A DNA stretch of 64,000 bases, from contig JACZJL010000033.1 in the NCBI GenBank assembly GCA_014860585.1, positions 1-64,000 of the forward strand, written 5' to 3'. A program made the translations under genes and the position numbers. This DNA comes from Bacteroidales bacterium (lineage in GTDB: Bacteria; Bacteroidota; Bacteroidia; Bacteroidales; 4484-276). The stretch's first letter is position 1. Every line of letters starts with the position of its first letter. Shown here piece after piece: positions 1 through 64,000 of this stretch. Below the pieces are notes generated by a model. That model saw only the letters and a list, made by a program, of their open reading frames with translations, was not told the DNA's origin and made no database searches.

Positions 1-1
1 C

Positions 2-199
2 GGAACCATCTGGATCACCGGAATTTCCGGTTTTGCAGAGATTGAGGTGATTGGCTCATTGGGAACAACAATGAAAACCATCACAAACGATGGCCAAAAC
101 TCATTAAGCATTGATCTTTACGACTTTCAACCAGGTGTTTACCAAATTAAATTTATGGGTGAAAGCGGAAGTGTAGTTAAACGGGTAGTGAAGAAATAG
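2..199 (+). CDS. C-terminal end of a T9SS-exported protein (partial)
   Basis: The frame is open from the left edge of the window and ends with TAG at 197-199, giving the last 65 residues of a protein whose body lies outside. The fragment has the beta-sandwich pattern of a type A T9SS sorting domain: alternating hydrophobic strands, a YDFQPGVYQIKF strand close to the end, and a basic final strand (VVKRVVKK). In this family the domain directs outer-membrane translocation by T9SS and is then removed or anchored. A perfect hairpin terminator follows 9 bases after the stop. Nothing can be said about the rest of the protein. Confidence 0.75.
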   Translation, partial: GTIWITGISGFAEIEVIGSLGTTMKTITNDGQNSLSIDLYDFQPGVYQIKFMGESGSVVKRVVKK

Positions 200-207
200 A
201 TTGTAGA

Positions 208-250
208 AGCGATAGCATCATGACACCAGATGCTATCGCTTTTCATTTTT
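208..250. terminator. Hairpin terminator between convergent genes
   Basis: A 12-bp perfect stem (208-219 with 229-240, core agcgatagca/tgctatcgct) closes a 9-base loop and is followed by a T-rich run at 240-250. It sits between the end of the T9SS gene and the end of the convergent methyltransferase gene. The T-run favours the plus-strand gene; a weaker function for the minus strand is possible. Confidence 0.75.
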
Positions 251-263
251 CCTGTAACCCAAA

Positions 264-1091
264 CTAATCATTGCTGGTGGAGGCGCCAATTGAACGTTTA
301 CTGATGTTTATCGAAAAGTAATACTTAGGCTTGGTGGGGTTTTTCAAAGGATGTGACGGGTACTTGTTGTTGGTGTAAACGGCCGAAAGGGTATTCGCAG
401 CGTGTAAAAGGTTTTCATGGAATTCTTTCGGCATCCCGTCAAGAATGCCTGCTAATACTTCATGGCGGACTGTTTCGGGATTACGGGCATAATCGTGCCA
501 CACCACCACAGAATTTTTGTGTATCAGATGAGTAAAAACTTTTTCAGTGTCGTTTTTCACTGATTCATAATGATGATCACCGTCAATAAAAATCAGGTCA
601 AATTTTCTGTTCAACCCTGCAAAATCATAATTCTTTGAGTTGCCTTTCAAGTGGGCGATGTTCTTCTTTCCTTTTGAAAAAAAGCCTGTTAGTCCAATGT
701 AATCCTCAGACTGACCTATCCGACGCATTTCTTCATCCATCAAATTCAGGGTAAAACAATCTTTGGCTACTCCAGCTACGTTCACTACGCTTTCACCGCG
801 CCATGTACCGATTTCAAAATAGGAACAGTCGGTAAACCCTTCGGCTAATTTTATTAAAAGCGCAATATCAGTAGGTAGCGAACCGCCATCGAGGAAAGCA
901 AAAACGGGCACCGTTGCCGAAAAACCGGGAAACATTACGTCAAGGTCAACAACCGGTAAACCGTTTCCAATTCCGTAATGCTGCATCACATATGTTTTCC
1001 ATACTTCATCATTGTTTAGCACAAGATTAAGCAGGTAAGGTTTGCGGGCGATCAACCCAAGAGCTTTTGTTAGCTTTGAAATTTTTCCCAT
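264..1091 (-). CDS. Class I SAM-dependent methyltransferase
   Basis: 275 residues from an ATG. The SAM-binding region is visible as YFEIGTWRGESVV (about residue 92 on), followed by the acidic strand FDLIFIDGDHHYESV typical of the Methyltransf_24/cephalosporin hydroxylase-like branch, and a WHDY motif. Members of this branch methylate small molecules or sugars, and many lie in polysaccharide or natural-product loci; the substrate here cannot be read from sequence. The gene is monocistronic, convergent with the T9SS gene and divergent from the bacterioferritin gene. A -7 box lies 20 bases upstream of the ATG. Confidence 0.8.
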   Translation of the reverse strand: MGKISKLTKALGLIARKPYLLNLVLNNDEVWKTYVMQHYGIGNGLPVVDLDVMFPGFSATVPVFAFLDGGSLPTDIALLIKLAEGFTDCSYFEIGTWRGESVVNVAGVAKDCFTLNLMDEEMRRIGQSEDYIGLTGFFSKGKKNIAHLKGNSKNYDFAGLNRKFDLIFIDGDHHYESVKNDTEKVFTHLIHKNSVVVWHDYARNPETVRHEVLAGILDGMPKEFHENLLHAANTLSAVYTNNKYPSHPLKNPTKPKYYFSINISKRSIGASTSND

Positions 1092-1110
1092 CCGGTTTGT
1101 CGTTTTGCGG

Positions 1111-1118
1111 CAAAAGTA
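1111..1118 (-). promoter_or_regulatory. -7 box for the methyltransferase gene
   Basis: TACTTTTG on the minus strand, matching the Bacteroidota TAnnTTTG consensus, 20 bases before the ATG. No TTG at ideal spacing upstream. Confidence 0.4.
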
Positions 1119-1182
1119 CAGAAATCAACTATTTGATTTCCCAAAAAATCACATTTCCGAACGGTGACAAGGTTTTTTCTTG

Positions 1183-1190
1183 TAATTTTG
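1183..1190 (+). promoter_or_regulatory. -7 box upstream of bacterioferritin
   Basis: TAATTTTG on the plus strand. If used, it gives a leader of about 100 bases before the ATG at 1295. Confidence 0.35.
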
Positions 1191-1294
1191 TTGCTTTCCA
1201 ACCTTTGGAGATGTAACCTTCATCTGGTTAATGGATGGATGTCGATAAGAAGCATAACTGTAAATCATACATTTTATATCAAAAAATAGAAATC

Positions 1295-1795
1295 ATGAAA
1301 GAAAAAAGTATCGAATTGCTCAACAAAGCAGTAGCCGACGAACTGACAGCAGTGCACCAGTACATGTACTTCCATTTTCACTGTGACGACCAGGGATACG
1401 ACCTGCTGGCCAACCTTTTTAAACGCACAGCCATCGAAGAGATGCTCCATGTGGAGCGCCTGGCAGAGCGCATCCTCTTTCTCAAAGGTGATGTGAAAAT
1501 GGAGGTAAGCGAACCAACCAGATACATACACGATGTAAACGAAATGCTCACCCTTGCCTGTAAAATGGAAGAGAGCAGTGCCAATGATTATAACAAGTGG
1601 GCTAACGAGTGTGCACAAAACGCAGACTCTGTTTCCAAGAAATTGTTTGAGTCGCTGGTGGAAGATGAGGAACGTCATTTTAATCAATATGACGATGAAA
1701 TGGAGAACCTTAAGAAATTTGGTGACAAATACCTTGCCCTGCAGTCTATCGAGCGTAGCCGGAACACAGCGATGGGAACAGCCGCTGCCGATTAA
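1295..1795 (+). CDS. bfr: Bacterioferritin (heme-type ferritin)
   Basis: 166 residues starting at the ATG at 1295; the frame is open for 20 more codons upstream but that part does not resemble a ferritin. A four-helix ferritin-like protein. All diiron ligands of E. coli bacterioferritin are found with a constant offset of two: E16, E49, H52, E92, E125 and H128. M50 takes the place of the heme-ligating methionine, so this is a true bacterioferritin rather than a Dps or FtnA protein. Expected role: a cytoplasmic 24-mer that oxidises Fe(II), stores iron and limits peroxide damage. The C-terminal tail (after about 150) is short and Ala-rich. It stands alone, with its own terminator. Confidence 0.9.
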   Translation: MKEKSIELLNKAVADELTAVHQYMYFHFHCDDQGYDLLANLFKRTAIEEMLHVERLAERILFLKGDVKMEVSEPTRYIHDVNEMLTLACKMEESSANDYNKWANECAQNADSVSKKLFESLVEDEERHFNQYDDEMENLKKFGDKYLALQSIERSRNTAMGTAAAD

Positions 1796-1820
1796 CGCCA
1801 ACTGCGCTGTTTTGGAAATT

Positions 1821-1856
1821 TGCCCCGTGAGCATTTAGACTTTCGGGGCATTTTTA
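1821..1856 (+). terminator. Rho-independent terminator of bfr
   Basis: Stem tgccccg (1821-1827) pairs with cggggca (1844-1850), followed by TTTTT. It starts 26 bases after the bfr stop. Confidence 0.75.
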
Positions 1857-1972
1857 ATGGTGCTGCTGAATACCGTTTGCAAAAACCATGTAATCTAAAT
1901 TCACTTTGATTAAAGCCTAATTTCGCAAAGCAACAACATTATTCCCGATGGGGGCAAATTGGATTTTATTTT

Positions 1973-2755
1973 TCAAATTACCCGCTTTACCAACCTCAGC
2001 TTGTGTGTGTATTTTTTCAGGGATTGATTGTAAATACCGTGATGATCGATGTTATCAACTCTTACATACCCTGATGAATGGATAATTTTATTGTCGTGAA
2101 GCAGCATACCAACATGAGTGATTTTCCCTTCTTCATCATCAAAAAATGCAAGATCGCCAGTGGCAGCTTCCGATAACAGGTTTAATGTCTCACCGGTTTG
2201 CGACTGGTAAGCGGCATCACGCTGCAGTATCATACCGTGAATGTTGAAAACAACCTGCATTAGTCCTGAACAGTCAATACCAAACAATGACCGCCCTGCC
2301 CACAGGTAGGGTGCGTGAAGAAATAGTTTTGCAGTTTCGGCCAGGTCATTGCGGTTTACAGGAAAATGAGGTTCATGTATTGGTTCACTAAATCGAAATT
2401 CCATTCCTCCAACATTGAGCCTCCCATTCTTAAATCCTCTGAGACTGCTTCCTGTCATGACAAAGAACTTATTCCCCGAGTTCAATTCTTCCATTGTTGA
2501 AATGGCATTCAAAGGAAATTGTGGTGGCTTGCTAAATAAGTTTTCAAACTCGGCCTTTGAAAGGGTCAGATGTTGCTTTTTACTGATGTAGCCCTCATAT
2601 TTATCCAACGTTCCTCTGATCAGTTGAAAATCGCCACTTTCACCAATAATTTCAAAGGTCTCGCCAAATAGCAACTGGCTCACCATTTCTGATTTATGTG
2701 AATCGCCTGCTCTTACCGGGATTGATGAGAGGTGACAAAAACCATAATTTTCCAT
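1973..2755 (-). CDS. SH3-domain NlpC/P60 (C40) cysteine peptidase
   Basis: 260 residues from an ATG. The N-terminal half (about 1-130) looks like bacterial SH3 segments, e.g. the PVRAGDSHKSEMV start; the C-terminal half is an NlpC/P60 domain with catalytic Cys in GIDCSGL (about 160), His in THVGML, and a third polar residue near HSSGYVRV. This family cleaves gamma-D-Glu-diaminopimelate bonds in peptidoglycan peptides, like YkfC. There is no clear signal peptide, so it may act on imported muropeptides in the cytoplasm, unlike the exported paralogue at 40.9-42.1 kb. The PYLWAGRS/PYLWGGTS and DCSG segments of the two align. Single gene with its own -7 box. Confidence 0.85.
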   Translation of the reverse strand: MENYGFCHLSSIPVRAGDSHKSEMVSQLLFGETFEIIGESGDFQLIRGTLDKYEGYISKKQHLTLSKAEFENLFSKPPQFPLNAISTMEELNSGNKFFVMTGSSLRGFKNGRLNVGGMEFRFSEPIHEPHFPVNRNDLAETAKLFLHAPYLWAGRSLFGIDCSGLMQVVFNIHGMILQRDAAYQSQTGETLNLLSEAATGDLAFFDDEEGKITHVGMLLHDNKIIHSSGYVRVDNIDHHGIYNQSLKKYTHKLRLVKRVI

Positions 2756-2807
2756 CTTTTATTGAATATTAAAGGTTTGAGGTTAATTTCATGTTTGACT
2801 TTTTTGG

Positions 2808-2815
2808 CAAAATTA
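2808..2815 (-). promoter_or_regulatory. -7 box for the NlpC/P60 gene
   Basis: TAATTTTG on the minus strand, 53 bases before the ATG. No clear -33 TTG at standard spacing. Confidence 0.4.
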
Positions 2816-2857
2816 GCCGATTCTTTGTATTGATCATATTTATCTCAGTAAATTTTA

Positions 2858-2895
2858 CCCCATGCTCCATGCCCCATGCTCCATGCCCCATGCCC
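2858..2895. repeat. 14-bp tandem repeat, about 2.7 copies
   Basis: The unit ccccatgctccatg occurs twice without change (2858-2871, 2872-2885), followed by a partial third copy. It lies between hypD and the NlpC/P60 gene, downstream of the hypD stop. Nothing else is visible in this 180-base spacer apart from the promoter box. Confidence 0.8.
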
Positions 2896-2936
2896 TCAGG
2901 TCACTCCCCACCATTCCAACACACCAATCACTAAGT

Positions 2937-5306
2937 TTACAACGTAGTTCCTTCGTGTTCGGTCCTCCTGATAATCTCGTTTTGCAGGTCTTCACCCAGG
3001 TCATTAAAGTAATCGCTGTAACCGGCTACCCGCACAATCAGACTGCGGTATTTTTCAGGGTGTTTTTGCGCATCTTTAAGCGTATCGGCTGATACCACAT
3101 TGAATTGGATATGATGTCCATCCAGCCGGAAATAGCTTCGGATCAGGTGGGTGAGTTTTGCAATACTGTCATCATCCTTAAAAAAAGCCGGTGTGAACTT
3201 TTGATTGAGCAAGGTTCCTCCAGTCCGGATGTGGTCAATTTTTGCAGCAGATTTAAGTACCCCTGTCGGGCCATTGCGATCAGCGCCCTGAACTGGTGAA
3301 ATGCCTTCAGAAAGCGGCTCCCTGGCCTTTCTGCCGTCAGGCAAAGCATTGATCTTACTCCCGAAATAGACATGGCAGGTGGTGGGCAACATGTTGATCC
3401 TGAAAGCGCCACCACGTGAATTAGGCCTGCCATTCACCGACTTATAGAAAGCTTCAAACACTTCCTTTGCAGCTTGATCAGCGTAATCGTCATCGTTTCC
3501 GTACTTCGGGGTTTCATAAATGAGTTTGTAGTGCAAATCCTCACTACCGGCGAAGTTCTTTTTCATTGCCATCAGCAAATCATCAAAAGTGATGGTCTTT
3601 TCATCGAACACATGATAGCGGATAGCGGTCAGGCTATCGGTAATGCTACCCAGCCCCACACCCTGTATGTAACTGGTATTGTACCTTGCCCCTCCGGCGT
3701 TGTAATCGCGCCCGTTGGCAACGCAATCATCGATCACGAGGGAGAGAAATGGCGCAGGGAGGTTGTTGCCGATAATCTGTTCGATGATGTTATTTCCCTT
3801 GATCTTGATATTGATAAAATGTCCCAACTGTAAGGCAAATGCTTCAAAAAGATCGTCATAAGACCTGAATTTATAAGAGTCACCGGTGTTTAGCCCGATA
3901 GGTTTACCGGTTTGTGGGTCGGCTCCATTATTGAGGGTGATTTCGAGTACTTTTGGCAGGTTAAAATAACCAGTCAGGAAGTAAGCCTCCGTTCCGAAGG
4001 CCCCGCTTTCGACACAACCGCTGGCGCCTCCGTTCCTGGCATCTTCAACACTTTTACCCTGTCTTACCAGTTGTTGAACAATGGCATCGGTATTAAACAT
4101 CGAAGGTTGACCAAAGCCTGTTTTGGTGATTTTAACCGCTCTTTGCACAAAATAATCCGGGTTTTTCTTGCTGATTTGCACCATCGAACTGGGCTGCAGT
4201 AAACGCATCTCTTCGATAATATCCAAAATAATGTAGCTTAACTCGTTCACTGCATCAGAGCCATCAGCTTTCACACCGCCAAGGTTGATCAGGGCAAAGT
4301 CAGTGTAGGTGCTGCTTTCGAGCGCGGTAACTCCAACTTTGGGAGGTGCAGGGTGATTATTAAATTTAATCCAGAAGGCCTGCAGCAATTCGATGGCTTT
4401 TTCTTTGCTCAGTGTTCCTTCGGCCATTTCTTTCTTATAAAATGGAAACAAATGCTGGTCAAGCCTGCCGGGATTAAAACTGTCCCAGGGGTTCAGTTCG
4501 GTGATCACTCCGAGATGAATGAACCAATAATGCTGCAAGGCTTCATGGAATGTCTCTGGCTTATTTTCAGGCACGCGACGGCAAACAGCGGCCATTTGTC
4601 TTAATTCTGACCTGCGTTCATTGTCGATTTCACCTTTTGCCAATTTTTCCAATTCGTTTGTATGGCGGTGGGCATATTTAATCATTGCTCCGGCCGCAAT
4701 GTGCATGGCTTTTAGCTCTTCGCGCTTAATTACTGCATCAGGATCGTTGAAAAAGTCGATGGTCTCCAAAGAGGCTTGAATATCTTGCTGAATAGCTGCC
4801 AACCCCTTTTTAAAAATCTTCTCTCCTCCAGCTGTATGACCTGGAGCACGCTGCTCCTGAAACTCGGTAAATATCCCTGCAGCATAGGCATCCAGCCATT
4901 GCTGATCCATATTGGCCATCACTTTATCGCGGTTGGTTTTTCCCTGCCAGAATGGGATGATGTCCTCACGAAATGTTTTTTTCGTTTCAGTATTCACTTT
5001 GTAGGAAACCTTTGGCCTGGAGTCTAACATTTCAAGGTCTTCAAGTGTGTGCAGGCAAACTTCGGGGTAGGTGGGAGTGGCTTTGGGCGCCGGACCACGT
5101 TCGCCGACAATAAGCTCACCCTCGTTAATACAAATGTTTTTATGGGTTAAAATGTAGTCAAACGCCATTGCCCTTCGAACGGGCAGCGAAACCTGCTGTG
5201 CAACATCGCTTTTGTAGAATTCGGTGATGAGCAGTGCCCGTTCAGCCGAAATCCTGTTGACGGCATTCAGGCTGTTTTCTCTTAATACTTTTATTCTATC
5301 AGTCAT
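2937..5306 (-). CDS. hypD: trans-4-hydroxy-L-proline dehydratase (glycyl radical enzyme)
   Basis: 789 residues from the ATG at 5306, preceded by a GGAGG site; the longer upstream open frame overlaps the activase gene and is not used. A full-length glycyl radical enzyme: thiyl cysteine C431 and E433 in GCVE, and radical glycine G762 in RVAGYSDYF. GCVE excludes pyruvate formate-lyase, which has Cys-Cys. Compared with C. difficile HypD as I recall it, every active-site residue is present at a constant offset of -3: F149, H157, D275, S331, D336, F337, C431, E433, Y447, T642, G762. The reaction removes water from trans-4-hydroxy-L-proline to give pyrroline-5-carboxylate, which ProC reduces to proline. 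Cytoplasmic and oxygen-sensitive. Follows its activase by 4 bases; no proC is in the window. Confidence 0.92.
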   Translation of the reverse strand: MTDRIKVLRENSLNAVNRISAERALLITEFYKSDVAQQVSLPVRRAMAFDYILTHKNICINEGELIVGERGPAPKATPTYPEVCLHTLEDLEMLDSRPKVSYKVNTETKKTFREDIIPFWQGKTNRDKVMANMDQQWLDAYAAGIFTEFQEQRAPGHTAGGEKIFKKGLAAIQQDIQASLETIDFFNDPDAVIKREELKAMHIAAGAMIKYAHRHTNELEKLAKGEIDNERRSELRQMAAVCRRVPENKPETFHEALQHYWFIHLGVITELNPWDSFNPGRLDQHLFPFYKKEMAEGTLSKEKAIELLQAFWIKFNNHPAPPKVGVTALESSTYTDFALINLGGVKADGSDAVNELSYIILDIIEEMRLLQPSSMVQISKKNPDYFVQRAVKITKTGFGQPSMFNTDAIVQQLVRQGKSVEDARNGGASGCVESGAFGTEAYFLTGYFNLPKVLEITLNNGADPQTGKPIGLNTGDSYKFRSYDDLFEAFALQLGHFINIKIKGNNIIEQIIGNNLPAPFLSLVIDDCVANGRDYNAGGARYNTSYIQGVGLGSITDSLTAIRYHVFDEKTITFDDLLMAMKKNFAGSEDLHYKLIYETPKYGNDDDYADQAAKEVFEAFYKSVNGRPNSRGGAFRINMLPTTCHVYFGSKINALPDGRKAREPLSEGISPVQGADRNGPTGVLKSAAKIDHIRTGGTLLNQKFTPAFFKDDDSIAKLTHLIRSYFRLDGHHIQFNVVSADTLKDAQKHPEKYRSLIVRVAGYSDYFNDLGEDLQNEIIRRTEHEGTTL

Positions 5307-5310
5307 GGAT

Positions 5311-6108
5311 TTATCCTCCAATTTTTGTTTTAAATCCTTCTTTTTCAAAAATTTCTCTGAACAAAAATAAATCATTGTCCTGAACTTTGTCAAAATCAGC
5401 CAGGGCAAAATCTTTACTTAACCTCGAGTATTTGGCTTTTGCCATCGAGTGGTATGGTAGCAAATTAACCCCGGTTATCGAACCATTCAGACTTTTTAAA
5501 TAATTGACGATAATGGTCATTTCTTCAACTGTATTATTAAATCCCGGGACTACAGGAATGCGGATGTTCGTTTTCTTGTTGTGCTTTGATATCATTTCAA
5601 GGTTTTTCAGGATCAACCGGTTGTCAACCCCTGTGAACTGCTTGTGAGTGATTGGGTCGGTATGCTTCAGGTCCCACAGGAAAAGATCGGTCGACTGTCT
5701 AATTTTCTCAATGATTTCCGGATTGGCATATCCGCATGTGTCAACCGCTGTATGTAAGCCCTCTTGTTGGCATGATTTTAAAAGTTGTTGAAGAAACTCC
5801 GGCTGGCTTAGCGGCTCTCCCCCGCTGAAAGTCACTCCGCCACCACTTTCGTTGAAAAAAACTATGTCTTTTCGGATCTCAGTCAATACCTCGTTAATCG
5901 TCATTTCTTTTCCGATTTGAACATCCTTTAGAAGTTTTCTGCCTTCCAGAATAATTTCTTTTTTAGTATGCTCAATTTGTTTCTCCTGGCTTTCGGGATT
6001 GTGACACCAGCGACAGCGCAATGGACAGCCTTTCAGAAATACCGTAGTGCGGATTCCCGGACCGTCGTGCACGCAAAAACGCCTGATATCGAATACAATA
6101 CCTTTCAT
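5311..6108 (-). CDS. hypE: Glycyl radical enzyme activase (radical SAM)
   Basis: 265 residues from the ATG at 6108 (a TTG directly before it is the only longer choice). The [4Fe-4S]/SAM motif CPLRCRWC (CxxxCxxC) starts near residue 28, preceded by the family signature DGPGIRTTVFLKGC; SGGEPL is present near 97. It should generate the glycyl radical on HypD by abstracting hydrogen from G762 with a 5'-deoxyadenosyl radical. The stop overlaps the ribosome binding site of hypD (GGAGGATAA), so the two are coupled. Oddity: the two-cluster ferredoxin-like insert usual in activases of dehydratase-type glycyl radical enzymes is missing; only about 40 residues lie between the cluster motif and the GG(E/V) region, as in PflA. 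Confidence 0.88.
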   Translation of the reverse strand: MKGIVFDIRRFCVHDGPGIRTTVFLKGCPLRCRWCHNPESQEKQIEHTKKEIILEGRKLLKDVQIGKEMTINEVLTEIRKDIVFFNESGGGVTFSGGEPLSQPEFLQQLLKSCQQEGLHTAVDTCGYANPEIIEKIRQSTDLFLWDLKHTDPITHKQFTGVDNRLILKNLEMISKHNKKTNIRIPVVPGFNNTVEEMTIIVNYLKSLNGSITGVNLLPYHSMAKAKYSRLSKDFALADFDKVQDNDLFLFREIFEKEGFKTKIGG

Positions 6109-6618
6109 CAAGATTTAAAATAAATTGGGGAAAAGAAAATCGGGGAGCAGAACTGGTTTAATTTCAAAAAAGCCAGCATTCGTAAAGGCCTTTGCCGAAA
6201 TTGTGATAAAGATTGAGATGGTAATTACTGGCAATCATTTTGCAAATCGTTTGACGTGGTAAAAGTAATTGTTTTTTGAAAACCAATGGAAAAACTTCAG
6301 GGGAAAGGGTGGGGGGTGGAAATGGTTGTTTTGGTGATTGCTCAATGATACATTATAATGACGAAGTTTTCATTATTGTGTTTGGCGAGTTTGATTTTCC
6401 GATGTTTTATGAAAGTTGCAGGCTTAATTTTCCCTGGTCATCGAAAAATTTTAGCACTTCAATGAATGGAGTTCAGATGAATATCGGCTTTCTTGTTTTC
6501 TTTTACTTTTACAGCCCGAAACGCGGGATATTTTGATGGGTTTAACAACGCAACCACCAAAAGGATAAAACCGTCTTTTAGAGGTGTTTTAAGCATAGTA
6601 AAGATTTATAGTCCCTGA
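6109..6618. other. 510-base divergent spacer without a recognised gene
   Basis: Lies between the divergent activase and flippase genes. It holds an imperfect minus-strand -7 box (TACTTTTA at 6258-6265) and a small palindrome near 6185-6195 (aaaggccttt). An open frame of 86 codons on the plus strand at 6276-6536 has no recognisable domain and poor composition. I see no RNA gene. Confidence 0.4.
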
Positions 6619-8094
6619 ATGAAAAAGAAATTTTTATCCAATTTAATTCTTTTACTGTTTTTAAACCTGCTGGTGAAACCATTCTGGATTCTTGGCATTG
6701 ACCGATCGGTGCAAAATATCGTCGGCGCTGAGGATTACGGGTTTTATTATGTACTGTTCAACTTTTCCTTCCTTTTCAATATTCTTCTCGATTTTGGAAT
6801 TACCAACTACAACAACCGGAATATCGCTCAGCATAGCCAGTTGCTAAACAAGCATTTCTCAGGGATCGTTATCATCAAATTACTGCTTGCTGTACTTTAT
6901 ACGATCATCACCTTCAGCGTTGGCCTCATTATCGGGTTCAGTGCCAATCAACTCGGATTGCTCGGCTTTATGTGTTTTAACCAGTTTTTGCTTTCATTTA
7001 TCCTGTATCTGCGATCTAATGTTTCAGGCCTGTTGATGTTTCGCACCGACAGTTTTCTTTCGGTACTTGACAGGGTACTGATGATCCTGATCTGTGGTGT
7101 TCTGATTTGGGGACATGTTACAACCAGTTTATTTCGTATCGAGTGGTTTGTGTATGCACAAACGACTGCCTATCTGCTCACAGCTATAGTGGCTTCAATT
7201 GTAGTGATTAAAAAAGCTGAATTCCGCAGGCTAAACTGGAACTGGCCATTTTTTGTAATGATTATCAGGAAAAGCTTTCCTTTTGCAATACTGGTGCTAT
7301 TGATGACTTTTTACAACCGCATCGATTCAGTGATGATTGAGCGATTGCTTCCTGCGGATATCGGCGAATACGAAGTGGGTATTTATGCTTCGGCATACCG
7401 GCTACTCGATGCCTCCAATATGATAGCCTATTTATTCTCGGTTTTACTGCTACCGTTGTTTTCACGTATGATTAAAAATAGGGAAAATGTCGTGCAGGTT
7501 GTAAAACTGGCAGCCACACTGCTGTTTATTATTTCATCCACAGTTGCCATCGGTTCTCATTTTTATAGTTTTGAACTGATGAATCTGATGTACCACGACC
7601 ACGTGGAAGAATCGGCTGAGGTTTTTCGGCTGCTGATGTTTGGATACATTGCCATCTCAACTACTTATGTCTTTGGCACGCTGCTTACAGCCAACGGAAG
7701 TTTGAAAACACTCAATATTGTTGCTGCCAGTGGAATGTTTCTCAATTTCGCCATAAACATGATTCTTGTTCCCCGGCTTTACGCTGTCGGGTCAGCCTAT
7801 GCGAGCCTGATCGCTCAATATGCAACAGCCTTCATCCAGTTGCTGATCGCCTGCAGGTTGTTCGGGTTTAAACCAAATTACAGGTTCCTTTCCACATTGG
7901 CGACCTTTGCAGTTGGAATTGTTTTGATCAACGTTTTTTCGAAACAAATTTTCGGGAACTGGATATATAACTTTATGCTGATGGTCGGCGCTTCTGTTGC
8001 TTTGGCAACCTTGCTTAAACTGCTAAATATCAAGGGATTTATCGATATTTTAAGAAGTAAAGAGGAATTGGACGCAAATTTTGAAGAAGGTTGA
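6619..8094 (+). CDS. Polysaccharide flippase, MOP superfamily (Wzx-like)
   Basis: 491 residues from an ATG. The protein is almost wholly hydrophobic, with 12-14 predicted membrane helices, and begins with an amphipathic basic segment (MKKKFLSN), the layout of oligosaccharide flippases (RfbX/PST family). The family moves undecaprenyl-linked oligosaccharide units across the inner membrane. It heads a plus-strand group with Wzz-like and polymerase genes, which fits a Wzx role, but no glycosyltransferase or sugar-nucleotide gene lies in this group, so the repeat unit must be made elsewhere. The 57-base gap to the next gene carries a promoter box. Confidence 0.82.
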   Translation: MKKKFLSNLILLLFLNLLVKPFWILGIDRSVQNIVGAEDYGFYYVLFNFSFLFNILLDFGITNYNNRNIAQHSQLLNKHFSGIVIIKLLLAVLYTIITFSVGLIIGFSANQLGLLGFMCFNQFLLSFILYLRSNVSGLLMFRTDSFLSVLDRVLMILICGVLIWGHVTTSLFRIEWFVYAQTTAYLLTAIVASIVVIKKAEFRRLNWNWPFFVMIIRKSFPFAILVLLMTFYNRIDSVMIERLLPADIGEYEVGIYASAYRLLDASNMIAYLFSVLLLPLFSRMIKNRENVVQVVKLAATLLFIISSTVAIGSHFYSFELMNLMYHDHVEESAEVFRLLMFGYIAISTTYVFGTLLTANGSLKTLNIVAASGMFLNFAINMILVPRLYAVGSAYASLIAQYATAFIQLLIACRLFGFKPNYRFLSTLATFAVGIVLINVFSKQIFGNWIYNFMLMVGASVALATLLKLLNIKGFIDILRSKEELDANFEEG

Positions 8095-8134
8095 TCATGC
8101 AATTAATTTTATCAGTTCACATGATAAAAAGTTC

Positions 8135-8142
8135 TATTTTTG
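8135..8142 (+). promoter_or_regulatory. -7 box for the double Wzz gene
   Basis: TATTTTTG on the plus strand. It lies only 9 bases before the ATG at 8152, so a transcript from it would be nearly leaderless or would start translation at the next ATG (8167). Confidence 0.35.
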
Positions 8143-8151
8143 CGCTCTTAA

Positions 8152-10449
8152 ATGACAAAAACACCTATGGTTCAACGAAAACCGGCAAATGACAGTTTTG
8201 ATTCAACAAACATTCTGTTGTTTCTATACAAATGGCGCAAGCCGTTGATTTGGGTGGTGGTTTTAGCAATTGTCGGCTCTACGATAGTTTCGTTAACTAT
8301 CACCGATAAATACCGGTCAACCGTGATCATGTATCCGGCAGCCACTAATGCCATCTCTCAGGCACTGCTCACAGAGAACCGTGGTTCGATGCAGAAAGGA
8401 ATTCTCGATTTTGGGGTAGATGAAGAGACGGAACAGATGCTTCAAATTCTCAATTCAAACCGGATACGTGACCGTATCATTGAAGAATTCGGCCTTGAAA
8501 AACACTATGACATCAGTCCCGATGCCAAATACAGGCTAAGCAAGCTTCATCGTCGTTACGAAAGCAATATCTCCTTTAAACGAACCGAATTCATGGCAGT
8601 AAAAATTTCAGTGCTTGACACTGATCCTTACTTTGCTGCTGATATTGCCAACAGGATTGCCGATTTGCTTGACTCTACCAAAAGCCAGATTCAGCAGGAA
8701 CGGGCAAAAAAGGGATTTGAAATTGTAAAAGCACAATACTTTAACCTGTTGTCCGAAATGCAGCAGATGGAAGACTCGCTGACCAAACTGAGGGAGTTGG
8801 GTATCAATGATTACGAATCGCAATCAGAAATGATCAACCAGCAAATGGCCAAAGAGATGGCTGCTAACAATATGGAAGGAATCAGGAGGCTTCAAAATAA
8901 AATGGATATTCTTGCCAGATATGGTGGACCCTATGTGGCGTTGAGGGACCAGTTGGAATACGATCGTGAGAAACTTAGTTTGCTCAAATCCAAATACGAA
9001 GAAGCCAGAACAGATGCCGAAGAGGTTTTACCTACCAAGTTTGTGGTAAACAGCGCCTTCCCATCTGAGCGAAAAGCCTATCCTATCCGATGGTTAATCG
9101 TACTGGTAACAACCATTTCGGCTTTTCTTTTCTCAATGATTATGATTCTCATCCTTGAAAATATCAGGGAATACCTTCCCTTTGCCATCAAAGCCTCTGG
9201 AAAAAGGGATTTTACAGGAAATTCTGAGGATGACCGGTTACAGGAAAACAGGGGCAATTCACCTGATCAAAAGAAAAGGAATACCAACTTTAACGCTGCT
9301 GATCAATCGAACAAGCCTGAGGCTGAAAAAAAAAACGATCGAGGATACGACGCACAAAACGTTGAAACCAGGATGAGCGATAGGCATAATGAAGATAACA
9401 AACCAAGGGCAATAAAAAAAAGGAACCATAATAAGCATTTACACTATAGAAATTCAAGACAAACAGATCAAAAGGATAATCAAATGGAGAAATATTTTGC
9501 AAATACAAATCTGCTGAAGATGCTGTTCAAATGGAAATTTCATTTGGCCATCATCCTTATTATCAGTATCGTGCTGGCTGCGATCGTTTCCTCGCCACTC
9601 TTTATCGAACCAAAATTCAAGTCCTACGCGATCATTTACCCAAGTAATGTAACACCCTATTCTGACGAAAGTGAGTCGGAACAAATGTTGCAGTTTCTTC
9701 AGTCACGCGACATACGTGATCAACTGATTTCCAAATACGATCTTGCCAGTCGTTACAAAATTGATTCATCATACCAGTATTTCCAATCTACTATTAACTA
9801 TGAATTTGATCAGAATGTCAACATTTCAAAAACTCCTTATGAATCGGTAAGGATAGAGGTTTTTGATACCGACCCCCTGATTGCATCCCAGATGGTGGAA
9901 GATATCATCAACTTTTACAACCAGAAAATTCTTAAAACACATAAGGAAAAATACGGAGAAGTTGTTGCTTTTATCCAAAAGAGACTGGATGCGAAAAAAG
10001 TTGAAATTGATTCTATAGAAAAAATTCACGCCAACCTGCGAATGAATTATGGAATCATTGACTATCCCAACCAGTCGCGCGAAGTCGCCAGAGGGTTTCT
10101 TCGCACCGTTGACGGAAACAATGCAGCGCAAAACATCAATACCAGGGAAGTTTTACTACTAAAAAAGAACCTTGAGGAATTGGGTGGTGATTGGATATTC
10201 AATAATGACCGGCTTTATAATCTTGTGAATGAATATTCAAAAATCAAAGTAGATCTTGATGCTGCTTTGATGAATTACAACCGCGAAATTACTTATGCCA
10301 ATGTGGTTTCAGCACCCTATCCTGCGGACAAAAAAGCATACCCTGTTCGGTGGGTGATTGTGGTTGTTACGGCTATCGGGGCATTGTTTTTATCGCTGAT
10401 CGCAATTTTGATCATTGAAAATTACGAATCAATCAAACGGAATTTTTGA
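8152..10449 (+). CDS. Fused tandem Wzz-like chain-length/co-polymerase protein
   Basis: 765 residues. Two complete Wzz-like modules occur in one frame. Module 1: membrane helix at about 33-52, periplasmic coiled region with EQMLQILNSN, and a second helix at about 314-337 after a KAYPIRW motif. Then a charged Lys/Asn/Asp/Glu-rich linker (about 338-444). Module 2 begins at Met445 (nt 9484): helix at about 461-482, ESEQMLQFLQSRDIRD, KKAYPVRW, helix at about 733-757. Wzz proteins set polysaccharide chain length with Wzy; the linker would be cytoplasmic and there is no tyrosine kinase domain. The linker coding DNA holds runs of A10 (9326-9335) and A8 (9414-9421). Met445 follows an AAAGGA site, so internal initiation is possible. 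The start may be the ATG at 8152 or 8167. Confidence 0.82.
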   Translation: MTKTPMVQRKPANDSFDSTNILLFLYKWRKPLIWVVVLAIVGSTIVSLTITDKYRSTVIMYPAATNAISQALLTENRGSMQKGILDFGVDEETEQMLQILNSNRIRDRIIEEFGLEKHYDISPDAKYRLSKLHRRYESNISFKRTEFMAVKISVLDTDPYFAADIANRIADLLDSTKSQIQQERAKKGFEIVKAQYFNLLSEMQQMEDSLTKLRELGINDYESQSEMINQQMAKEMAANNMEGIRRLQNKMDILARYGGPYVALRDQLEYDREKLSLLKSKYEEARTDAEEVLPTKFVVNSAFPSERKAYPIRWLIVLVTTISAFLFSMIMILILENIREYLPFAIKASGKRDFTGNSEDDRLQENRGNSPDQKKRNTNFNAADQSNKPEAEKKNDRGYDAQNVETRMSDRHNEDNKPRAIKKRNHNKHLHYRNSRQTDQKDNQMEKYFANTNLLKMLFKWKFHLAIILIISIVLAAIVSSPLFIEPKFKSYAIIYPSNVTPYSDESESEQMLQFLQSRDIRDQLISKYDLASRYKIDSSYQYFQSTINYEFDQNVNISKTPYESVRIEVFDTDPLIASQMVEDIINFYNQKILKTHKEKYGEVVAFIQKRLDAKKVEIDSIEKIHANLRMNYGIIDYPNQSREVARGFLRTVDGNNAAQNINTREVLLLKKNLEELGGDWIFNNDRLYNLVNEYSKIKVDLDAALMNYNREITYANVVSAPYPADKKAYPVRWVIVVVTAIGALFLSLIAILIIENYESIKRNF

Positions 10450-10547
10450 TCCATTTATCCTTACTTTTTAAGCTCATTATGCTACAAACTGATGTCACCA
10501 GATATTTTACTCAATTTCTTTCACTACTGACACCTCCGGTTTTTTTA

Positions 10548-10560
10548 CCAACCGTTGGTC
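10548..10560. promoter_or_regulatory. Short inverted repeat before the third Wzz-like gene
   Basis: accaac-c-gttggt, a perfect 6-bp inverted repeat 14 bases before the ATG at 10575. It could be an operator or a small hairpin over the leader. Weak evidence. Confidence 0.25.
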
Positions 10561-10574
10561 AATAAAAAACTTAA

Positions 10575-11537
10575 ATGGAAAATCTGTTCAATAACCAGGG
10601 GATTCTAAATATTTTGTGGAGGAGAAAAATACATCTCGCAATATTAGTGCTGATTAGTATTGTGTTGTCTGTCATTTTTTCAAGTCCTTTTTTTATTACC
10701 CCGAAATATAAATCAATTGCGATCCTTTATCCGGAGATAGAAACAATTTATTCTACTGAAAATGAATCTGAACAAATGCTTCAATGGCTTGAGTCAAGGG
10801 ACATATCGGATAGTCTGATTGCCAGGTTTGATCTGACCACTCACTATAAAATGGATTCATCTGATCCTCAGATTGTTTCGAATACTTACAGGAAATTGCA
10901 AAAACATGTTTTTATAACAACCACAAAGTTTGAGTCAGTGAAAATCGAAATTTGGGATAAGGACCCCGATATCGCATGTCAAATGGTACTTGCGATGATC
11001 GATCTTTACAACCAGAAAGTGAATGAAGCCCATCGGGTGAGATACAGGGAAGTGCTTGTGCTGGAAGAAAAGCGATTGCTTGATAAAAAAAAGCAACTCG
11101 ATTCCCTTATGGTTTGTATTGTTGATATGCGGATGAAATATGGTTTAATCGACTATGGAATTCAAACCGGCGAAGTCACCAGGGGCTATCTTGGAACTTT
11201 TGACGGATCAGCTACTGCACAGATCAACCGAAACGAAATAAAGAAGCTGAAGAGCGACATTGAAAGCAAAGGAGATTCACTTTTATTATTAACAAATTTG
11301 TTGACAAGCGTTACCCATGCCTATAACAATTACCTGGTTTCTTATGAGGATGCCCTTCGAAATGTGAGTAAAGAATTGACTTTCGCCAGTGTGGTAACCA
11401 ATCCTGTACCAGCTGATAAAAAGTGTTACCCGGTGCGTTGGATCATTGTATTTATTACTGCAGCCAGTGCTCTCTTTATCTCTGCAATCATAATGATTGT
11501 TGTTGACAGTTACGAACAAACTACTATAAATAATTGA
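10575..11537 (+). CDS. Third Wzz-like chain-length determinant protein
   Basis: 320 residues from an ATG. One Wzz module: helix at about 18-38, periplasmic region with ESEQMLQWLESRDI, a KKCYPVRW motif and a final helix at about 287-308. It is clearly a duplicate of module 2 of the preceding gene (about half the residues match over the first 80) and has the same length, but lacks the linker. It is 125 bases downstream of the fusion gene and 7 bases upstream of the polymerase/ligase gene, so it probably shares a transcript with the latter. It may form mixed oligomers with the fusion protein. Confidence 0.85.
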   Translation: MENLFNNQGILNILWRRKIHLAILVLISIVLSVIFSSPFFITPKYKSIAILYPEIETIYSTENESEQMLQWLESRDISDSLIARFDLTTHYKMDSSDPQIVSNTYRKLQKHVFITTTKFESVKIEIWDKDPDIACQMVLAMIDLYNQKVNEAHRVRYREVLVLEEKRLLDKKKQLDSLMVCIVDMRMKYGLIDYGIQTGEVTRGYLGTFDGSATAQINRNEIKKLKSDIESKGDSLLLLTNLLTSVTHAYNNYLVSYEDALRNVSKELTFASVVTNPVPADKKCYPVRWIIVFITAASALFISAIIMIVVDSYEQTTINN

Positions 11538-11544
11538 CAGGGTT

Positions 11545-12972
11545 TTGACTGAAAGAATAAAACTATATTGGGTTTACGGCATTAGTGTGTTATTCATTTT
11601 TCTGAATATCATGCTAATCCTCAAAGACTTTTATTGGTTCCTGCTGGTTCCCTTGTTGCTGGTAATCGTATTGCTATACATCTTTTCGATGGATAAGGTG
11701 CTGTTGCTGATTACCTTCTTCACGCCGCTCTCTATTTATCTTGTGCATTCTGAATTTAATCTCGGCGTGTCATTGCCAGCCGAGCCACTTATGTTCGGAG
11801 TACTTATTATTTTTGTTTTAAAAATTATTGCCGGCTATGGTTTTGACCGGAAAATACTCCGGCACCCGCTTTCTCTTGCTGTAATGGCTAATCTTGCGTG
11901 GATTTTTGTCACAACATTAACCAGTGAACTTCCGGCAGTGTCGGCGAAGTTTCTGGTTGCAAGGTTATGGTTTGTTGTACCATTCTTTTTTGTCGGGGTG
12001 GTGTTATTTAAAAAATTCAGCAACACAAAGCGGTTTATTTGGCTTTACCTTTTTGGGCTTCTTATTGTGGTTATCTACACAACGATACGTCACGCCGGGT
12101 TGGGATTTACGGAGCGGGCAGGTAGTTGGGCAGTAAAACCGTTTTACAACGATCACACAGCGTATGGGGCCATTATCGCTATGTTTATTCCATTTGTAGT
12201 GGCTTTCATTTTTGACAAAAGTTACAAATTTTCGGTCAGGATGTCTTCATTGTTTGTCCTGGTGCTTTTACTGACAGGAATTCTATTGTCATACAGCCGT
12301 GCAGCATGGATCAGTGTGGCTGTTGGCTTTGCGGTTTACCTGATCATCTTGACGAAGATCAAATTCAAATACCTTCTTGGTATTTTTATTGTCCTTTTAA
12401 TCAGCCTTTTTAGTTTTCAGCAGCAAATTCTCGAAACGCTGGAGCGAAACAGGCAGGACTCTTCAGCCGATTTAATCGAACATGTTCAATCTATCTACAA
12501 TATCAGCTCCGATGCATCCAATCTTGAAAGAATTAACCGGTGGCAGGCGGGAATCCGCATGTTCGAGGAACGCCCGGTAGTTGGTTGGGGACCCGGTACG
12601 TACCAGTTTTTGTACGCCCCATTCCAGCGGAGCAAAGAAAAAACCATTATCAGTACCAATCTGGGCGACATGGGTAATGCTCACAGCGAGTACATCGGCC
12701 CTCTGGCAGAGCAGGGAATACTTGGAATGTTGACAATGGTAATGGTAGTGATCATCGCGATTTACACAGCCTTCAAGGTGATGCGATTAACAACTGACCG
12801 TGAAGTACGAATGATGAGTTTAACTGCCGCTATTGCACTGATAACCTACTTCGTACATGGCTTTCTTAATAATTTCCTTGACACTGATAAAGCATCAGTT
12901 CCTATTTGGGGATTTCTGGCTATGATTTTGGCCTTAGATATTTATCATAGCAAAAGTAAGCAGGATGTTTGA
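11545..12972 (+). CDS. O-antigen ligase/polymerase family membrane protein
   Basis: 475 residues from a TTG at 11545, 7 bases after the previous stop; no ATG exists near the start of the homologous region. About 10-12 membrane helices and, near residue 340-390, a large periplasmic loop with RPVVGWGPGTYQF and NAHSEYIGPLAEQG, the Wzy_C signature including the conserved His. The family covers Wzy polymerases and WaaL ligases, which cannot be told apart by sequence alone. With a flippase and Wzz-like proteins beside it, a polymerase role is the simpler reading. Confidence 0.82.
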   Translation: MTERIKLYWVYGISVLFIFLNIMLILKDFYWFLLVPLLLVIVLLYIFSMDKVLLLITFFTPLSIYLVHSEFNLGVSLPAEPLMFGVLIIFVLKIIAGYGFDRKILRHPLSLAVMANLAWIFVTTLTSELPAVSAKFLVARLWFVVPFFFVGVVLFKKFSNTKRFIWLYLFGLLIVVIYTTIRHAGLGFTERAGSWAVKPFYNDHTAYGAIIAMFIPFVVAFIFDKSYKFSVRMSSLFVLVLLLTGILLSYSRAAWISVAVGFAVYLIILTKIKFKYLLGIFIVLLISLFSFQQQILETLERNRQDSSADLIEHVQSIYNISSDASNLERINRWQAGIRMFEERPVVGWGPGTYQFLYAPFQRSKEKTIISTNLGDMGNAHSEYIGPLAEQGILGMLTMVMVVIIAIYTAFKVMRLTTDREVRMMSLTAAIALITYFVHGFLNNFLDTDKASVPIWGFLAMILALDIYHSKSKQDV

Positions 12973-13054
12973 TTACCTGGATTTTAGAATAGTAAAACCG
13001 TAGTTGCAAAGCTGATAAGATGGATGTTGAAATTCAGGGAAAAACAAAAGATTG

Positions 13055-14179
13055 ATGTTGAAAACGATTAAAACGAAACTCTGCCTGTTCCTGTCATTGA
13101 TCATGATTTTCCCATCATGTCATGTAGGAAGGTATTTTTACTGGAATTATGCCGGAATCACTGATTATAAAAAATTCCCATCTGAACCAGTATCATCAGG
13201 GGAGAAGATCTATTACTTCGAACAGCCGGCAGAGAAGATGACACCGGCACTCCCCGGTCCATTTGCCACCGATGACAAGTCGGTAGATTTGCGCTCATTT
13301 CTCGATCAGCGTGAGACAGTTGCGTTTCTTGTGATCAGAAATGATACAATTTTAATGGAGGAGTATTTTGATAAATATACTGAGGATGCCATTATCGCCT
13401 CTTTTTCATTGAGTAAATCTTTTATTTCAGCGCTTACCGGTATTCTTATAGCCGAAGGATATATCCAGTCTGTTCACGAACCTGTTACTGATTTCCTTCC
13501 TGAACTCCTCACAGCAGATTTGCGTTTTGGAGACATCACCCTCGAACATTTACTGAATATGCGCTCCGGGATCCGGTTTAATGAGGGCTACTCAAATCCC
13601 TTTTCCGACATGGCCAAATATTATTATGGTACAAACCTGAACCGGTATATCAGGAAACTGAAGATTGAGCGGCCACCTGATGAAGTATATGATTACATCA
13701 GTGTGAACAATCAACTGCTTGGAATGGCTCTCGAACGCGCCACAGGAAAGCATCTGCCGGAATTGCTTGAGGAAAAAATCTGGAAACCGCTCGGGATGGA
13801 ATATGATGCTTCATGGAGTGTGGACAGTAAACGAAACCGCCAGACCAAGGCATTTTGCTGCATCAATGCACGGGCGGTTGATTTGGCAAAATTTGGAAGG
13901 CTTTACCTGAATAAAGGTAACTGGAACGATAAGCAAATTATTCCGGAGGCATGGGTCGATTCAACGATGCGCATAGTGAACGATTCAAGAGATTCACAGG
14001 GTTATCCTTATACTTATCAATGGCGGGTAAAAGAAGACGGCGCAATTTTCGCAAAAGGAGTACTTGGCCAATACATTTATGTTTTCCCAAAAAAAAATAT
14101 CATCATCGTCAGGATGGGTAAAAAAGATGGTGGTATGGTCTGGCCGGAGTTTTTTGAGCGACTCTGCGAACAACTGTAA
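13055..14179 (+). CDS. Lipoprotein serine hydrolase (beta-lactamase/class C family)
   Basis: 374 residues from the ATG at 13055 (a TTG directly before it is not needed). The N-terminus is a lipoprotein signal with lipobox FPSC (Cys at about 23). The beta-lactamase-like SxxK motif is SLSK at about 118-121, followed by TLEHLLNMRSG, a YISVNNQLLG segment in the place of the Y-x-S/N motif, and a KGVLGQYIYV segment where the third motif lies. The family includes D-Ala-D-Ala peptidases, esterases and 6-aminohexanoate-dimer hydrolases, so the substrate is open. It should face the periplasm or cell surface. It follows the polymerase gene by about 80 bases in the same direction. Confidence 0.82.
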   Translation: MLKTIKTKLCLFLSLIMIFPSCHVGRYFYWNYAGITDYKKFPSEPVSSGEKIYYFEQPAEKMTPALPGPFATDDKSVDLRSFLDQRETVAFLVIRNDTILMEEYFDKYTEDAIIASFSLSKSFISALTGILIAEGYIQSVHEPVTDFLPELLTADLRFGDITLEHLLNMRSGIRFNEGYSNPFSDMAKYYYGTNLNRYIRKLKIERPPDEVYDYISVNNQLLGMALERATGKHLPELLEEKIWKPLGMEYDASWSVDSKRNRQTKAFCCINARAVDLAKFGRLYLNKGNWNDKQIIPEAWVDSTMRIVNDSRDSQGYPYTYQWRVKEDGAIFAKGVLGQYIYVFPKKNIIIVRMGKKDGGMVWPEFFERLCEQL

Positions 14180-14243
14180 ATGGGGTAGGTTGCCTCCTTT
14201 TGATTGCTCATCTCCCTTTCGTGTGCAAAGAGACGGGCAGTCA

Positions 14244-14744
14244 TCACTTCATTTCTTCCTCACCTTTTTCGAAGTAAAAATCTCCTGAGTCAGGATAGAA
14301 GTATTTTTCTTTTGAAAGTTTTTCGGAAAATGTGAAGTACTGGACGATTCCATGGGCGCAAAGTTGCCCTTCATTGTCAAATAATTCAACTTCGATATCC
14401 ACCAGGTTTCGCCTTTGGGAGATGAGCTTCGCCCTGAGTTTAATAGCTCCTTTGTTAATGAGAACGGGCTTTTTGTATTTAACTTCGAGCCTGGAAGTGA
14501 CGCCGGCGGTTTTTATTTTTACATAAACAAACCAGCTTGCAATTTCGTCCATCAGCGTGGATTGAATACCGCCATGCAGCAGGTCGTGGTAGCCCTGGAA
14601 ATGATCTTCCGGTATCCAGGTGGCTGTGAGGTATTCCCCTTCGTCCACAAAGTTCAACCGCAGCCCGATGGGATTGTCAGGCGAGCAGCCAAAGCAGTCG
14701 TAGCCGCTCATCCCTGCAAAGGGATTTCTTATTTTTCTGAACAT
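14244..14744 (-). CDS. PaaI-family hotdog thioesterase
   Basis: 166 residues from an ATG. Hotdog fold of the PaaI/4HBT type: an N-terminal CFGCSPDNPIGL segment common in this subgroup, GIQSTLMDEIASWF as the hotdog helix with the catalytic acidic residue, and the strand region VTSRLEVKYKKPV. The enzymes hydrolyse acyl- or aryl-CoA thioesters. The last 25 residues are an acidic extension. It is in the same direction as, and 8 bases from, the MORN-like gene upstream, so it may be the last gene of a rimO-led transcript. Confidence 0.82.
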   Translation of the reverse strand: MFRKIRNPFAGMSGYDCFGCSPDNPIGLRLNFVDEGEYLTATWIPEDHFQGYHDLLHGGIQSTLMDEIASWFVYVKIKTAGVTSRLEVKYKKPVLINKGAIKLRAKLISQRRNLVDIEVELFDNEGQLCAHGIVQYFTFSEKLSKEKYFYPDSGDFYFEKGEEEMK

Positions 14745-14752
14745 GAATCGGT

Positions 14753-15517
14753 TTATTTTTCTATGCCCTGGTCGAAAGTTTTTTCACTAACTAAATTTCC
14801 GTCTTCATCATAGACCTTCCATATTCCATGCTTAAGATTATCCTTAAACAGGCCTTCCTCCTTTACTTTTCCGTTGAGGTGATATTCACGGTGTTCACCT
14901 TCGCGGTTATTATTCACGTAAGTCTCTTCGGTTAAAAGCGCACCATTTTCATAGAATGTCTTTTGGGTACCTTCAAATTTCCCGTCGACATAAAGATATT
15001 CAGCAATTAAATTTCCATTTTGCGTGTACCATTTTGATAATCCATTCTTAATTCCGTTTTTGTGCTCTGACTCCTCCTGCAATGTTCCACTCGCATAGAA
15101 AGCACGCTTCAATCCTTCCAATTTGCCGCTAATATAATTCTCTTCAAGAATTAACCTGGAACCTCGTTCGTAAACCCTGTAAGCGCCATGCTTTTGATCA
15201 TTCACATAAAATTGCTCTGAAACCAAATAACCCCTGCTGTCAATTTCGATGAATGCGCCATTTTTTTTGCCTTCATTATAGTTTTCGACAAATTGAACCA
15301 GGTCGTTTTTGTGATATGTTATCCAACTCCCGTCTTTCTTATCATCGAGATAAAACCCTACACTTTTTATATTTTCGATCGTGTCGATCCAATAACCCTG
15401 CTTCCGGCCTTTACCGTCCGTTTGATTGGTTTGGCTTCCTCCATCGCTGCTATCAATAGTAAAATGACAGGATGCTGCAATGAAAAGTGTGCTGAAGAAT
15501 AAGATTAGAACTTTCAT
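14753..15517 (-). CDS. MORN-variant (YwqK-like) repeat lipoprotein
   Basis: 254 residues from the ATG at 15517; a longer open frame overlaps rimO and is unlikely. The signal ends in the lipobox AASC (Cys at about 17). The rest is built of about eight MORN_2-type repeats of roughly 22 residues with the pattern Y-x-NG-x-L-x-E-x-x-Y-x-x-G-x-x-x-G. Annotation pipelines often call these YwqK-family antitoxins, but in Bacteroidota they are usually surface lipoproteins of unknown role, and there is no toxin beside it. Downstream of rimO by 76 bases, upstream of the thioesterase by 8. Confidence 0.8.
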   Translation of the reverse strand: MKVLILFFSTLFIAASCHFTIDSSDGGSQTNQTDGKGRKQGYWIDTIENIKSVGFYLDDKKDGSWITYHKNDLVQFVENYNEGKKNGAFIEIDSRGYLVSEQFYVNDQKHGAYRVYERGSRLILEENYISGKLEGLKRAFYASGTLQEESEHKNGIKNGLSKWYTQNGNLIAEYLYVDGKFEGTQKTFYENGALLTEETYVNNNREGEHREYHLNGKVKEEGLFKDNLKHGIWKVYDEDGNLVSEKTFDQGIEK

Positions 15518-15593
15518 GATTAAATAGTTTTTTGCAAATTTACTAACATCGGTGGATACTGGTAACAAAAAGCTTTGATAAATGGTGCGGAGT

Positions 15594-16904
15594 TTAATCG
15601 ATGGCAGGCTCACCGTAAAGATCAAATGCTTCTGCAGATGAAATTTTTATTGGATAAAAATTGCCTTGCCTGAGGTGAAATTGCTCAGGTATGAGAATTT
15701 CATTGTCCACCTCAGGCGAATCATATTGGCTGCGGCCAACCCAGTATCCACCTTCGTTCCGGTCGATGATCACCTTCATGATTTTACCCACTTTGTCCTG
15801 GTTCAGCTGGAAGGAGATTTGTTCCTGAAGTTCCATGAGTTGTGCTGCCCTCTGTTTTTTTATTGCCGCATGAACATTGTCTTTTTGCTTGAAAGCAGGA
15901 GTATTTTCCTCATGGGAATAAGTGAATACGCCAAGCCGTTCGAACTGAGCCTCAGCTACGAACGCCTTCAATTCGCTGAAATGATCTTTCGTCTCACCAG
16001 GAAATCCAACAATGATGCTTGTTCTGATAGCGATATCGGGAATGGCTTTTCTGAATTTTTGGATCAGCTGCAGGGTTTGCCTGCCTGTATGCCCCCGTTT
16101 CATTGCTTTTAGGATCGGCTCGCTGATATGTTGCACAGGAATGTCGATGTAATTACAAATCTTTGATGATGAACGCATCACATCCAGCACTTCCATCGGG
16201 AAACCCGCAGGGTAGGCATAATGTAACCTGATCCATTCGATACCTGAAACCTCAGAAAGTTTTTCGAGCAATTCCGGCAGTTTTCGTTTACCGTAAATAT
16301 CTAAACCATAATAGGTGGAATCCTGTGCGATGATCATAAGTTCTTTAACCCCGTTGGAGGCCAGAAACCTGACTTCTTCAGTTAATTCTTCAATGGTTTT
16401 TGATCGGTGTTTTCCCCTGATCAGCGGGATGGCGCAAAAGGCACATTTACGGTCGCATCCTTCCGAAATCTTAAGGTAAGTATAATGTGAAGGTGTTGTT
16501 ATGATTCGCTCTCCAAGCAACTCTTTCCTGTAATCCACGCCAATGCTTCGGAGGATTGCCGGAAATTCGGCCACGCCAAAAAAGCCATCAACTTCCGGGA
16601 TTTCATTCTCAAGGTCCTTGCGGTAGCGCTCCGAAAGACATCCCATTACATACAATTCCTTAATGCTCCCTTCCTTTTTTGCCCTTGCAAAACTCAAAAT
16701 GGTTTCTATTGATTCCTCTTTTGCATCGTTAATAAAACCGCACGTATTGATGATTACCTTATCAGCGTTCACTTCCTCGGGGTTGTGCGCAACCTGCATT
16801 CCACCCGATTGCAGTTGACGCATCAGCACCTCGGAGTCCACCAGGTTTTTGGAGCAGCCCAGTGTGATGATACTGATTGAATTTTGAATGGATTTAGTTT
16901 TCAA
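15594..16904 (-). CDS. rimO: Ribosomal protein uS12 methylthiotransferase
   Basis: 436 residues with TTG as start, 15 bases after the ftsY stop; no in-frame ATG precedes the first conserved motif. Three parts: an N-terminal UPF0004 domain with ITLGCSKNLVDSEVL and two further Cys (NTCGF, GCLSERY) for the auxiliary cluster; a radical SAM core with CDRKCAFC (CxxxCxxC, near 145); and a C-terminal TRAM domain. RimO adds a methylthio group to the conserved Asp of ribosomal protein S12. SKNLVDSE separates it from MiaB. Part of the housekeeping run after ftsY. Confidence 0.93.
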   Translation of the reverse strand: MKTKSIQNSISIITLGCSKNLVDSEVLMRQLQSGGMQVAHNPEEVNADKVIINTCGFINDAKEESIETILSFARAKKEGSIKELYVMGCLSERYRKDLENEIPEVDGFFGVAEFPAILRSIGVDYRKELLGERIITTPSHYTYLKISEGCDRKCAFCAIPLIRGKHRSKTIEELTEEVRFLASNGVKELMIIAQDSTYYGLDIYGKRKLPELLEKLSEVSGIEWIRLHYAYPAGFPMEVLDVMRSSSKICNYIDIPVQHISEPILKAMKRGHTGRQTLQLIQKFRKAIPDIAIRTSIIVGFPGETKDHFSELKAFVAEAQFERLGVFTYSHEENTPAFKQKDNVHAAIKKQRAAQLMELQEQISFQLNQDKVGKIMKVIIDRNEGGYWVGRSQYDSPEVDNEILIPEQFHLRQGNFYPIKISSAEAFDLYGEPAID

Positions 16905-16919
16905 TGCGTTCGCGGATAT

Positions 16920-17873
16920 TTATTCATTAAAAAGGGAATCCACAAACTCAAACTTGTTAAAGAGTTGCAGGTCTTCTTTTTTCTCCCCTATCCCAATGTA
17001 TTTCACCGGAACCTGAAACTGATCGGAAATTCCTATGACCACTCCACCTTTGGCCGTACCATCAAGCTTGGTAAGCGCCAGTGCATTCACTTCGGTGGCT
17101 GCTGTAAACTGTTTTGCCTGTTCAATGGCGTTCTGACCGGTAGAAGCATCGAGGATGAGAAGTATTTCGTGCGGAGCATCAGGGATGATTTTTTTCATCA
17201 CACTTTTAATCTTTGTCAGCTCATTCATCAGGTTGATTTTATTGTGCAGGCGGCCTGCAGTATCAATAATGACCACATCAACTTTATTGGCCACAGCCGA
17301 TTTCAATGTATCGTAAGCTACCGATGCAGGATCAGCTCCCATCCCCTGCGAAACAAGAGGCACGTCAACCCGTTGCGACCAGATCGTCAGCTGATCAACA
17401 GCGGCAGCCCTGAAAGTATCGGCAGCACCCAGCAAAACGGATTTGCCGGCCGTCTTGAACTGATGAGCCAGTTTGCCAATGGTCGTTGTCTTTCCAACAC
17501 CATTAACACCCACAACCATTATCACATAAGGAAGATCGCGTTTTGGGAAATCGAACCCCAGCAATTCGCCGTTGTCGTTTTCGGCGAGCATAGCTGCAAT
17601 CTCTTCCTTAAGCATGGTGTGTAATTCACCTGCATTCAGATATTTGTCACGCGCCACACGGGCTTCAATCCGACCGATAATCTTCAGTGTGGTGGTTACT
17701 CCCACATCAGAACTAACCAGTACCTCCTCCAGGTTGTCCAACACTTCATCATCCACTTTTGTCTTACCTGCAATGGCTTTGGTTATTTTTGAAAAAACAC
17801 TCTGTTTGGTCTTTTCCAACCCTTCATCGAGCTGTTCTTTTTTCTTTTTTGAAAAAAAGTCGAAAATCCCCAT
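16920..17873 (-). CDS. ftsY: Signal recognition particle receptor FtsY
   Basis: 317 residues from an ATG. An NG-type SRP GTPase with a short, highly basic and acidic N-terminal segment (FSKKKKEQLDEG) in place of the long A domain of E. coli, as is usual in this phylum. P-loop GVNGVGKTT at about 114, DTAGRLHN, TKLDGTAKGG as the specificity motif, and GIGEKKEDLQLF near the end. It docks SRP-ribosome complexes at the membrane. It follows the DUF4295 gene after a possible attenuator hairpin and precedes rimO by 15 bases. Confidence 0.95.
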   Translation of the reverse strand: MGIFDFFSKKKKEQLDEGLEKTKQSVFSKITKAIAGKTKVDDEVLDNLEEVLVSSDVGVTTTLKIIGRIEARVARDKYLNAGELHTMLKEEIAAMLAENDNGELLGFDFPKRDLPYVIMVVGVNGVGKTTTIGKLAHQFKTAGKSVLLGAADTFRAAAVDQLTIWSQRVDVPLVSQGMGADPASVAYDTLKSAVANKVDVVIIDTAGRLHNKINLMNELTKIKSVMKKIIPDAPHEILLILDASTGQNAIEQAKQFTAATEVNALALTKLDGTAKGGVVIGISDQFQVPVKYIGIGEKKEDLQLFNKFEFVDSLFNE

Positions 17874-17904
17874 GATTACTTTATTTTAATGTGTTTAAAT
17901 ACAA

Positions 17905-17934
17905 AAAGCCTTCCCCTCTGACGGAAAAGGCTTG
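17905..17934 (-). terminator. Hairpin between DUF4295 gene and ftsY
   Basis: On the minus strand aagcctt (from 17933) pairs with aaggctt (to 17906) and is followed by TTTTTGTATTT. It lies 30 bases after the DUF4295 stop and would end or attenuate the rpmG-DUF4295 transcript before ftsY. Confidence 0.6.
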
Positions 17935-17962
17935 TGTTTGATTTTAGGCTGGCAGAACGAAT

Positions 17963-18115
17963 TTATCCTTTCTTAACCAGTTCCTGAGCTTTATCGTTCA
18001 GCATAATCTCTTCCTTGAACGTATAAGCGCCGGTTTTTTTTGAACGAACAACCGAGATTACTTTTGCGTAATCTTTTCCGGCGGCTTGCAGTGTAGCAAC
18101 AACTTTCTTTGCCAT
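17963..18115 (-). CDS. DUF4295 small basic protein
   Basis: 50 residues: starts MAKKVVATLQAAGKDYAKV and ends ELVKKG, with 10 Lys in all. This matches the DUF4295 family, a Bacteroidota-specific protein coded directly after rpmG. The position and basic composition suggest a ribosome-associated protein, but no function is established to my knowledge. The ATG is 12 bases after the rpmG stop, so the two are surely cotranscribed. Confidence 0.9.
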   Translation of the reverse strand: MAKKVVATLQAAGKDYAKVISVVRSKKTGAYTFKEEIMLNDKAQELVKKG

Positions 18116-18127
18116 AATCTATTTCCT

Positions 18128-18316
18128 TTATTTAATTTCTCTGTGAATGGTGATTTTTTTCATGATGGGGTTGTATTTTTTCAACTCCATTCTTTCAGGT
18201 GTGTTCTTCTTGTTTTTAGTAGAAATGTACCTTGATGTTCCGGGTAGCCCGCTGGTTTTATGCTCTGTACACTCCAGAATTACCTGAACCCTTGCGTCTT
18301 TTGATTTTTTTGCCAT
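18128..18316 (-). CDS. rpmG: Large ribosomal subunit protein bL33
   Basis: 62 residues from an [23 protein letters not shown] with the family pattern [22 protein letters not shown] and a basic end. Only one cysteine remains, so this is the zinc-free form. In most Bacteroidota it follows rpmB (bL28); here no rpmB precedes it, and rho lies upstream on the same strand. A -7 box in the 82-base gap after rho suggests its own promoter. Confidence 0.95.
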
Positions 18317-18344
18317 GTCGAAATTTATTCAGTTTTTAGGGGCG

Positions 18345-18352
18345 CAAAATTA
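18345..18352 (-). promoter_or_regulatory. -7 box for rpmG operon
   Basis: TAATTTTG on the minus strand, 29 bases before the rpmG ATG. Confidence 0.45.
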
Positions 18353-18398
18353 ATACTTTATTTGAATTCCCCGATTTGTTTAATAACTTTTTTTCCTT

Positions 18399-20210
18399 TT
18401 AACTATTCATCGAGATAATAAACTCCTCATTGGTTTGGGTAAACCGCATTTTATCTTTCAAAAATTCCATCGCCTCGATTGGTGTCCTTTCAGCAAGGAT
18501 ATTACGCAAAATCCAAATCCGCTGTAGCATCTCCTTATCAAGCAGCAGGTCATCGCGACGTGTGCTTGAGGCAACAATGTCGATTGCCGGGTAAATTCGT
18601 TTATTGGATATTTTTCGGTCGAGTTGGAGTTCCATGTTACCGGTGCCTTTAAATTCTTCGAAAATAACCTCATCCATCCTTGATCCGGTGTCAATAAGGG
18701 CTGTTGAGATGATGGTCAACGAGCCGCCGTTTTCGATCTGGCGGGCAGCGCCGAAAAACCGCTTGGGTTTTTGCAGGGCGTTGGAATCAACACCGCCTGA
18801 TAGCACCTTACCTGAGGCGGGTGCTGTAGTGTTGTAAGCCCTTGCAAGACGTGTAATGGAGTCGAGCAGAATTACCACGTCATGACCACATTCGGTAAGT
18901 CGTTTGGCTTTTTCAAGTACAATGTTGGCAATCTTTACATGTCTTTCGGCAGGCTCATCAAATGTGGAAGCAATCACCTCGGCTCTTACACTGCGTTGCA
19001 TGTCAGTAACCTCCTCCGGACGTTCATCGATCAGGAGGATCATCATATAGACCTCAGGGTGGTTGGCGGCAATAGCGTTGGCAATTTCTTTGAGCAATAC
19101 TGTTTTACCTGTTTTGGGCTGAGCTACAATTAATCCTCGCTGACCTTTGCCAATTGGGGTGAACATGTCGATGATCCGAGTGGAGATGGATTCGTTGGGG
19201 TGTCCTGAAAGTTTAAACTTCTTTTCGGGGAAAAGGGGAGTCAGGAAGTCGAAAGGCACCCTGTCACGTGCTTCTTCGGGGTCACGTCCGTTGATCTCTT
19301 CAACCTTGATAAGCGGGAAAAATTTTTCACCATCCTTTGGCGGACGGATACTGCCGCGAACGGTGTCACCTGTTTTTAAACCAAAGAGTTTTATCTGCGA
19401 CTGTGAAACATAAACATCATCGGGTGAGTTCAGGTAGTTGTAGTCTGATGAGCGTAAAAAGCCGTAGCCATCCTGCATGATTTCGAGTACACCTTCGGTA
19501 GAAACTACACCGTCCACTTCGAATGAGTACTTATCACGGTTCTTTTCGTGAAATTTAGGGCGTTGTGGTTGTTCTGCAGTTCTACCTTCCTGATTTTGAA
19601 AACGGTCGGGTCTGTTCTCTTCTTCCGGTTTTTCCTGGTTGAAATTGATGGTTTCAGTTTGATCAATTTTTTTTGGTTGCTCGGTCTCTTTTTGAAATCC
19701 GATATTTTTCCTGGGAAACCGGTTTTCAACCGCCGGTTTTTCAACAATTTCAGCAACTGGCTGTCTCTGAGTCTTTTCTTCCGTAACTGGCGTTTGGTTT
19801 TTATTGTCGCTTTCAGGTTTTTGAAATTTTCTTTCTAAGGGATGCTTTTTGAATTTCTCCAAGACTTCAGGTTTCTGGTTTTTGCTTTCTTCCTCCTTAA
19901 CCGTTGGAACATTTTCTTTTACATCTGCAACAGGTAGAGATGCAACATTGGTAACGGCTTCTTTATCAGTGCTTGATGCAATTCTATCTTTGGATGATTT
20001 GGTTTCAATCCTTTTGCGCTTGTTCTTGTTGAAGTCAGTGTTGCTCTTTTCTTCGAATTTCGGTTTTGGTGGGTTAAGGGCTTGCTGATCAAGTATTTTG
20101 TACACCAGATCCTGCTTTTTGAGGTTGTTGATTTTGGAAATGTTAAGTTCTTTGGCAATATCTCTTAATTCCGTGAGAACCTTTCCGTTGAGTTCAATAA
20201 TATCGTACAT
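18399..20210 (-). CDS. rho: Transcription termination factor Rho with long disordered insert
   Basis: 603 residues from an ATG, about 180 more than E. coli Rho. Residues 1-40 are the N-terminal helix-bundle (Rho_N). Residues about 45-225 are a low-complexity stretch rich in Lys, Glu, Gln, Pro and Asn with no predicted fold. The RNA-binding OSB domain follows ([15 protein letters not shown] at about 235), then the ATPase with P-loop AQPKTGKT (about 363) and the Q-loop/R-loop region ending in [16 protein letters not shown]. Rho is a hexameric RNA helicase that ends transcription. Inserts of this type are common in Bacteroidota Rho and may bind RNA or drive condensation. Its promoter lies about 250 bases upstream. 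Confidence 0.95.
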
Positions 20211-20553
20211 CTATGAATAATTTAAAATTTCTTGTTTATGATTGTTTTACTAATTAAAATGCAGCATTCATCAAGGCATTCAATAGCCGGGATGGTGCAT
20301 CAGGATTCAGAACTTTGTGATGATTTCATTCAGATCTTAACTATGGAACACATGGAAACTGTGATTCAAAAATCAACGCTATTCCAATAAGCATCAATGA
20401 TTTAGTTTAAGGATTGAATAAGTTTGATCGTACTTCTTTGAAATTCAGGTAGTGAATACGGTTGCAAAATTAAATAATTATTCCAAATAACAAAAAAAAC
20501 GACAATTAATAGCAATAAAAGCACTTTTACCAACAAAACCCGTAAAAAACCGA
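20211..20553 (-). other. Long rho leader and spacer
   Basis: 343 bases with no recognised gene. From the promoter at 20465-20493 the transcript would carry an untranslated leader of about 250 bases before rho. No strong hairpin was seen; the stretch is A/T-rich with a few C-rich patches. A leader of this length fits Rho autoregulation as known in other bacteria, but that is inference. Confidence 0.4.
20465..20493 (-). promoter_or_regulatory. Promoter of rho
   Basis: Minus strand: TTG at 20493-20491, an 18-base spacer, then TAATTTTG at 20472-20465. This is one of the two promoters in the window with both Bacteroidota elements at near-consensus spacing. Confidence 0.55.
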
Positions 20554-21585
20554 TTAATGACTTTCACCGGTTAAAAACCTGTTTTTATCAAGCTGGCTGA
20601 ACTTCCTCTTTCCCTTAAGGAAGTGATCCAGGGCAATATTCCCATTGTAAATTTGTGATACATGCTTGTGCCTTATTTTGTTACGTTTTATCCTGTTTTT
20701 TTTATAGGAAAAATAAAAACCGAAGTGTGCCCTTGAAACTGCGATAAAATGCCGGAATCCTCCATCAACTAAAAATTTAACGGAGGCCATCATGTCGAGA
20801 AAAAACCTGGCAAGAAATACAGGAATGAGCTGCTCCTTCGGGAGATTTTTATAAAGCAGCGTGCTGTTATTGCGAATATTCAAATAGGTTTTCCGGGGTG
20901 ATGACTTATCGAGTGAGCCGCCTCCGATGTGATAAACTGTTGAATTTCCACAATACATGATTTTGTAGCCCAGGTGTTTAAGTCTCCAACAGAGGTCAAT
21001 TTCTTCCATGTGGGCAAAAAAATCATCATCCAGGCAACCGGCTTGATTAAAGCAGGTTGCTCTGATAAAAAGACAAGCTCCGCTGGCCCAAAATATTTCG
21101 GAAACTTCATCGTACTGGCCATGATCTTCTTCGATGGATTGAAAAATTCTTCCCCTGCAAAACGGATATCCAAACCGATCGATAAATCCGCCGGCAGCAC
21201 CGGCATATTCAAACAGATGTCGATTGTTATACGAACGAATCTTAGGCTGGCAGGCGGCAATCTGCGCATCGCTTTCCATTAACTCGATGACAGGTTCAAT
21301 CCAATGTTGTGTGACCTCGATGTCAGAATTCAACAACACATAATAATCAGCGTCAATTTGATTGAGTGCACGGTTGTAACCTGCGGCAAATCCAAGGTTC
21401 ATCGCATGCCTGATAATTTTTACAGACGGGAAGTTATTTTCCAAAAAAGCCAGCGAGTCATCTGTGGAGCCATTGTCGGCAACATAAACCCCGGCAATAT
21501 TCCTGCTTGTTTCAACCACTTTTGGTAAAAACATTTCGAGGAATTTTTTTCCGTTCCAGTTCAGTATGACAATGGCAATTTTCAT
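20554..21585 (-). CDS. Family 2 glycosyltransferase
   Basis: 343 residues from the ATG at 21585; the extra upstream frame does not fit the family. Starts MKIAIVILNWNGKKFL, a standard GT2 opening. VADNGSTDDSL holds the first nucleotide-binding Asp, LNSDIEV is the DxD-like motif, and FFAHMEEIDLCWRLKHLG is the acceptor/catalytic ED motif region. Rhamnosyltransferase-like members (COG1216) share this layout. It would add sugars to a cell-surface glycan in the cytoplasm or at the inner membrane. It stands alone, 14 kb from the flippase/polymerase group, so a link to that group is only a guess. Confidence 0.85.
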   Translation of the reverse strand: MKIAIVILNWNGKKFLEMFLPKVVETSRNIAGVYVADNGSTDDSLAFLENNFPSVKIIRHAMNLGFAAGYNRALNQIDADYYVLLNSDIEVTQHWIEPVIELMESDAQIAACQPKIRSYNNRHLFEYAGAAGGFIDRFGYPFCRGRIFQSIEEDHGQYDEVSEIFWASGACLFIRATCFNQAGCLDDDFFAHMEEIDLCWRLKHLGYKIMYCGNSTVYHIGGGSLDKSSPRKTYLNIRNNSTLLYKNLPKEQLIPVFLARFFLDMMASVKFLVDGGFRHFIAVSRAHFGFYFSYKKNRIKRNKIRHKHVSQIYNGNIALDHFLKGKRKFSQLDKNRFLTGESH

Positions 21586-21889
21586 TCGGGTGGTAAAAGT
21601 AGATAAAATCCACTTTGTAGATATGGAAGAAGGAAAATTGGTTTTGTAGAAGGATGGGAGGTTATCGGGTTGTTGCCCATGTGCTGCCATGCCGGACATG
21701 CTACATTGTCGGGTTGGCCGGAGATTTCAGCATTTTGTTTCAAATCATTTGCTGCAACAATAAGCCCGACCCAAAAGTATCATTTAGTTAACGTGTATTA
21801 GCGATTCACAGCCGTAGCAATAAACATCCCTGAATACTTCATTGTTCCATCTCAAACCAACATTTAAAAAAAAACCGTAATTAATTCTA
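21586..21889. other. 304-base spacer, nothing recognised
   Basis: Between the glycosyltransferase and the GWxTD gene (both minus). An imperfect -7 box (TACTTTTA, minus strand, 21594-21601) lies 9 bases before the glycosyltransferase ATG. No gene, RNA or clear repeat was seen. Confidence 0.35.
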
Positions 21890-23416
21890 TTACCTCGGAT
21901 TGTTGTAATAGTCCCCAGATTTCCCTTTGTATTTGTCGGTTTCGGGCATTGTACTGTCAAATTTAAAGCGGTAGTGAAGTTCAGCCTGCCAGTTTTCGTT
22001 TTGAATTTCACCGGGCATGTTGGAGTGGATCAGCTTATAGTCGAAAAGTGCCAGATTCGTATTGGCAAACACAAATTTACGATCACGAAGGTTGTTCAAG
22101 GCATAATAATGCCAGATTTGGTAAGGAACACTGCCTGCATCATTTCCCTCTGAACCGCCTGAATTGATGGTCATACCTGATGTACTTGCATCAAAAGGTC
22201 GGTCGGTGATTGTATTTGGTGGTCCATATTTCAGGAAAACGTAGCCCATATCAGTCTGATAACCTTTTTTTCCTTTGGTACCCGGTGCGCCAAATTGCTC
22301 GTTCACCAGTTGCACTGCACCAAGGTAATGCGTCCATGCATTTTCAGGGTTCAACTCGTCACGCTCTAGCCAGAAATTGAGGAAAAAGCGTTGCATCATG
22401 GCAAGGTCGGCATTAGATTCCTTAATCTGGTGTTTTACAAACTTGCTTTCCATATCTGTCGAAATCGGGTAGAGGTAATTGATATACTCCATCAGCGTAT
22501 CCCGGCTTGTAATTTGGGCGACAAATGAGTTTTCGACAGTAAGCCCCGCGAAATGAGTATAATCCACTTTCAGGTTCGGATTACTCCGCTGGAAAAAAAG
22601 TTTATTGCTCGTAAGTAGCGCATTGTCTTTGTTACGCACCTCAACCACCAGATTATAATTGCCGGATGGCAACTCAGCAATGTTGTAGTTGGCAAAAAGC
22701 ACGATGACCGGATTGGTATTTTCGCGCTTAAAGCTCACAAACTTTTCCATCCGGCGCTTTGTCTCATATGACTCGATAAAATAACTTAGCAGGAATTTCT
22801 CGTCTTGACCAATTATTTTATCACTATTGTAAACTTCTGAGTAAAAACTGAGTATGTTAACATCCTGTGGAATGAAGTTGTAAACATATGGCACCAGGTC
22901 ATAACCGCTTTTGGACAGAATGTTTGGCTCACTTGTTTTATTAAATGATTCGATGAGTTGAATGCCGGAAATCGAAATTTCGTCTGCTGTAAAATTAAGA
23001 TCAATGGACTGAATGGCGCTGAAAGGCGGTGAACTGGTATTCATATCCTGAATTTTGATCTCAAAATCATAAACTCCATTTGGCAAAGCAAATCGCTGCT
23101 GGTCTAAAAAATTGAAATAGCGATCTGCTGTGTCAGCGATCTTTGGGCTTAACAGCTCATATTTGTCAAACGTAACGATTTTGTCCTGATCCTTAAAAAT
23201 CATCGTTACCTCAATTTTTCCCTGGAATTTTCCATCATTATCCTTTACCCATTCAATGCTGCTTCCTACCACCGAAAGATAAGTTTCGATGTATGGGCCA
23301 ACTTCCGGAGAGTAAAACTTGGAATAAAAGAGTTGGGCCTGAACAAACCTGGGGATGTCAGCAAGAAGGGGTGTTGCTAAAATCAGGGCAAGAAAGATGG
23401 CGAATAATTTTTTCAT
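21890..23416 (-). CDS. GWxTD domain exported protein
   Basis: 508 residues from the ATG at 23416, which begins a signal peptide (MKKLFAIFLALILATPLLA). The middle has the strand-rich pattern typical of the family. Near residue 410 GYQTDMGYVFLKYGPPN is the GWxTD core, here with Tyr for Trp, followed by a YQIWHYY segment and FKFDSTM near the end. The family is widespread in Bacteroidota and Acidobacteriota, is periplasmic or surface-exposed, and has no settled function. It has its own -7 box; the next gene upstream ends 150 bases away. Confidence 0.8.
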   Translation of the reverse strand: MKKLFAIFLALILATPLLADIPRFVQAQLFYSKFYSPEVGPYIETYLSVVGSSIEWVKDNDGKFQGKIEVTMIFKDQDKIVTFDKYELLSPKIADTADRYFNFLDQQRFALPNGVYDFEIKIQDMNTSSPPFSAIQSIDLNFTADEISISGIQLIESFNKTSEPNILSKSGYDLVPYVYNFIPQDVNILSFYSEVYNSDKIIGQDEKFLLSYFIESYETKRRMEKFVSFKRENTNPVIVLFANYNIAELPSGNYNLVVEVRNKDNALLTSNKLFFQRSNPNLKVDYTHFAGLTVENSFVAQITSRDTLMEYINYLYPISTDMESKFVKHQIKESNADLAMMQRFFLNFWLERDELNPENAWTHYLGAVQLVNEQFGAPGTKGKKGYQTDMGYVFLKYGPPNTITDRPFDASTSGMTINSGGSEGNDAGSVPYQIWHYYALNNLRDRKFVFANTNLALFDYKLIHSNMPGEIQNENWQAELHYRFKFDSTMPETDKYKGKSGDYYNNPR

Positions 23417-23449
23417 TGCAATAGCTTTTAAATGGTTTCTCATAATGCT

Positions 23450-23457
23450 CAAAATTA
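23450..23457 (-). promoter_or_regulatory. -7 box for the GWxTD gene
   Basis: TAATTTTG on the minus strand, 34 bases before the ATG. Confidence 0.4.
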
Positions 23458-23570
23458 GAAGTTATCTTGTTATCCCTGTCGAAAAACAAGCTAAAGGTAA
23501 ATACATTTCAGTTTTCGGTTCTATGTTTCAAAAAATTCAATACGAAACAACATTTAAAAAGGTTCGGCTT

Positions 23571-25904
23571 TTACCGGATTAAAATGAGCCTTGAATTATG
23601 GATGACATCATCCAATTGGATATTGACCAGGTAAAGACCGTTTGGTAAATAAGATCCGGAAGAACTTTGCCCATCCCATTCAAATTTTTTATTCCCTGCT
23701 GTAACCGATCCTTTGTAAAGTGTGCAGACAGTTTTTCCATGAATGTCTAAAATGGAGGCTTCACAAAAAGTGGTTTTATCGACGTTAAAAACGATTTCTG
23801 CCTTAGTTGATGCCGGATTTGGAAAAACCCTGATCAATGGTGCTGGTATTTTTTCGGCTTCGTTAATGTCTGTAATGATCAGGTTATCATAAATCTGAAA
23901 ACCGGCGATACCATCGGCAATGTAGGCGTTTGAGCCGTGGATGGTCACCCCGAGTGCAAATACCCCGGATGGCTTGTAATATCCTGCAACAAAAGGGTTG
24001 GCCGGAAATGAGATGTCAACCAATTGAACCCCTCCGAGGATATAATTTGCCACATAAGCATAATTACCATCCACGTCGATTGCTGTGGCGGCATCCGGTG
24101 TGTAAACATATCCTGCAATGGAGGGATTATTTTTATCAGTGATGTCAATGACTTCCATCCCGCCAAGATCATCTGCAATGTAAGCAAAATTTCCCTGAAT
24201 GCTTAAATCCTTTCCCTTGGCGTTAAGTGTGGCGAAACGATGGACAAAAACCGGATTTTCAGGATTGGAAATGTCGAAAATGTAAAGCCCTTTGGTGTCC
24301 TGATCTTCGAATGGCTGATAATCGATCAGGTACAAATAATCACCCTCAATGTCGAGCGCCTGAACAAAGCAATATTCAACGCCGGGCTCAGCGCCGTTGA
24401 CCCATCCAAAGGTGTGGGCTGCAAGTGTCGGGGCGTCGGGATTTGAAAAATCAACAACCCTGAAACCATCCCACCAGCATGCGATAAAAGCATAGTGGTC
24501 TTTCAGTACAATGTCATAGGTCATTACCGGAGCAGTATAATGTCCTCTTTTAAATGGATTTGCGGGGTCGGAAATATCCATAATATTCACAGGATTTGCA
24601 GCAGTCATACTTTTGGGAATATAAACAGCCAGATCGCCCGAGACTGCGACAAGATCTCCGGCGGTTTCATGGTAACCGGTCTGAACCGGGTTTGATTTGT
24701 CGGTAATGTCGAACACCCTGAAACCATTGCTGCCTGTAAAAGCCAGATTACCATTCACGCACACATTGTTGGTCCATGTAGGTAGTTTCATGATGGCTGT
24801 CATTTGAGGATCGCTAAGGTTGCTGATATCCAAATAGGAACAAACGCTTCCACCGGTGTAAGCAACCACATTATCGCCAACAGCAATATATTCGGCGTAA
24901 TCGGTATAGGTTGAAATTTCCTGTGGGTTTGTCGGGTCAGAAACATCAATAATTCGCACGCCACCTCCCGGATTTGTGGTGTTACTTGAAATGAAAGCGT
25001 GATTTCCTTTTATATCCACCCTTACCGGAGACCCGGTCAAGGGTAACTGCCCAAGAAGCTGCGGTGAAGACGGATTGCTGACATTCCAGATTTTTAGCCC
25101 AAAGTTATAGGAGACCTGGTACAATTTGCCGCCGGCAGCAGCAACTCCGGATGTAAGCCCTGCTACAGCACCCACCATTTGAGGGTTGTAGGGATCTGAC
25201 ACATCCACGATCCGGCAACTGTTGTTGGCAGCGCAAAACATCAGGTCGCCGTCTTTGGCTGAGTTCCAGATCAATGTAGACGATGGAATCGGGTAATGGC
25301 CAATCTTTGGAATATTATTCAGGTCTGAGATATCGTAAATGTAAATCCCGTCGGCCACCGACATCACGTATAGTAAATTACCATCAGCAAAAATTCCTCC
25401 TCGCGGGTAGCTTTCGGTAGGGATGCGGGCTAACCTGACAGGGGCAGTGATTTCGGTCATATCCCAGATTTCAGCTCCGGAAAAATAAGCACCAAGATAA
25501 AGCCTTTTCGTTTCCGGATCATAATCAATTGCATCTACCAGTGATCTGCTTTTAACGACCGAAATTTGCTCAGGATTATATGGGTCTGAAAGATCTACCA
25601 CGATTACCCCACCTCCCGAACCCACAAGAAAGATATTTTCCATCCCGGAGTAATGAAGTGAATAACTTAATCCCATCGGCCAATTTCCCAGGAAAGCCAT
25701 ATTCAGCGAATCAAAGTCCAGAACCCGTTCCATATCATAATGACCATGATGGATCATTTCCTGAAACTCATAGCCGGCTTGCCCCGGTCTGGAAATTGGT
25801 TCTTCCACGGTCAACAGACTTCCTGCAACAGCGATTGACCTGGTTGGTGATTGTGCCGAAAGAAGCACTGGCAGTAAAAGCAATACGAGTAAAATTTTTC
25901 TCAT
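23571..25904 (-). CDS. LVIVD-repeat beta-propeller protein with T9SS sorting domain
   Basis: 777 residues from the ATG at 25904, which opens a signal peptide (MRKILLVLLLLPVLLSAQ). From about 80 to 690 there are some twelve repeats of the LVIVD type, each with a strand plus V-x-D-(I/V)-S-(D/N)-P-x-N-P-x-x-x-G. Such repeats form beta-propellers on the cell surface. The last 85 residues are a type A sorting domain (IRVFPNPASTKAEI ... NGLYLVNIQL) with a basic end. The protein is probably secreted or attached to the surface by T9SS; binding partner unknown. Own promoter. Confidence 0.88.
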   Translation of the reverse strand: MRKILLVLLLLPVLLSAQSPTRSIAVAGSLLTVEEPISRPGQAGYEFQEMIHHGHYDMERVLDFDSLNMAFLGNWPMGLSYSLHYSGMENIFLVGSGGGVIVVDLSDPYNPEQISVVKSRSLVDAIDYDPETKRLYLGAYFSGAEIWDMTEITAPVRLARIPTESYPRGGIFADGNLLYVMSVADGIYIYDISDLNNIPKIGHYPIPSSTLIWNSAKDGDLMFCAANNSCRIVDVSDPYNPQMVGAVAGLTSGVAAAGGKLYQVSYNFGLKIWNVSNPSSPQLLGQLPLTGSPVRVDIKGNHAFISSNTTNPGGGVRIIDVSDPTNPQEISTYTDYAEYIAVGDNVVAYTGGSVCSYLDISNLSDPQMTAIMKLPTWTNNVCVNGNLAFTGSNGFRVFDITDKSNPVQTGYHETAGDLVAVSGDLAVYIPKSMTAANPVNIMDISDPANPFKRGHYTAPVMTYDIVLKDHYAFIACWWDGFRVVDFSNPDAPTLAAHTFGWVNGAEPGVEYCFVQALDIEGDYLYLIDYQPFEDQDTKGLYIFDISNPENPVFVHRFATLNAKGKDLSIQGNFAYIADDLGGMEVIDITDKNNPSIAGYVYTPDAATAIDVDGNYAYVANYILGGVQLVDISFPANPFVAGYYKPSGVFALGVTIHGSNAYIADGIAGFQIYDNLIITDINEAEKIPAPLIRVFPNPASTKAEIVFNVDKTTFCEASILDIHGKTVCTLYKGSVTAGNKKFEWDGQSSSGSYLPNGLYLVNIQLDDVIHNSRLILIR

Positions 25905-25931
25905 GTCAACATTTTTTTGGTTTAACATGGG

Positions 25932-25961
25932 CAAAGGTAAGATGATTTGAATACAATGCAA
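25932..25961 (-). promoter_or_regulatory. Promoter of the LVIVD-repeat gene
   Basis: Minus strand: TTG at 25961-25959, 19-base spacer, TACCTTTG at 25939-25932. Both Bacteroidota elements at consensus spacing, 28 bases before the ATG. Confidence 0.55.
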
Positions 25962-26069
25962 CTGTGAGCAGTCAAAATTTATCCACCACGCTTATTTTTG
26001 CCGGGTAATCTGCGGTTTTTGTTAACCCATGTCGATAAATAGAAATGTTTTCCTTAAAAACATCCGCCT

Positions 26070-27041
26070 TTACGATTCAAACGGGTGCTCCTGATCAAAA
26101 TCTGGACGGTAGTTTTCATTGCTCTCGAGACCCTGAATCCATCCCCTATGCAGTCCGAGATTGTAAAATTCGTCCACCACCTTCCTGTATTCATCATTGT
26201 AAAGCGTTCGGTTGATGGGAGTGATATTTCTGACATGTTTTGTCGGGTGGTACTGCGACATCAGGGAGATGCTAAGAGAAGTTGATATTTCTTCGGCAAT
26301 GTTTCGGAGTACACCGATGCTGTTGTCCACATGACCTGGCAGCACCAGATGACGGATCAATATTCCACGCACGGCAAGGCCGTCGTCGTCGAGGAGAAGG
26401 GTTGAACCTTTCTGGCGGTACATTTCTTTCAATGCAGCTTTAACGATTTCCGGATAATTGGCTGCATCTGAATACTTTCGGGACAACTCCGGATCAAAAT
26501 ATTTGTAATCAGGCAGATAGACATCAATACAGGATTCAAGACTACGGAGCGTCTCCACCTTGTCGTAGCCATTGGTGTTGTAAACGAAAATAGGATTTAT
26601 ATTCATCATCCTCAATGCGTTGATGATAATTTTCACCTGTGGGACGAAATGGCCGGGGGAAACAAACCCCACCCCCTTGCATCCCGCGTTCAAACACTTC
26701 AGAATTTCCTGCAAAACCTCCTCCAACGTCATTTTTTGAGCATTTTCGGGTTGGTGGTTCATGCTGATCTGATGATTCTGGCAATACATGCATTGAAGGT
26801 TACAATGGCCAAAAAAAATATTACAAATCCCATTTACACCGCTGATCGGAGGTTCCTCCCCACGGTGAACGCAAATGGATGAAATATAGAATGATGCATC
26901 GCTTCTGCAATATCCCAACTTCTGGCTAAACCTGTCAGCACCACAGTTTCGTGGACAAATCCGGCAATGGTGCAATTCTTCTATTGGCGTCATCAAGCGA
27001 TCGAAATCCAATGCAGCAATTTTTGAAACATTGTAAATCAT
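26070..27041 (-). CDS. Radical SAM protein, PflX-like (COG1313)
   Basis: 323 residues from an ATG. An N-terminal Cys-rich part (C26, C29, C33, C45 in CRICPRNCGADR ... GYC) precedes the radical SAM motif C80-x3-C84-x2-C87 (HCNLQCMYC). Later segments (VSPGHFVPQ, VYNTNGY, DVYLPDYKY, RHLVLPGH) match the group of PFL-activase-like proteins called PflX. Its substrate is unknown; no glycyl radical enzyme is next to it, so it need not be an activase. The Cys-rich start suggests an extra Fe-S cluster or zinc. Single gene. Confidence 0.8.
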   Translation of the reverse strand: MIYNVSKIAALDFDRLMTPIEELHHCRICPRNCGADRFSQKLGYCRSDASFYISSICVHRGEEPPISGVNGICNIFFGHCNLQCMYCQNHQISMNHQPENAQKMTLEEVLQEILKCLNAGCKGVGFVSPGHFVPQVKIIINALRMMNINPIFVYNTNGYDKVETLRSLESCIDVYLPDYKYFDPELSRKYSDAANYPEIVKAALKEMYRQKGSTLLLDDDGLAVRGILIRHLVLPGHVDNSIGVLRNIAEEISTSLSISLMSQYHPTKHVRNITPINRTLYNDEYRKVVDEFYNLGLHRGWIQGLESNENYRPDFDQEHPFES

Positions 27042-27080
27042 TCCGACAAATTTTTTGCAAGGATAATGTTAAATGAACAA

Positions 27081-27152
27081 GAGGCTGTCTCGAAAGTCTT
27101 ACAAATGGATTTTCAACGTTTCTTGTCCAATCCAGACTTTTGAGACAACCTC
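27081..27152. repeat. 19-bp inverted repeat (terminator or mobile-element trace)
   Basis: gaggctgtctcgaaagtct (27081-27099) pairs with agacttttgagacaacctc (27134-27152) at 17 of 19 positions around a 34-base loop. It lies between two minus-strand genes. The word is like those at IS ends and terminators in this phylum; no transposase is present. Confidence 0.6.
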
Positions 27153-27176
27153 CTGATGGGATTTTCGCTCCTGTAT

Positions 27177-29531
27177 TTACTGTATGATCACTTTTTCACT
27201 TTGGGTTTGGCTTCCAGAATTGATTTTCACCAAATAAATACCTTTGGGCATGTACCTGAAATCAAAACTACGGGTTGGATTCGTGCTCATTCGTCCCAAA
27301 TCAATTTTTTCAGTAAAAATCACGGCTCCATCCATGTTGTAAACCTGAATCTCTCCGTCCTTTTTAAACCCATTCAGCAGGATGTCGAAGGCCCCTTCGG
27401 TCGGGTTGGGGGTAATCATCATCATAGGTTTTACCACAGGTTCACCTATACTAACCGAAGCATCCAGAAAAAGCATCATATCATCGGTTTTGCCAAATGA
27501 GCATGGCGACAACGGAGCAGCATCAAGTGTCAGCTTTACCATTCCTGCAGTAATGTCTCCTGTACCAGGAGTATAAATTGTCTGGAGATCAGTGGGATTA
27601 CCAAAAACGCCATCGCCACTGGTGGTCCAGTAAACAGCAGAATAGTTAACAACCTGCGGATTTGTAAGATAAACGGCGCTTGTATGGATAGTGGTGTCAT
27701 TTCCGGCGTGAACTGTAGGACGGTAGGTTATGTTGAGTAAAAGACTGTCGGAGACAAAAAGCCCCTGACCATAACCCTGCGCAGTGAGTTTCAGATAAAC
27801 ATGTCCGTTGGCCAGATCCTGGCTGCCCCTCAGATAAGGAGAATACAAATTGTTGGGGGTGATAAAGAAACCATCACCTGAGGTAGTCCATTGCCATGAT
27901 TGGGCATATTGCGCCGATCCATTTACGTAATAAAATGTATCCTGACACACGTAACCATCAGGTCCGGCGTAAACTTCGGGAAGTTGCACAGGTCCGAAAT
28001 CAAACGCAACAATTCTCGTCTTCCAGCTAAAATTCATGTATTCCTGGGTAAACCAAAAAACTGAGTCGTACACCGGATCAACATTCATACAGGAATAATC
28101 TCCCCATCTGCTAAATTGGGTTTGTGTGCCAAACCCCGTGGTAGCCTCCACTTCATCATAGGTCATCTGTCCAAGTGGAGCATCAGCTGGTCTTCCGGTG
28201 TATCGGATTGAGGGATAAACATCGCTGCTTCCCGAAACTGAGTAACCAAGCGCAATGGTTCCGGCGGCATTCATTGCGATACTGCCCATCCAGCGGTGCA
28301 GGCCATCATTAGGGGCATATACACCCTGCTGATAAATACTCCACGCTCCACCCGGCTGCTTGCGAAACTCATACCACCTGATACCGGCACGACCGCTTAC
28401 ATTCACCGTATGGTTGGCCACCATTGACTCGTAGGTTCCAAAGTTCCGATATGGTAATCTGTACATCAACATCTGACTCAGTGCGTCCAAAGTGCCGCTT
28501 GTTCCAGGTTGAGGTATTCCGTCAATACTTGGATTAAAAAAGCCGGGATTAATTGAAACACCCAATTGATAGGTGGAATTTTCAGGATTATCCCAGTCGG
28601 CTTTAAATTCATAAATCTCAAATTGTCTGCTGCTGAATGCATTCATGGTAGCAATGTAGTTCGGCGCATCTGAAGGAGGCATCTGGCCGTCCACATCGCT
28701 TGGCAGCAGGCTGTATTTATCTTCAAAATAACCAAAGAAAATCATCCGGGCGTCGGGATCACCAACCAGCATTTTATCACGTTCAAATGCAGCTACTCCG
28801 CCACCGATAAACCCATCTCCGAAAAAGTTAAACGAGCAATAGTACCCATCGTGCCAGGTGCTCATTTTTGGGTAATCGTTAAAATCATCGAATTCAAAGG
28901 CGTAGCGGTAATACTCGCCAAGCGGGTCGCCAGTGGCTGAAACAGCGACGACTTGGTAAGATTTTCCATTAGGACGCTCGACGGCAAACTGTGATGCGAC
29001 AAACCTGTCGGCATTTACATCATAAAGTACGATGGGGTCGCCATCATTCGAGCCTGTCCAGGGCCCGATAAACCCTTCCCACAAGGTACTGTTGTCAACC
29101 GGTCCGTATAGCTTTGTCCCCTGTTTATCCCAGATGGCGAATGAAAGGTTGATCATCTGGAAATAATGATTTGGACCAACGGCGCCATCAGTATCGGGAG
29201 GGTAAACACCATTAACGTTTCCAATGCCGGGTATGCTCACGATGGGTCCACGTGAACTCATTGGTCCCATTGATTCCTGCAGATCGTTATACATAGCGGT
29301 TGCCGCATTTTCGGGCGGTTCAGGGATCATTTTAACCGATTTATTCCCGATAACACCGTCTTTCCAGGCGCGTTTTCGCTCACCGGGGACGATGATTTTC
29401 ATGTCTCTGAGGGGTGGTGTTTTATCAGCATAGGCTGCTTTACGGACGATTTTGGGTGAGTGTACTTCCTGGGCAGTAAGTGGAAGGGAAAGAGTGATTG
29501 CGAGTGCGATCAGCAGAAGTAAATTTCTCAT
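27177..29531 (-). CDS. Large secreted protein with T9SS sorting domain
   Basis: 784 residues from an ATG with signal peptide (MRNLLLLIALAITLSLPLTAQ). Residues about 90-540 contain GNVNGVYPPDTDGAVGPNHY and further Asp/Gly-rich strands seen in secreted proteins of Bacteroidota; I cannot assign a catalytic family. Residues about 545-690 look like two PKD/Ig-like segments, each with the pattern W-x-T-S-G-D-G-x-F. The last 80 residues are a type A sorting domain (MMMITPNPTEGAFDILL ... KGIYLVKINSG). It is likely surface-bound or released by T9SS. Function unknown. Confidence 0.82.
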   Translation of the reverse strand: MRNLLLLIALAITLSLPLTAQEVHSPKIVRKAAYADKTPPLRDMKIIVPGERKRAWKDGVIGNKSVKMIPEPPENAATAMYNDLQESMGPMSSRGPIVSIPGIGNVNGVYPPDTDGAVGPNHYFQMINLSFAIWDKQGTKLYGPVDNSTLWEGFIGPWTGSNDGDPIVLYDVNADRFVASQFAVERPNGKSYQVVAVSATGDPLGEYYRYAFEFDDFNDYPKMSTWHDGYYCSFNFFGDGFIGGGVAAFERDKMLVGDPDARMIFFGYFEDKYSLLPSDVDGQMPPSDAPNYIATMNAFSSRQFEIYEFKADWDNPENSTYQLGVSINPGFFNPSIDGIPQPGTSGTLDALSQMLMYRLPYRNFGTYESMVANHTVNVSGRAGIRWYEFRKQPGGAWSIYQQGVYAPNDGLHRWMGSIAMNAAGTIALGYSVSGSSDVYPSIRYTGRPADAPLGQMTYDEVEATTGFGTQTQFSRWGDYSCMNVDPVYDSVFWFTQEYMNFSWKTRIVAFDFGPVQLPEVYAGPDGYVCQDTFYYVNGSAQYAQSWQWTTSGDGFFITPNNLYSPYLRGSQDLANGHVYLKLTAQGYGQGLFVSDSLLLNITYRPTVHAGNDTTIHTSAVYLTNPQVVNYSAVYWTTSGDGVFGNPTDLQTIYTPGTGDITAGMVKLTLDAAPLSPCSFGKTDDMMLFLDASVSIGEPVVKPMMMITPNPTEGAFDILLNGFKKDGEIQVYNMDGAVIFTEKIDLGRMSTNPTRSFDFRYMPKGIYLVKINSGSQTQSEKVIIQ

Positions 29532-29622
29532 GGGCAGTTGATTGTGAATTAATTAAAGATTAATAGTTGAATATTTTTTAAAAATAAGTTGAGCTTAAAT
29601 AACAAGCTAAAAATTAATTTGT

Positions 29623-30099
29623 TTAAGACTTTACTTCAAATTCAAACTGGGATTTGAGTTTATCTTTTAACAGATATAAAACAAAGTAGTAAGGCACGAG
29701 GACCATCAAGGCAAAAATACCCGCAATCCCTTGTTTACCTGTAAGTTCATAAGATGTGAGTAAAGTGATAATCATCATGATAAATGGTAAAAAATACCCG
29801 TACAAAACAGCCCGCAAACCCAATGATTTTTTCATTGTAACCTGCACCTGGTCTCCAACCTTAAGGTTGGTTGGTTTGCGGTTGCGTGCTTCAATTACTT
29901 TTTCCTTTTGATCGGCTACAGAGCAAAAACCTTTGGCATGACAGGATGAACAGGCAGATTCGGCAATGATAGCCACCCTGATCACATCATGGTCAATTTC
30001 GGTAATGAATCCGCTATGTGTAATGAGGTTGATGTTTTCAGTCTGTAATTCATCAATATTGGAATCTATGCTTTCTGATGTCTCGGTTGTTTTGAACAT
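29623..30099 (-). CDS. SoxR-reducing system RseC family protein
   Basis: 158 residues from an ATG. The RseC/MucC layout: a soluble N-terminal strand region, a Cys cluster CSSCHAKGFC at about 52, then two membrane helices (about 90-110 and 115-137). In other Bacteroidota the gene sits at the front of the rnf operon, which codes for the electron-transport complex; here no rnf gene is close. The Cys cluster suggests a redox role at the membrane. The N-terminal 25 residues are acidic and less conserved, so a later start cannot be ruled out. Confidence 0.8.
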   Translation of the reverse strand: MFKTTETSESIDSNIDELQTENINLITHSGFITEIDHDVIRVAIIAESACSSCHAKGFCSVADQKEKVIEARNRKPTNLKVGDQVQVTMKKSLGLRAVLYGYFLPFIMMIITLLTSYELTGKQGIAGIFALMVLVPYYFVLYLLKDKLKSQFEFEVKS

Positions 30100-30167
30100 T
30101 GATGGTTATGAATTCATTTGTTTTTGTCCTGATTGCTTTTTGTTTTAGTCATGTGAAATTATAATTA

Positions 30168-30869
30168 TCAGGGTGTTGACAAGGAAACAGGTAATATTTT
30201 TCCGTTGAAAAACTGGTGTCCGGTCAGTGCAAAATCGGCTACAAACCTTGCCATCTCATCAGGCTGCAGAGGAGCTGTATAGCCGGGAAAAGCAGCCTGG
30301 AGCATCTCCGTTTGCACGGCGCCAAAAGCTAAACAATTGACCCGGATTTCGCTTTTTTTCAATTCCTCAGCCATCGCTTCGGTGAGCACGGCAACAGCTC
30401 CTTTGGCTGCGCTGTAAAGCGACAAACCGGGAAATTTAGAACTTCCCTGTACTCCACCCATGCTGCTGATGTTTACAATATGAGCCGGCTTATTGAAATA
30501 GGGGAGGAGCAGCTGCGAAATTTTAAAAACCGATTTGACATTCACATTAAAAGTGTTGTCAAAATCCTCATCGGTCATTTCAATAAAAGGTTTGTTCACC
30601 AGCCATCCCGCGTTGTTGATCAGAATATCTACACTGCTAAAGCTTTGTAAAATTTGTGAAAGTCCCTTTTCAAAATCGGTTGTGCTGAGATCGAATGTAA
30701 CAGGGAAAATCTCTGCATCGGGATTCAACGACAAGCATTCCAGTTTGAGTTGATCAAGTTTTTTGCCATCCCGGGCCAGTCCAACTATTTTGTGATTGCC
30801 AGATTGGGCTAATCTTTTAACCACAGCAAAACCAATCCCCCGGCTTGCGCCTGTTACGACGATATTCAT
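30168..30869 (-). CDS. Short-chain dehydrogenase/reductase
   Basis: 233 residues from the ATG at 30869; a longer open frame overlaps the next gene and lacks a good start. Classical SDR features: cofactor motif TGASRGIG at residues 6-13, NNAG at about 84, active-site Ser in NISSMGG, and YSAAK as the Tyr-Lys pair. The Arg in GLARD after strand 2 suggests NADPH. The closest named types are FabG-like and sepiapterin-reductase-like enzymes; the substrate is unknown. A -7 box lies 28 bases before the ATG. Confidence 0.87.
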   Translation of the reverse strand: MNIVVTGASRGIGFAVVKRLAQSGNHKIVGLARDGKKLDQLKLECLSLNPDAEIFPVTFDLSTTDFEKGLSQILQSFSSVDILINNAGWLVNKPFIEMTDEDFDNTFNVNVKSVFKISQLLLPYFNKPAHIVNISSMGGVQGSSKFPGLSLYSAAKGAVAVLTEAMAEELKKSEIRVNCLAFGAVQTEMLQAAFPGYTAPLQPDEMARFVADFALTGHQFFNGKILPVSLSTP

Positions 30870-30896
30870 ACAATGAGCATTGCTTAAAAACTGCGG

Positions 30897-30904
30897 CAAA
30901 GATA
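30897..30904 (-). promoter_or_regulatory. -7 box for the SDR gene
   Basis: TATCTTTG on the minus strand, in the short gap between the SDR and the upstream T9SS gene. Confidence 0.4.
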
Positions 30905-30910
30905 ACAATG

Positions 30911-33832
30911 TTATTGTTTGATGAGTTTGATGGCCTTGTGGTATTTTCCAATAGAGATTACTGCGAAATAAAGACCAGGATTTACCATGCTGCCAATGGA
31001 GTTTTCCCCATCCCAATGTATTTCTGTGTTGTGACCATCGGTCTGATAGCTTCCCATATCCCTGATAAGAAGCCCTCCGGCACTCATGATGCTGACATCG
31101 AAATTCACTTTTTCAGGGAGATCGATACTGATGGTTACAAAATCACTGAATGGGTTTGGATTGGCTGAAAAGATGGCAAAATTGGAGTTTGCAGAAGGGT
31201 TTTGGACAGAAGTGAAGGCATCCACGCCACCGGAATAACAAAACAACTTACCGTTCCGTCCTCCAACGACTGCTTCCATCGAGTGGTCATCATTGATGTC
31301 CGGAATTGTAGTTATGGCATCAATGGCTTCACCATAGTTGAATGATTTCATTTCGTTACCAGTAATCCCGTCGAGGAAGTAAACATAATTATTGCTGAAC
31401 AACGTCCCTGCAACCACATCGTTGATGCCGTCTCCGCTGATGTCCTCGATTACTGCCACATTCCACGATTTGTCAACGAGCGGTTTGAGCCAGATATTCA
31501 ATCCGTCAAATCCGCTCACAATAACGCAGTTGCTGCTGCTGCTGCCAAACAAAAGGTCAGCATAACCGTCGGCATCCACATCTTCAATCCTGAAAAGACG
31601 CGTAATGATGGGTGAGCCACCAATACTTCCGGAAAATAGAATTCCGCCGTTCACCGGGTTGTACCCGTAATAATTTCCGTTAAAACTTCCGGCTGCTGCA
31701 TCCTGAATGCCGTCGTTATTGATATCATCGATCAGTGCAAGACCCCAAACCGATGATCCTGCAGTAGACTGGGACCAGAGTGTTGCGCCATTGGCGCCGT
31801 TGATGCCCACTACTTTCCCCTGTGTTTCGCTGGCATTGGAGGCCCCGCCAATGGCATCGGGGATACCGTCGCCATTCACGTCAGGAATGCTCATCACTGC
31901 AAAGCCCGGCCCTTCGAAGAAATTATCCCACATATAAGCGCCTGTAGCGCCGTTAACACAAAATGCGCGGCGGGGACCGGTTCCGGTGCCGTCGTTACCG
32001 GCGGCTCCGAGAACGTCAGCAATCCCGTCAGCATTATAGTCCATCGCTGCATCTACCTGGTAAACCCAACCCCCGGTACCCCACATGCTTCCGGTAGCAA
32101 ATTTCCAAATCTGCTGGCCGGTTTTTCCGCAAATGGCCGTGATTGAACGGTCGCCCCCGGTCGTCCCAACCACCACATCCTGGTATCCGTCTCCATTAAT
32201 ATCGTCATGAATGACGAGCCCCTGTTGTTGGTAAATATTGCCGGAATAAATTTCAAATTCCCAGAAAATGTCGGCAGTTCCATGAGAATTTCCGTTGAAA
32301 CATCTGACCATATTATCCTCCGAACAAACAATCACATCATCCACGCCGTCACCCGAAATGTCGCGGATGGATTTAATGGCTTTCGGACTGTTGTCATAAT
32401 TCCCTGTAATGGTAAAATTCCATAACGGCTCTCCAAGTGGATAAGATTGGTCAAGTCCGCTGCCTGAGAGATTAATGATTGCTGAGGGATTTTGTGGGTC
32501 ATTATTAGCAATCGTCAATGTACCGGCATAATTGGTCGCCCCCGGAGGACTGAACCAAATGCCGAGTTGAACGGTTTCCAGAGGGGAAATCATCACCGGG
32601 AAAGTAAGGTTTGGATCAACAAAAAAGGCGGGCTCGCTGCTTATCATCGATTCAATATTCAACATGGCGTTTCCGATATTTTTTACTTCGAGGAACCATC
32701 GTTTTTGTGCATTTTTCCTTACTGCACCGTAATTATGGCTCGTTATGGGTATTTCAATTGCCGGCCCAACAAGTACTGCTTCTCCGGTTAGTGTGATATT
32801 TACCTGTGGAGTTATGGGATCAGTGGATAAAACCTGAAAACTTGTATTCAGCGAGCCAGGTTCTGTAGGTCTGAATATCATCTCAATACCGGTTGATTCA
32901 CCAGGCTCGAGTGTAATGGGGAACGTTTCCCAACTGAAAATTGGCACTGCATTCGGAATCTGGAGACTTTCGATCACAAGCGGCGCTGTTCCGGTGTTTC
33001 CAACATTCATATCCCACACCGAAGAATCGCCAACGGCCACATTTCCATAATCCCAGCTTGTAATCGGGACATTGATCTGGGGGGTTCCTGAACCTCCAAG
33101 ATCAACTTTGTATAATACGCTCGGACCTCCGGTAGGGCCGTCAGCATACCAAAGGTATTGCCCGTCATAAACAATCCCTGCCGGTCGCTGATTCTCAGCA
33201 TCATGACATTCGATGACCTGGCCGCTGGTAGTGTCGACCTTGCATAAAGTGTAAGCATTATAATCTGCAATCCACAGGAATTCATCCTGTAAACAGGCGT
33301 CCCATGGCTGGTTGCTCGGAGGGACAAACTGAGACAGTACCGTTCCCTGGTCGGTCACCTTATACACTTTACCCGGGTCGGGATAATAAGTGCACACCCA
33401 GAAATCTCCATCATCATAAGCAATTCCTGACATATAATGATCGGGCAAGGTGATGGTTGTTAGTATGGTTCCATCCCATCCCAGTTTTTTCGCCAGGGCC
33501 GGGTTGCTGCTTCCCGAAGGCTGATCTATGATCCATAAGAACTCGCCATCATAAGTCATACCATAGGAATCTCCGATGAGGGGATTGGAAAATAGTAAGT
33601 TAGCCTGGCCGGTTGCAGGGTCAAAACGATAAACCTTGTCGCCATTGACTCCGTAAATGCCGTAATAAATGTACTGCCCATCCCAAGCCAAACCTGATAC
33701 CTTGCCGGTTAGGTTGTAGGTGGCCACAATGCTCCAGTCTTTTGAATGATTTTCATGCTGGGCAGACAGCCGCGAAAATCCCATCAATATGGCAATCACC
33801 GGGATTGTTGCAATGAGTAAATTTTTTTTCAT
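30911..33832 (-). CDS. FG-GAP/choice-of-anchor D secreted protein with T9SS sorting domain
   Basis: 973 residues from an ATG with signal peptide. Domain order: an N-terminal propeller-like part (about 25-250, repeats such as AWDGQYIYY and YDGQYLWY); two choice-of-anchor D/ASPM-SPD-2-Hydin modules (about 255-460, each with YG-x-V-x-x-G/R and a N-x-G-x-A segment); FG-GAP/VCBS repeats with Ca-binding D-x-N-x-D-G-x-x-D loops (about 475-870); and a type A sorting domain (NPNPFSDFVTISI ... GLYFAVISIG). A large adhesin-like or matrix protein on the cell surface. The Ca loops suggest it needs calcium to fold. Function unknown. Confidence 0.85.
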   Translation of the reverse strand: MKKNLLIATIPVIAILMGFSRLSAQHENHSKDWSIVATYNLTGKVSGLAWDGQYIYYGIYGVNGDKVYRFDPATGQANLLFSNPLIGDSYGMTYDGEFLWIIDQPSGSSNPALAKKLGWDGTILTTITLPDHYMSGIAYDDGDFWVCTYYPDPGKVYKVTDQGTVLSQFVPPSNQPWDACLQDEFLWIADYNAYTLCKVDTTSGQVIECHDAENQRPAGIVYDGQYLWYADGPTGGPSVLYKVDLGGSGTPQINVPITSWDYGNVAVGDSSVWDMNVGNTGTAPLVIESLQIPNAVPIFSWETFPITLEPGESTGIEMIFRPTEPGSLNTSFQVLSTDPITPQVNITLTGEAVLVGPAIEIPITSHNYGAVRKNAQKRWFLEVKNIGNAMLNIESMISSEPAFFVDPNLTFPVMISPLETVQLGIWFSPPGATNYAGTLTIANNDPQNPSAIINLSGSGLDQSYPLGEPLWNFTITGNYDNSPKAIKSIRDISGDGVDDVIVCSEDNMVRCFNGNSHGTADIFWEFEIYSGNIYQQQGLVIHDDINGDGYQDVVVGTTGGDRSITAICGKTGQQIWKFATGSMWGTGGWVYQVDAAMDYNADGIADVLGAAGNDGTGTGPRRAFCVNGATGAYMWDNFFEGPGFAVMSIPDVNGDGIPDAIGGASNASETQGKVVGINGANGATLWSQSTAGSSVWGLALIDDINNDGIQDAAAGSFNGNYYGYNPVNGGILFSGSIGGSPIITRLFRIEDVDADGYADLLFGSSSSNCVIVSGFDGLNIWLKPLVDKSWNVAVIEDISGDGINDVVAGTLFSNNYVYFLDGITGNEMKSFNYGEAIDAITTIPDINDDHSMEAVVGGRNGKLFCYSGGVDAFTSVQNPSANSNFAIFSANPNPFSDFVTISIDLPEKVNFDVSIMSAGGLLIRDMGSYQTDGHNTEIHWDGENSIGSMVNPGLYFAVISIGKYHKAIKLIKQ

Positions 33833-33876
33833 AGCTAGTCAGTTTTAATGATTGAATTCGATTTTAGTACAACCGG

Positions 33877-33884
33877 CAAATTTA
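33877..33884 (-). promoter_or_regulatory. -7 box for the FG-GAP gene
   Basis: TAAATTTG on the minus strand, 45 bases before the ATG. Confidence 0.35.
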
Positions 33885-33929
33885 GCTAAAACATCTGAAA
33901 CTTAAATGTTCTTATTGAGTTTATTTCTC

Positions 33930-33937
33930 TATTTTTG
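33930..33937 (+). promoter_or_regulatory. -7 box for the M48 protease gene
   Basis: TATTTTTG on the plus strand, 22 bases before the ATG at 33960. Confidence 0.4.
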
Positions 33938-33959
33938 TAAAAAATTAGGCATAAAGAAT

Positions 33960-34763
33960 ATGAAAGTCAATTTAAAATCTTTTTCTCTTGCACTGTTGAT
34001 GGCTGTATTGATGTATGCTTGCTCCACAGTGCCATTGACCGGGCGCAGGCAACTCAGTATGTTGCCCGAGTCGGAGTTAACCGCAATGGGTATGACTGCC
34101 TACACGGATTTTATGAGTCAGAATAAAGTTTCTGCTGACAATGCACAAACCAGGATGGTCAAGGATATCACAGGTAAAATCACCGGTGCAGCCGAGCAGT
34201 ATTTAATTCAAAATGGGCTGGAGAGCCGGATTGCCGATTTTCGGTGGGAAATCAACCTGATTAATGATGATACCCCGAATGCATGGGCTATGCCAGGAGG
34301 AAAAATGGTGGTCTATACCGGCATTTTGCCTTATACAAAAACCCCCGAAGGTCTTGCTGTGGTTATTGGACATGAGATTGCACACGTCGTGGCACGACAT
34401 GGGAACGAGCGCATGAGCCAGGGCTTGCTGATCCAAACCGGAGGTCTTGCACTTTCTGTGGCGCTTGCCGAAAAACCGGCTGAAACCCAGCAACTTTTTA
34501 TGGCCGCTTTTGGCATCGGTTCGCAAGTGGGAATTAGTCTCCCTTTTTCACGTACGCATGAGTATGAAGCTGATTACCTGGGATTGATGTTTATGGCCAT
34601 GGCTGGTTATAATCCTAATGCTGCCGTCGAATTCTGGGAAAGGATGTCGTCGATGGGTGGCGCCAAACCGCCGGAATACCTTAGTACTCACCCATCCGAC
34701 CAAAACCGGATTGCACAGATTCAAAAAATGATGCCTGAAGCGATGAAGTACTATAAAAAGTAA
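33960..34763 (+). CDS. M48 family metallopeptidase lipoprotein
   Basis: 267 residues from the ATG at 33960. Lipoprotein signal with lipobox MYAC (Cys at 21) followed by the family marker STVPLTGRRQLSMLPE. The zinc site is GHEIAHVVARHG (HExxH near 140), with the third ligand Glu in HEYEADYLG further on and an R-x-x-x-HP-S-D-x-x-R-I end. These LoiP/BepA-like proteases act in the periplasm at the outer membrane, taking part in quality control of outer-membrane proteins. Length is typical of the short form without TPR repeats. Transcription ends at the strong hairpin shared with sucD. Confidence 0.9.
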   Translation: MKVNLKSFSLALLMAVLMYACSTVPLTGRRQLSMLPESELTAMGMTAYTDFMSQNKVSADNAQTRMVKDITGKITGAAEQYLIQNGLESRIADFRWEINLINDDTPNAWAMPGGKMVVYTGILPYTKTPEGLAVVIGHEIAHVVARHGNERMSQGLLIQTGGLALSVALAEKPAETQQLFMAAFGIGSQVGISLPFSRTHEYEADYLGLMFMAMAGYNPNAAVEFWERMSSMGGAKPPEYLSTHPSDQNRIAQIQKMMPEAMKYYKK

Positions 34764-34828
34764 ATCACAATTTTATCCCTCCATCAAAGGGATTGTCGAA
34801 AGAATTAATTCCGGATTGAGGAAAAAAA

Positions 34829-34878
34829 ACCACGGGGTGACTTTTACGATTTTACATCGGTTTGAGTCACCCCGTGGT
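34829..34878. terminator. Bidirectional terminator between M48 gene and sucD
   Basis: A perfect 13-bp stem, accacggggtgac (34829-34841) with gtcaccccgtggt (34866-34878). A8 lies on the left and a T-rich run on the right, so it serves both converging genes. Confidence 0.85.
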
Positions 34879-34911
34879 TATTTTATTTTACTTGCTTTAT
34901 TCGCCTTACAG

Positions 34912-35793
34912 CTAAGATTTCTTCTTACCAAGCAGCTCTGCCATCTTTCTTCCAATATCCGCAGGTGAATCCACGACATGAATTCCACACTCACGCATGA
35001 TTTTCTTTTTGGCTTCTGCTGTATCGTCTTTACCACCAATAATTGCACCTGCATGCCCCATGGTGCGGCCTTTCGGAGCAGTGGCGCCGGCAATAAAACC
35101 AACCACGGGCTTGGTTCCATGTGCTCTGACATACTCAGCAGCCTCAGCCTCCATGGTTCCGCCAATCTCGCCAATCATCACGATACCTTCTGTTTTCGGA
35201 TCGTTCATCAGTAAGGTTATGGCATCTTTGGTCGTGGTGCCGATGATAGGGTCGCCGCCTATACCGATGGCGGTAGTTTGCCCAAGCCCTACTTTGGTCA
35301 GTTGGTCAACAGCTTCATAGGTTAATGTTCCCGAACGGGAGACAATCCCTACTTTTCCGGGCGAGTGGATAAAGCCGGGCATAATTCCCACTTTTGCTTC
35401 GCCGGGTGTAATCACGCCCGGGCAGTTGGGGCCGATGAGTCGTGTCTCTTTACACTTCAGGTATTCTTTGACGGTGATCATATCTTTGGTGGGGATACCT
35501 TCGGTAATGCAAACGATCACCTTGATTCCTGCATCAGCCGCTTCCATAATGGCGTCAGCAGCAAATGCGGGAGGTACGAAGATGACCGACACATCAGCTC
35601 CTGCCTCTTTCACGGCATCTTCCACCGTATTGAACACCGGTTTGCTGAGATGGGTCTGACCTCCTTTTCCGGGTGTTACGCCGCCCACCACATTGGTTCC
35701 GTACGCAATCATCTGGCTTGCATGAAAAGTACCCTCATTCCCGGTGAAGCCCTGAACAATAACTTTTGAATGTTTATCTACTAAAACGCTCAT
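34912..35793 (-). CDS. sucD: Succinate-CoA ligase alpha subunit
   Basis: 293 residues from an ATG. The CoA-binding Rossmann domain begins [15 protein letters not shown], followed by GGVTPGKGG, and the ligase domain has GPNCPGVI and the phosphohistidine H247 in [10 protein letters not shown]. With SucC it converts succinyl-CoA to succinate with formation of ATP or GTP, in the TCA cycle and in succinate/propionate fermentation. sucC is not adjacent, so the two subunits are made from separate loci. Divergent from mnmE, with a -7 box 42 bases before the ATG. Confidence 0.95.
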
Positions 35794-35834
35794 AATACCT
35801 GAATTTTAACAATTTGATTAATTATTATTTTCTG

Positions 35835-35842
35835 CAAAAGTA
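35835..35842 (-). promoter_or_regulatory. -7 box for sucD
   Basis: TACTTTTG on the minus strand in the divergent sucD/mnmE region. Confidence 0.45.
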
Positions 35843-35950
35843 GCATCATTTAAAATCTGTCAGTTTGGAATTAAGGTTTTTTAAACATTCATTTTTCGGA
35901 GTTTGACCGTAAATTTTGTGTAGGAAAAATGATTTGTAATTGTAAATCAT

Positions 35951-35958
35951 TACTTTTG
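35951..35958 (+). promoter_or_regulatory. -7 box for mnmE
   Basis: TACTTTTG on the plus strand, 32 bases before the ATG. Confidence 0.45.
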
Positions 35959-35990
35959 CTCTGATCTATCCACATGAAAATACATTAGCC

Positions 35991-37379
35991 ATGGAAACAA
36001 AAGATACCATTTGCGCACTTGCTACTTCGCCTGGAACGGCTGCTATTGCCGTGATTCGTACATCAGGCAGTGAATCCCTTACCATAGCGGAAAAGATATT
36101 TAGACCGGCCAAAAAGCATTTTAAAATCACGGAAGCCGAATCACACACCATCCACTTCGGCACCATTGAAACAGCGGAGGAGGTCATAGATGAAGTACTG
36201 GTGAGTGTTTTCAGGAGCCCTCACTCCTACACCGGAGAGGAAGCAGTGGAGATTTCGTGTCATGGTTCTCCTTACATTCAGCAAAAAATTATCGAAACGC
36301 TAATCAACAGTGGCGCAAGGATGGCCAGGCCGGGCGAGTTCACCCTCAGGGCATTCCTCAACGGGAAGTTCGACCTTTCACAAGCCGAGGCTGTTGCTGA
36401 CCTTATTGCATCCAACTCAAAAACCTCGCACGACCTTGCCATTGACCAGATGAGGGGCGGTTTTTCAAAAAAAATACGCGACCTGCGTAAAGAACTCATT
36501 GGCTTCGCCTCGCTCATTGAACTTGAACTTGACTTCTCGGAAGAAGATGTCGAATTTGTAGACAGGAAAAAGTTATTTGCTTTAATTCATAAGCTGAAAA
36601 CTGAAATCACCAGTCTGATCCAATCGTTTTCAGTGGGAAATGTCCTGAAAAATGGAATTCCTGTGGCCATCATTGGCAAGCCCAACGTGGGGAAATCCAC
36701 ATTGCTCAACACCATCCTGCAGGAAGAAAGAGCCATCGTGTCCGAAATCCCCGGCACTACGCGTGATTCAATCGAAGACACGATCATAATCGACGGTGTA
36801 GCCTTTCGGTTCATCGATACTGCCGGATTGCGTAATACCGATGATGAAGTAGAAACCATCGGTATTGAGCGTACACACGAAAAAATCCGCCAGGCCAGAA
36901 TCATCCTTTTCGTTTTTGATATTGCCAGCTGCTCGCTCGAACAAATCCGCGAAGTGATTGACGAACACCAGCACCTGATCGACGACCCGACAAAACGGGT
37001 GATCCTGATCGGTAATAAAATTGACCAGCTTGTCGAAATCCCGAAAGGCTTCAAAGACCTGGTGGAGATGGAAACAGTATTTGTGTCGGCCAAACGCAAG
37101 GAAAACATCAACCTGATCTCCGACAGCCTCCTCAAATCGGTGAATAAAGACATGCTCACCGACAACACCATTGTCTCCAACGCCCGTCACTACGAAGCAT
37201 TGTCCAACTCCCTCAACACCATAACACTGGTAGAAGACGCCCTAAAACAAAACATCCCCACCGACCTCATCGCCAGCGATATCCGCCAGGCGCTGTATCA
37301 CCTGGGAACCATCACCGGCGAGATTTCAAATGAGGATATCCTTGATAATATCTTCAGGAACTTTTGCATCGGGAAATAG
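35991..37379 (+). CDS. mnmE: tRNA modification GTPase MnmE
   Basis: 462 residues from an ATG. N-terminal folate-binding domain (DTICALATSPGTAAIAVIR), a helical domain, and an inserted G domain: P-loop GKPNVGKS (about 224), GTTRDS switch I, DTAGLRN, NKID. It ends with the family C-terminal CxGK motif (NFCIGK), whose Cys is needed for activity. Together with MnmG it makes the 5-carboxymethylaminomethyl or related modification at U34 of certain tRNAs. Single gene; no mnmG in the window. Confidence 0.96.
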   Translation: METKDTICALATSPGTAAIAVIRTSGSESLTIAEKIFRPAKKHFKITEAESHTIHFGTIETAEEVIDEVLVSVFRSPHSYTGEEAVEISCHGSPYIQQKIIETLINSGARMARPGEFTLRAFLNGKFDLSQAEAVADLIASNSKTSHDLAIDQMRGGFSKKIRDLRKELIGFASLIELELDFSEEDVEFVDRKKLFALIHKLKTEITSLIQSFSVGNVLKNGIPVAIIGKPNVGKSTLLNTILQEERAIVSEIPGTTRDSIEDTIIIDGVAFRFIDTAGLRNTDDEVETIGIERTHEKIRQARIILFVFDIASCSLEQIREVIDEHQHLIDDPTKRVILIGNKIDQLVEIPKGFKDLVEMETVFVSAKRKENINLISDSLLKSVNKDMLTDNTIVSNARHYEALSNSLNTITLVEDALKQNIPTDLIASDIRQALYHLGTITGEISNEDILDNIFRNFCIGK

Positions 37380-37474
37380 AAGATAAACTATAGTCCGGCT
37401 CATCCTCCCTTTTTAGACGGACCAGGGGAAAATATGCTTCCGACATTCCGGCCACTTTCCTGCGGTTTAACATT

Positions 37475-39361
37475 TTATGTCGGCGGGTGCTGCCGCTGGT
37501 TGAACCATTTTCGCACCGCCTGCATGGTCTTTTGCTGGTAAGGCGGCGCCTGGCGTTTGCAGGTTGATCTTTCGATGCTGTTTTCGGGAGCGCCCCAGCG
37601 TATTTCTATGCAGTCGTTAGGGTTGTAGGCCATTTCAAAGGCATCTCTCCGGCTCAGAATTTCTGCTAACGTGAGTTCCTGTAATAAGCCATCGGAGCGG
37701 GTATAGCTTATTGTTAAACCTGAAACCTTCTTGTCAAGGAAGGATTGAAGCATTTTCTTAATATCTTCCGCGGAGGTGGATGTTGGGATGTTGAAGTCGG
37801 AAGGCGAACCGGCCACCCTGTCCGGGAAATCGAGCACTGCATCCATGGCGATCAGAAGCCTTAAATCGCGGTTGGGTGTCGAAAAATCCTCCCACAGGCC
37901 GCCGGTCTGGAAAATGCCATTGGCATTTGAAGGCATCGGGATTACCGTTCCCGGGTGTGCTTTGAGCCAGGCCTCGCCGTTCGCCACCGATTTTACACGA
38001 ACCAACAGTTGCTCGTGAAGCGCCTGTATCAGGTTCTGCAATGCAGCTTCAGGCTTTAATGGTGTCGGATTGATTAACTTTTCCATCTGGCGGTAGAAAA
38101 CCCCGCTTTCCATCTTTCGCTGCTGGAGCGAAAAGGGAATGAAACCGGAGGATGGGGTCAGGGCTTCGTTTGACATTAATTTTAACCTGCCAGCATCAAC
38201 TGTAATCGGACGAAAAGCTTTAAAACCCGATTCCCCGATGACTTCGAAGGTGTTGAACAGAAAATTCCCTTTCCAGAACCGCTTGATGGCTATGGTTTTA
38301 TCAGGCTGGGCATCCACTGCAAGCAGCACTCCGGGCTTATCTTTGGTTTGTGGCGCCCAGCTTACCAGGATAAAGGTATGCCCGTAAGGATCGGCAAAAA
38401 CAGTTCCGGGGCGAAGTGATTCCCTGTCGAGTGAAACCGGGTAATAGTCAGCGTTTTCGTTTTCTAACGAAGTCCGTGCGGTGCCCGAATGGACGCCATC
38501 CATCAGCCTTCTCAAAAAGGAATTGAATGCCTGCACCTGATTGGTTTTTGATGTTGAACTTTCGTTGGTAATCCATTGACCTGTGCCAGGATTTTTCCCG
38601 AGGTAACCTCTGTCGCAGATGTGATAACCAAACGGAAGCCCCAATTTCCAGGCAAAATATGCCCTCAGGAAAAAAGGATTATCGGCACAGTCGGGTTCCA
38701 TGATGACCTTGATTTTACTTTCAGGATCATCTTCTCCCAGGGAGAGAAAGTTGTAAAGAAAATTTCGATCCTTATTTTGAGTCACCTCATGAAGAGATGG
38801 CCAGGAAGTCTGCTCATCGCTGCCCTGAAACAGCGCGTTTACCCAGGCAGAATAAATGGTTTCGGTATTGCTGTCCCAGCCGCGGGTGGTTTTCCAAACT
38901 ACACCCTTCGGAGCGGTTGCCTCACGCGGAGAAACTACAAACTCCAGGTTACTGACCTCTTTGCCTTCCAGGATCAAAGTTGCCCTGTAGCTGCCTTCGG
39001 TAGTTCCTGCGAAATCATCTATTCGCCAGCAAGGCAGTTCCTCACCGGTTTTTGTGTGTTGAGATTTGAGATTTCCTTCTGGGCCGCTGACAATGATCTT
39101 TGCTTTGCGGATGTTTCTTCCTCCGGTGGCCAGGATACGGAAACTATCGCCGGGCACAGGATGAGCGGGTATCAACAACAGTGCATTCGCCGGATTGTAT
39201 TCATCCGGCTTTTCACCCTCTATCACCGATTCAATTTTTTCGAGTAATGTCGTTCCCTGGTGGTTCCTCTGCTCACCGCCACATGACAGAAGCAGGGTCA
39301 GCAGAAAAGATGCAATCAGGCCTAAAAATAGTAATCGTTTATCAATTTTGAAAAGGATCAT
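37475..39361 (-). CDS. Lipoprotein with transglutaminase/papain-like fold, function unknown
   Basis: 628 residues from the ATG at 39361; the frame is open further but this Met starts a clean lipoprotein signal (Cys27 in LLSC). I do not recognise a named family. Residues about 60-145 look like an Ig-like strand domain. A transglutaminase-like core is suggested by C225 in DCADNPFFLRAYFAWKLGLP, H328 in DPYGHTF and D350 in LLAVDAQP, with the strand pattern usual around the Cys-His-Asp triad. The C-terminal 250 residues are mixed alpha/beta and end in a basic tail (KWFNQRQH). Convergent with mnmE and downstream of the epimerase gene, with a palindromic element between. Confidence 0.6.
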   Translation of the reverse strand: MILFKIDKRLLFLGLIASFLLTLLLSCGGEQRNHQGTTLLEKIESVIEGEKPDEYNPANALLLIPAHPVPGDSFRILATGGRNIRKAKIIVSGPEGNLKSQHTKTGEELPCWRIDDFAGTTEGSYRATLILEGKEVSNLEFVVSPREATAPKGVVWKTTRGWDSNTETIYSAWVNALFQGSDEQTSWPSLHEVTQNKDRNFLYNFLSLGEDDPESKIKVIMEPDCADNPFFLRAYFAWKLGLPFGYHICDRGYLGKNPGTGQWITNESSTSKTNQVQAFNSFLRRLMDGVHSGTARTSLENENADYYPVSLDRESLRPGTVFADPYGHTFILVSWAPQTKDKPGVLLAVDAQPDKTIAIKRFWKGNFLFNTFEVIGESGFKAFRPITVDAGRLKLMSNEALTPSSGFIPFSLQQRKMESGVFYRQMEKLINPTPLKPEAALQNLIQALHEQLLVRVKSVANGEAWLKAHPGTVIPMPSNANGIFQTGGLWEDFSTPNRDLRLLIAMDAVLDFPDRVAGSPSDFNIPTSTSAEDIKKMLQSFLDKKVSGLTISYTRSDGLLQELTLAEILSRRDAFEMAYNPNDCIEIRWGAPENSIERSTCKRQAPPYQQKTMQAVRKWFNQRQHPPT

Positions 39362-39397
39362 TATGTCTAAATTATTGTCAGCAAGAAAACTCCATTT

Positions 39398-39447
39398 GTT
39401 GAAAATCATTGTTGCCCCCAACCCTTAAGGGAGCAATGATTTTCAAC
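39398..39447. repeat. Palindromic intergenic element with 14-bp perfect arms
   Basis: gttgaaaatcattg (39398-39411) pairs with caatgattttcaac (39434-39447). A further partial copy, cgttgaaaatcaaa, follows near 39503. The spacer also holds gggatcccc-type GC-rich words like those near 44.45 kb. Confidence 0.7.
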
Positions 39448-39550
39448 GATTTACACCCTTTTCCCGTAGGGATCCCCTTGGGAAGGGTGGGGTAAAAAAA
39501 TCGTTGAAAATCAAATTCAGGGTGTTTTCTTGCTGAAACAAATTATCTTT

Positions 39551-40699
39551 TTAAAACACCTTCTTAACAACTTTTATCCCAATTCCCGGCCTGTCCGGTA
39601 ATGTTATTTTGCCATCAACGATTTGCATACCTGAGAAGGGATCATTATCAATGAGCAGGTTTCCGTCGAGGTCGGCCCAGTCGGCTTTAGGGGCAAGTTG
39701 GGAAGCGGCAGACACCGCGCAGGAAGTTTCGACCATGCAGCCAATCATGACTTTCATGTCCAGCGAGCGGGCAAGTGTCAGCATTTGGTGGGCTTCGCGC
39801 ATCCCGGTACATTTCATCAGTTTGATGTTGATGCCGCTGTAAACGCCATTTGCCTTCATCACATCGGGCAACCGTTGCAGCGATTCGTCGGCAATGGTAG
39901 GCAGCGGACTGTTTTGCGTGAGCCATGCCATGTCGTCAATTGCGGTTTTGGGCATCGGTTGCTCAACAAACACAACTCCATTTTCCTTGAGCCAGTGAAT
40001 CGTTTCAAGTGCTTTTACCCTGTCCGTCCAGCCCTGGTTTACATCCACACACAACGGGCGATCGGTCACCGAACGGATGGTTTCGATCATCTCACGGTCG
40101 GATGCCTGACCCAGTTTCACCTTCAGTATTTTATACGGAGCAGCCTCGGCCATCTTCTGCCTGACGACTTCCGGAATGTCGAGGCCGATGGTAAATGACG
40201 TGTTGGGCGTATCGGCAGGATCAAATCCCCAGATCTTATACCACGGCTGCTTCATCAGTTTTCCAACCAGATCGTGCAGGGCAATATCCACGGCAGCTTT
40301 TGCAGCAGTATTCCCGGGCATCACCGAATCAACGTACTGCAAAATGTCGTCCATCTGAAACGGATCGTTGAACTGATTCAGGTCGAGTGATGAGAGGAAG
40401 CGGACTGCTGTTTCCACGCTCTCTCCCAGGTAGGGCGGCATCGAAGCTTCGCCGTAACCAACCTCCCCATCAAACTCGAGGCGGGTCAGCACATCGGGGG
40501 TAATTTTCCGCGAACTGTTGGCCAGGGTAAATACGTGGTGAAGTTGCAGTTCGTAAGGCAAAAAGCTAAGCGACAGCCCTTTTGCCGGTTTGCGGTGAAA
40601 GTTCTTATCCGCAAATGCGAACAAAGGCTCTACACCGGCCATCCCGCCTAAAGCCAATAGCCCGGCGTTTCGAATGAATTTGCGACGACTGTTATTCAT
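39551..40699 (-). CDS. Exported enolase-superfamily dipeptide epimerase (L-Ala-D/L-Glu epimerase type)
   Basis: 382 residues from the ATG at 40699. The start has a twin-arginine-like signal (NNSRRKFIRNAGLLALGG ... FAFA), unusual for this cytosolic family. Enolase-superfamily landmarks follow: the KxK pair in LKVKLG, metal ligands in CVDVNQGW, FVEQP and IADES, and the second catalytic Lys in INIKLMK. This layout fits the MLE-subgroup dipeptide epimerases, which turn L-Ala-D-Glu from murein into L-Ala-L-Glu; other racemases of the subgroup cannot be excluded. The next gene upstream is an NlpC/P60 endopeptidase, whose products are such dipeptides, as in the ykfB/ykfC pair of Bacillus. Confidence 0.82.
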   Translation of the reverse strand: MNNSRRKFIRNAGLLALGGMAGVEPLFAFADKNFHRKPAKGLSLSFLPYELQLHHVFTLANSSRKITPDVLTRLEFDGEVGYGEASMPPYLGESVETAVRFLSSLDLNQFNDPFQMDDILQYVDSVMPGNTAAKAAVDIALHDLVGKLMKQPWYKIWGFDPADTPNTSFTIGLDIPEVVRQKMAEAAPYKILKVKLGQASDREMIETIRSVTDRPLCVDVNQGWTDRVKALETIHWLKENGVVFVEQPMPKTAIDDMAWLTQNSPLPTIADESLQRLPDVMKANGVYSGINIKLMKCTGMREAHQMLTLARSLDMKVMIGCMVETSCAVSAASQLAPKADWADLDGNLLIDNDPFSGMQIVDGKITLPDRPGIGIKVVKKVF

Positions 40700-40723
40700 G
40701 ATACTAAAGCTTTCGTTCAAATT

Positions 40724-40870
40724 CCAAATAACAAAAATCAAATGACAAATAAATTCCAAATTCAAAAAGATTAAAATCCAAACTTTTGATGTGTGTCGGA
40801 AATGCTTTCATTTTGATTTTTGGCAAATGAAGAATAAGCTAATATTTGAGATTTGTTTTTTGTTATTTCC
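40724..40870. repeat. Palindromic intergenic element, about 150 bp
   Basis: The segment 40724-40744 (ccaaataacaaaaatcaaatg) is matched in reverse complement by 40850-40870 at about 17 of 21 positions; the middle is A/T-rich with further short complementary words. It separates the epimerase and endopeptidase genes. Confidence 0.55.
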
Positions 40871-40882
40871 CCTTGGTTCGGT

Positions 40883-42064
40883 TCAGGGTTGAGTGCAATA
40901 CCACGGATGATCCTTAACCCTTACAATCCCTTCAGCGTTCAGCGAATTGAACACCCGGCGCGCTGCTACATTTTTCCTGGAGGGGACATATTTCGGATCG
41001 CTTGGGTCAAGGCTGCTGATATGCACCCTGCCCGAGGCATGGATGAAATTCCCGTTTCCAAGATAAATACCCACATGAGTGATATGCTGTGCGTCTCGTC
41101 CGAAGAAAAGCAGGTCGCCGCTTTGCAGGTTGTTCCTGTTGCTGAAATCAACCGCTTCGCCGCACCTGGCCTGTTGTGATGCATCGCGGGCGAGGATAAC
41201 GCCCTGCATATAATACACCTGCTTGACGAATCCCGAACAATCAACAGCTTTCACCGAAGTGCCTCCCCACAGATAAGGAAAACCCATCATTTGCCGGGCA
41301 AGGGATGAGGTTGCCAGAGCACCGGGTTCCAGATTAATCCATTGATCGAAAGGGATGCAATCGGCCTTGCGAACATATCCGGTACGGCCATCAGGAATTT
41401 TGATCTTCAAAAATCTCCCGGAAACTTCTTCCACTTCAAAAAGGTCGCCCTGAACTAGATCGGATACAACTTCACCCCTCTTGCCGGAGGCATCGTAAAC
41501 AATGCCCGATATGCTGTTGAACAGGTAACGGTTTGATGCTTTCCAGCGATCCAGTTCTTTTTGTGTAATGCGCTGAAAGCCGCTTATGTCCATCCAGCCA
41601 ATATAGTATTCCGGTGTTTGAACCCGGCACCACTTTTCGTTGCAATCCAGCACTTTTAAAGGGGTTCCCATCATCACCTGTGAAACCAGTTCGGAAACAT
41701 GATCGGGTATGGAGCGAAGGTTCGATACCGACAAGGTGGCCAATGCCCAGGTCTCTTCACCCAGCGCGGCATCGGGCAGAAGCTTCAGCGAATCAACGAA
41801 CGAAATCTTGTTATCATTCAGAAAACGGATGATCTGCAATTTCGCATCCGGCAGATTGGTTTCTCCCGAAACGACTACAACGGGTTGAAGCGTGTCTTTT
41901 ATTTCAATTTCGAGAATGGCCACCCGTTTATCGGGTACAAGCTGTTTTTGAAGCGATTGCAACTCCAGCAACAGGGTTTCAAAAGGCAATGGCTGAGCCG
42001 TCAGGAAAGTCCCGGCAAAAACCAACAACAAAAGGCAGGTGAATTTTTTATAAAAATTCTTCAT
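40883..42064 (-). CDS. Exported SH3/NlpC-P60 murein peptide endopeptidase (YkfC-like)
   Basis: 393 residues from the ATG at 42064, opening a signal peptide (MKNFYKKFTCLLLLVFAGTFLTAQ). An N-terminal region of about 120 residues, two SH3b domains (around 125-255; QGDLFEVEEVSGRFLKI), then the C40 domain with catalytic Cys in AVDCSGF (about 288), His in THVGIYL and His in HASGRVH. YkfC-type enzymes cut after gamma-D-Glu in free murein peptides, the SH3 domains restricting the substrate to those with free L-Ala. It precedes the epimerase, giving a likely periplasmic murein-peptide processing pair. A paralogue lies at 2.0-2.8 kb. Confidence 0.88.
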   Translation of the reverse strand: MKNFYKKFTCLLLLVFAGTFLTAQPLPFETLLLELQSLQKQLVPDKRVAILEIEIKDTLQPVVVVSGETNLPDAKLQIIRFLNDNKISFVDSLKLLPDAALGEETWALATLSVSNLRSIPDHVSELVSQVMMGTPLKVLDCNEKWCRVQTPEYYIGWMDISGFQRITQKELDRWKASNRYLFNSISGIVYDASGKRGEVVSDLVQGDLFEVEEVSGRFLKIKIPDGRTGYVRKADCIPFDQWINLEPGALATSSLARQMMGFPYLWGGTSVKAVDCSGFVKQVYYMQGVILARDASQQARCGEAVDFSNRNNLQSGDLLFFGRDAQHITHVGIYLGNGNFIHASGRVHISSLDPSDPKYVPSRKNVAARRVFNSLNAEGIVRVKDHPWYCTQP

Positions 42065-42087
42065 TACATGAATCGGATATAAGGTTA

Positions 42088-42095
42088 CAAAGGTA
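42088..42095 (-). promoter_or_regulatory. -7 box for the endopeptidase gene
   Basis: TACCTTTG on the minus strand, 24 bases before the ATG at 42064. Confidence 0.45.
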
Positions 42096-42157
42096 AGGGA
42101 TTGTTTAGAGATTGTGTTTTTATTTTTACTGATTCCCCTAGCTTCAAAGCAAAACAA

Positions 42158-42595
42158 AGCCTACAATCATGTTGTGAGTGATCAGATTTTTTTTTGCCAC
42201 GAAGGCACTAAGTTTTGGTCTTTGTGCCGGGATTTAATTTTGCCCTGAAGGCTCTAACTTTCACTTTGTAAGAGAGATGCCTTTCTTTGCGGCTCTCTGC
42301 GCAGAAACTGGTCCTCTGCGGTTCAATCTTTTTTTACTGCAAAGAAGTCGCAAAGAACCGCAGAGTACCTAAATTCACCCGATACTGAGAAAAAACTTTT
42401 GACTTTGTGGTCAGATTTTATTTTGCCTCTAAGACACTGAGCCTCTATGTTTCATTCGTTTTGTCTTAGTGTCTTTTGCCACAGGCATCACTTTTTGAGT
42501 GGTCATATTCAATAAAAGCAACCAAATTCCAAGATAGAAATATCAACCTGAACAACAAAGCAAAACCGACAATCACTTTCGCATGGGAGTTAATT
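42158..42595. other. Long spacer of degenerate palindromic repeats
   Basis: About 440 bases without a gene. It is made of words such as gccacgaaggcactaag, ctctgcggttc and gtcttagtgtctttt, which recur in direct and inverted form. This type of repeat text is common between genes in Bacteroidota. No open frame of note. Confidence 0.55.
42314..42365. repeat. 11-bp perfect inverted repeat
   Basis: ctctgcggttc (42314-42324) pairs with gaaccgcagag (42355-42365). It is the best-formed hairpin inside the repeat-rich spacer. Confidence 0.7.
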
Positions 42596-44023
42596 TTAAT
42601 GACTGTTCACCTGACCATTTTCCTGATTGTTTTCTCTGGAATATTTTTTTTGCAGAAAAAGAAATACCGGAATGCCGGATAAAATCAGGACCATCCCGAT
42701 GGTTGCTTCGCGGGGTCGGGTGGCAATTGTATTGTAAAGCAAAAACAGGCAAAAAAGAATAAAAATTGCCGGTACCACGGGATACCCCCAGACTTTGTAA
42801 GGACGATGGGCATCGGGCATTTTGCGGCGCAAAATAAACACCCCCAGTGAATTGGCGCCGTAAAAGATGAAAACGGCAAAAATAATCATGTCGGTGAGCT
42901 GATCGAACGTTCCTGAGAGCACCAGCACCGAAGCCCATATTCCCTGCCATAGCAGCGAATTACCGGGAACGCTGGCCTTGTTCAGCTTCCCGATACCTGA
43001 GAAGAAGAGCCGGTCGCGCGACATGGCATAATACGGCCGGGCGCCCGTGAGAATGCTGGCATTGGTGCAGCCCAGTGTAGTGAGCAGAATCAACAGTGAA
43101 ATGAACAATACACCTCCACTGCCCCAAAAACTACGCACCGCTTCCACAGCAGCAATCTGGTTGCCCGAGGCGTAAACCTGCTCCAGTTCAGGAATAGACA
43201 ACAGCGCGAGATAGGTCACGTTGACCAGCAGATAGATGAAAATGACCAAAAAGACACCGATTATAATGCCTTTCGGGATGTTTTTGTTGGGGTCTTTGAT
43301 TTCGCCACCGATAAACCCAACAGAAACCCACCCCTGGTAAGCCCAAAAAGCAGCAAGCATAGCGGTGAACAAAGAGGAAAGCGTCACGGTTCCACTCGTC
43401 AACTCATTAAAATTCATGAAATTGGCAGGTAGTGTTTCAACGTTTTTTAGTCCAAAAACGACAATCACGAACAGCCCTGTGAACACCAGCCACAAAATGA
43501 TTTTACTCGCCCCGGCGCCACTTTTAAGTCCGGTGATGTTTAAAAATGTCAAAACCAAAATCAGAAAAATGGCCACCAGCTTTACCCCAAAATCCTGAAA
43601 AGGCAGGAAAACTCCACCTATCGAGAATGTTTGCAGCGATGAAAACAACCCGGGAACAGGGATGATGCTGTTCAACGATTGGGCAAAAACATAGGCCAAA
43701 GAGGAGATCGTGGCCGTTTGAATGACGGTAAAGAGCGACCAGCCATACAAGAAGGCAAAAAAGCGATTGTAAATTCTTTTAAAGTAAACAAACTCTCCTC
43801 CGGTATCGGCAAGCAAACCGGCCACTTCGGCATTGCTCAAAGCACCAAAAATGGTGATAATCCCAGCGACAATCCAGGCCACGAGTATCCACACCGAAGA
43901 GTGGAGTTCGGCAGCCATTGGAGCTATTTTTTTATACACCCCCGACCCGATGATGTTTGCGATCACAAAAAGGATAACATAACCCAGGCCAAGTGTTCTG
44001 ATCAGATTTCGTTGATTTGCCAT
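42596..44023 (-). CDS. APC-superfamily amino acid permease
   Basis: 475 residues from the ATG at 44023. About 12 membrane helices; the first carries the APC substrate-binding signature NIIGSGVYKK, and a later cytoplasmic loop has GEIKDPNKNIPKGI, typical of the LAT/APA branch. It ends with a short charged tail. It likely imports amino acids or exchanges them; the actual substrate is not shown. It shares direction with the endopeptidase and epimerase genes downstream but is 530 bases away across a repeat spacer, so cotranscription is doubtful even though a role in taking up the products is attractive. Confidence 0.85.
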   Translation of the reverse strand: MANQRNLIRTLGLGYVILFVIANIIGSGVYKKIAPMAAELHSSVWILVAWIVAGIITIFGALSNAEVAGLLADTGGEFVYFKRIYNRFFAFLYGWSLFTVIQTATISSLAYVFAQSLNSIIPVPGLFSSLQTFSIGGVFLPFQDFGVKLVAIFLILVLTFLNITGLKSGAGASKIILWLVFTGLFVIVVFGLKNVETLPANFMNFNELTSGTVTLSSLFTAMLAAFWAYQGWVSVGFIGGEIKDPNKNIPKGIIIGVFLVIFIYLLVNVTYLALLSIPELEQVYASGNQIAAVEAVRSFWGSGGVLFISLLILLTTLGCTNASILTGARPYYAMSRDRLFFSGIGKLNKASVPGNSLLWQGIWASVLVLSGTFDQLTDMIIFAVFIFYGANSLGVFILRRKMPDAHRPYKVWGYPVVPAIFILFCLFLLYNTIATRPREATIGMVLILSGIPVFLFLQKKYSRENNQENGQVNSH

Positions 44024-44581
44024 AATAATGCTTCCAAGAAAAAATAATGCACGAAAGTAAAACAAGTTAGTTTTCCGTGGTAAAAAAATTAAAACTGACT
44101 GAAATTGCTTACCGCAGGGAAGGCCTGCACACCTTTTCCGCTGTCACAGTCGGGCAAGCCTTCGTGTCTCTGCCAAAGGCATTTCTTCGGAAAGGGCTGG
44201 CTTCTATTTCATACCATCTTATTTGGAACTCAATAAGGTAATAAGGTTATGAAAATCAACGGGATACGTTTTCTACTAAGGTTTTGCTTTAGGATAAGGT
44301 TTTGCTTTGTCGAAAAAGTATCTTTAAAAAATGAAAACCTTATTTCCATCTTCAAACCTTAGTAGGTATCGGTCACCAACGAGCGACCTGACCTTATTAC
44401 CTTATTTTCAAAGAATTAGGTTTAATACAGTTCCAGACTTAATATAATCCCAGAGGGATCCCCTTTGTATAAGGTTATAAAAATCAATAGGTTAAACTTC
44501 CACAAGCGTAGCCTTTGCAACTTCGACAAACTGATTGCCGCCCCTGGTGATGTGGCGGCAAACCATAATTCACCATTAACA
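44024..44581. other. Spacer with structured elements, no gene
   Basis: About 560 bases. The central part is the nested palindrome listed separately (44232-44406). The word ataaggttatgaaaatcaa (from 44241) recurs as ataaggttataaaaatcaa (from 44469). No coding frame is convincing. Confidence 0.5.
44232..44406. repeat. 175-bp nested palindrome (MITE-like or structured RNA)
   Basis: Three pairs of perfectly complementary arms are nested in order: 44232-44247 with 44391-44406 (16 bp, aataaggtaataaggt), 44275-44284 with 44354-44363 (10 bp, actaaggttt) and 44294-44303 with 44334-44343 (10 bp, ataaggtttt), leaving a 30-base loop. The element ends exactly at the outer arms. It could be a non-autonomous transposable element or code for a folded RNA. 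Confidence 0.65.
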
Positions 44582-44692
44582 TCACTTGTCAAAACTCAAG
44601 ACTATTCTTTCGATCTCACTTAAAACATCGGCGATATTTGGCTCTTCACTAAGGAACTTCTGATTAGAGCTGCCGAAAAACTTCGCAATCAT
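44582..44692 (-). CDS. Small protein overlapping the upstream RHH-like gene
   Basis: 36 residues, MIAKFFGSSN to IVLSFDK. The ATG overlaps the TGA of the preceding gene in an ATGA junction, which supports translation by coupling. The second half (EEPNIADVLSEIERIVLSF) is a probable amphipathic helix. No family recognised. It may be the last gene of a three-gene small operon or a chance frame; the coupling is the main evidence. Confidence 0.45.
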   Translation of the reverse strand: MIAKFFGSSNQKFLSEEPNIADVLSEIERIVLSFDK

Positions 44693-44997
44693 ACTAACTC
44701 CTGAAGTTTTTGTTTGCAACTCATTTGCATTTCATAGATTCCCGCCCAGAGGAGGTAATCAGTTGAGTCGTCGGTTTGGCCGGTGCTGAATTTCTGGTAA
44801 AACACTTCAGAGGGCATGTTATACTTTTGCTCGTATGTGCTGAGGTCAATCTGCATCTGACCAATTTCGCGTTTGATCCGATTGATGTGAAATTCAATAA
44901 ACTTGTTGAACATGATCTCTTTGCTGCCGAAAAGCTTTAAGTACTTGTCGAGCCTGGCTGCGATATTGGGTTGTAATTCAAATGAAACGGTTTCCAT
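44689..44997 (-). CDS. Ribbon-helix-helix-like small protein, possible antitoxin
   Basis: 102 residues from the ATG at 44997 (a TTG six codons earlier is possible). The start, METVSFELQPNIAARLDKYLKLFG, reads as one strand and a helix, followed by a second helix (MFNKFIEFHINRIKREI), the order of a ribbon-helix-helix DNA-binding domain. The rest (about 50-102) is helical with YNMPSEVFYQKF and a DDSTDYLLWAGIYEMQ segment, perhaps a partner-binding region. RHH proteins with such tails are often antitoxins. It lies between a short upstream frame and a coupled 36-residue frame. No known family assigned. Confidence 0.6.
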   Translation of the reverse strand: METVSFELQPNIAARLDKYLKLFGSKEIMFNKFIEFHINRIKREIGQMQIDLSTYEQKYNMPSEVFYQKFSTGQTDDSTDYLLWAGIYEMQMSCKQKLQELV

Positions 44998-45032
44998 CAC
45001 AGTTGTTTTCGGCAATAATACAAAATTCAGAA

Positions 45033-45239
45033 TTATTGGTCTGTAAATATGATCTGGTTGGTTGCTTCAGGGCTGAGCCATAGCATTCCTACGGTACAAT
45101 CTCCTCGTTCCTCGGGGGCTTGTATCCCAGTGAGATGATAGCTCTGTATCAAGGTAAAGTCGGTGGTGAAATTTTGTTCCAGGAAATAGTGCAGCTTTTT
45201 ACTTGTAAGTTCTTTATGTGACTTAAGGAAAAATATCAA
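45033..45239 (-). CDS. Short unknown protein, possible toxin partner or remnant
   Basis: 68 residues if started at the TTG at 45239. No ATG lies in this frame between the upstream stop (45282-45284) and the protein. The text LHYFLEQNFTTDF ... DCTVGMLWLSPEATNQ has balanced composition and looks coded. It ends 35 bases before the ATG of the RHH-like gene, in the same direction, as expected for a two-gene toxin-antitoxin unit. The lack of an ATG also allows a gene that has lost its front. Family not recognised. Confidence 0.4.
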   Translation of the reverse strand: MIFFLKSHKELTSKKLHYFLEQNFTTDFTLIQSYHLTGIQAPEERGDCTVGMLWLSPEATNQIIFTDQ

Positions 45240-45241
45240 AA

Positions 45242-45290
45242 TTTGCCGGTCAACCGTAAATATTTGGACTAATTTTGCTGGTCAACCGTA
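45242..45290. repeat. Two 17-bp direct repeats between divergent genes
   Basis: tttgccggtcaaccgta (45242-45258) and tttgctggtcaaccgta (45274-45290) differ at one base and are spaced 32 bp apart, three helical turns. The second overlaps a plus-strand -7 box (TAATTTTG, 45270-45277). They fit a paired operator that controls the divergent small-gene operon and the ATPase gene. Confidence 0.55.
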
Positions 45291-45324
45291 TTATTTCATA
45301 TTTTTGTCGAAAATCTTTTCCAAT

Positions 45325-46455
45325 ATGTTGATCGAAAGAAAAATTAAAGCGCAACTCACCGAACAACTGATTACCTCAGGAAAGGTGCTGATTGTGTATG
45401 GTCCGCGGCAGGCCGGCAAAAGTACATTATCCAAAATGGTGATCGAAGACACCGGGTTGAAAACACTCAGCATCAACGCAGACCAGTTGAAATATGTTGA
45501 CGTGTTATCGAGCCGCGACCTGAACAATCTTTCTGCACTGGTTGACGGATACGATCTGCTATTCATTGATGAGGGACAGCGGGTTCCGGACATCGGTATC
45601 AATTTAAAGATTTTGCACGATGAACTTCCGGAGTTGAAAATCCTGGTCACAGGCTCATCTTCATTTCTCCTATCTGAACGCATAGCCGAGCCGCTGACCG
45701 GAAGAAAGATCGTTTATACCTTGTTGCCGATCTCCACCGCAGAACTTGCATCGCAAAACAACCGTTTCGAACTGGCTGACCGGCTGAATGAAAGACTGAT
45801 TTACGGGCAGTACCCCGAAGTGATCACAACCACAGGAAATGAAGCCAGGGAGGAATACCTACGCGAAATATCCGAATCCTATATCTACAAGGACATCCTC
45901 GAACTTGAAAATATTAAATATCCTTTGAAAATCAGGGATATACTTCGCTTACTTGCCTTCCAGGCCGGATCGCAGGTGAGTATCAACGAACTGGGCAGTC
46001 AGTTAGGATTAAACAGGGAAACCATCGAGCGCTATATTCATCTGCTCGAACAGTCGTTCATCATTTTCAGGCTCGAGGCCTTCAGCACAAACCCCCGCAA
46101 AGAGATCAGCAAATCGCTGAAGTTTTACTTTTACGATAATGGCATAAGGAATGTTTTTGCCAATAACTTCAACGCGCTGAATCTCAGAAATGATGTGGGT
46201 ATGCTGTGGGAAAACTTTGTGATTTCGGAACGGCGAAAGAAACTGCTTTCGGAACGAATTCAGGTCGACACCCATTTCTGGCGTACCTACAATGGAGTTG
46301 AACTGGATTACATCGAGAAGAGGAACGACGAATTGTCGGCCTATGAAATCAAATTCACCAACCCAAAGCCCAAAGCGCCAAAGGCGTGGATTGACAATTA
46401 CGGTAGTAACTATCAATGCATCACCAGGGAGAATTTCCTGGATTTTGTCATTTAG
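45325..46455 (+). CDS. AAA ATPase with C-terminal DUF4143 domain
   Basis: 376 residues from the ATG at 45325 (a TTG seven codons earlier is less likely). Walker A GPRQAGKST at about 32, Walker B LLFIDEGQ at about 87, then sensor motif VTGSSSFLL (AAA_14). A winged-helix-like segment (SINELGSQLGLNRETIERYIHLLE) is followed by DUF4143 with YFYDNGIRN and an end part GVELDYIE ... AYEIKF, which resembles the D-(E)xK core of PD-(D/E)xK nucleases. These proteins are numerous in Bacteroidota and archaea, and their function is unclear. A -7 box lies 48 bases upstream within the direct repeats. Confidence 0.85.
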   Translation: MLIERKIKAQLTEQLITSGKVLIVYGPRQAGKSTLSKMVIEDTGLKTLSINADQLKYVDVLSSRDLNNLSALVDGYDLLFIDEGQRVPDIGINLKILHDELPELKILVTGSSSFLLSERIAEPLTGRKIVYTLLPISTAELASQNNRFELADRLNERLIYGQYPEVITTTGNEAREEYLREISESYIYKDILELENIKYPLKIRDILRLLAFQAGSQVSINELGSQLGLNRETIERYIHLLEQSFIIFRLEAFSTNPRKEISKSLKFYFYDNGIRNVFANNFNALNLRNDVGMLWENFVISERRKKLLSERIQVDTHFWRTYNGVELDYIEKRNDELSAYEIKFTNPKPKAPKAWIDNYGSNYQCITRENFLDFVI

Positions 46456-46615
46456 AAAAAGTTATATTCTGTTACAAAAAGCTGATGATATTTCGCAATT
46501 CGCAAATTGAGAAATAATTTTTTATTTGTGAGAAGATGATTCGATCTAATTTTTCAATAAAGGGCATTTACCGGCTGACATTTTAAAAACTCCTAATCGG
46601 CTCAAGCGGTTCAAT

Positions 46616-46738
46616 TCATTTATCTAAATGTGCCAAGATTTCATCAACTGATGTCTCTCCGATTTCTTAGGCGCGGGCGATTTGCTCCGGTTTGACGTTG
46701 ATGAGCCAGGTGAAAATTATGGTGTATTTGCCGCCTTT
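46616..46738 (-). pseudogene. Possible remnant of a coding gene with in-frame stop
   Basis: Read on the minus strand, 40 codons give a plausible protein tail, YTIIFTWLINVKPEQIARA, then TAA, then EIGETSVDEILAHLDK and TGA. The two halves read as one helix-rich segment broken by a single stop. The frame overlaps the last 22 bases of hepT. No start or family could be found. It may be chance. Confidence 0.25.
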
Positions 46739-47064
46739 ATTTTGTTCAGATTATCAATCAGTTCATCAAGATAGAATTGTATAATATCCCACACAATTTC
46801 ATAATCAACGCCAAAATAGTCGTGCACAATTCTGTTTCGGAAACCTCGGATACGCTTCCATTCAACATTCGGATGCTGATTTCTGAACAGGGGATCAATG
46901 CGATTCGCGGCCTCGCCAATGATTTCAAAGTTCCTCACTACGGCATCAATGGTCTTTTCATCATTAAAAAACGCTTCAAAGTCGTAGCCTTCAGTATAAT
47001 TCCTGATTCTTAATGCCGCCTGGAGCATATCATCCAGCAACAACCTTGTATCCCGCTTAGACAT
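46717..47064 (-). CDS. hepT: HepT-like ribonuclease toxin (DUF86)
   Basis: 115 residues from an ATG. All-helical HEPN protein with the catalytic RX4HXY motif at R76-H81-D-Y83 (RNRIVHDY), in the usual place. HepT is an RNase that is silenced when its partner MntA adds AMP groups to the motif tyrosine (type VII toxin-antitoxin system). The gene overlaps mntA by 8 bases, so translation is coupled. The motif is intact, so the toxin is probably active. Confidence 0.9.
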   Translation of the reverse strand: MSKRDTRLLLDDMLQAALRIRNYTEGYDFEAFFNDEKTIDAVVRNFEIIGEAANRIDPLFRNQHPNVEWKRIRGFRNRIVHDYFGVDYEIVWDIIQFYLDELIDNLNKIKAANTP

Positions 47065-47347
47065 AGATCAAATCGGTATCAATTGATTTCAGGTACTTTT
47101 CTTTGATTCCTTTTTTGGATACAAGATCAATCTTCATTTTCAGAATGTTTTCCAACTCTTCTGCCAGATCAACAAACCTGATCCCGATCCTGTCGTTAAA
47201 TTCTACCATAACATCCAGATCGCTTGTTTCTGATTGATCATTCCGCGCATAAGAACCAAAGATAGCCAGCGACGCAATGGGGTAGCGCTCAAACAAATCA
47301 TGTTTGTGTCTGGTGAGTGTTGTTTTTATCTCCTCAATGTTTTTCAT
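47057..47347 (-). CDS. mntA: MntA-like nucleotidyltransferase antitoxin
   Basis: 96 residues from an ATG. Minimal nucleotidyltransferase with GSX10DXD (GSYARNDQSETSDLD) at about 31-45 and a third acidic residue in VEFND. It should transfer AMP to the HepT tyrosine and so block the toxin. It is upstream of hepT and overlaps it by 8 bases. A TAATTTTG box lies only 4 bases before the ATG (47352-47359), which would make a leaderless transcript if used. Confidence 0.9.
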   Translation of the reverse strand: MKNIEEIKTTLTRHKHDLFERYPIASLAIFGSYARNDQSETSDLDVMVEFNDRIGIRFVDLAEELENILKMKIDLVSKKGIKEKYLKSIDTDLIYV

Positions 47348-47509
47348 AATGCAAAATTAGCCCTTTTAATTTAACCTATTCAACATTATCAAGTGATGTT
47401 AATTACTTGTCAACTCTCGGGAAGACACCCTCACTAAAGGGAAGGCCTAACCGACTATGACACAGGAGTTGTCTTGCAAACTCTTCGAGTCTTTCATCTC
47501 CAGATTCAG

Positions 47510-48826
47510 TTACATCTCCGGCGGAAGGTCGCCGGCGAGTTGAAGGAGGTTGATTTCGAGGGTTTTTATGTCGAGGCGGACGTTGAGCAGTCGCGCTTCG
47601 GTGGTCATGAAGTTGCGCTGGGCTTCGCGAAATTCGATACCGGAGAGGTCGCCCAGCCGGTAGCGTTCTGTCGCAATATCAAGGTTTTCGCTGGCAGCTT
47701 CCACATTTTGCAACTCCATGGCCAGCAGGCGAAGTTTGTTCAGGTAGCTGTTGTAGTTAAGCGTCAGTTCGGCCTGCAACTCGCTGACGAGCGACTCGGT
47801 GCGGATGCGGCTTGCATCGAGGAGGATGGTGGCATTGTTGCGTTCGCGGCGGGTGTTGAGGCCATCGAGGATTTTCAGGTTAGCGTTTAGGCCATAAGTG
47901 AGACCGGTTGAGCGGTTGGATTGTAAAAAACCCGATTCGGAGGACTGGTTGATGTAATTATACCCCATGTTGAACCCCAGCGTGGGCGACTGTCTGCCAC
48001 GAATTTCACGGAGAGTAAGTTGTGCCAGCAGTTCGTCCTGAAGGCTTAACTGAAGGGAAGTATTTTGCCTGAGCATTTTCTCTTCCAGCGTTTGTTTAAC
48101 CAGCACTTTATTCACTTCAAACGAATCGGGTACTTCAAAGGCCACATCGGCCGGGCGGGCCAGCAACTGGTTGAGGTTAACCCTGGCGCGGTCAATCCGG
48201 TCTGCAATCCCCATCAGGAGCGCACTGTCGGCATTCAGGTCAACTTCTGCCTGCAAAACCTCCAGCCTGGAACCTGCGCCAATGGCAAGCATATCGTTAG
48301 CCAGCTTCACCCTTTCGAGATCAACGGAAATGGTTTTTTCGATCACCTGAAGTTGTTGCTTCATGTGGATCAATTCGAAAAAGTTCACCAAAATATTGTT
48401 GATGGTTGCCTCGACCGTAAGCAGTACCAGGAGTTCACTTTTCTGCTCGAATTGTTTTACGCGGTCATAATTTACAAACATCTGCATACCGTCAAACAAG
48501 GTCCAGTTCAATTGGGCGCCGGCATTAAAGGCATCTGATTTTGCACCGGTCAAATCGTTCACCTGGCCGCTGAGATACTCCTGTCTTGTATTTAACACAC
48601 TGAAATTCTGCACTGCATCTATGTCGAGCACCGGTAAGAAATTGGCTATTCCCATTTTGACATTGTTTCCGGCAATCAGGGCATCCTGCTTTACCAGCCT
48701 GATGGAGAAGTTGTTTTCGAGCCCTTTGCGAATGGCATCTTCGGCTGTAAGCAACTCCTGTGCTCCCAGTCCCTGGGTCAGCAGCGCGATCAGCAGCAAA
48801 AGGTTTATGATTTTTATATTTTTCAT
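47510..48826 (-). CDS. TolC-family outer membrane efflux protein
   Basis: 438 residues from an ATG with signal peptide (MKNIKIINLLLLIALLTQGLGAQ). Two OEP repeats with long heptad helices (e.g. LDEKMLRQNTSLQLSLQDELL and a C-terminal ERYRLGDLSGIEFREAQ), the usual TolC signature. It forms the trimeric outer-membrane channel for the RND pump coded directly upstream; ATG overlaps the pump gene stop in an ATGA junction. It is slightly short for TolC but typical for this phylum. Confidence 0.92.
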   Translation of the reverse strand: MKNIKIINLLLLIALLTQGLGAQELLTAEDAIRKGLENNFSIRLVKQDALIAGNNVKMGIANFLPVLDIDAVQNFSVLNTRQEYLSGQVNDLTGAKSDAFNAGAQLNWTLFDGMQMFVNYDRVKQFEQKSELLVLLTVEATINNILVNFFELIHMKQQLQVIEKTISVDLERVKLANDMLAIGAGSRLEVLQAEVDLNADSALLMGIADRIDRARVNLNQLLARPADVAFEVPDSFEVNKVLVKQTLEEKMLRQNTSLQLSLQDELLAQLTLREIRGRQSPTLGFNMGYNYINQSSESGFLQSNRSTGLTYGLNANLKILDGLNTRRERNNATILLDASRIRTESLVSELQAELTLNYNSYLNKLRLLAMELQNVEAASENLDIATERYRLGDLSGIEFREAQRNFMTTEARLLNVRLDIKTLEINLLQLAGDLPPEM

Positions 48827-51800
48827 ACGTTAAAATCCTCCTTTTCAGGTTGTAGCTCCTGAACGGTCATTAAATCCGAAGCATTGGAGACATCTTTCGA
48901 TTTTTCCGAAATATAAGCGTACATGGCCGGAACGACATATAAAGTGAGCAGGGTGGCAAAGGTGAGTCCCCCGATAATCGCAGTACCCATCGAAACACGA
49001 CTTGCCGATCCGGCGCCTAATGCGAGAGCAATGGGTACAGCTCCAAGGATCGTTGAAAGGCTTGTCATCAGGATAGGCCGGAAGCGTGCAACGGATGCAT
49101 TGTGAATGGCCTCCATTTTTTGAAGCCCGGCAGCTTTTCGCTGGTTGGCAAACTCAACAATCAGAATCCCGTTCTTGGTTACCAGCCCGATAAGCATGAT
49201 GATACCGATCTGACTGAAGATGTTCAGGGTTTTTTCAAAATACCACAGTGTGAGGACGGCTCCGGCCAAAGCCAGCGGTACAGTAAACATGATGACCAGC
49301 GGATCGCGGAAGCTTTCAAACTGGGCAGAAAGTACCAGGTATATCAGGATGAGTGCAAGCACAAAGGCAAACACGAGACTGCTGGCGCTCTCTTCAAAAT
49401 CTTTGGAGGCGCCGGCCAGCGAAGTCGAGAAAGTCTCGTCAAGAAGGTTGGAGGCAATACGGTTCATCTCATCAATGCCATCGCCAATTGTTTTGCCGGG
49501 GGCAGGGTTTGCCGAAATCGTGGCCGATACAAAACGGTTGTAACGGTATAACTGTGGCGGGTTTACGGTTTCCTTGAGTGTGATCAGGTTACTAAGCATA
49601 ACCATTTCCCCGCGGTTGTTTTTAACATACAGATTTTCCAGGTCAACCGGTGCATCGCGAAATCCGCGTTCAAGCTGCCCGATCACTTCGTATTGCTTAC
49701 CGTCCATCACAAAGTAGCCAAAACGTGTTCCGCTCATGGCAAATTGAATGGTCTGCGCAATATCCATAGCAGAAATTCCCAGCATTCGTGCCTTCTCCCG
49801 GTTGATGGTGATCTGCAGTTCCGGCTTGTTGAACTTCAGGTTGAGATCGGCAAATTGGAAAACCTCACTTTGCGCCACTTCAGTCATAAAACCCGGAAGC
49901 ACTTCCTTGAGTTTATCCAGGTTAGCGGTCTGGATGACATATTGAACGGGCATTCCGCCTCGCTGCGTGCCAATGGACTGCTCCTGTGTTACGAAAGTAC
50001 GCACTTCCGAAAGACTTTTTAGCTTCGCCGAAAGGTGATCGGCGATCTCCTGCTGGCTACGTTCACGCTGGTCAGGATCAATCAACCGGATACGTGAATT
50101 GACGGAGTTGGTAGCGCTCGACCCGCCATACCCTGGTGAAGTGACAGTAATAAGGGAGTATATTTCCGGAACTTCCGCCTGCACCAGGTCAATGTATTGC
50201 CTTATATAGGCTTCCATAAATTCATAAGTACTGCCCTCGGGCGCCGTTCCAAAAACATTCATACCTGAACGGTCCTCCAATGGCGCCAGTTCAGAAGGCA
50301 GTTCACGTCCAACGCCTAATATAAGTAACACCGAAACGCCGGTTATTACAAAGGCCAGCCATTTTTTTCCTAGAAACGAAGCAAGACTATCTGAATATAG
50401 CTGATTCAACTTTAAGAAAAATGGCTCCGTACTGGTGTAAAGCCAGTTATGTTTTTCCCTTTTTTTCAATATCCGGGTCGAAAGCATGGGGGTGAGGGTA
50501 AGTGCGACAAAAGAGGAAATAATAACAGCGCCGGCCAGCACAATCCCGAATTCGCGAAACAACCTTCCTGTAATTCCCTCCAGGAAAATGACCGGCAAAA
50601 ATACCGTGGCCAGGGCCACCGTAGTGGCTATAACAGCAAAGAAGATTTCGGCTGAACCCTGCATCCCGGCTTGCAAAGGAGTCATTCCTTTTTCGATCTT
50701 TGAGTAAATATTTTCGATCACCACAATGGCATCATCCACCACCAACCCGATTGCCAGCACCAGTCCAAGCAGCGTAAGCACGTTGATAGAAAAACCGGCA
50801 GCATACATAATGAAAAAGGAACCGAGGAGCGAAATTGGGATGACCACCACGGGAATAATAGTTGTTCTCCAGTCGCGGAGAAAGAAAAAAATCACCAGCA
50901 CGACCAGCACAAAGGCAAGATAAATGGTTTGTTCCACCTCAGTTATCGAATCGCGGATATAGTCCGTTTGGTCGAAACCGATGCCCAGTTCGATATCGTC
51001 GGGCAGGTCTTTTTGGATTTTCTCGAGGCGGCGGTAAAATTCATCGGCAATTTCGATATGGTTTGACCCAGGCAACGGGGTGATGGCATTTCCTACCATT
51101 GGGACACCGTCGCGGCGCAGTAAAGTACGTTCGTTCAATGGCGCCAGTTCGGCAAAGCCTACGTCCTTGAAGCGGACGACACCGGTTGCCCCTTCAGCAA
51201 CAATGAGGTTGTTGAAATCTTCCGGGGTTTCCAGCCGGCTCAGCGTTCTCAGGGTCAGTTCAATGGTGTTTCCTTCGATGGAGCCTGCAGGCAGCTCAAG
51301 GTTTTCGCGGAGGAGTGCATTGCGCACATCCAGCGGGCTCAGTCTGAAAGCGGCGAGCCGTCCCGGGTCCATTCGTAAACGCATGGAGTAGCGTTTTGCA
51401 CCCCAAACCGCAATTGAACTCACCCCCGGAATGGTCTGCAGACTTTCCTTAAATGTACGCTCGGCAATTTCGGTCAGCTCAAGCAGGTTGCGCTGCTCGC
51501 TGCGGATGTTCAGGAAAATAATCGGTGATGCGTCAGCATCAGCTTTTGAAACAATCGGCGGGTCGGCATCGGGAGGCAACAGGCGCATGCTTCGTGAAAC
51601 ACGGTCGCGCACATCATTGGCTGCTGCCTCCATGTCAATGCTCAGGTCAAACTCGACGGTGATGGTGCTTCTTCCGTCGCGACTCACGGAGGTCAGTGTC
51701 CTGATTCCTTCGATACCATTGATGGACTCTTCGAGTGGTTCGGTGATCTGCGACTCAATCACATCGGCGTTGGCGCCCGGATAATTTGCACTTACGGTGA

Positions 51801-51933
51801 TGATGGGCGGATCAACACTGGGGTACTCGCGCACGCCAAGTGAAGTCATCCCGATAACTCCGAAAAGGACGATCATGATTGACATTACGGTTGCCAAAAC
51901 CGGCCTGGTAATACTTATTGAAGACAGGCTCAT
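48823..51933 (-). CDS. RND multidrug efflux permease (HAE1 family)
   Basis: 1036 residues from an ATG. The AcrB/MexB plan of 12 helices with two large periplasmic loops. Proton-relay residues are seen: the Asp pair in GLVVDDAIVV (helix 4) and Lys in IGLVTKNGILIVE (helix 10). The N-terminus (MSLSSISITRPVLATVMSIM) is of the Bacteroidota form. It pumps drugs, detergents or lipids out by the proton gradient; the range of substrates cannot be read off. Overlaps the genes on both sides by 4 bases. Confidence 0.95.
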   Translation of the reverse strand: MSLSSISITRPVLATVMSIMIVLFGVIGMTSLGVREYPSVDPPIITVSANYPGANADVIESQITEPLEESINGIEGIRTLTSVSRDGRSTITVEFDLSIDMEAAANDVRDRVSRSMRLLPPDADPPIVSKADADASPIIFLNIRSEQRNLLELTEIAERTFKESLQTIPGVSSIAVWGAKRYSMRLRMDPGRLAAFRLSPLDVRNALLRENLELPAGSIEGNTIELTLRTLSRLETPEDFNNLIVAEGATGVVRFKDVGFAELAPLNERTLLRRDGVPMVGNAITPLPGSNHIEIADEFYRRLEKIQKDLPDDIELGIGFDQTDYIRDSITEVEQTIYLAFVLVVLVIFFFLRDWRTTIIPVVVIPISLLGSFFIMYAAGFSINVLTLLGLVLAIGLVVDDAIVVIENIYSKIEKGMTPLQAGMQGSAEIFFAVIATTVALATVFLPVIFLEGITGRLFREFGIVLAGAVIISSFVALTLTPMLSTRILKKREKHNWLYTSTEPFFLKLNQLYSDSLASFLGKKWLAFVITGVSVLLILGVGRELPSELAPLEDRSGMNVFGTAPEGSTYEFMEAYIRQYIDLVQAEVPEIYSLITVTSPGYGGSSATNSVNSRIRLIDPDQRERSQQEIADHLSAKLKSLSEVRTFVTQEQSIGTQRGGMPVQYVIQTANLDKLKEVLPGFMTEVAQSEVFQFADLNLKFNKPELQITINREKARMLGISAMDIAQTIQFAMSGTRFGYFVMDGKQYEVIGQLERGFRDAPVDLENLYVKNNRGEMVMLSNLITLKETVNPPQLYRYNRFVSATISANPAPGKTIGDGIDEMNRIASNLLDETFSTSLAGASKDFEESASSLVFAFVLALILIYLVLSAQFESFRDPLVIMFTVPLALAGAVLTLWYFEKTLNIFSQIGIIMLIGLVTKNGILIVEFANQRKAAGLQKMEAIHNASVARFRPILMTSLSTILGAVPIALALGAGSASRVSMGTAIIGGLTFATLLTLYVVPAMYAYISEKSKDVSNASDLMTVQELQPEKEDFNV

Positions 51934-53009
51934 ATTGGCAAAATTTCTTTAATACTAACCGGAAGCCCTGAGCGCATCTGTAATATACCGGTGGTGATCA
52001 CCGTATCGCCTGTATTCAGTCCGCTGATAATCTGCACGTGTGACTCGGTGCGCAGCCCGGTGGTAACGATTACAGGTTGAACAACTCCATTTTTATACAA
52101 AAACACTTTGCTTGACCCCATCTCGGGCACCAGCGCCTGGGTTGGGATTTGCAATGCATTGTCAAGACTTTGAAGCACTACCTCCACGCGGGCATACGAT
52201 CCGGGGATGATGTGTCCGTTTGTGTTGGCATATAAGGCCCTTACCAGAATAGAACGTGTTCGTTGGTCAACAACCGGCTCGATGGCCGAAATGGTTGCTT
52301 CGAAAGTTCCAGGCTGGTTATCCACCGAAAACATCACCTTTCCCCCTTTCTTCAGATATCCGGCAAAACGCTCAGGAATACTGAAATCGATTTTTACCGG
52401 TTCCGTTTTGGCCAGCCTCACGATTTGCATTCCGGGAGAAATGTAAGCCCCTTCGCTGATGTGCCTCAATCCCAGAATTCCACTAAACGGCGCTCTGATA
52501 ATGGTCTTCTCCAGTTGTGCCTGAAGCAGCGCCTCCTCCGCCTTTAATGTGCTGAGTTCGGTATAAACCTGGTCGTAAGTCTGCTGGCTGATTCCCTGCT
52601 TTTCGAGCAGGCTGCGCTGGCGTTGTTCGCTCTCTTCGGCAAGGCGAACCTGGTGTTTGTTGCGCTCAATCTGTGCCAGCAGGTCGGCATTGTTTACAGT
52701 GATTAACAAATCGCCTTTGGTCACTTTTGCCCCCTCGGCAAAATGGATGGCGGTCACACGACCAGAGGTCTCAGCTGAGATTTCAACCTGCTCGTCTGGC
52801 AATACGGTTCCGGCCGAAACAATTTTATCAGACATCAGCGTTGGCTTAATGATAACGGCTACCACCGGAAGGATGGCTGACGAGCGGCCGGAGACCAGTT
52901 CCGGACGTGATGCCGGGGTACTGAAGTATCCGGTACGATTGGCAATTAGAAATAAAATGACAAGCAGTGTGAGGAGAATCCCGAGAATTCGTTTGTAGTA
53001 TTTCTTCAT
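51930..53009 (-). CDS. RND efflux periplasmic adaptor (membrane fusion protein)
   Basis: 359 residues from an ATG. One N-terminal membrane anchor (about 8-24), then the lipoyl half (VTAIHFAEGAKVTKGDLL), a helical hairpin (KHQVRLAEESEQRQRSLLEKQGIS), the second lipoyl half (TIIRAPFSGILGLRHISEG) and beta-barrel domains. It bridges pump and TolC-like channel. First gene of the three-gene operon; a -7 box lies 22 bases before the ATG. No regulator gene of the TetR or MarR type is adjacent. Confidence 0.93.
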   Translation of the reverse strand: MKKYYKRILGILLTLLVILFLIANRTGYFSTPASRPELVSGRSSAILPVVAVIIKPTLMSDKIVSAGTVLPDEQVEISAETSGRVTAIHFAEGAKVTKGDLLITVNNADLLAQIERNKHQVRLAEESEQRQRSLLEKQGISQQTYDQVYTELSTLKAEEALLQAQLEKTIIRAPFSGILGLRHISEGAYISPGMQIVRLAKTEPVKIDFSIPERFAGYLKKGGKVMFSVDNQPGTFEATISAIEPVVDQRTRSILVRALYANTNGHIIPGSYARVEVVLQSLDNALQIPTQALVPEMGSSKVFLYKNGVVQPVIVTTGLRTESHVQIISGLNTGDTVITTGILQMRSGLPVSIKEILPI

Positions 53010-53031
53010 AAAACATTTAGTGAAACGGGCA

Positions 53032-53039
53032 CAAAGTTA
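53032..53039 (-). promoter_or_regulatory. -7 box for the RND efflux operon
   Basis: TAACTTTG on the minus strand, 22 bases before the adaptor ATG. Confidence 0.45.
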
Positions 53040-53255
53040 GTAAATCCCTAACGCCTGAAAGCCTGATTTCGTTTTGAATCGCAGAATTTAAGAGAAGAAT
53101 GGTCGCCATGGCAAATCATTGTTTTAAAGAAATGGAACAAGCCTTGTCCTTTTGATGGTTCGTTTACCTGTTCATTTTCAGAGTACAATTCCAATTACTC
53201 GAAATCCACCTGGTGAATTTTTTTTATTCACCATCAGCATGAGATAAAAACGCTC

Positions 53256-53263
53256 TACTTTTG
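53256..53263 (+). promoter_or_regulatory. -7 box for the membrane-protein gene
   Basis: TACTTTTG on the plus strand, 73 bases before the ATG at 53337. Confidence 0.4.
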
Positions 53264-53336
53264 TTTTGGTGAAAGAAGAAATTTTGAATATCAGATTTCG
53301 CGAAGGAGCGTGATCGGGTTCTTTAATACATATAAC

Positions 53337-54050
53337 ATGGAAATTAATTCTAAAGCAGAAATTGTCCGTTTTGGTAAGATGGCGGTTTACCTCAACATGT
53401 TCGGGATCATCTTTTCCGGGCTTGTTTTCCCGGTTTTGTCAATGATCATCAGTCCTCAACCGCCCTGGAAAGATGCTGAATTATTTATCCGCTCTTTTCA
53501 CACACTGCAGACAGCTACCTTTTTCTTAGGGTACTTCCTGGTGATGGGTTCATTGTTGACATTTGTCACACTGGCCTTATTAACTGAGCAGGGGAAAAGG
53601 ATCTGGGCGCTTTCCGGCCTCGCCATTAATGTAGTTTTCACTGCAATCGTGATCCTGAATTATATCATCCAGACGACTTATGTCCCTTACCTTGCCACGA
53701 ACAACCCTCCTGAAACTTCATTTCTTCTGCCCGCTTTCAGCATGGCTAACCCCGGTTCGTTTGCCTGGGCGCTCGAAATGTATGGATGGGGCGGGGTTGG
53801 ATTGTCTTTTATGTTTATGGCCTGTATTTTTGAAAAGGAAAAATGGGAACCCCAATTAAAGCGGTTGTTCCTGCTGAACGGTTTGCTCAGCATAGCCGGA
53901 GCGCTGATTACCTCCGTCAACATGAACTGGCTCTTCACCAATGCAGGTCTTATCTCACTCGTGGTTTGGAATGTGCTGGTTTTTGTCATTGATATTGTGC
54001 TGCTTAAATATTTTGCGTTCTTACAAACAAAGGCGACTCAAATCACATAG
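53337..54050 (+). CDS. Multi-pass membrane protein, DUF4386-like
   Basis: 237 residues from the ATG at 53337 (a GTG at 53310 is possible, but an AAGGAG site there is too close to it). Six or seven membrane helices with small loops; a FLGYFLVMGSLLTFV segment and a WALSGLAI segment resemble DUF4386 proteins. No catalytic motif. Function unknown. It stands alone between the efflux operon (divergent) and the phosphatase gene. Confidence 0.65.
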   Translation: MEINSKAEIVRFGKMAVYLNMFGIIFSGLVFPVLSMIISPQPPWKDAELFIRSFHTLQTATFFLGYFLVMGSLLTFVTLALLTEQGKRIWALSGLAINVVFTAIVILNYIIQTTYVPYLATNNPPETSFLLPAFSMANPGSFAWALEMYGWGGVGLSFMFMACIFEKEKWEPQLKRLFLLNGLLSIAGALITSVNMNWLFTNAGLISLVVWNVLVFVIDIVLLKYFAFLQTKATQIT

Positions 54051-54098
54051 CACAACAATTGATGTGAAAAGAAGCCGGCACTAATTCATCAGCTTTCA

Positions 54099-54106
54099 TA
54101 ATTTTG
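54099..54106 (+). promoter_or_regulatory. -7 box for the alkaline phosphatase gene
   Basis: TAATTTTG on the plus strand, 73 bases before the ATG at 54180. Confidence 0.4.
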
Positions 54107-54179
54107 CCTCATTCTGAAACGTAAAACCTTTTTCACTGCCCGATTGTTCTTTCAGTTGGTCATGCTTAATCATAAACTT

Positions 54180-55280
54180 ATGAAATCATATAAAATTCTG
54201 ATTGGTATTCTGCTGGCATTGGTTACCCTGCCCTTTTGCGGCAAGAATGAAGGAATAATCGAAAAACCGCCACACATTGATCCTTCAGCAAAAAAGAAAA
54301 TCATCCTGATGATCGGCGACGGGATGGGGCTGAGCCAGATCACAGCCGCTTCGGTGCACCTTGGGCGTCCACTCAATCTGGAGCAATGCAAATACATTGG
54401 GTTGCAAAAAGTATTTGCTTCCGACCAACTGGTTCCTTCCTCCGCTTCTTCGATCACTGCCATTGCCAGTGGGGTCAAAACAAAATATGATTATGTGGGG
54501 CTGGATGCTGACGGTAAAAAAGCGGTGAATATTGCCGAGATGCTTTCGAACAAAGGGTTTGCAACGGGGATAGTAACCACCTCATTTGTTTCAGACAATA
54601 CACCGGCCGGATTTTATGGTCACAATCCCGACCGCTACGACCGCGAAGGCATTGCACTTGACCTGCTAACCTCAGGACTGGATGTGGTGATCGGTGGTGG
54701 CAGGGATCATTTCAACCAGCGGTCGGACGGTCTGAACCTGCTCGATTCGCTGCAGTCCGCGGATTTCCTTGTTTTTGATAACCTGCAGGCTGCCACAGTC
54801 GTTGAAAAGGGGAAAGTGGCGTGCTTTACCGATACGTTCAGACCACCAAAGATTTCGGAAGGGCGCGGTGATATGTTAAGCGATGCCACGCTCCTTGCAC
54901 TCCGGCTGCTTGATGACAATGAAAATGGATTTTTCCTGATGGTGGAGGGTGGCCAGATTGACTGGGCCTGTCACTTCAACGACCAAGAATGGCTGATGGA
55001 TGAAATGCTGGATTTTGATAAGGTGGTTGGTGAAGTCCTCGATTATGCAGCAAAAGATGGCAATACGCTGGTCATCATTACCGGCGACCACGAAACAGGC
55101 GGCTTTGCGCTTACAGGCGGCAATGAGTCGTCCGGTGAAGTGCAGACAGGATTTGTCATTGATGATCATACAGCTACGATGGTTCCTGTGTTTGCTTTTG
55201 GTCCCGGAGCCGGCAATTATACTGGAGTTTACAAAAACACAGCGTTTTTTGAGAAGTTCAGGGAGTTTTTTGGAATTTAA
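54180..55280 (+). CDS. Alkaline phosphatase lipoprotein (PhoA family)
   Basis: 366 residues from the ATG at 54180. Lipoprotein signal with lipobox LPFC (Cys20). Metal and active-site motifs of the family: MIGDGMG (D47), nucleophile region PSSASSITAIASGVKT with Ser88, R in NPDRYDREGIA, MVEGGQIDWACH, and DHETGG. The residue before the nucleophile, Asp101 in E. coli, is Ser here (S87). It should release phosphate from monoesters in the periplasm or at the surface. It is shorter than E. coli PhoA by about 100 residues, lacking the crown-like insert, which is normal for this branch. No phosphate-uptake gene is close. Confidence 0.9.
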   Translation: MKSYKILIGILLALVTLPFCGKNEGIIEKPPHIDPSAKKKIILMIGDGMGLSQITAASVHLGRPLNLEQCKYIGLQKVFASDQLVPSSASSITAIASGVKTKYDYVGLDADGKKAVNIAEMLSNKGFATGIVTTSFVSDNTPAGFYGHNPDRYDREGIALDLLTSGLDVVIGGGRDHFNQRSDGLNLLDSLQSADFLVFDNLQAATVVEKGKVACFTDTFRPPKISEGRGDMLSDATLLALRLLDDNENGFFLMVEGGQIDWACHFNDQEWLMDEMLDFDKVVGEVLDYAAKDGNTLVIITGDHETGGFALTGGNESSGEVQTGFVIDDHTATMVPVFAFGPGAGNYTGVYKNTAFFEKFREFFGI

Positions 55281-55406
55281 GGTGTAAAAAAGTCAGTCAT
55301 TATGACTTCCTTTACCCGAATTAAAACTATTGTGCGAGAGAAGGATGATTTGATTTTTCCTGTAAATACATTTTCATTCCTCTGCGCCTAAGTTTCAAGT
55401 TTCATT

Positions 55407-55414
55407 TACATTTG
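55407..55414 (+). promoter_or_regulatory. -7 box for the CotH/lamin-tail gene
   Basis: TACATTTG on the plus strand, 24 bases before the ATG at 55439. A TTG inside this box opens the same frame but cannot be the start if the box is used. Confidence 0.45.
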
Positions 55415-55438
55415 CAGTCTGTTCGAAAGCGTCTTTTC

Positions 55439-58400
55439 ATGTTCATCAAAGTTTTTAAATTGGATTCAGTGAAATATCGGGGCTGTTGTATTTTCTGGCC
55501 GCTGATGCTGTTATTCATTCTAATGATGTCCTGGCCGGCGACTCAGGTAAAGTGCCAGGTGGTGTTCAACGAAGTAAGTTCAGCCAACTTTTCAGGGATT
55601 ACCGATGAGGATGGCGATTTTGAAGACTGGATTGAATTGTATAACACCGGCAGCCAACCGGTCAACCTGAAAGGCTGGGTGTTGACGGATAATCCCGACC
55701 TTCCGGGTAAATGGAAATTTCCTGAGATCATCATTGAGCCGCAGGGTTTCCTCATTGTCTTTGCTTCGGACAAGAACAGGAAAGTATTGATTGACCATTT
55801 CGAAACGGCAGTCTACAACACCGACTCATTCCGGTATGTAAATCCCACAAGCGAGCCTGACCGGTTTTGGCGTGATCCGGAATTTGTTGATACCACATGG
55901 CAGGTCTCACCGGGTGGATTTGGACATGGAACAGGGTTTTACCATACCAAGGTTTACGATACGTTGATCTCTGTTTTTTTACGGAAAAAATTCACGGTTT
56001 CAAATCCGGAAGATATTGTGAATGCCCAGTTTCACCTGGATTACGATGATGGATTTATTGCTTTTTTGAACGGTTTTGAGATCTTCAGAAAGAACCTGAA
56101 ACCTGACGGTAAACTGCCGGAATTCAACCAGGCGGCATGGCGGCAGCACCCGTCGCAATGGGTGAATGGCGAGCCTGCCGAACTTTTTACCATTAACCGC
56201 GCCGACATCCATCGGTTGCTGGCAGAAGGCGAAAACGTGCTCGCTATCCAACTGCACAACCACTGGCTGGATGAGGAGATGAGTATCAATCCGTTCCTTT
56301 CGTTCGGGATCCAATCTCAATCCATCTATTTCAGGGAACCCCCACCATGGTTTTACCATGATCCTTTGTATCTGCATACAAACTTTAAACTTGAAGCTTT
56401 GGGCGAGCCTCTTTTGCTGTTTGATGCGCAGGGCAACCTGCGTGACCAGCTGATCATTCCTGAATTGCCTTACAACGCGAGTTATGGAAGGGTAGGGGAT
56501 GGTAACCCGGACTTTTGCTATTTTGCCGATCCAAGCCCAAATGCAACAAATACAACCCAGCAGTGCTTTTCCGGAACAGTGCCTGGGTTAACAATGTTTT
56601 TCCCCGTTGCCGGCCTCTATGACATTACTCCCAGGGATTCGATGCGGATGAATATTTTTGCCTTGTCCCCTGATTTGGAAATTCGATATACTTTGGACGG
56701 AAGCGAGCCCAATTCAGGTTCAGCACTTTACACCAATGAAATTTATATAACAGGCACAACCGTTGTAAAAGCGAGACTCTTCAAGGAAGGTTATCTGCCC
56801 GGCGATATAGCGGTCAGCAGTTACATCATCAACAAATCAACCAATCTGCCCGTGTTTTCCGTAAGTACAAATCCTGAACTGTTGTGGGACTATGAAACAG
56901 GTATTTACGTTACCGGCCCTGATGCTGATCCCAATTTCCCCTACTTTGGTGCAAACTTCTGGCGTGATATTGAAATTCCGGCTTCCATCGAATATTTTGG
57001 AACTGGAACTGATCGCATTTTTCAGCAGGAGGCCGGGGTGAAAATTCATGGCGGATGGAGCCGCGCATTTGCACAAAAAAGTCTCCGGCTCACTAACCGC
57101 AGTAGTTTCGGGACATCTGCCTTCAACCATCCGTTTTTTAAGGATAAGAACATCCTCGACTATAAAAAATTGATCCTGCGCAATGGCGGAAACGATTTTC
57201 AGTCGGCCATGATGCGCGATGGATTGATCCATAAAATGGTTCAAAAAGTCACCAATATGGCTGTTCAGGATTATCAGCCTTCGGTGGTTTACCTGAATGG
57301 GGAATATTGGGGCATCCATAATCTGAGAGAAAAAATTGATGAAGATTTTCTTTTTGAGAATTTTGCCCTGGACAGCGACGAGGTTGATTTGCTTGAAAAA
57401 AACAACCTGATCATCGAAGGCGACAATACTGATTTCATCGCGTTGTATGATTTTATCATTTCGAACGACCTTGGTGATGAGAATAACTTTAATGTGGTGA
57501 CCGAACAACTGGAGATCACCAACGTGATTGATTATTTTGTGGTTGAGTTGTTTATCATCAACACCGACTGGCCCCAGAACAACGTAAAATACTGGAAGCA
57601 GGGTGATGGAAAATGGCAATATATCTTTTTGGATGCTGACAATGCCATGGATTTTAACACCAACCTGCAACATTACACCAAAAATTCTTACACCCGTGTT
57701 ATGGAGGATTCTGTAGTTCAGCACTCGGTCATCTTTCAACGGCTGTTGGAAAATAGCAACTTCCGGCGGGATTTCATCAACCGCTATGCTGACCTGATGA
57801 ATACGATTTTCCTGCCCGAAAACTCTATTGCCCTGATTGAGAACATCAGGGACAGCATTATTGGCGAAATGGCTGCACACAAAGCAAAGTGGGGCGGTTC
57901 GGTTTCGTTCTGGAACAATTTTCATGTGAATACCAAATTGAAGGGCTTCTTCCAGAACAGGCCTGAATACGCCAGGTTGCATACCATTGAGGAATTTGGA
58001 CTTGACACGGTATTCACATTGACTCTGAATACTGCTAATGGCATGAGCTCCAGGATTCGACTCAACACCATTATCCCGGACAATTATCCCTGGAATGGAA
58101 TTTATTTTTACGACAATCCTGTGCAGGTGGAAGCGCTTCCTGCACCCGGCATGGAGTTCAGCCACTGGCAATCTTCCCAGTTTCCTGTTTTGACTGATTC
58201 CCTTCAACGGATGTGGTGGCACCTGTCGGCAAATGATACGCTGACAGCTCATTTCATTGGTGTACCTGATACCTTGAAACTTGTTTTCACCGAAATCAAT
58301 TACAAATCCCATGAAGAGATGGATGCCGGAGATTGGGTGGAGTTATTCAACCCAAATGAAACCGAAGTAGATATCTCAGGCTGGATATTCAAAGGTGACA

Positions 58401-61400
58401 GCGATTTCAGTAGTTTTATATTTCCTGAAAATACGTTAATTCAGCCCGGTTCTTACCTTGTTTTGGCGCAGGATACTGCAAGGTTTTCAGCGATAAACAA
58501 GGATGTTGCCAATGTGACCGGCTCGTTTAATTTTGGATTAAAAACCTGGTCGTCACAGGTTCGGTTGTTCGATCGGCATGAGAACCTGATCGTGTCGATG
58601 CAGTATTTCGATCAGTCGCCATGGCCGGGAAATATTGCAGGCACAGGCAGAACGATCGAGCTGATCTCCCCTGAGTTGGACATCAATGACCCTCAAAGTT
58701 GGAAAGCAGGTTGCCCCGGAGGGTCGCCAGGCAGCGAACCATACGATTGCATGGAAGATTTCAACGTCTGTTTTACCGAATTCAACTATAAATCCTACTC
58801 CGGATTCGACACAAAAGATTGGGTTGAAATTTACAATTACGACACCGTGCCGGTTGACCTAGGATTTTGGGTTTTTAGAGATAATGACGGCGCTCATGAG
58901 TTTGTGCTTCCCTATGGTTTACAGCTTGATCCGGGCAGTTTTCTTGTACTTTGTGAAGACACGGCAGCATTCAGGTTGTTTAATCCCGGAGTTGAACCTG
59001 TCATCGGCAATTTTGATTTCGGGCTTTCCTCTGATAGCGATAAACTCAGGCTTTACGATCCATGGGAAAACATGATTTCACAGTTGGAATATTCATCCGG
59101 TGCTCCCTGGCCGCCAGATGTGTCAGGAACCGGACGCACTGCTGAAGTGATTGACTACGGAGGGGATATCAGCAACGGAGCCAACTGGAGGAGTGGATGC
59201 CTCGGAGGATCGCCGGGAATGTTCCCGCTGCCATGCCATGACACGGCGGCAATCGTGGTTACTGAAATCAATTACGCTGCTTCTGATGAATTCGACTCAG
59301 GCGACTGGATCGAGATTTTTAACCATGATACGGTGCCGGTTGTGCTCAATGGCTGGAGATTTCGCGATGACAATCCAGGCCACAATTACAGTTTTCCTGA
59401 CGGCCTCATACTGATGCCCGAGGAATTTATTGTGTTGGTTGAGGATTCTGTCAGGTTCAAGTTAGTGCATGATACCGTTACACGTTTTACAGGAGAATTT
59501 GATTTCGGGCTTTCTGCCACTTCGGATGAAGTGCATTTATATGACATTTTCGGTCAGGAAATTGCGTTCATAGGCTATCAATCCACATTACCATGGCCGG
59601 CGAATATTCCCGGTACCGGACGAACCATTGAACTGATTGATCCGGAAATGCCAATGAATAGCCCCCAGCATTGGAAAGCCGGTTGCCCCGGAGGGTCGCC
59701 TGCCAGTTCGCCCTTTGAGTGTCCCGGAAATTACAAACTGGCATTCACTGAGTTTAATTACAATTCCTATCCGGGCTTTGACACGAAAGATTGGGTGGAA
59801 ATCCATAACTATGATTCAGTGCCTGTTGATTTAAGTTCATGGAGATTTGAGGACAATGACCCGAATAACCGTTTTACTCTTTCGCCGGGAACACATATAG
59901 CGCCGGGAGGATTTCTTGTGCTGTGCGGGGACACCGCAGCATTCCGGTCATTCAATCCCGGAGTTACATCCATCATGGGTAACTTTGATTTTGGACTCTC
60001 CTCCGAAAATGATCATTTGCGGTTATACGACCCCTGGGAGGAACTGGTGTTGTTGGTTGAATATTCTTCCGGTCAACCCTGGCCTCAGCATATTTCAGGC
60101 ACCGGACGCACTGCCGAAGTGATTGATTTTACCGGCGAACTCAACAATGGCTTGAACTGGCATGACGGTTGCCTGGGTGGTTCGCCGGGTATGTTCCCGC
60201 TTCCCTGCCACGATACGGCAAGGATTGTTGTCACAGAGATCTGTTACAATTCATTGGATGAAAATGACACCGGGGATTGGCTCGAAATTTATAATAATAA
60301 TTCAGTCACTGTTTCCCTTAATGGCTGGAAACTTAAAAACTCAGCCGGGGATCAGGTGTTCCACTTCCCTGATGAAATTACCCTGCAACCCGGGATGTAT
60401 TTCCTGGTTGTACAGGATTCTCTGAGATTTATGGCAGCGCACGATACGATTTACGAATTTGTCGGGTCTTTCGGATTTGATTTGGATTGGCAGGCAGATG
60501 AAATTCATTTGTTTGACATCTTTGACCAGGAGATCGTCAATATCAGCTATCAGGCAGGCAGCCCCTGGCCTTTCAATTTTTCTTCCAGTAAAAGAACCAT
60601 CGAATTGATTGATCCGGATCAAAATGGGTCGGATCCTGTTAACTGGAAAATCGGCTGCCGCGGCGGGTCGCCCGGAACTGCCCCTGTCAGCTGCGATGAA
60701 AACTATAAAATTGCTTTGACAGAATTCAATTACAAATCATTTCCAAAATTTGATACAAAAGACTGGGTCGAAATTTTTAACTACGACACCGTCAATATTG
60801 ACCTGAGTTATTGGAAATTTGTCAACGAAAGCGGGGATCATGCTTTTGTATTCCCCGAGGGGTTTCAACTCGTTGTCGGGGAGTTTTTATTAATCTGTAG
60901 CGATACGACTGAATTCAGTAAGTTCAATCCCGAGTTGGATAACATTACCGGAAATTTCGAATTTGACCTTTCAGAGTATGAAGATGCGCTACAGCTATCA
61001 GACCCCTGGGAAAATCTTGTTGTACTGGTCGATTATTCAAATGAACCGCCCTGGCCACAAGCGATTTCAGGGACAGGCCGCACTGCCGAACTGATTGATT
61101 TTGCTGCAAATTCCAACGATCCCTCAAATTGGAAAGCCGGATGCCTGAAGGGATCGCCGGGTGGTTTTCCGGTTCAACCTTGTAACGACACAACCACCAT
61201 TGTTGTCAGTGAGATTAACTACAGCATTTCTGCGGACTTACCTACCGGCTCGTGGTTCGAACTTTTCAACCCTAACGATTTTGTGGTCGAACTGGATGGC
61301 TGGACGTTTCAAAATGCTGATGAGAATCCCTTTTTCCAATTCCCAGATGGCATACAATTGGTTCCGGATGCATATCTTGTTGTGGTTGAGGATTCACTGA

Positions 61401-61957
61401 AATTTCTGTCGGTGCATGATACCATTCCGGGATTTGTTGGCGGGTATGGCATAGGACTCTCGGAAATTGCAGACGAATTCAGGTTGTTCGACTTTTTTGA
61501 TCAGGAAATTATTTATATCAGTTACCAGTCAACCGAACCCTGGCCGGTGAACACCCCCGGCAGCGGTCGGACCATCGAACTGATTGATTACGGCGAAGCG
61601 CTGAACAATCCGCTGAACTGGAAAATCGGTTGCCGGGGCGGCTCCCCGGGCATGGCTTACATAGACTGCGATGATTATTCCATTCCCGAAAACCTGCTGG
61701 AGAAACTCTCTGTAAAAGTGTATCCAAATCCTTTTACAAGCGATTTTACCATCGAACTGACTTCAGATGAAAGCCTGGCGATTGAGATCAAACTCAAAAA
61801 TAACATGGGATATGAAATCAGCAGTGTTTTTGATGGTGTGATAAATGCCGGAAAGAAAGCCATCGGATTTCATTCCTCCAACCTCGGAAAGGGGGTCTAT
61901 TTCCTCCAAATCAATTCAGGCGGTTATTCCCTTTATTACAAGCTTATTGCGTATTAA
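55439..61957 (+). CDS. Giant CotH-like, lamin-tail-repeat protein with T9SS sorting domain
   Basis: 2172 residues from the ATG at 55439, with a signal anchor (FWPLMLLFILMMSWPATQVKCQ). Order: one lamin-tail domain (about 40-130); an unassigned middle (about 130-380); a chitobiase-like FN3_7 segment (IRYTLDGSEPNSG, about 420); a CotH-kinase-like domain (about 500-800: GVKIHGGWSRAFAQKS, LRNGGNDFQ, YWGIHNLREKID, IFLDADNAMDFN); then seven lamin-tail domains of about 163 residues starting near 945, 1107, 1270, 1431, 1594, 1755 and 1919; and a type A sorting domain (about 2085-2172, VKVYPNPFTSDFTIEL). The seven repeats alternate between two types, and each ends in a GCxGGSPG ... C motif. Lamin-tail domains may bind DNA, glycans or cell surfaces. 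Secreted or surface-bound. Confidence 0.87.
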   Translation: MFIKVFKLDSVKYRGCCIFWPLMLLFILMMSWPATQVKCQVVFNEVSSANFSGITDEDGDFEDWIELYNTGSQPVNLKGWVLTDNPDLPGKWKFPEIIIEPQGFLIVFASDKNRKVLIDHFETAVYNTDSFRYVNPTSEPDRFWRDPEFVDTTWQVSPGGFGHGTGFYHTKVYDTLISVFLRKKFTVSNPEDIVNAQFHLDYDDGFIAFLNGFEIFRKNLKPDGKLPEFNQAAWRQHPSQWVNGEPAELFTINRADIHRLLAEGENVLAIQLHNHWLDEEMSINPFLSFGIQSQSIYFREPPPWFYHDPLYLHTNFKLEALGEPLLLFDAQGNLRDQLIIPELPYNASYGRVGDGNPDFCYFADPSPNATNTTQQCFSGTVPGLTMFFPVAGLYDITPRDSMRMNIFALSPDLEIRYTLDGSEPNSGSALYTNEIYITGTTVVKARLFKEGYLPGDIAVSSYIINKSTNLPVFSVSTNPELLWDYETGIYVTGPDADPNFPYFGANFWRDIEIPASIEYFGTGTDRIFQQEAGVKIHGGWSRAFAQKSLRLTNRSSFGTSAFNHPFFKDKNILDYKKLILRNGGNDFQSAMMRDGLIHKMVQKVTNMAVQDYQPSVVYLNGEYWGIHNLREKIDEDFLFENFALDSDEVDLLEKNNLIIEGDNTDFIALYDFIISNDLGDENNFNVVTEQLEITNVIDYFVVELFIINTDWPQNNVKYWKQGDGKWQYIFLDADNAMDFNTNLQHYTKNSYTRVMEDSVVQHSVIFQRLLENSNFRRDFINRYADLMNTIFLPENSIALIENIRDSIIGEMAAHKAKWGGSVSFWNNFHVNTKLKGFFQNRPEYARLHTIEEFGLDTVFTLTLNTANGMSSRIRLNTIIPDNYPWNGIYFYDNPVQVEALPAPGMEFSHWQSSQFPVLTDSLQRMWWHLSANDTLTAHFIGVPDTLKLVFTEINYKSHEEMDAGDWVELFNPNETEVDISGWIFKGDSDFSSFIFPENTLIQPGSYLVLAQDTARFSAINKDVANVTGSFNFGLKTWSSQVRLFDRHENLIVSMQYFDQSPWPGNIAGTGRTIELISPELDINDPQSWKAGCPGGSPGSEPYDCMEDFNVCFTEFNYKSYSGFDTKDWVEIYNYDTVPVDLGFWVFRDNDGAHEFVLPYGLQLDPGSFLVLCEDTAAFRLFNPGVEPVIGNFDFGLSSDSDKLRLYDPWENMISQLEYSSGAPWPPDVSGTGRTAEVIDYGGDISNGANWRSGCLGGSPGMFPLPCHDTAAIVVTEINYAASDEFDSGDWIEIFNHDTVPVVLNGWRFRDDNPGHNYSFPDGLILMPEEFIVLVEDSVRFKLVHDTVTRFTGEFDFGLSATSDEVHLYDIFGQEIAFIGYQSTLPWPANIPGTGRTIELIDPEMPMNSPQHWKAGCPGGSPASSPFECPGNYKLAFTEFNYNSYPGFDTKDWVEIHNYDSVPVDLSSWRFEDNDPNNRFTLSPGTHIAPGGFLVLCGDTAAFRSFNPGVTSIMGNFDFGLSSENDHLRLYDPWEELVLLVEYSSGQPWPQHISGTGRTAEVIDFTGELNNGLNWHDGCLGGSPGMFPLPCHDTARIVVTEICYNSLDENDTGDWLEIYNNNSVTVSLNGWKLKNSAGDQVFHFPDEITLQPGMYFLVVQDSLRFMAAHDTIYEFVGSFGFDLDWQADEIHLFDIFDQEIVNISYQAGSPWPFNFSSSKRTIELIDPDQNGSDPVNWKIGCRGGSPGTAPVSCDENYKIALTEFNYKSFPKFDTKDWVEIFNYDTVNIDLSYWKFVNESGDHAFVFPEGFQLVVGEFLLICSDTTEFSKFNPELDNITGNFEFDLSEYEDALQLSDPWENLVVLVDYSNEPPWPQAISGTGRTAELIDFAANSNDPSNWKAGCLKGSPGGFPVQPCNDTTTIVVSEINYSISADLPTGSWFELFNPNDFVVELDGWTFQNADENPFFQFPDGIQLVPDAYLVVVEDSLKFLSVHDTIPGFVGGYGIGLSEIADEFRLFDFFDQEIIYISYQSTEPWPVNTPGSGRTIELIDYGEALNNPLNWKIGCRGGSPGMAYIDCDDYSIPENLLEKLSVKVYPNPFTSDFTIELTSDESLAIEIKLKNNMGYEISSVFDGVINAGKKAIGFHSSNLGKGVYFLQINSGGYSLYYKLIAY

Positions 61958-62080
61958 ATCCTGAACTAAAAAGTTCATATTTGCCTTCTTCGCTATCGGG
62001 ATTTGATAAGATCTTTGAACTACAATAGGCACATAGAGCACATAGGCGCTTAGGTGACAAAACTAACTAACATGTTGTCT

Positions 62081-62177
62081 TTTTGCCCGCTGATCTCGCT
62101 GATCTTCTCTGATCGTGACCGTAATTCTTTGCTTTTAAATAAAAATCTGAGTGAATCTGTGTGATCTGAGGGCAAAA
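62081..62177. repeat. Imperfect palindromic intergenic repeat
   Basis: ttttgcccgctgatc (62081-62095) is matched in reverse complement by gatctgagggcaaaa (62163-62177) at 12 of 15 positions, with TGATCT-rich words in between. Confidence 0.55.
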
Positions 62178-62274
62178 TTTTTTCCTGCTAATCACGCAGA
62201 TCAAGACGCAAACCCTCACAGGTAACCTGCTCATAGGCTGGCAGATTATTTTCAGAATGCTTGCTCCTTCCGGG

Positions 62275-62296
62275 AGGAAGTTTTTTCTGTCAGGAA
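62275..62296 (+). terminator. Weak terminator after the CotH gene
   Basis: cttcc-ggga-ggaag hairpin followed by TTTTTT on the plus strand. The 5-bp stem is short and it lies 320 bases after the stop. Confidence 0.3.
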
Positions 62297-62376
62297 AATT
62301 TAGGAACTTTATACTATGCATTTTTTATTTGAAAAAACCGAGAGCCACTAAAATCTGGAAATTTAAAGGATAAAGC

Positions 62377-63273
62377 TCAACGAAATTTTGGACTGATTTT
62401 TTTTCCGATCAACAGCAGGATTGCACCGGTGATGGTTAGAAAGCCGCCCACCAGTTGATAATCGGCCGGAAATTTCCCGAAAAAGAGATAAGCGCCAATC
62501 AAAACAAAAAGTGCTGTAGTGCTTTGTATGATCGAGGCCCGTGATGCTTCGATATACTTCAGCGCGCTGTATTGGCTGAAGGAAGTCAGAAAAGGTCCAA
62601 GAAATGAACCAATGGCAATGTTGATGAGGGCACTGCTGGGAATCCGGATACTTTGCCCCAGAATTTTCAATAGAAAAAATGAAGTAATCAGCAGAAATAC
62701 CGCACGATTCACCGCCAGCATGGTTGGGGTTATGGTGAAAATATTCTTTTTGGCAATGGTAGTTCTGACCCCATAAAATATCGTTGAAATCAGCATCAGG
62801 CCAGAGGTGCCTGACAGGTAATCCTGTATGGATGCCCCTTTCTGAAAACTGATCACAAAAGCACCGGTGAAAGTGAGCACCACACCCACCAATTCACCGG
62901 TTGAAAATCGCTCTTTCAGCAGGAATACCCCAAAAAGTGTCAGAAAGATGTACTCCATGTTTCGCAAAAACGATGGAATGGCCGGGTTTGGAGTGATGGA
63001 TATGGCGCCATAAAATGCCCCGGTGGCAATGATTTCGAGCAAACCAAGGAACAAAAGAATCTTAAATGAATTGCGGGAAATGGGTCGAAAATGACGGTGT
63101 TCCTCCGATCGTAAAGTAAACAGTCCGTTCCATACCAGTGCCATCGCAAACCAGTAAACGCCGAACTGTGCCAGGCTCACTTCATTCAGCGCTGCTTTAC
63201 TGAAAATGTAAACCGTTGACACCGCCACCGTTGCCAGCAAAGCATATCCATATCCCTTCACAGTCGGTTGCAC
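62377..63273 (-). CDS. EamA/DMT-family transporter
   Basis: 298 residues from a GTG at 63273; no ATG is near in this frame. Ten membrane helices in two EamA repeats (first half ending SFLRNMEYIFLTLFGVFLLKE, second half ending IQSTTALFVLIGAYLFFGK, the repeated A-x-x-Q/R-x-x-x-P/T-L-x-x-x-x-G-x-x-x-x-x-E-like signature). The family exports amino acids or metabolites or takes up nucleotide sugars; the substrate is unknown. A -7 box lies 20 bases before the GTG, which supports this start. It is divergent from the GH20 gene. Confidence 0.85.
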   Translation of the reverse strand: MQPTVKGYGYALLATVAVSTVYIFSKAALNEVSLAQFGVYWFAMALVWNGLFTLRSEEHRHFRPISRNSFKILLFLGLLEIIATGAFYGAISITPNPAIPSFLRNMEYIFLTLFGVFLLKERFSTGELVGVVLTFTGAFVISFQKGASIQDYLSGTSGLMLISTIFYGVRTTIAKKNIFTITPTMLAVNRAVFLLITSFFLLKILGQSIRIPSSALINIAIGSFLGPFLTSFSQYSALKYIEASRASIIQSTTALFVLIGAYLFFGKFPADYQLVGGFLTITGAILLLIGKKISPKFR

Positions 63274-63293
63274 AGAATTTTGTGATTTGGCAG

Positions 63294-63301
63294 CAAAAAT
63301 A
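63294..63301 (-). promoter_or_regulatory. -7 box for the EamA gene
   Basis: TATTTTTG on the minus strand, 20 bases before the GTG start. Confidence 0.4.
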
Positions 63302-63346
63302 ATCTGTTTAATGGGATGCGTGATGATATTGATTGCAAAAACAATC

Positions 63347-63354
63347 TATTTTTG
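63347..63354 (+). promoter_or_regulatory. -7 box for the GH20 gene
   Basis: TATTTTTG on the plus strand, 76 bases before the ATG at 63431. Confidence 0.4.
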
Positions 63355-63430
63355 TCAGGGAATTGTTTTTGTTTTCATTGGTTGACCATCATCCATTGAG
63401 CATCATTTTTTTAATTTTCAAAAATTCCAA

Positions 63431-64000
63431 ATGAAACATCACACGAAATTCTTTTTCGCCTTTTTTCTGTCCGTTTGTTTTTGTTTTATTTACGGTCAGT
63501 TGCCAATCATACCTTACCCTGCAGAAATAGAGATGTCTGAAGGCCATTTTCTGCTTGGCAAAGAAACAATCCTGGTTGCTGAACAGGAGGAAGTATTATC
63601 CATGGCTGATGAAAGAGCAAAGCAGTGGGAAACCAAATTGGGATTCAGATTAAAAATTGGAACAAAACTTTCAGAAATGCCCAACAGCAGTGTGGTACTT
63701 GTGATTAACAAAACCATTAATGAGGGGATTGGCAGCGAAGGTTACCAGTTGATAATAAATCCCGAACGGGCAGAACTTTCGGCAAATACAACGGCAGGCA
63801 TTCTTTATGGGCTTGAAACCATTGGGCAATTGCTTGATGCTGATAAAGAAAAAAGACTACCCTGTGGTGTGATTATCGATTATCCAAGGTTTTCTTATCG
63901 CGGGATGCACCTCGATGTGTCAAGGCACTTTATGCCCATCGAATTCATCTACAAAGTAATCGACTTCCTGGTCATGCATAAGATGAATATCTTTCATTGG
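63431..64000 (+). CDS. Family 20 glycoside hydrolase (beta-N-acetylhexosaminidase), 5' part
   Basis: 190 residues from the ATG at 63431, cut by the end of the window. Signal peptide (MKHHTKFFFAFFLSVCFCFIYG), then the GH20b domain (LPIIPYPAEIEMSEGHF ... GYQLIINPERAELSANTTAGILYGLETIGQLL), and the start of the catalytic barrel (DYPRFSYRGMHLDVSRHFMPIEFI ... MHKMNIFHW), all close to the family pattern. The catalytic Asp-Glu pair lies beyond the edge. Such enzymes remove terminal N-acetylglucosamine or N-acetylgalactosamine from chitin oligomers, glycans or murein in the periplasm. Confidence 0.92.
   Translation, partial: MKHHTKFFFAFFLSVCFCFIYGQLPIIPYPAEIEMSEGHFLLGKETILVAEQEEVLSMADERAKQWETKLGFRLKIGTKLSEMPNSSVVLVINKTINEGIGSEGYQLIINPERAELSANTTAGILYGLETIGQLLDADKEKRLPCGVIIDYPRFSYRGMHLDVSRHFMPIEFIYKVIDFLVMHKMNIFHW

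Follow-up and report, generated by a model that had tools for sequence, protein, structure and literature searches.

The 64,000-nucleotide stretch analysed here, referred to as the window (positions 1 to 64,000 of contig JACZJL010000033.1, assembly GCA_014860585.1 of a Bacteroidales bacterium), carries a gene with a long tandem array of lamin-tail domains (LTDs), which the initial annotation described as two types of domain in strict A-B-A-B-A-B-A order. This raises the questions of how an alternating array of this size originated and what it might contribute to the protein that carries it.

Domain architecture of the CotH-LTD protein

The deduced protein of 2181 aa comprises, from the N- to the C-terminus, a single LTD, an Fn3_assoc/CHB_HEX_C domain, a CotH kinase domain, the array of seven LTDs and a sorting tail of the type IX secretion system (T9SS tail; Table 1); the N-terminal, eighth LTD, the CotH kinase domain and the T9SS tail had not been part of the initial annotation. 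The seven tandem units turned out to be genuine and extend from nucleotide 58271 to 61669 (originally placed at 58270 to 61690), with each unit alone exceeding the Pfam cut-off for LTDs. When scored separately, all eight LTDs of the protein reached 36.2 to 61.3 bits with PF00932, the cut-off being 34.3. The N-terminus resembles a signal peptide by eye, and the genome encodes the T9SS core component SprA (2584.5 bits versus a cut-off of 200). From its sequence, the protein is probably a T9SS-exported surface protein, which the T9SS tail would place on or outside the cell.

Table 1. Features of the CotH-LTD gene and of the upstream phosphatase gene in the window.
Feature	Position	Strand	Evidence or remark
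Alkaline phosphatase (PF00245)	54144..55280	+	206.7 bits vs cut-off 24.4; 131 bp before TTG start
Whole gene, 2181 aa	55412..61957	+	TTG start; in-frame ATG at 55439 as alternative start
N-terminal LTD (eighth LTD)	55550..55804	+	48.7 bits, above Pfam cut-off 34.3
Fn3_assoc / CHB_HEX_C_1 domain, residues 416-471	56657..56824	+	Pfam
CotH kinase domain, residues 543-853	57038..57970	+	PF08757, 136.9 bits vs cut-off 23.8
LTD unit D1, founder-like (F)	58271..58756	+	Front portion close to the LTDs of single-LTD relatives, final third A-like
LTD unit D2, type B	58757..59242	+	Motifs, tree
LTD unit D3, type A	59243..59728	+	Motifs, tree, structure model
LTD unit D4, type B	59729..60214	+	Motifs, tree, structure model
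LTD unit D5, type A	60215..60700	+	Motifs, tree, structure model
LTD unit D6, type B	60701..61189	+	Motifs, tree
LTD unit D7, type A	61190..61669	+	Motifs, tree
T9SS type A C-terminal sorting domain, residues 2103-2179	61718..61948	+	TIGR04183 40 bits (cut-off 23); PF18962 39.8 bits (cut-off 27)

The starts of consecutive array units are 162, 162, 162, 162, 162 and 163 aa apart, which corresponds to a period of 162 aa, and the units open with the motifs that had been described for them, namely (T/S)EI...G(D/S)W in units 1, 3, 5 and 7 and TEFNY(K/N)S...FDTKDWVE in units 2, 4 and 6. All seven units are acidic, with pI values of 4.05 to 4.42, and each of them is closed by a Cys pair that was found in 37 of the 55 LTDs counted, the seven of the window included.

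Two types of LTD units and a founder-like first unit

A tree of the units yielded a clade of the B units {2,4,6} with a support of 100/99 and a clade of the A units {3,5,7} with 99/98. Of the six neighbour pairs, four were tested, and in each of them a tree that makes the neighbours sisters was rejected (p-AU of 1.3e-4 or less), in agreement with the proposed split into A and B. Pairwise identities amount to 53-68% between B units, 38-52% between A units and 31-43% between A and B. The strictness of the alternation, in contrast, did not extend to domain 1, which is no clear A: the clade {1,3,5,7} obtained a support of 49/38, {1,2,4,6} was not rejected (p 0.29), and the difference of within-type and between-type identity is 12.1 when domain 1 is grouped with B versus 12.2 when it is grouped with A. 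Domain 1 was not retained as a plain type A unit, since the support for {1,3,5,7} is weak and its front resembles the LTDs of single-LTD relatives; sequence comparison suggests that the array is better described as F-(BA)x3 than as A-B from the start.

The tree indicates that a two-domain module was copied, as had been assumed for a pair of about 326 residues, although the measured pair period is 324 to 325 aa. A clean series of whole-pair duplications was ruled out because the sub-trees of the B units, ((2,4),6), and of the A units, (3,(5,7)), conflict in a unit tree from which stretches of less than 60 aa were left out; copies may have exchanged segments later, the last third of D1 being similar to D3. 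In D2 and D4, the closest pair, 24 of the 52 comparable four-fold sites are alike. Synonymous sites between the copies are far diverged, so that a recent assembly duplication is unlikely.

Comparison with related proteins and ancestry of the array

CotH-LTD proteins of related genomes share the architecture of the window's protein, and 19 of their cores are 28-46% identical over 843-889 columns; this comparison and the core tree comprise ORFs of more than 1100 aa from chosen loci. In contrast to the seven C-terminal LTDs in the window, the relatives examined possess one, two or three adjacent copies, with three as the maximum among the proteins fetched and among the matches listed at an E-value of 1e-30 or better, or 1e-20 (up to nine candidates per genome scored). 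The relatives' LTDs were located with a profile built from the window's own units, and divergent extra copies, such as the third copy of G208, were missed among these matches. The number of seven is the largest only among the adjacent 162-aa LTD arrays seen in this analysis. A scan of the genome contigs revealed two distant loci only.

The core tree of 24 proteins placed the window's protein in a clade (100/99) with six relatives that carry two (G124) or three C-terminal LTDs (G208, G792, G795, G229 and G371, the last one split over two contigs). The seven members of this clade represent four families (f1, f114, f4 and f99), and the sister clade consists of six proteins with one C-terminal LTD each. 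This copy series of 1, 2, 3 and 7 C-terminal LTDs on related cores makes both the growth of LTD arrays and the role of the LTD in bacteria accessible to study.

In the three-LTD relatives, copies 1 to 3 match the window's units best when assigned to F, B and A in this order, the highest-scoring of the six assignments in all five proteins, with the runner-up B-F-A being close in G229 (5.093 versus 5.134). As the five proteins fall into two sister families (99/98), they amount to one or two cases rather than five. By raw identity, copy 1 is nearest to F in all five proteins and copy 3 nearest to A in four, whereas copy 2 is nearest to B in only two (one tie, two nearest to F). A topology with one clade each for F, B and A obtained a p-AU of 0.413 versus 0.073 for separate expansions, and the best free LTD tree, calculated from 31 rows chosen from a larger set, itself contains no F, B and A clades. 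An ancestral F-B-A triple with later amplification of B-A would fit these data, without being proven by them. The ancestor would have possessed three unlike LTDs, the lineage of the window would have multiplied the B-A pair, and the alternation would have been inherited rather than chosen unit by unit.

There is a considerable chance, although a less than even one, that all seven copies arose in the window's protein instead, by doubling of one LTD to A and B and subsequent copying of the pair, the like-numbered copies of other proteins being independent. The seven units group in a smaller tree (67/83) and, together with the pair of G124, in another one (97/90), and a single clade of seven survives under LG+G4 (p 0.223). 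Moreover, pairs arose repeatedly elsewhere, with the copies of G124 being sisters and G003, G129, G205, G236 and G398 sharing another pair, in a tree that left out domains of less than 80 bits, N-terminal LTDs and the truncated L073 C2. Such an expansion is at variance with the low p value of the seven-unit clade under LG+C20 (0.023), with the p-AU of the separate expansions and with the ordered F-B-A match in all five three-LTD relatives, which belong to one clade.

Structure models of the LTD units

AlphaFold2 models of the A-B-A segment D3-D5 and of a B-A pair reached a mean pLDDT of 87.4 and 86.8, respectively, but a pTM of only 0.53 and 0.61. The suggestion that A and B face each other found no support in these models of good domains, and the B-A model gave no confident interface of a rigid pair. 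The lamin Ig fold was recovered in each modelled unit (D3, D4 and D5; Z 10.2-10.5 to lamin tails). The tails of lamin A/C and B1 (3gef, 3umn, 1ifr, 3jt0) have this fold in common with the units, with an rmsd of 2.5-2.7 over 101-109 residues, but they belong to nuclear lamins of animals and show 11-15% identity to the units. The best VIA-align match was BT_1938 of Bacteroides thetaiotaomicron (4q1z; Z 12.0, rmsd 2.9 over 154 residues, nearly all of D4), a 389-residue chain named for DUF4876 that is likened to D4 by structure alone. Foldseek matches to SiiE, mastigoneme, S-layer and cytokine-receptor-like proteins were judged to reflect common multi-Ig shapes, with a low TM-score or a high rmsd.

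The array may also be a passive spacer whose length is all that counts, with A and B set apart by drift and no functional meaning in the alternation; we regard this as quite possible, if somewhat less so than its opposite. Related proteins whose cores can be aligned carry between 1 and 7 C-terminal copies, the domain-domain interface was modelled without confidence, and copying of any two-domain module yields alternation. On the other hand, 20 alignment positions carry a residue that is fixed in B and does not occur in {3,5,7}, and 12 show the reverse pattern, despite the diverged four-fold sites, which argues that the A and B types have been held apart for a long time.

The CotH kinase domain

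Residues D719, N724 and D741 align with D, N and D of the solved CotH structure, and each of them occupies a column without variation in an alignment of 18 rows (17 distinct ones, the window sequence occurring twice). In the profile match to 5jd9, D719 and D741 fall on chain positions 224 and 247, and the interval of 23 between these two positions also separates D228 and D251, the inactivating positions reported for CotH of B. subtilis (PMC7821199); the equal spacing suggests that D719 and D741 are their equivalents. PDB sequence searches, for which either one CotH sequence or the LTD profile served as the query, returned nothing useful. The spore-coat kinase (5jd9/5jda; PMC7821199) shares the CotH family and both inactivating-Asp positions with the window's protein but consists of a solved chain of 359 residues, whereas the latter has several further domains and a T9SS tail. 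Cthe_0239 of Clostridium thermocellum (LTD-LTD-Fn3-CotH) likewise unites CotH with LTDs and an Fn3 module, according to the table in PMC6083626; this protein, likened by its domain listing alone, has two LTDs and a cellulosomal context instead of one N-terminal and seven C-terminal LTDs with a T9SS tail.

An adhesin whose CotH domain no longer acts as a kinase appears rather unlikely, given the retained and invariant D719, N724 and D741, even though a multi-Ig protein with a T9SS tail would suit an adhesin, the SiiE adhesin was the first Foldseek match by E-value (1.8e-4), and the similarity to solved CotH, which spans profile positions 123-361 of 371, omits the start of the domain.

Linkage with an upstream alkaline phosphatase

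A homologue of the alkaline phosphatase is encoded upstream of the CotH-LTD gene in all six clade relatives, and all seven clade members are thereby linked. It was found upstream in none of 15 other CotH loci with a flank of at least 1200 nt; some CotH genes remained uncounted here owing to the selection of CotH ORFs by a short regular expression and the required 1200 nt upstream. Outside the clade, no phosphatase match occurred at any other of 42 loci. Among the best 30 phosphatase loci from 221 matching genomes, a CotH-LTD gene lies in the flanking sequence only in the window and in G124. The operon phosphatases form no clade in the best tree (p-AU 0.087 for one clade). The Ser that we presume to be the nucleophile lines up by eye in the window's phosphatase and all six relatives, and is preceded, by eye, by Ser in the former and by Asp, Glu or Gly in the latter.

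The linkage is a new observation, and the phosphatase may be the partner of the CotH kinase; none of the titles listed in the literature surveyed points to such a T9SS CotH-kinase system, the one paper with both CotH and T9SS being a fungal study judging by its title. With a phosphatase beside the CotH kinase gene in all seven clade members from four families, extracellular protein phosphorylation becomes testable in these bacteria.

Possible roles of the array

Tentatively, and at close to an even chance, we favour a T9SS-exported CotH kinase on an F-(B-A)x3 LTD array, derived from an ancestral F-B-A by B-A amplification and accompanied by a partner phosphatase. The long acidic LTD stalk would distance the kinase from the envelope and offer repeated binding surfaces, the kinase would phosphorylate extracellular or envelope proteins, and the phosphatase would oppose this phosphorylation or recover phosphate. 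A more speculative and improbable version is an extracellular phosphorylation pair encoded by one operon, in which the phosphatase would be lipoprotein-like and the CotH kinase displayed by the T9SS, with the B/A stalk providing two-faced modules that bind a repetitive surface or matrix partner and are switched by its phosphorylation.

Binding of extracellular DNA by the array, as proposed for the LTDs of secreted DNases (PMC4486849), was set aside as very improbable on the basis of the net charge of -14 to -19 in all seven acidic units, and a Pfam search revealed no nuclease domain in the 2181-aa protein, although ExeM without its LTD, according to PMC6085458, cut DNA more slowly in vitro, though with almost undiminished clearing on plates. 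The earlier statement that the function of lamin tails in bacteria is unknown is broadly fair, apart from this one deletion study of ExeM (PMC6085458). Literature on the LTD with Bacteroidetes or tandem arrays, judged by title, yielded nothing useful. Several LTDs at distances of about 250 aa or more are present in ORFs of other relatives, for example G126:C83, G085:C108, G005:C260 and G003:C38.

Alternation of the lamin tail domains

The seven tandem lamin tail domain (LTD) units, D1 to D7, start 162 aa apart with a single step of 163 aa, and their sequence identities amount to 53-68% for B-B, 38-52% for A-A and 31-43% for A-B comparisons. A phylogenetic tree of these units and eight domains from seven related proteins grouped D2, D4 and D6 (type B) with branch supports of 100/99 and D3, D5 and D7 (type A) with 99/98, respectively. 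Of the six neighbour pairs, four were tested by forcing the neighbours together, at a cost of 36-50 log units (p-AU <=1.3e-4). A tree with adjacent units as closest relatives, which the initial annotation had named as the finding that would speak against its alternation, is thus rejected where tested. The strict A-B-A-B-A-B-A order claimed there holds for D2 to D7 but is not confirmed for D1, which joined type A with supports of only 49/38 and could be placed with type B at p 0.29.

At the positions separating D2, D4 and D6 from D3, D5 and D7, the D1 unit shows the B state at 5 of 20 and the A state at 4 of 12, similar to the three single-LTD relatives in the same alignment (6-7 B states, 2-5 A states). 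It is D3-like in its last third (77% over columns 121-150) and, at the protein level, nearer to D2 in the middle (53% over columns 61-90); block trees concur weakly. On these sequence features D1 is called founder-like here and named F.

Origin of the array

Copies 1 to 3 of five three-LTD proteins were compared with F, B and A of the window by scoring the six possible assignments. The order F-B-A ranked first in all five proteins, narrowly in that of genome G229. By raw identity, copy 1 was nearest to F in 5/5 proteins, copy 2 to B in 2/5 (one tie) and copy 3 to A in 4/5. Since these proteins belong to two sister families (99/98), they represent one to two cases. In topology tests the free tree was best (p-AU 0.767) and F, B and A as clades were not rejected (0.413), with separate expansions nearly rejected (0.073). 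The seven units as one clade yielded p 0.023 under LG+C20 and 0.223 under LG+G4; keeping the copies of one three-LTD family together gave 0.082 and 0.264, not rejected. The likeliest history is an ancestral protein with an F-B-A triple, of which the B-A pair would have been amplified in the lineage of the window.

The copied two-domain pair of the initial annotation is supported by the tree, better as a repeated B-A pair, but not as a clean history: the B sub-tree ((2,4),6) conflicts with the A sub-tree (3,(5,7)), which implies that copies also exchanged sequence or that breaks fell within domains. The LTD copies are old: of 52 comparable four-fold sites, even D2 and D4 are alike at just 24. 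Unlike LTD pairs arose in other proteins too. Proteins of five genomes (loci L071, L072, L089, L090 and L092) have another unlike pair in common, in which copies 1 and copies 2 cluster separately, despite cores that fall into two groups.

Relatives of the CotH-LTD protein

Matches were collected from an order sample of 393 genomes including that of the window (55 with matches at E <=1e-30) and from a phylum sample of 395 genomes, part of them common to both (48 at 1e-20). In the fetched DNA, seven adjacent copies occur in the genome of the window, three in G229, G208, G792, G795 and, split over two contigs, G371, and two in G124, G003, G129, G205, G236, G398, G015, G133 and G033 (second copy cut by a contig end); the majority of the remaining CotH-LTD proteins have a single copy. 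Among the matches listed at these thresholds, with at most nine candidates scored per genome and divergent extra copies missed, none outside the genome of the window had more than three adjacent LTDs. ORFs of other relatives with several, more widely spaced LTDs (G126:C83, G085:C108, G005:C260 and L085) represent multi-LTD proteins of another kind. In a tree of 24 protein cores (residues 55-950), the protein of the window grouped with those of G124, G208, G792, G795, G229 and G371 (100/99), next to a clade of six proteins with one C-terminal LTD each; a tree with fewer rows was concordant.

Architecture and structure

The 2181-aa protein contains eight Pfam LTD matches (357.5 bits for the whole), seven between CotH and the T9SS tail and the eighth N-terminal. 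Its 4.7-Mb genome assembly (194 contigs) contains SprA and 302 candidate T9SS tails, of which 150 were scored and all 150 matched, suggesting a member of the Bacteroidota; nine CotH and 27 LTD matches were counted genome-wide.

Features of the CotH-LTD region and related loci
Feature	Position	Strand	Evidence or remark
Open frame, one protein of 2181 aa	55412-61957	+	reading frame
Fn3_assoc/CHB_HEX_C_1	residues 416-471		Pfam
CotH	residues 543-853		Pfam
T9SS sorting tail	residues 2103-2179		Pfam, NCBIfam concordant
Alkaline phosphatase gene	54144-55280	+	131 bp upstream of CotH-LTD gene
Alkaline phosphatase directly upstream of CotH gene in relatives	L069, L091, L093, L094, L106, L107		fetched loci
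RND efflux set (outer membrane factor, AcrB type, membrane fusion protein)	47510-53009	-	opposite to CotH-LTD gene
Tandem repeat CCCCATG, 5.4 copies	2858-2895		
Another CotH-LTD gene	C33:84710-86383		same contig, ~23 kb downstream

In the AlphaFold2 model of D3-D4-D5 (mean pLDDT 87.4), each unit matches lamin tails (Z 10.2-10.5), and D4 matches BT_1938 (Z 12.0 over 154 residues). With a pTM of 0.53 for D3-D4-D5 and 0.61 for D4-D5 alone, these models support no fixed interface between units; the earlier suggestion that A and B face each other is not supported, and the alternation, accounted for by history, does not require it. Each of the seven units is acidic (pI 4.05-4.42) and closed by a Cys pair that recurs in 30 of 48 other domain rows (37/55 including those of the window) and may form a disulfide stiffening each joint.

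Multiple tandem LTDs in bacterial proteins are mentioned in the discussion of the ExeM paper (PMC6085458), which cites Mans 2004, and Cthe_0239 is listed as LTD-LTD-Fn3-CotH (PMC6083626); therefore both kinds of protein are known. Neither the F-(BA)x3 array nor a phosphatase link was found among the matches listed in the literature searched. Without its LTD, ExeM is reported to degrade DNA more slowly in vitro, with clearing on plates almost as good as with it (PMC6085458), and DNA binding has been proposed for the LTDs of halophile DNases (PMC4486849).

The putative CotH kinase and the adjoining phosphatase gene

A profile of CotH relatives found the solved CotH 5jd9 (E 4.9e-7) and aligned D719, N724 and D741 with its chain positions 224, 229 and 247. 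By tblastn, the phosphatase was detected in only 6 of 42 fetched loci, always directly upstream of the CotH gene on the same strand. These six represent all other members of the clade of the window (7/7 with the window), and the gene was absent from 15 other CotH loci, two-LTD proteins included, for which 1200 nt or more of upstream sequence was available. Searched from the phosphatase side, a CotH-LTD gene lay within the flank only for the window and G124 among the best 30 loci in the order, since such phosphatases are common (221 of 393 genomes). Given this architecture and gene linkage, the simplest account would be a putative kinase exported by way of its T9SS tail and carried on an LTD stalk, with a phosphatase encoded by the adjoining gene; activity, substrate and binding are inferred. 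By eye, the phosphatase of five of the six relatives begins with a lipobox-like sequence (the G229 match begins too late to judge). The copy in the window has a degenerate one, and its presumed nucleophile motif reads Ser-Ser; in the six relatives the residue preceding this Ser is Asp, Glu or Gly.
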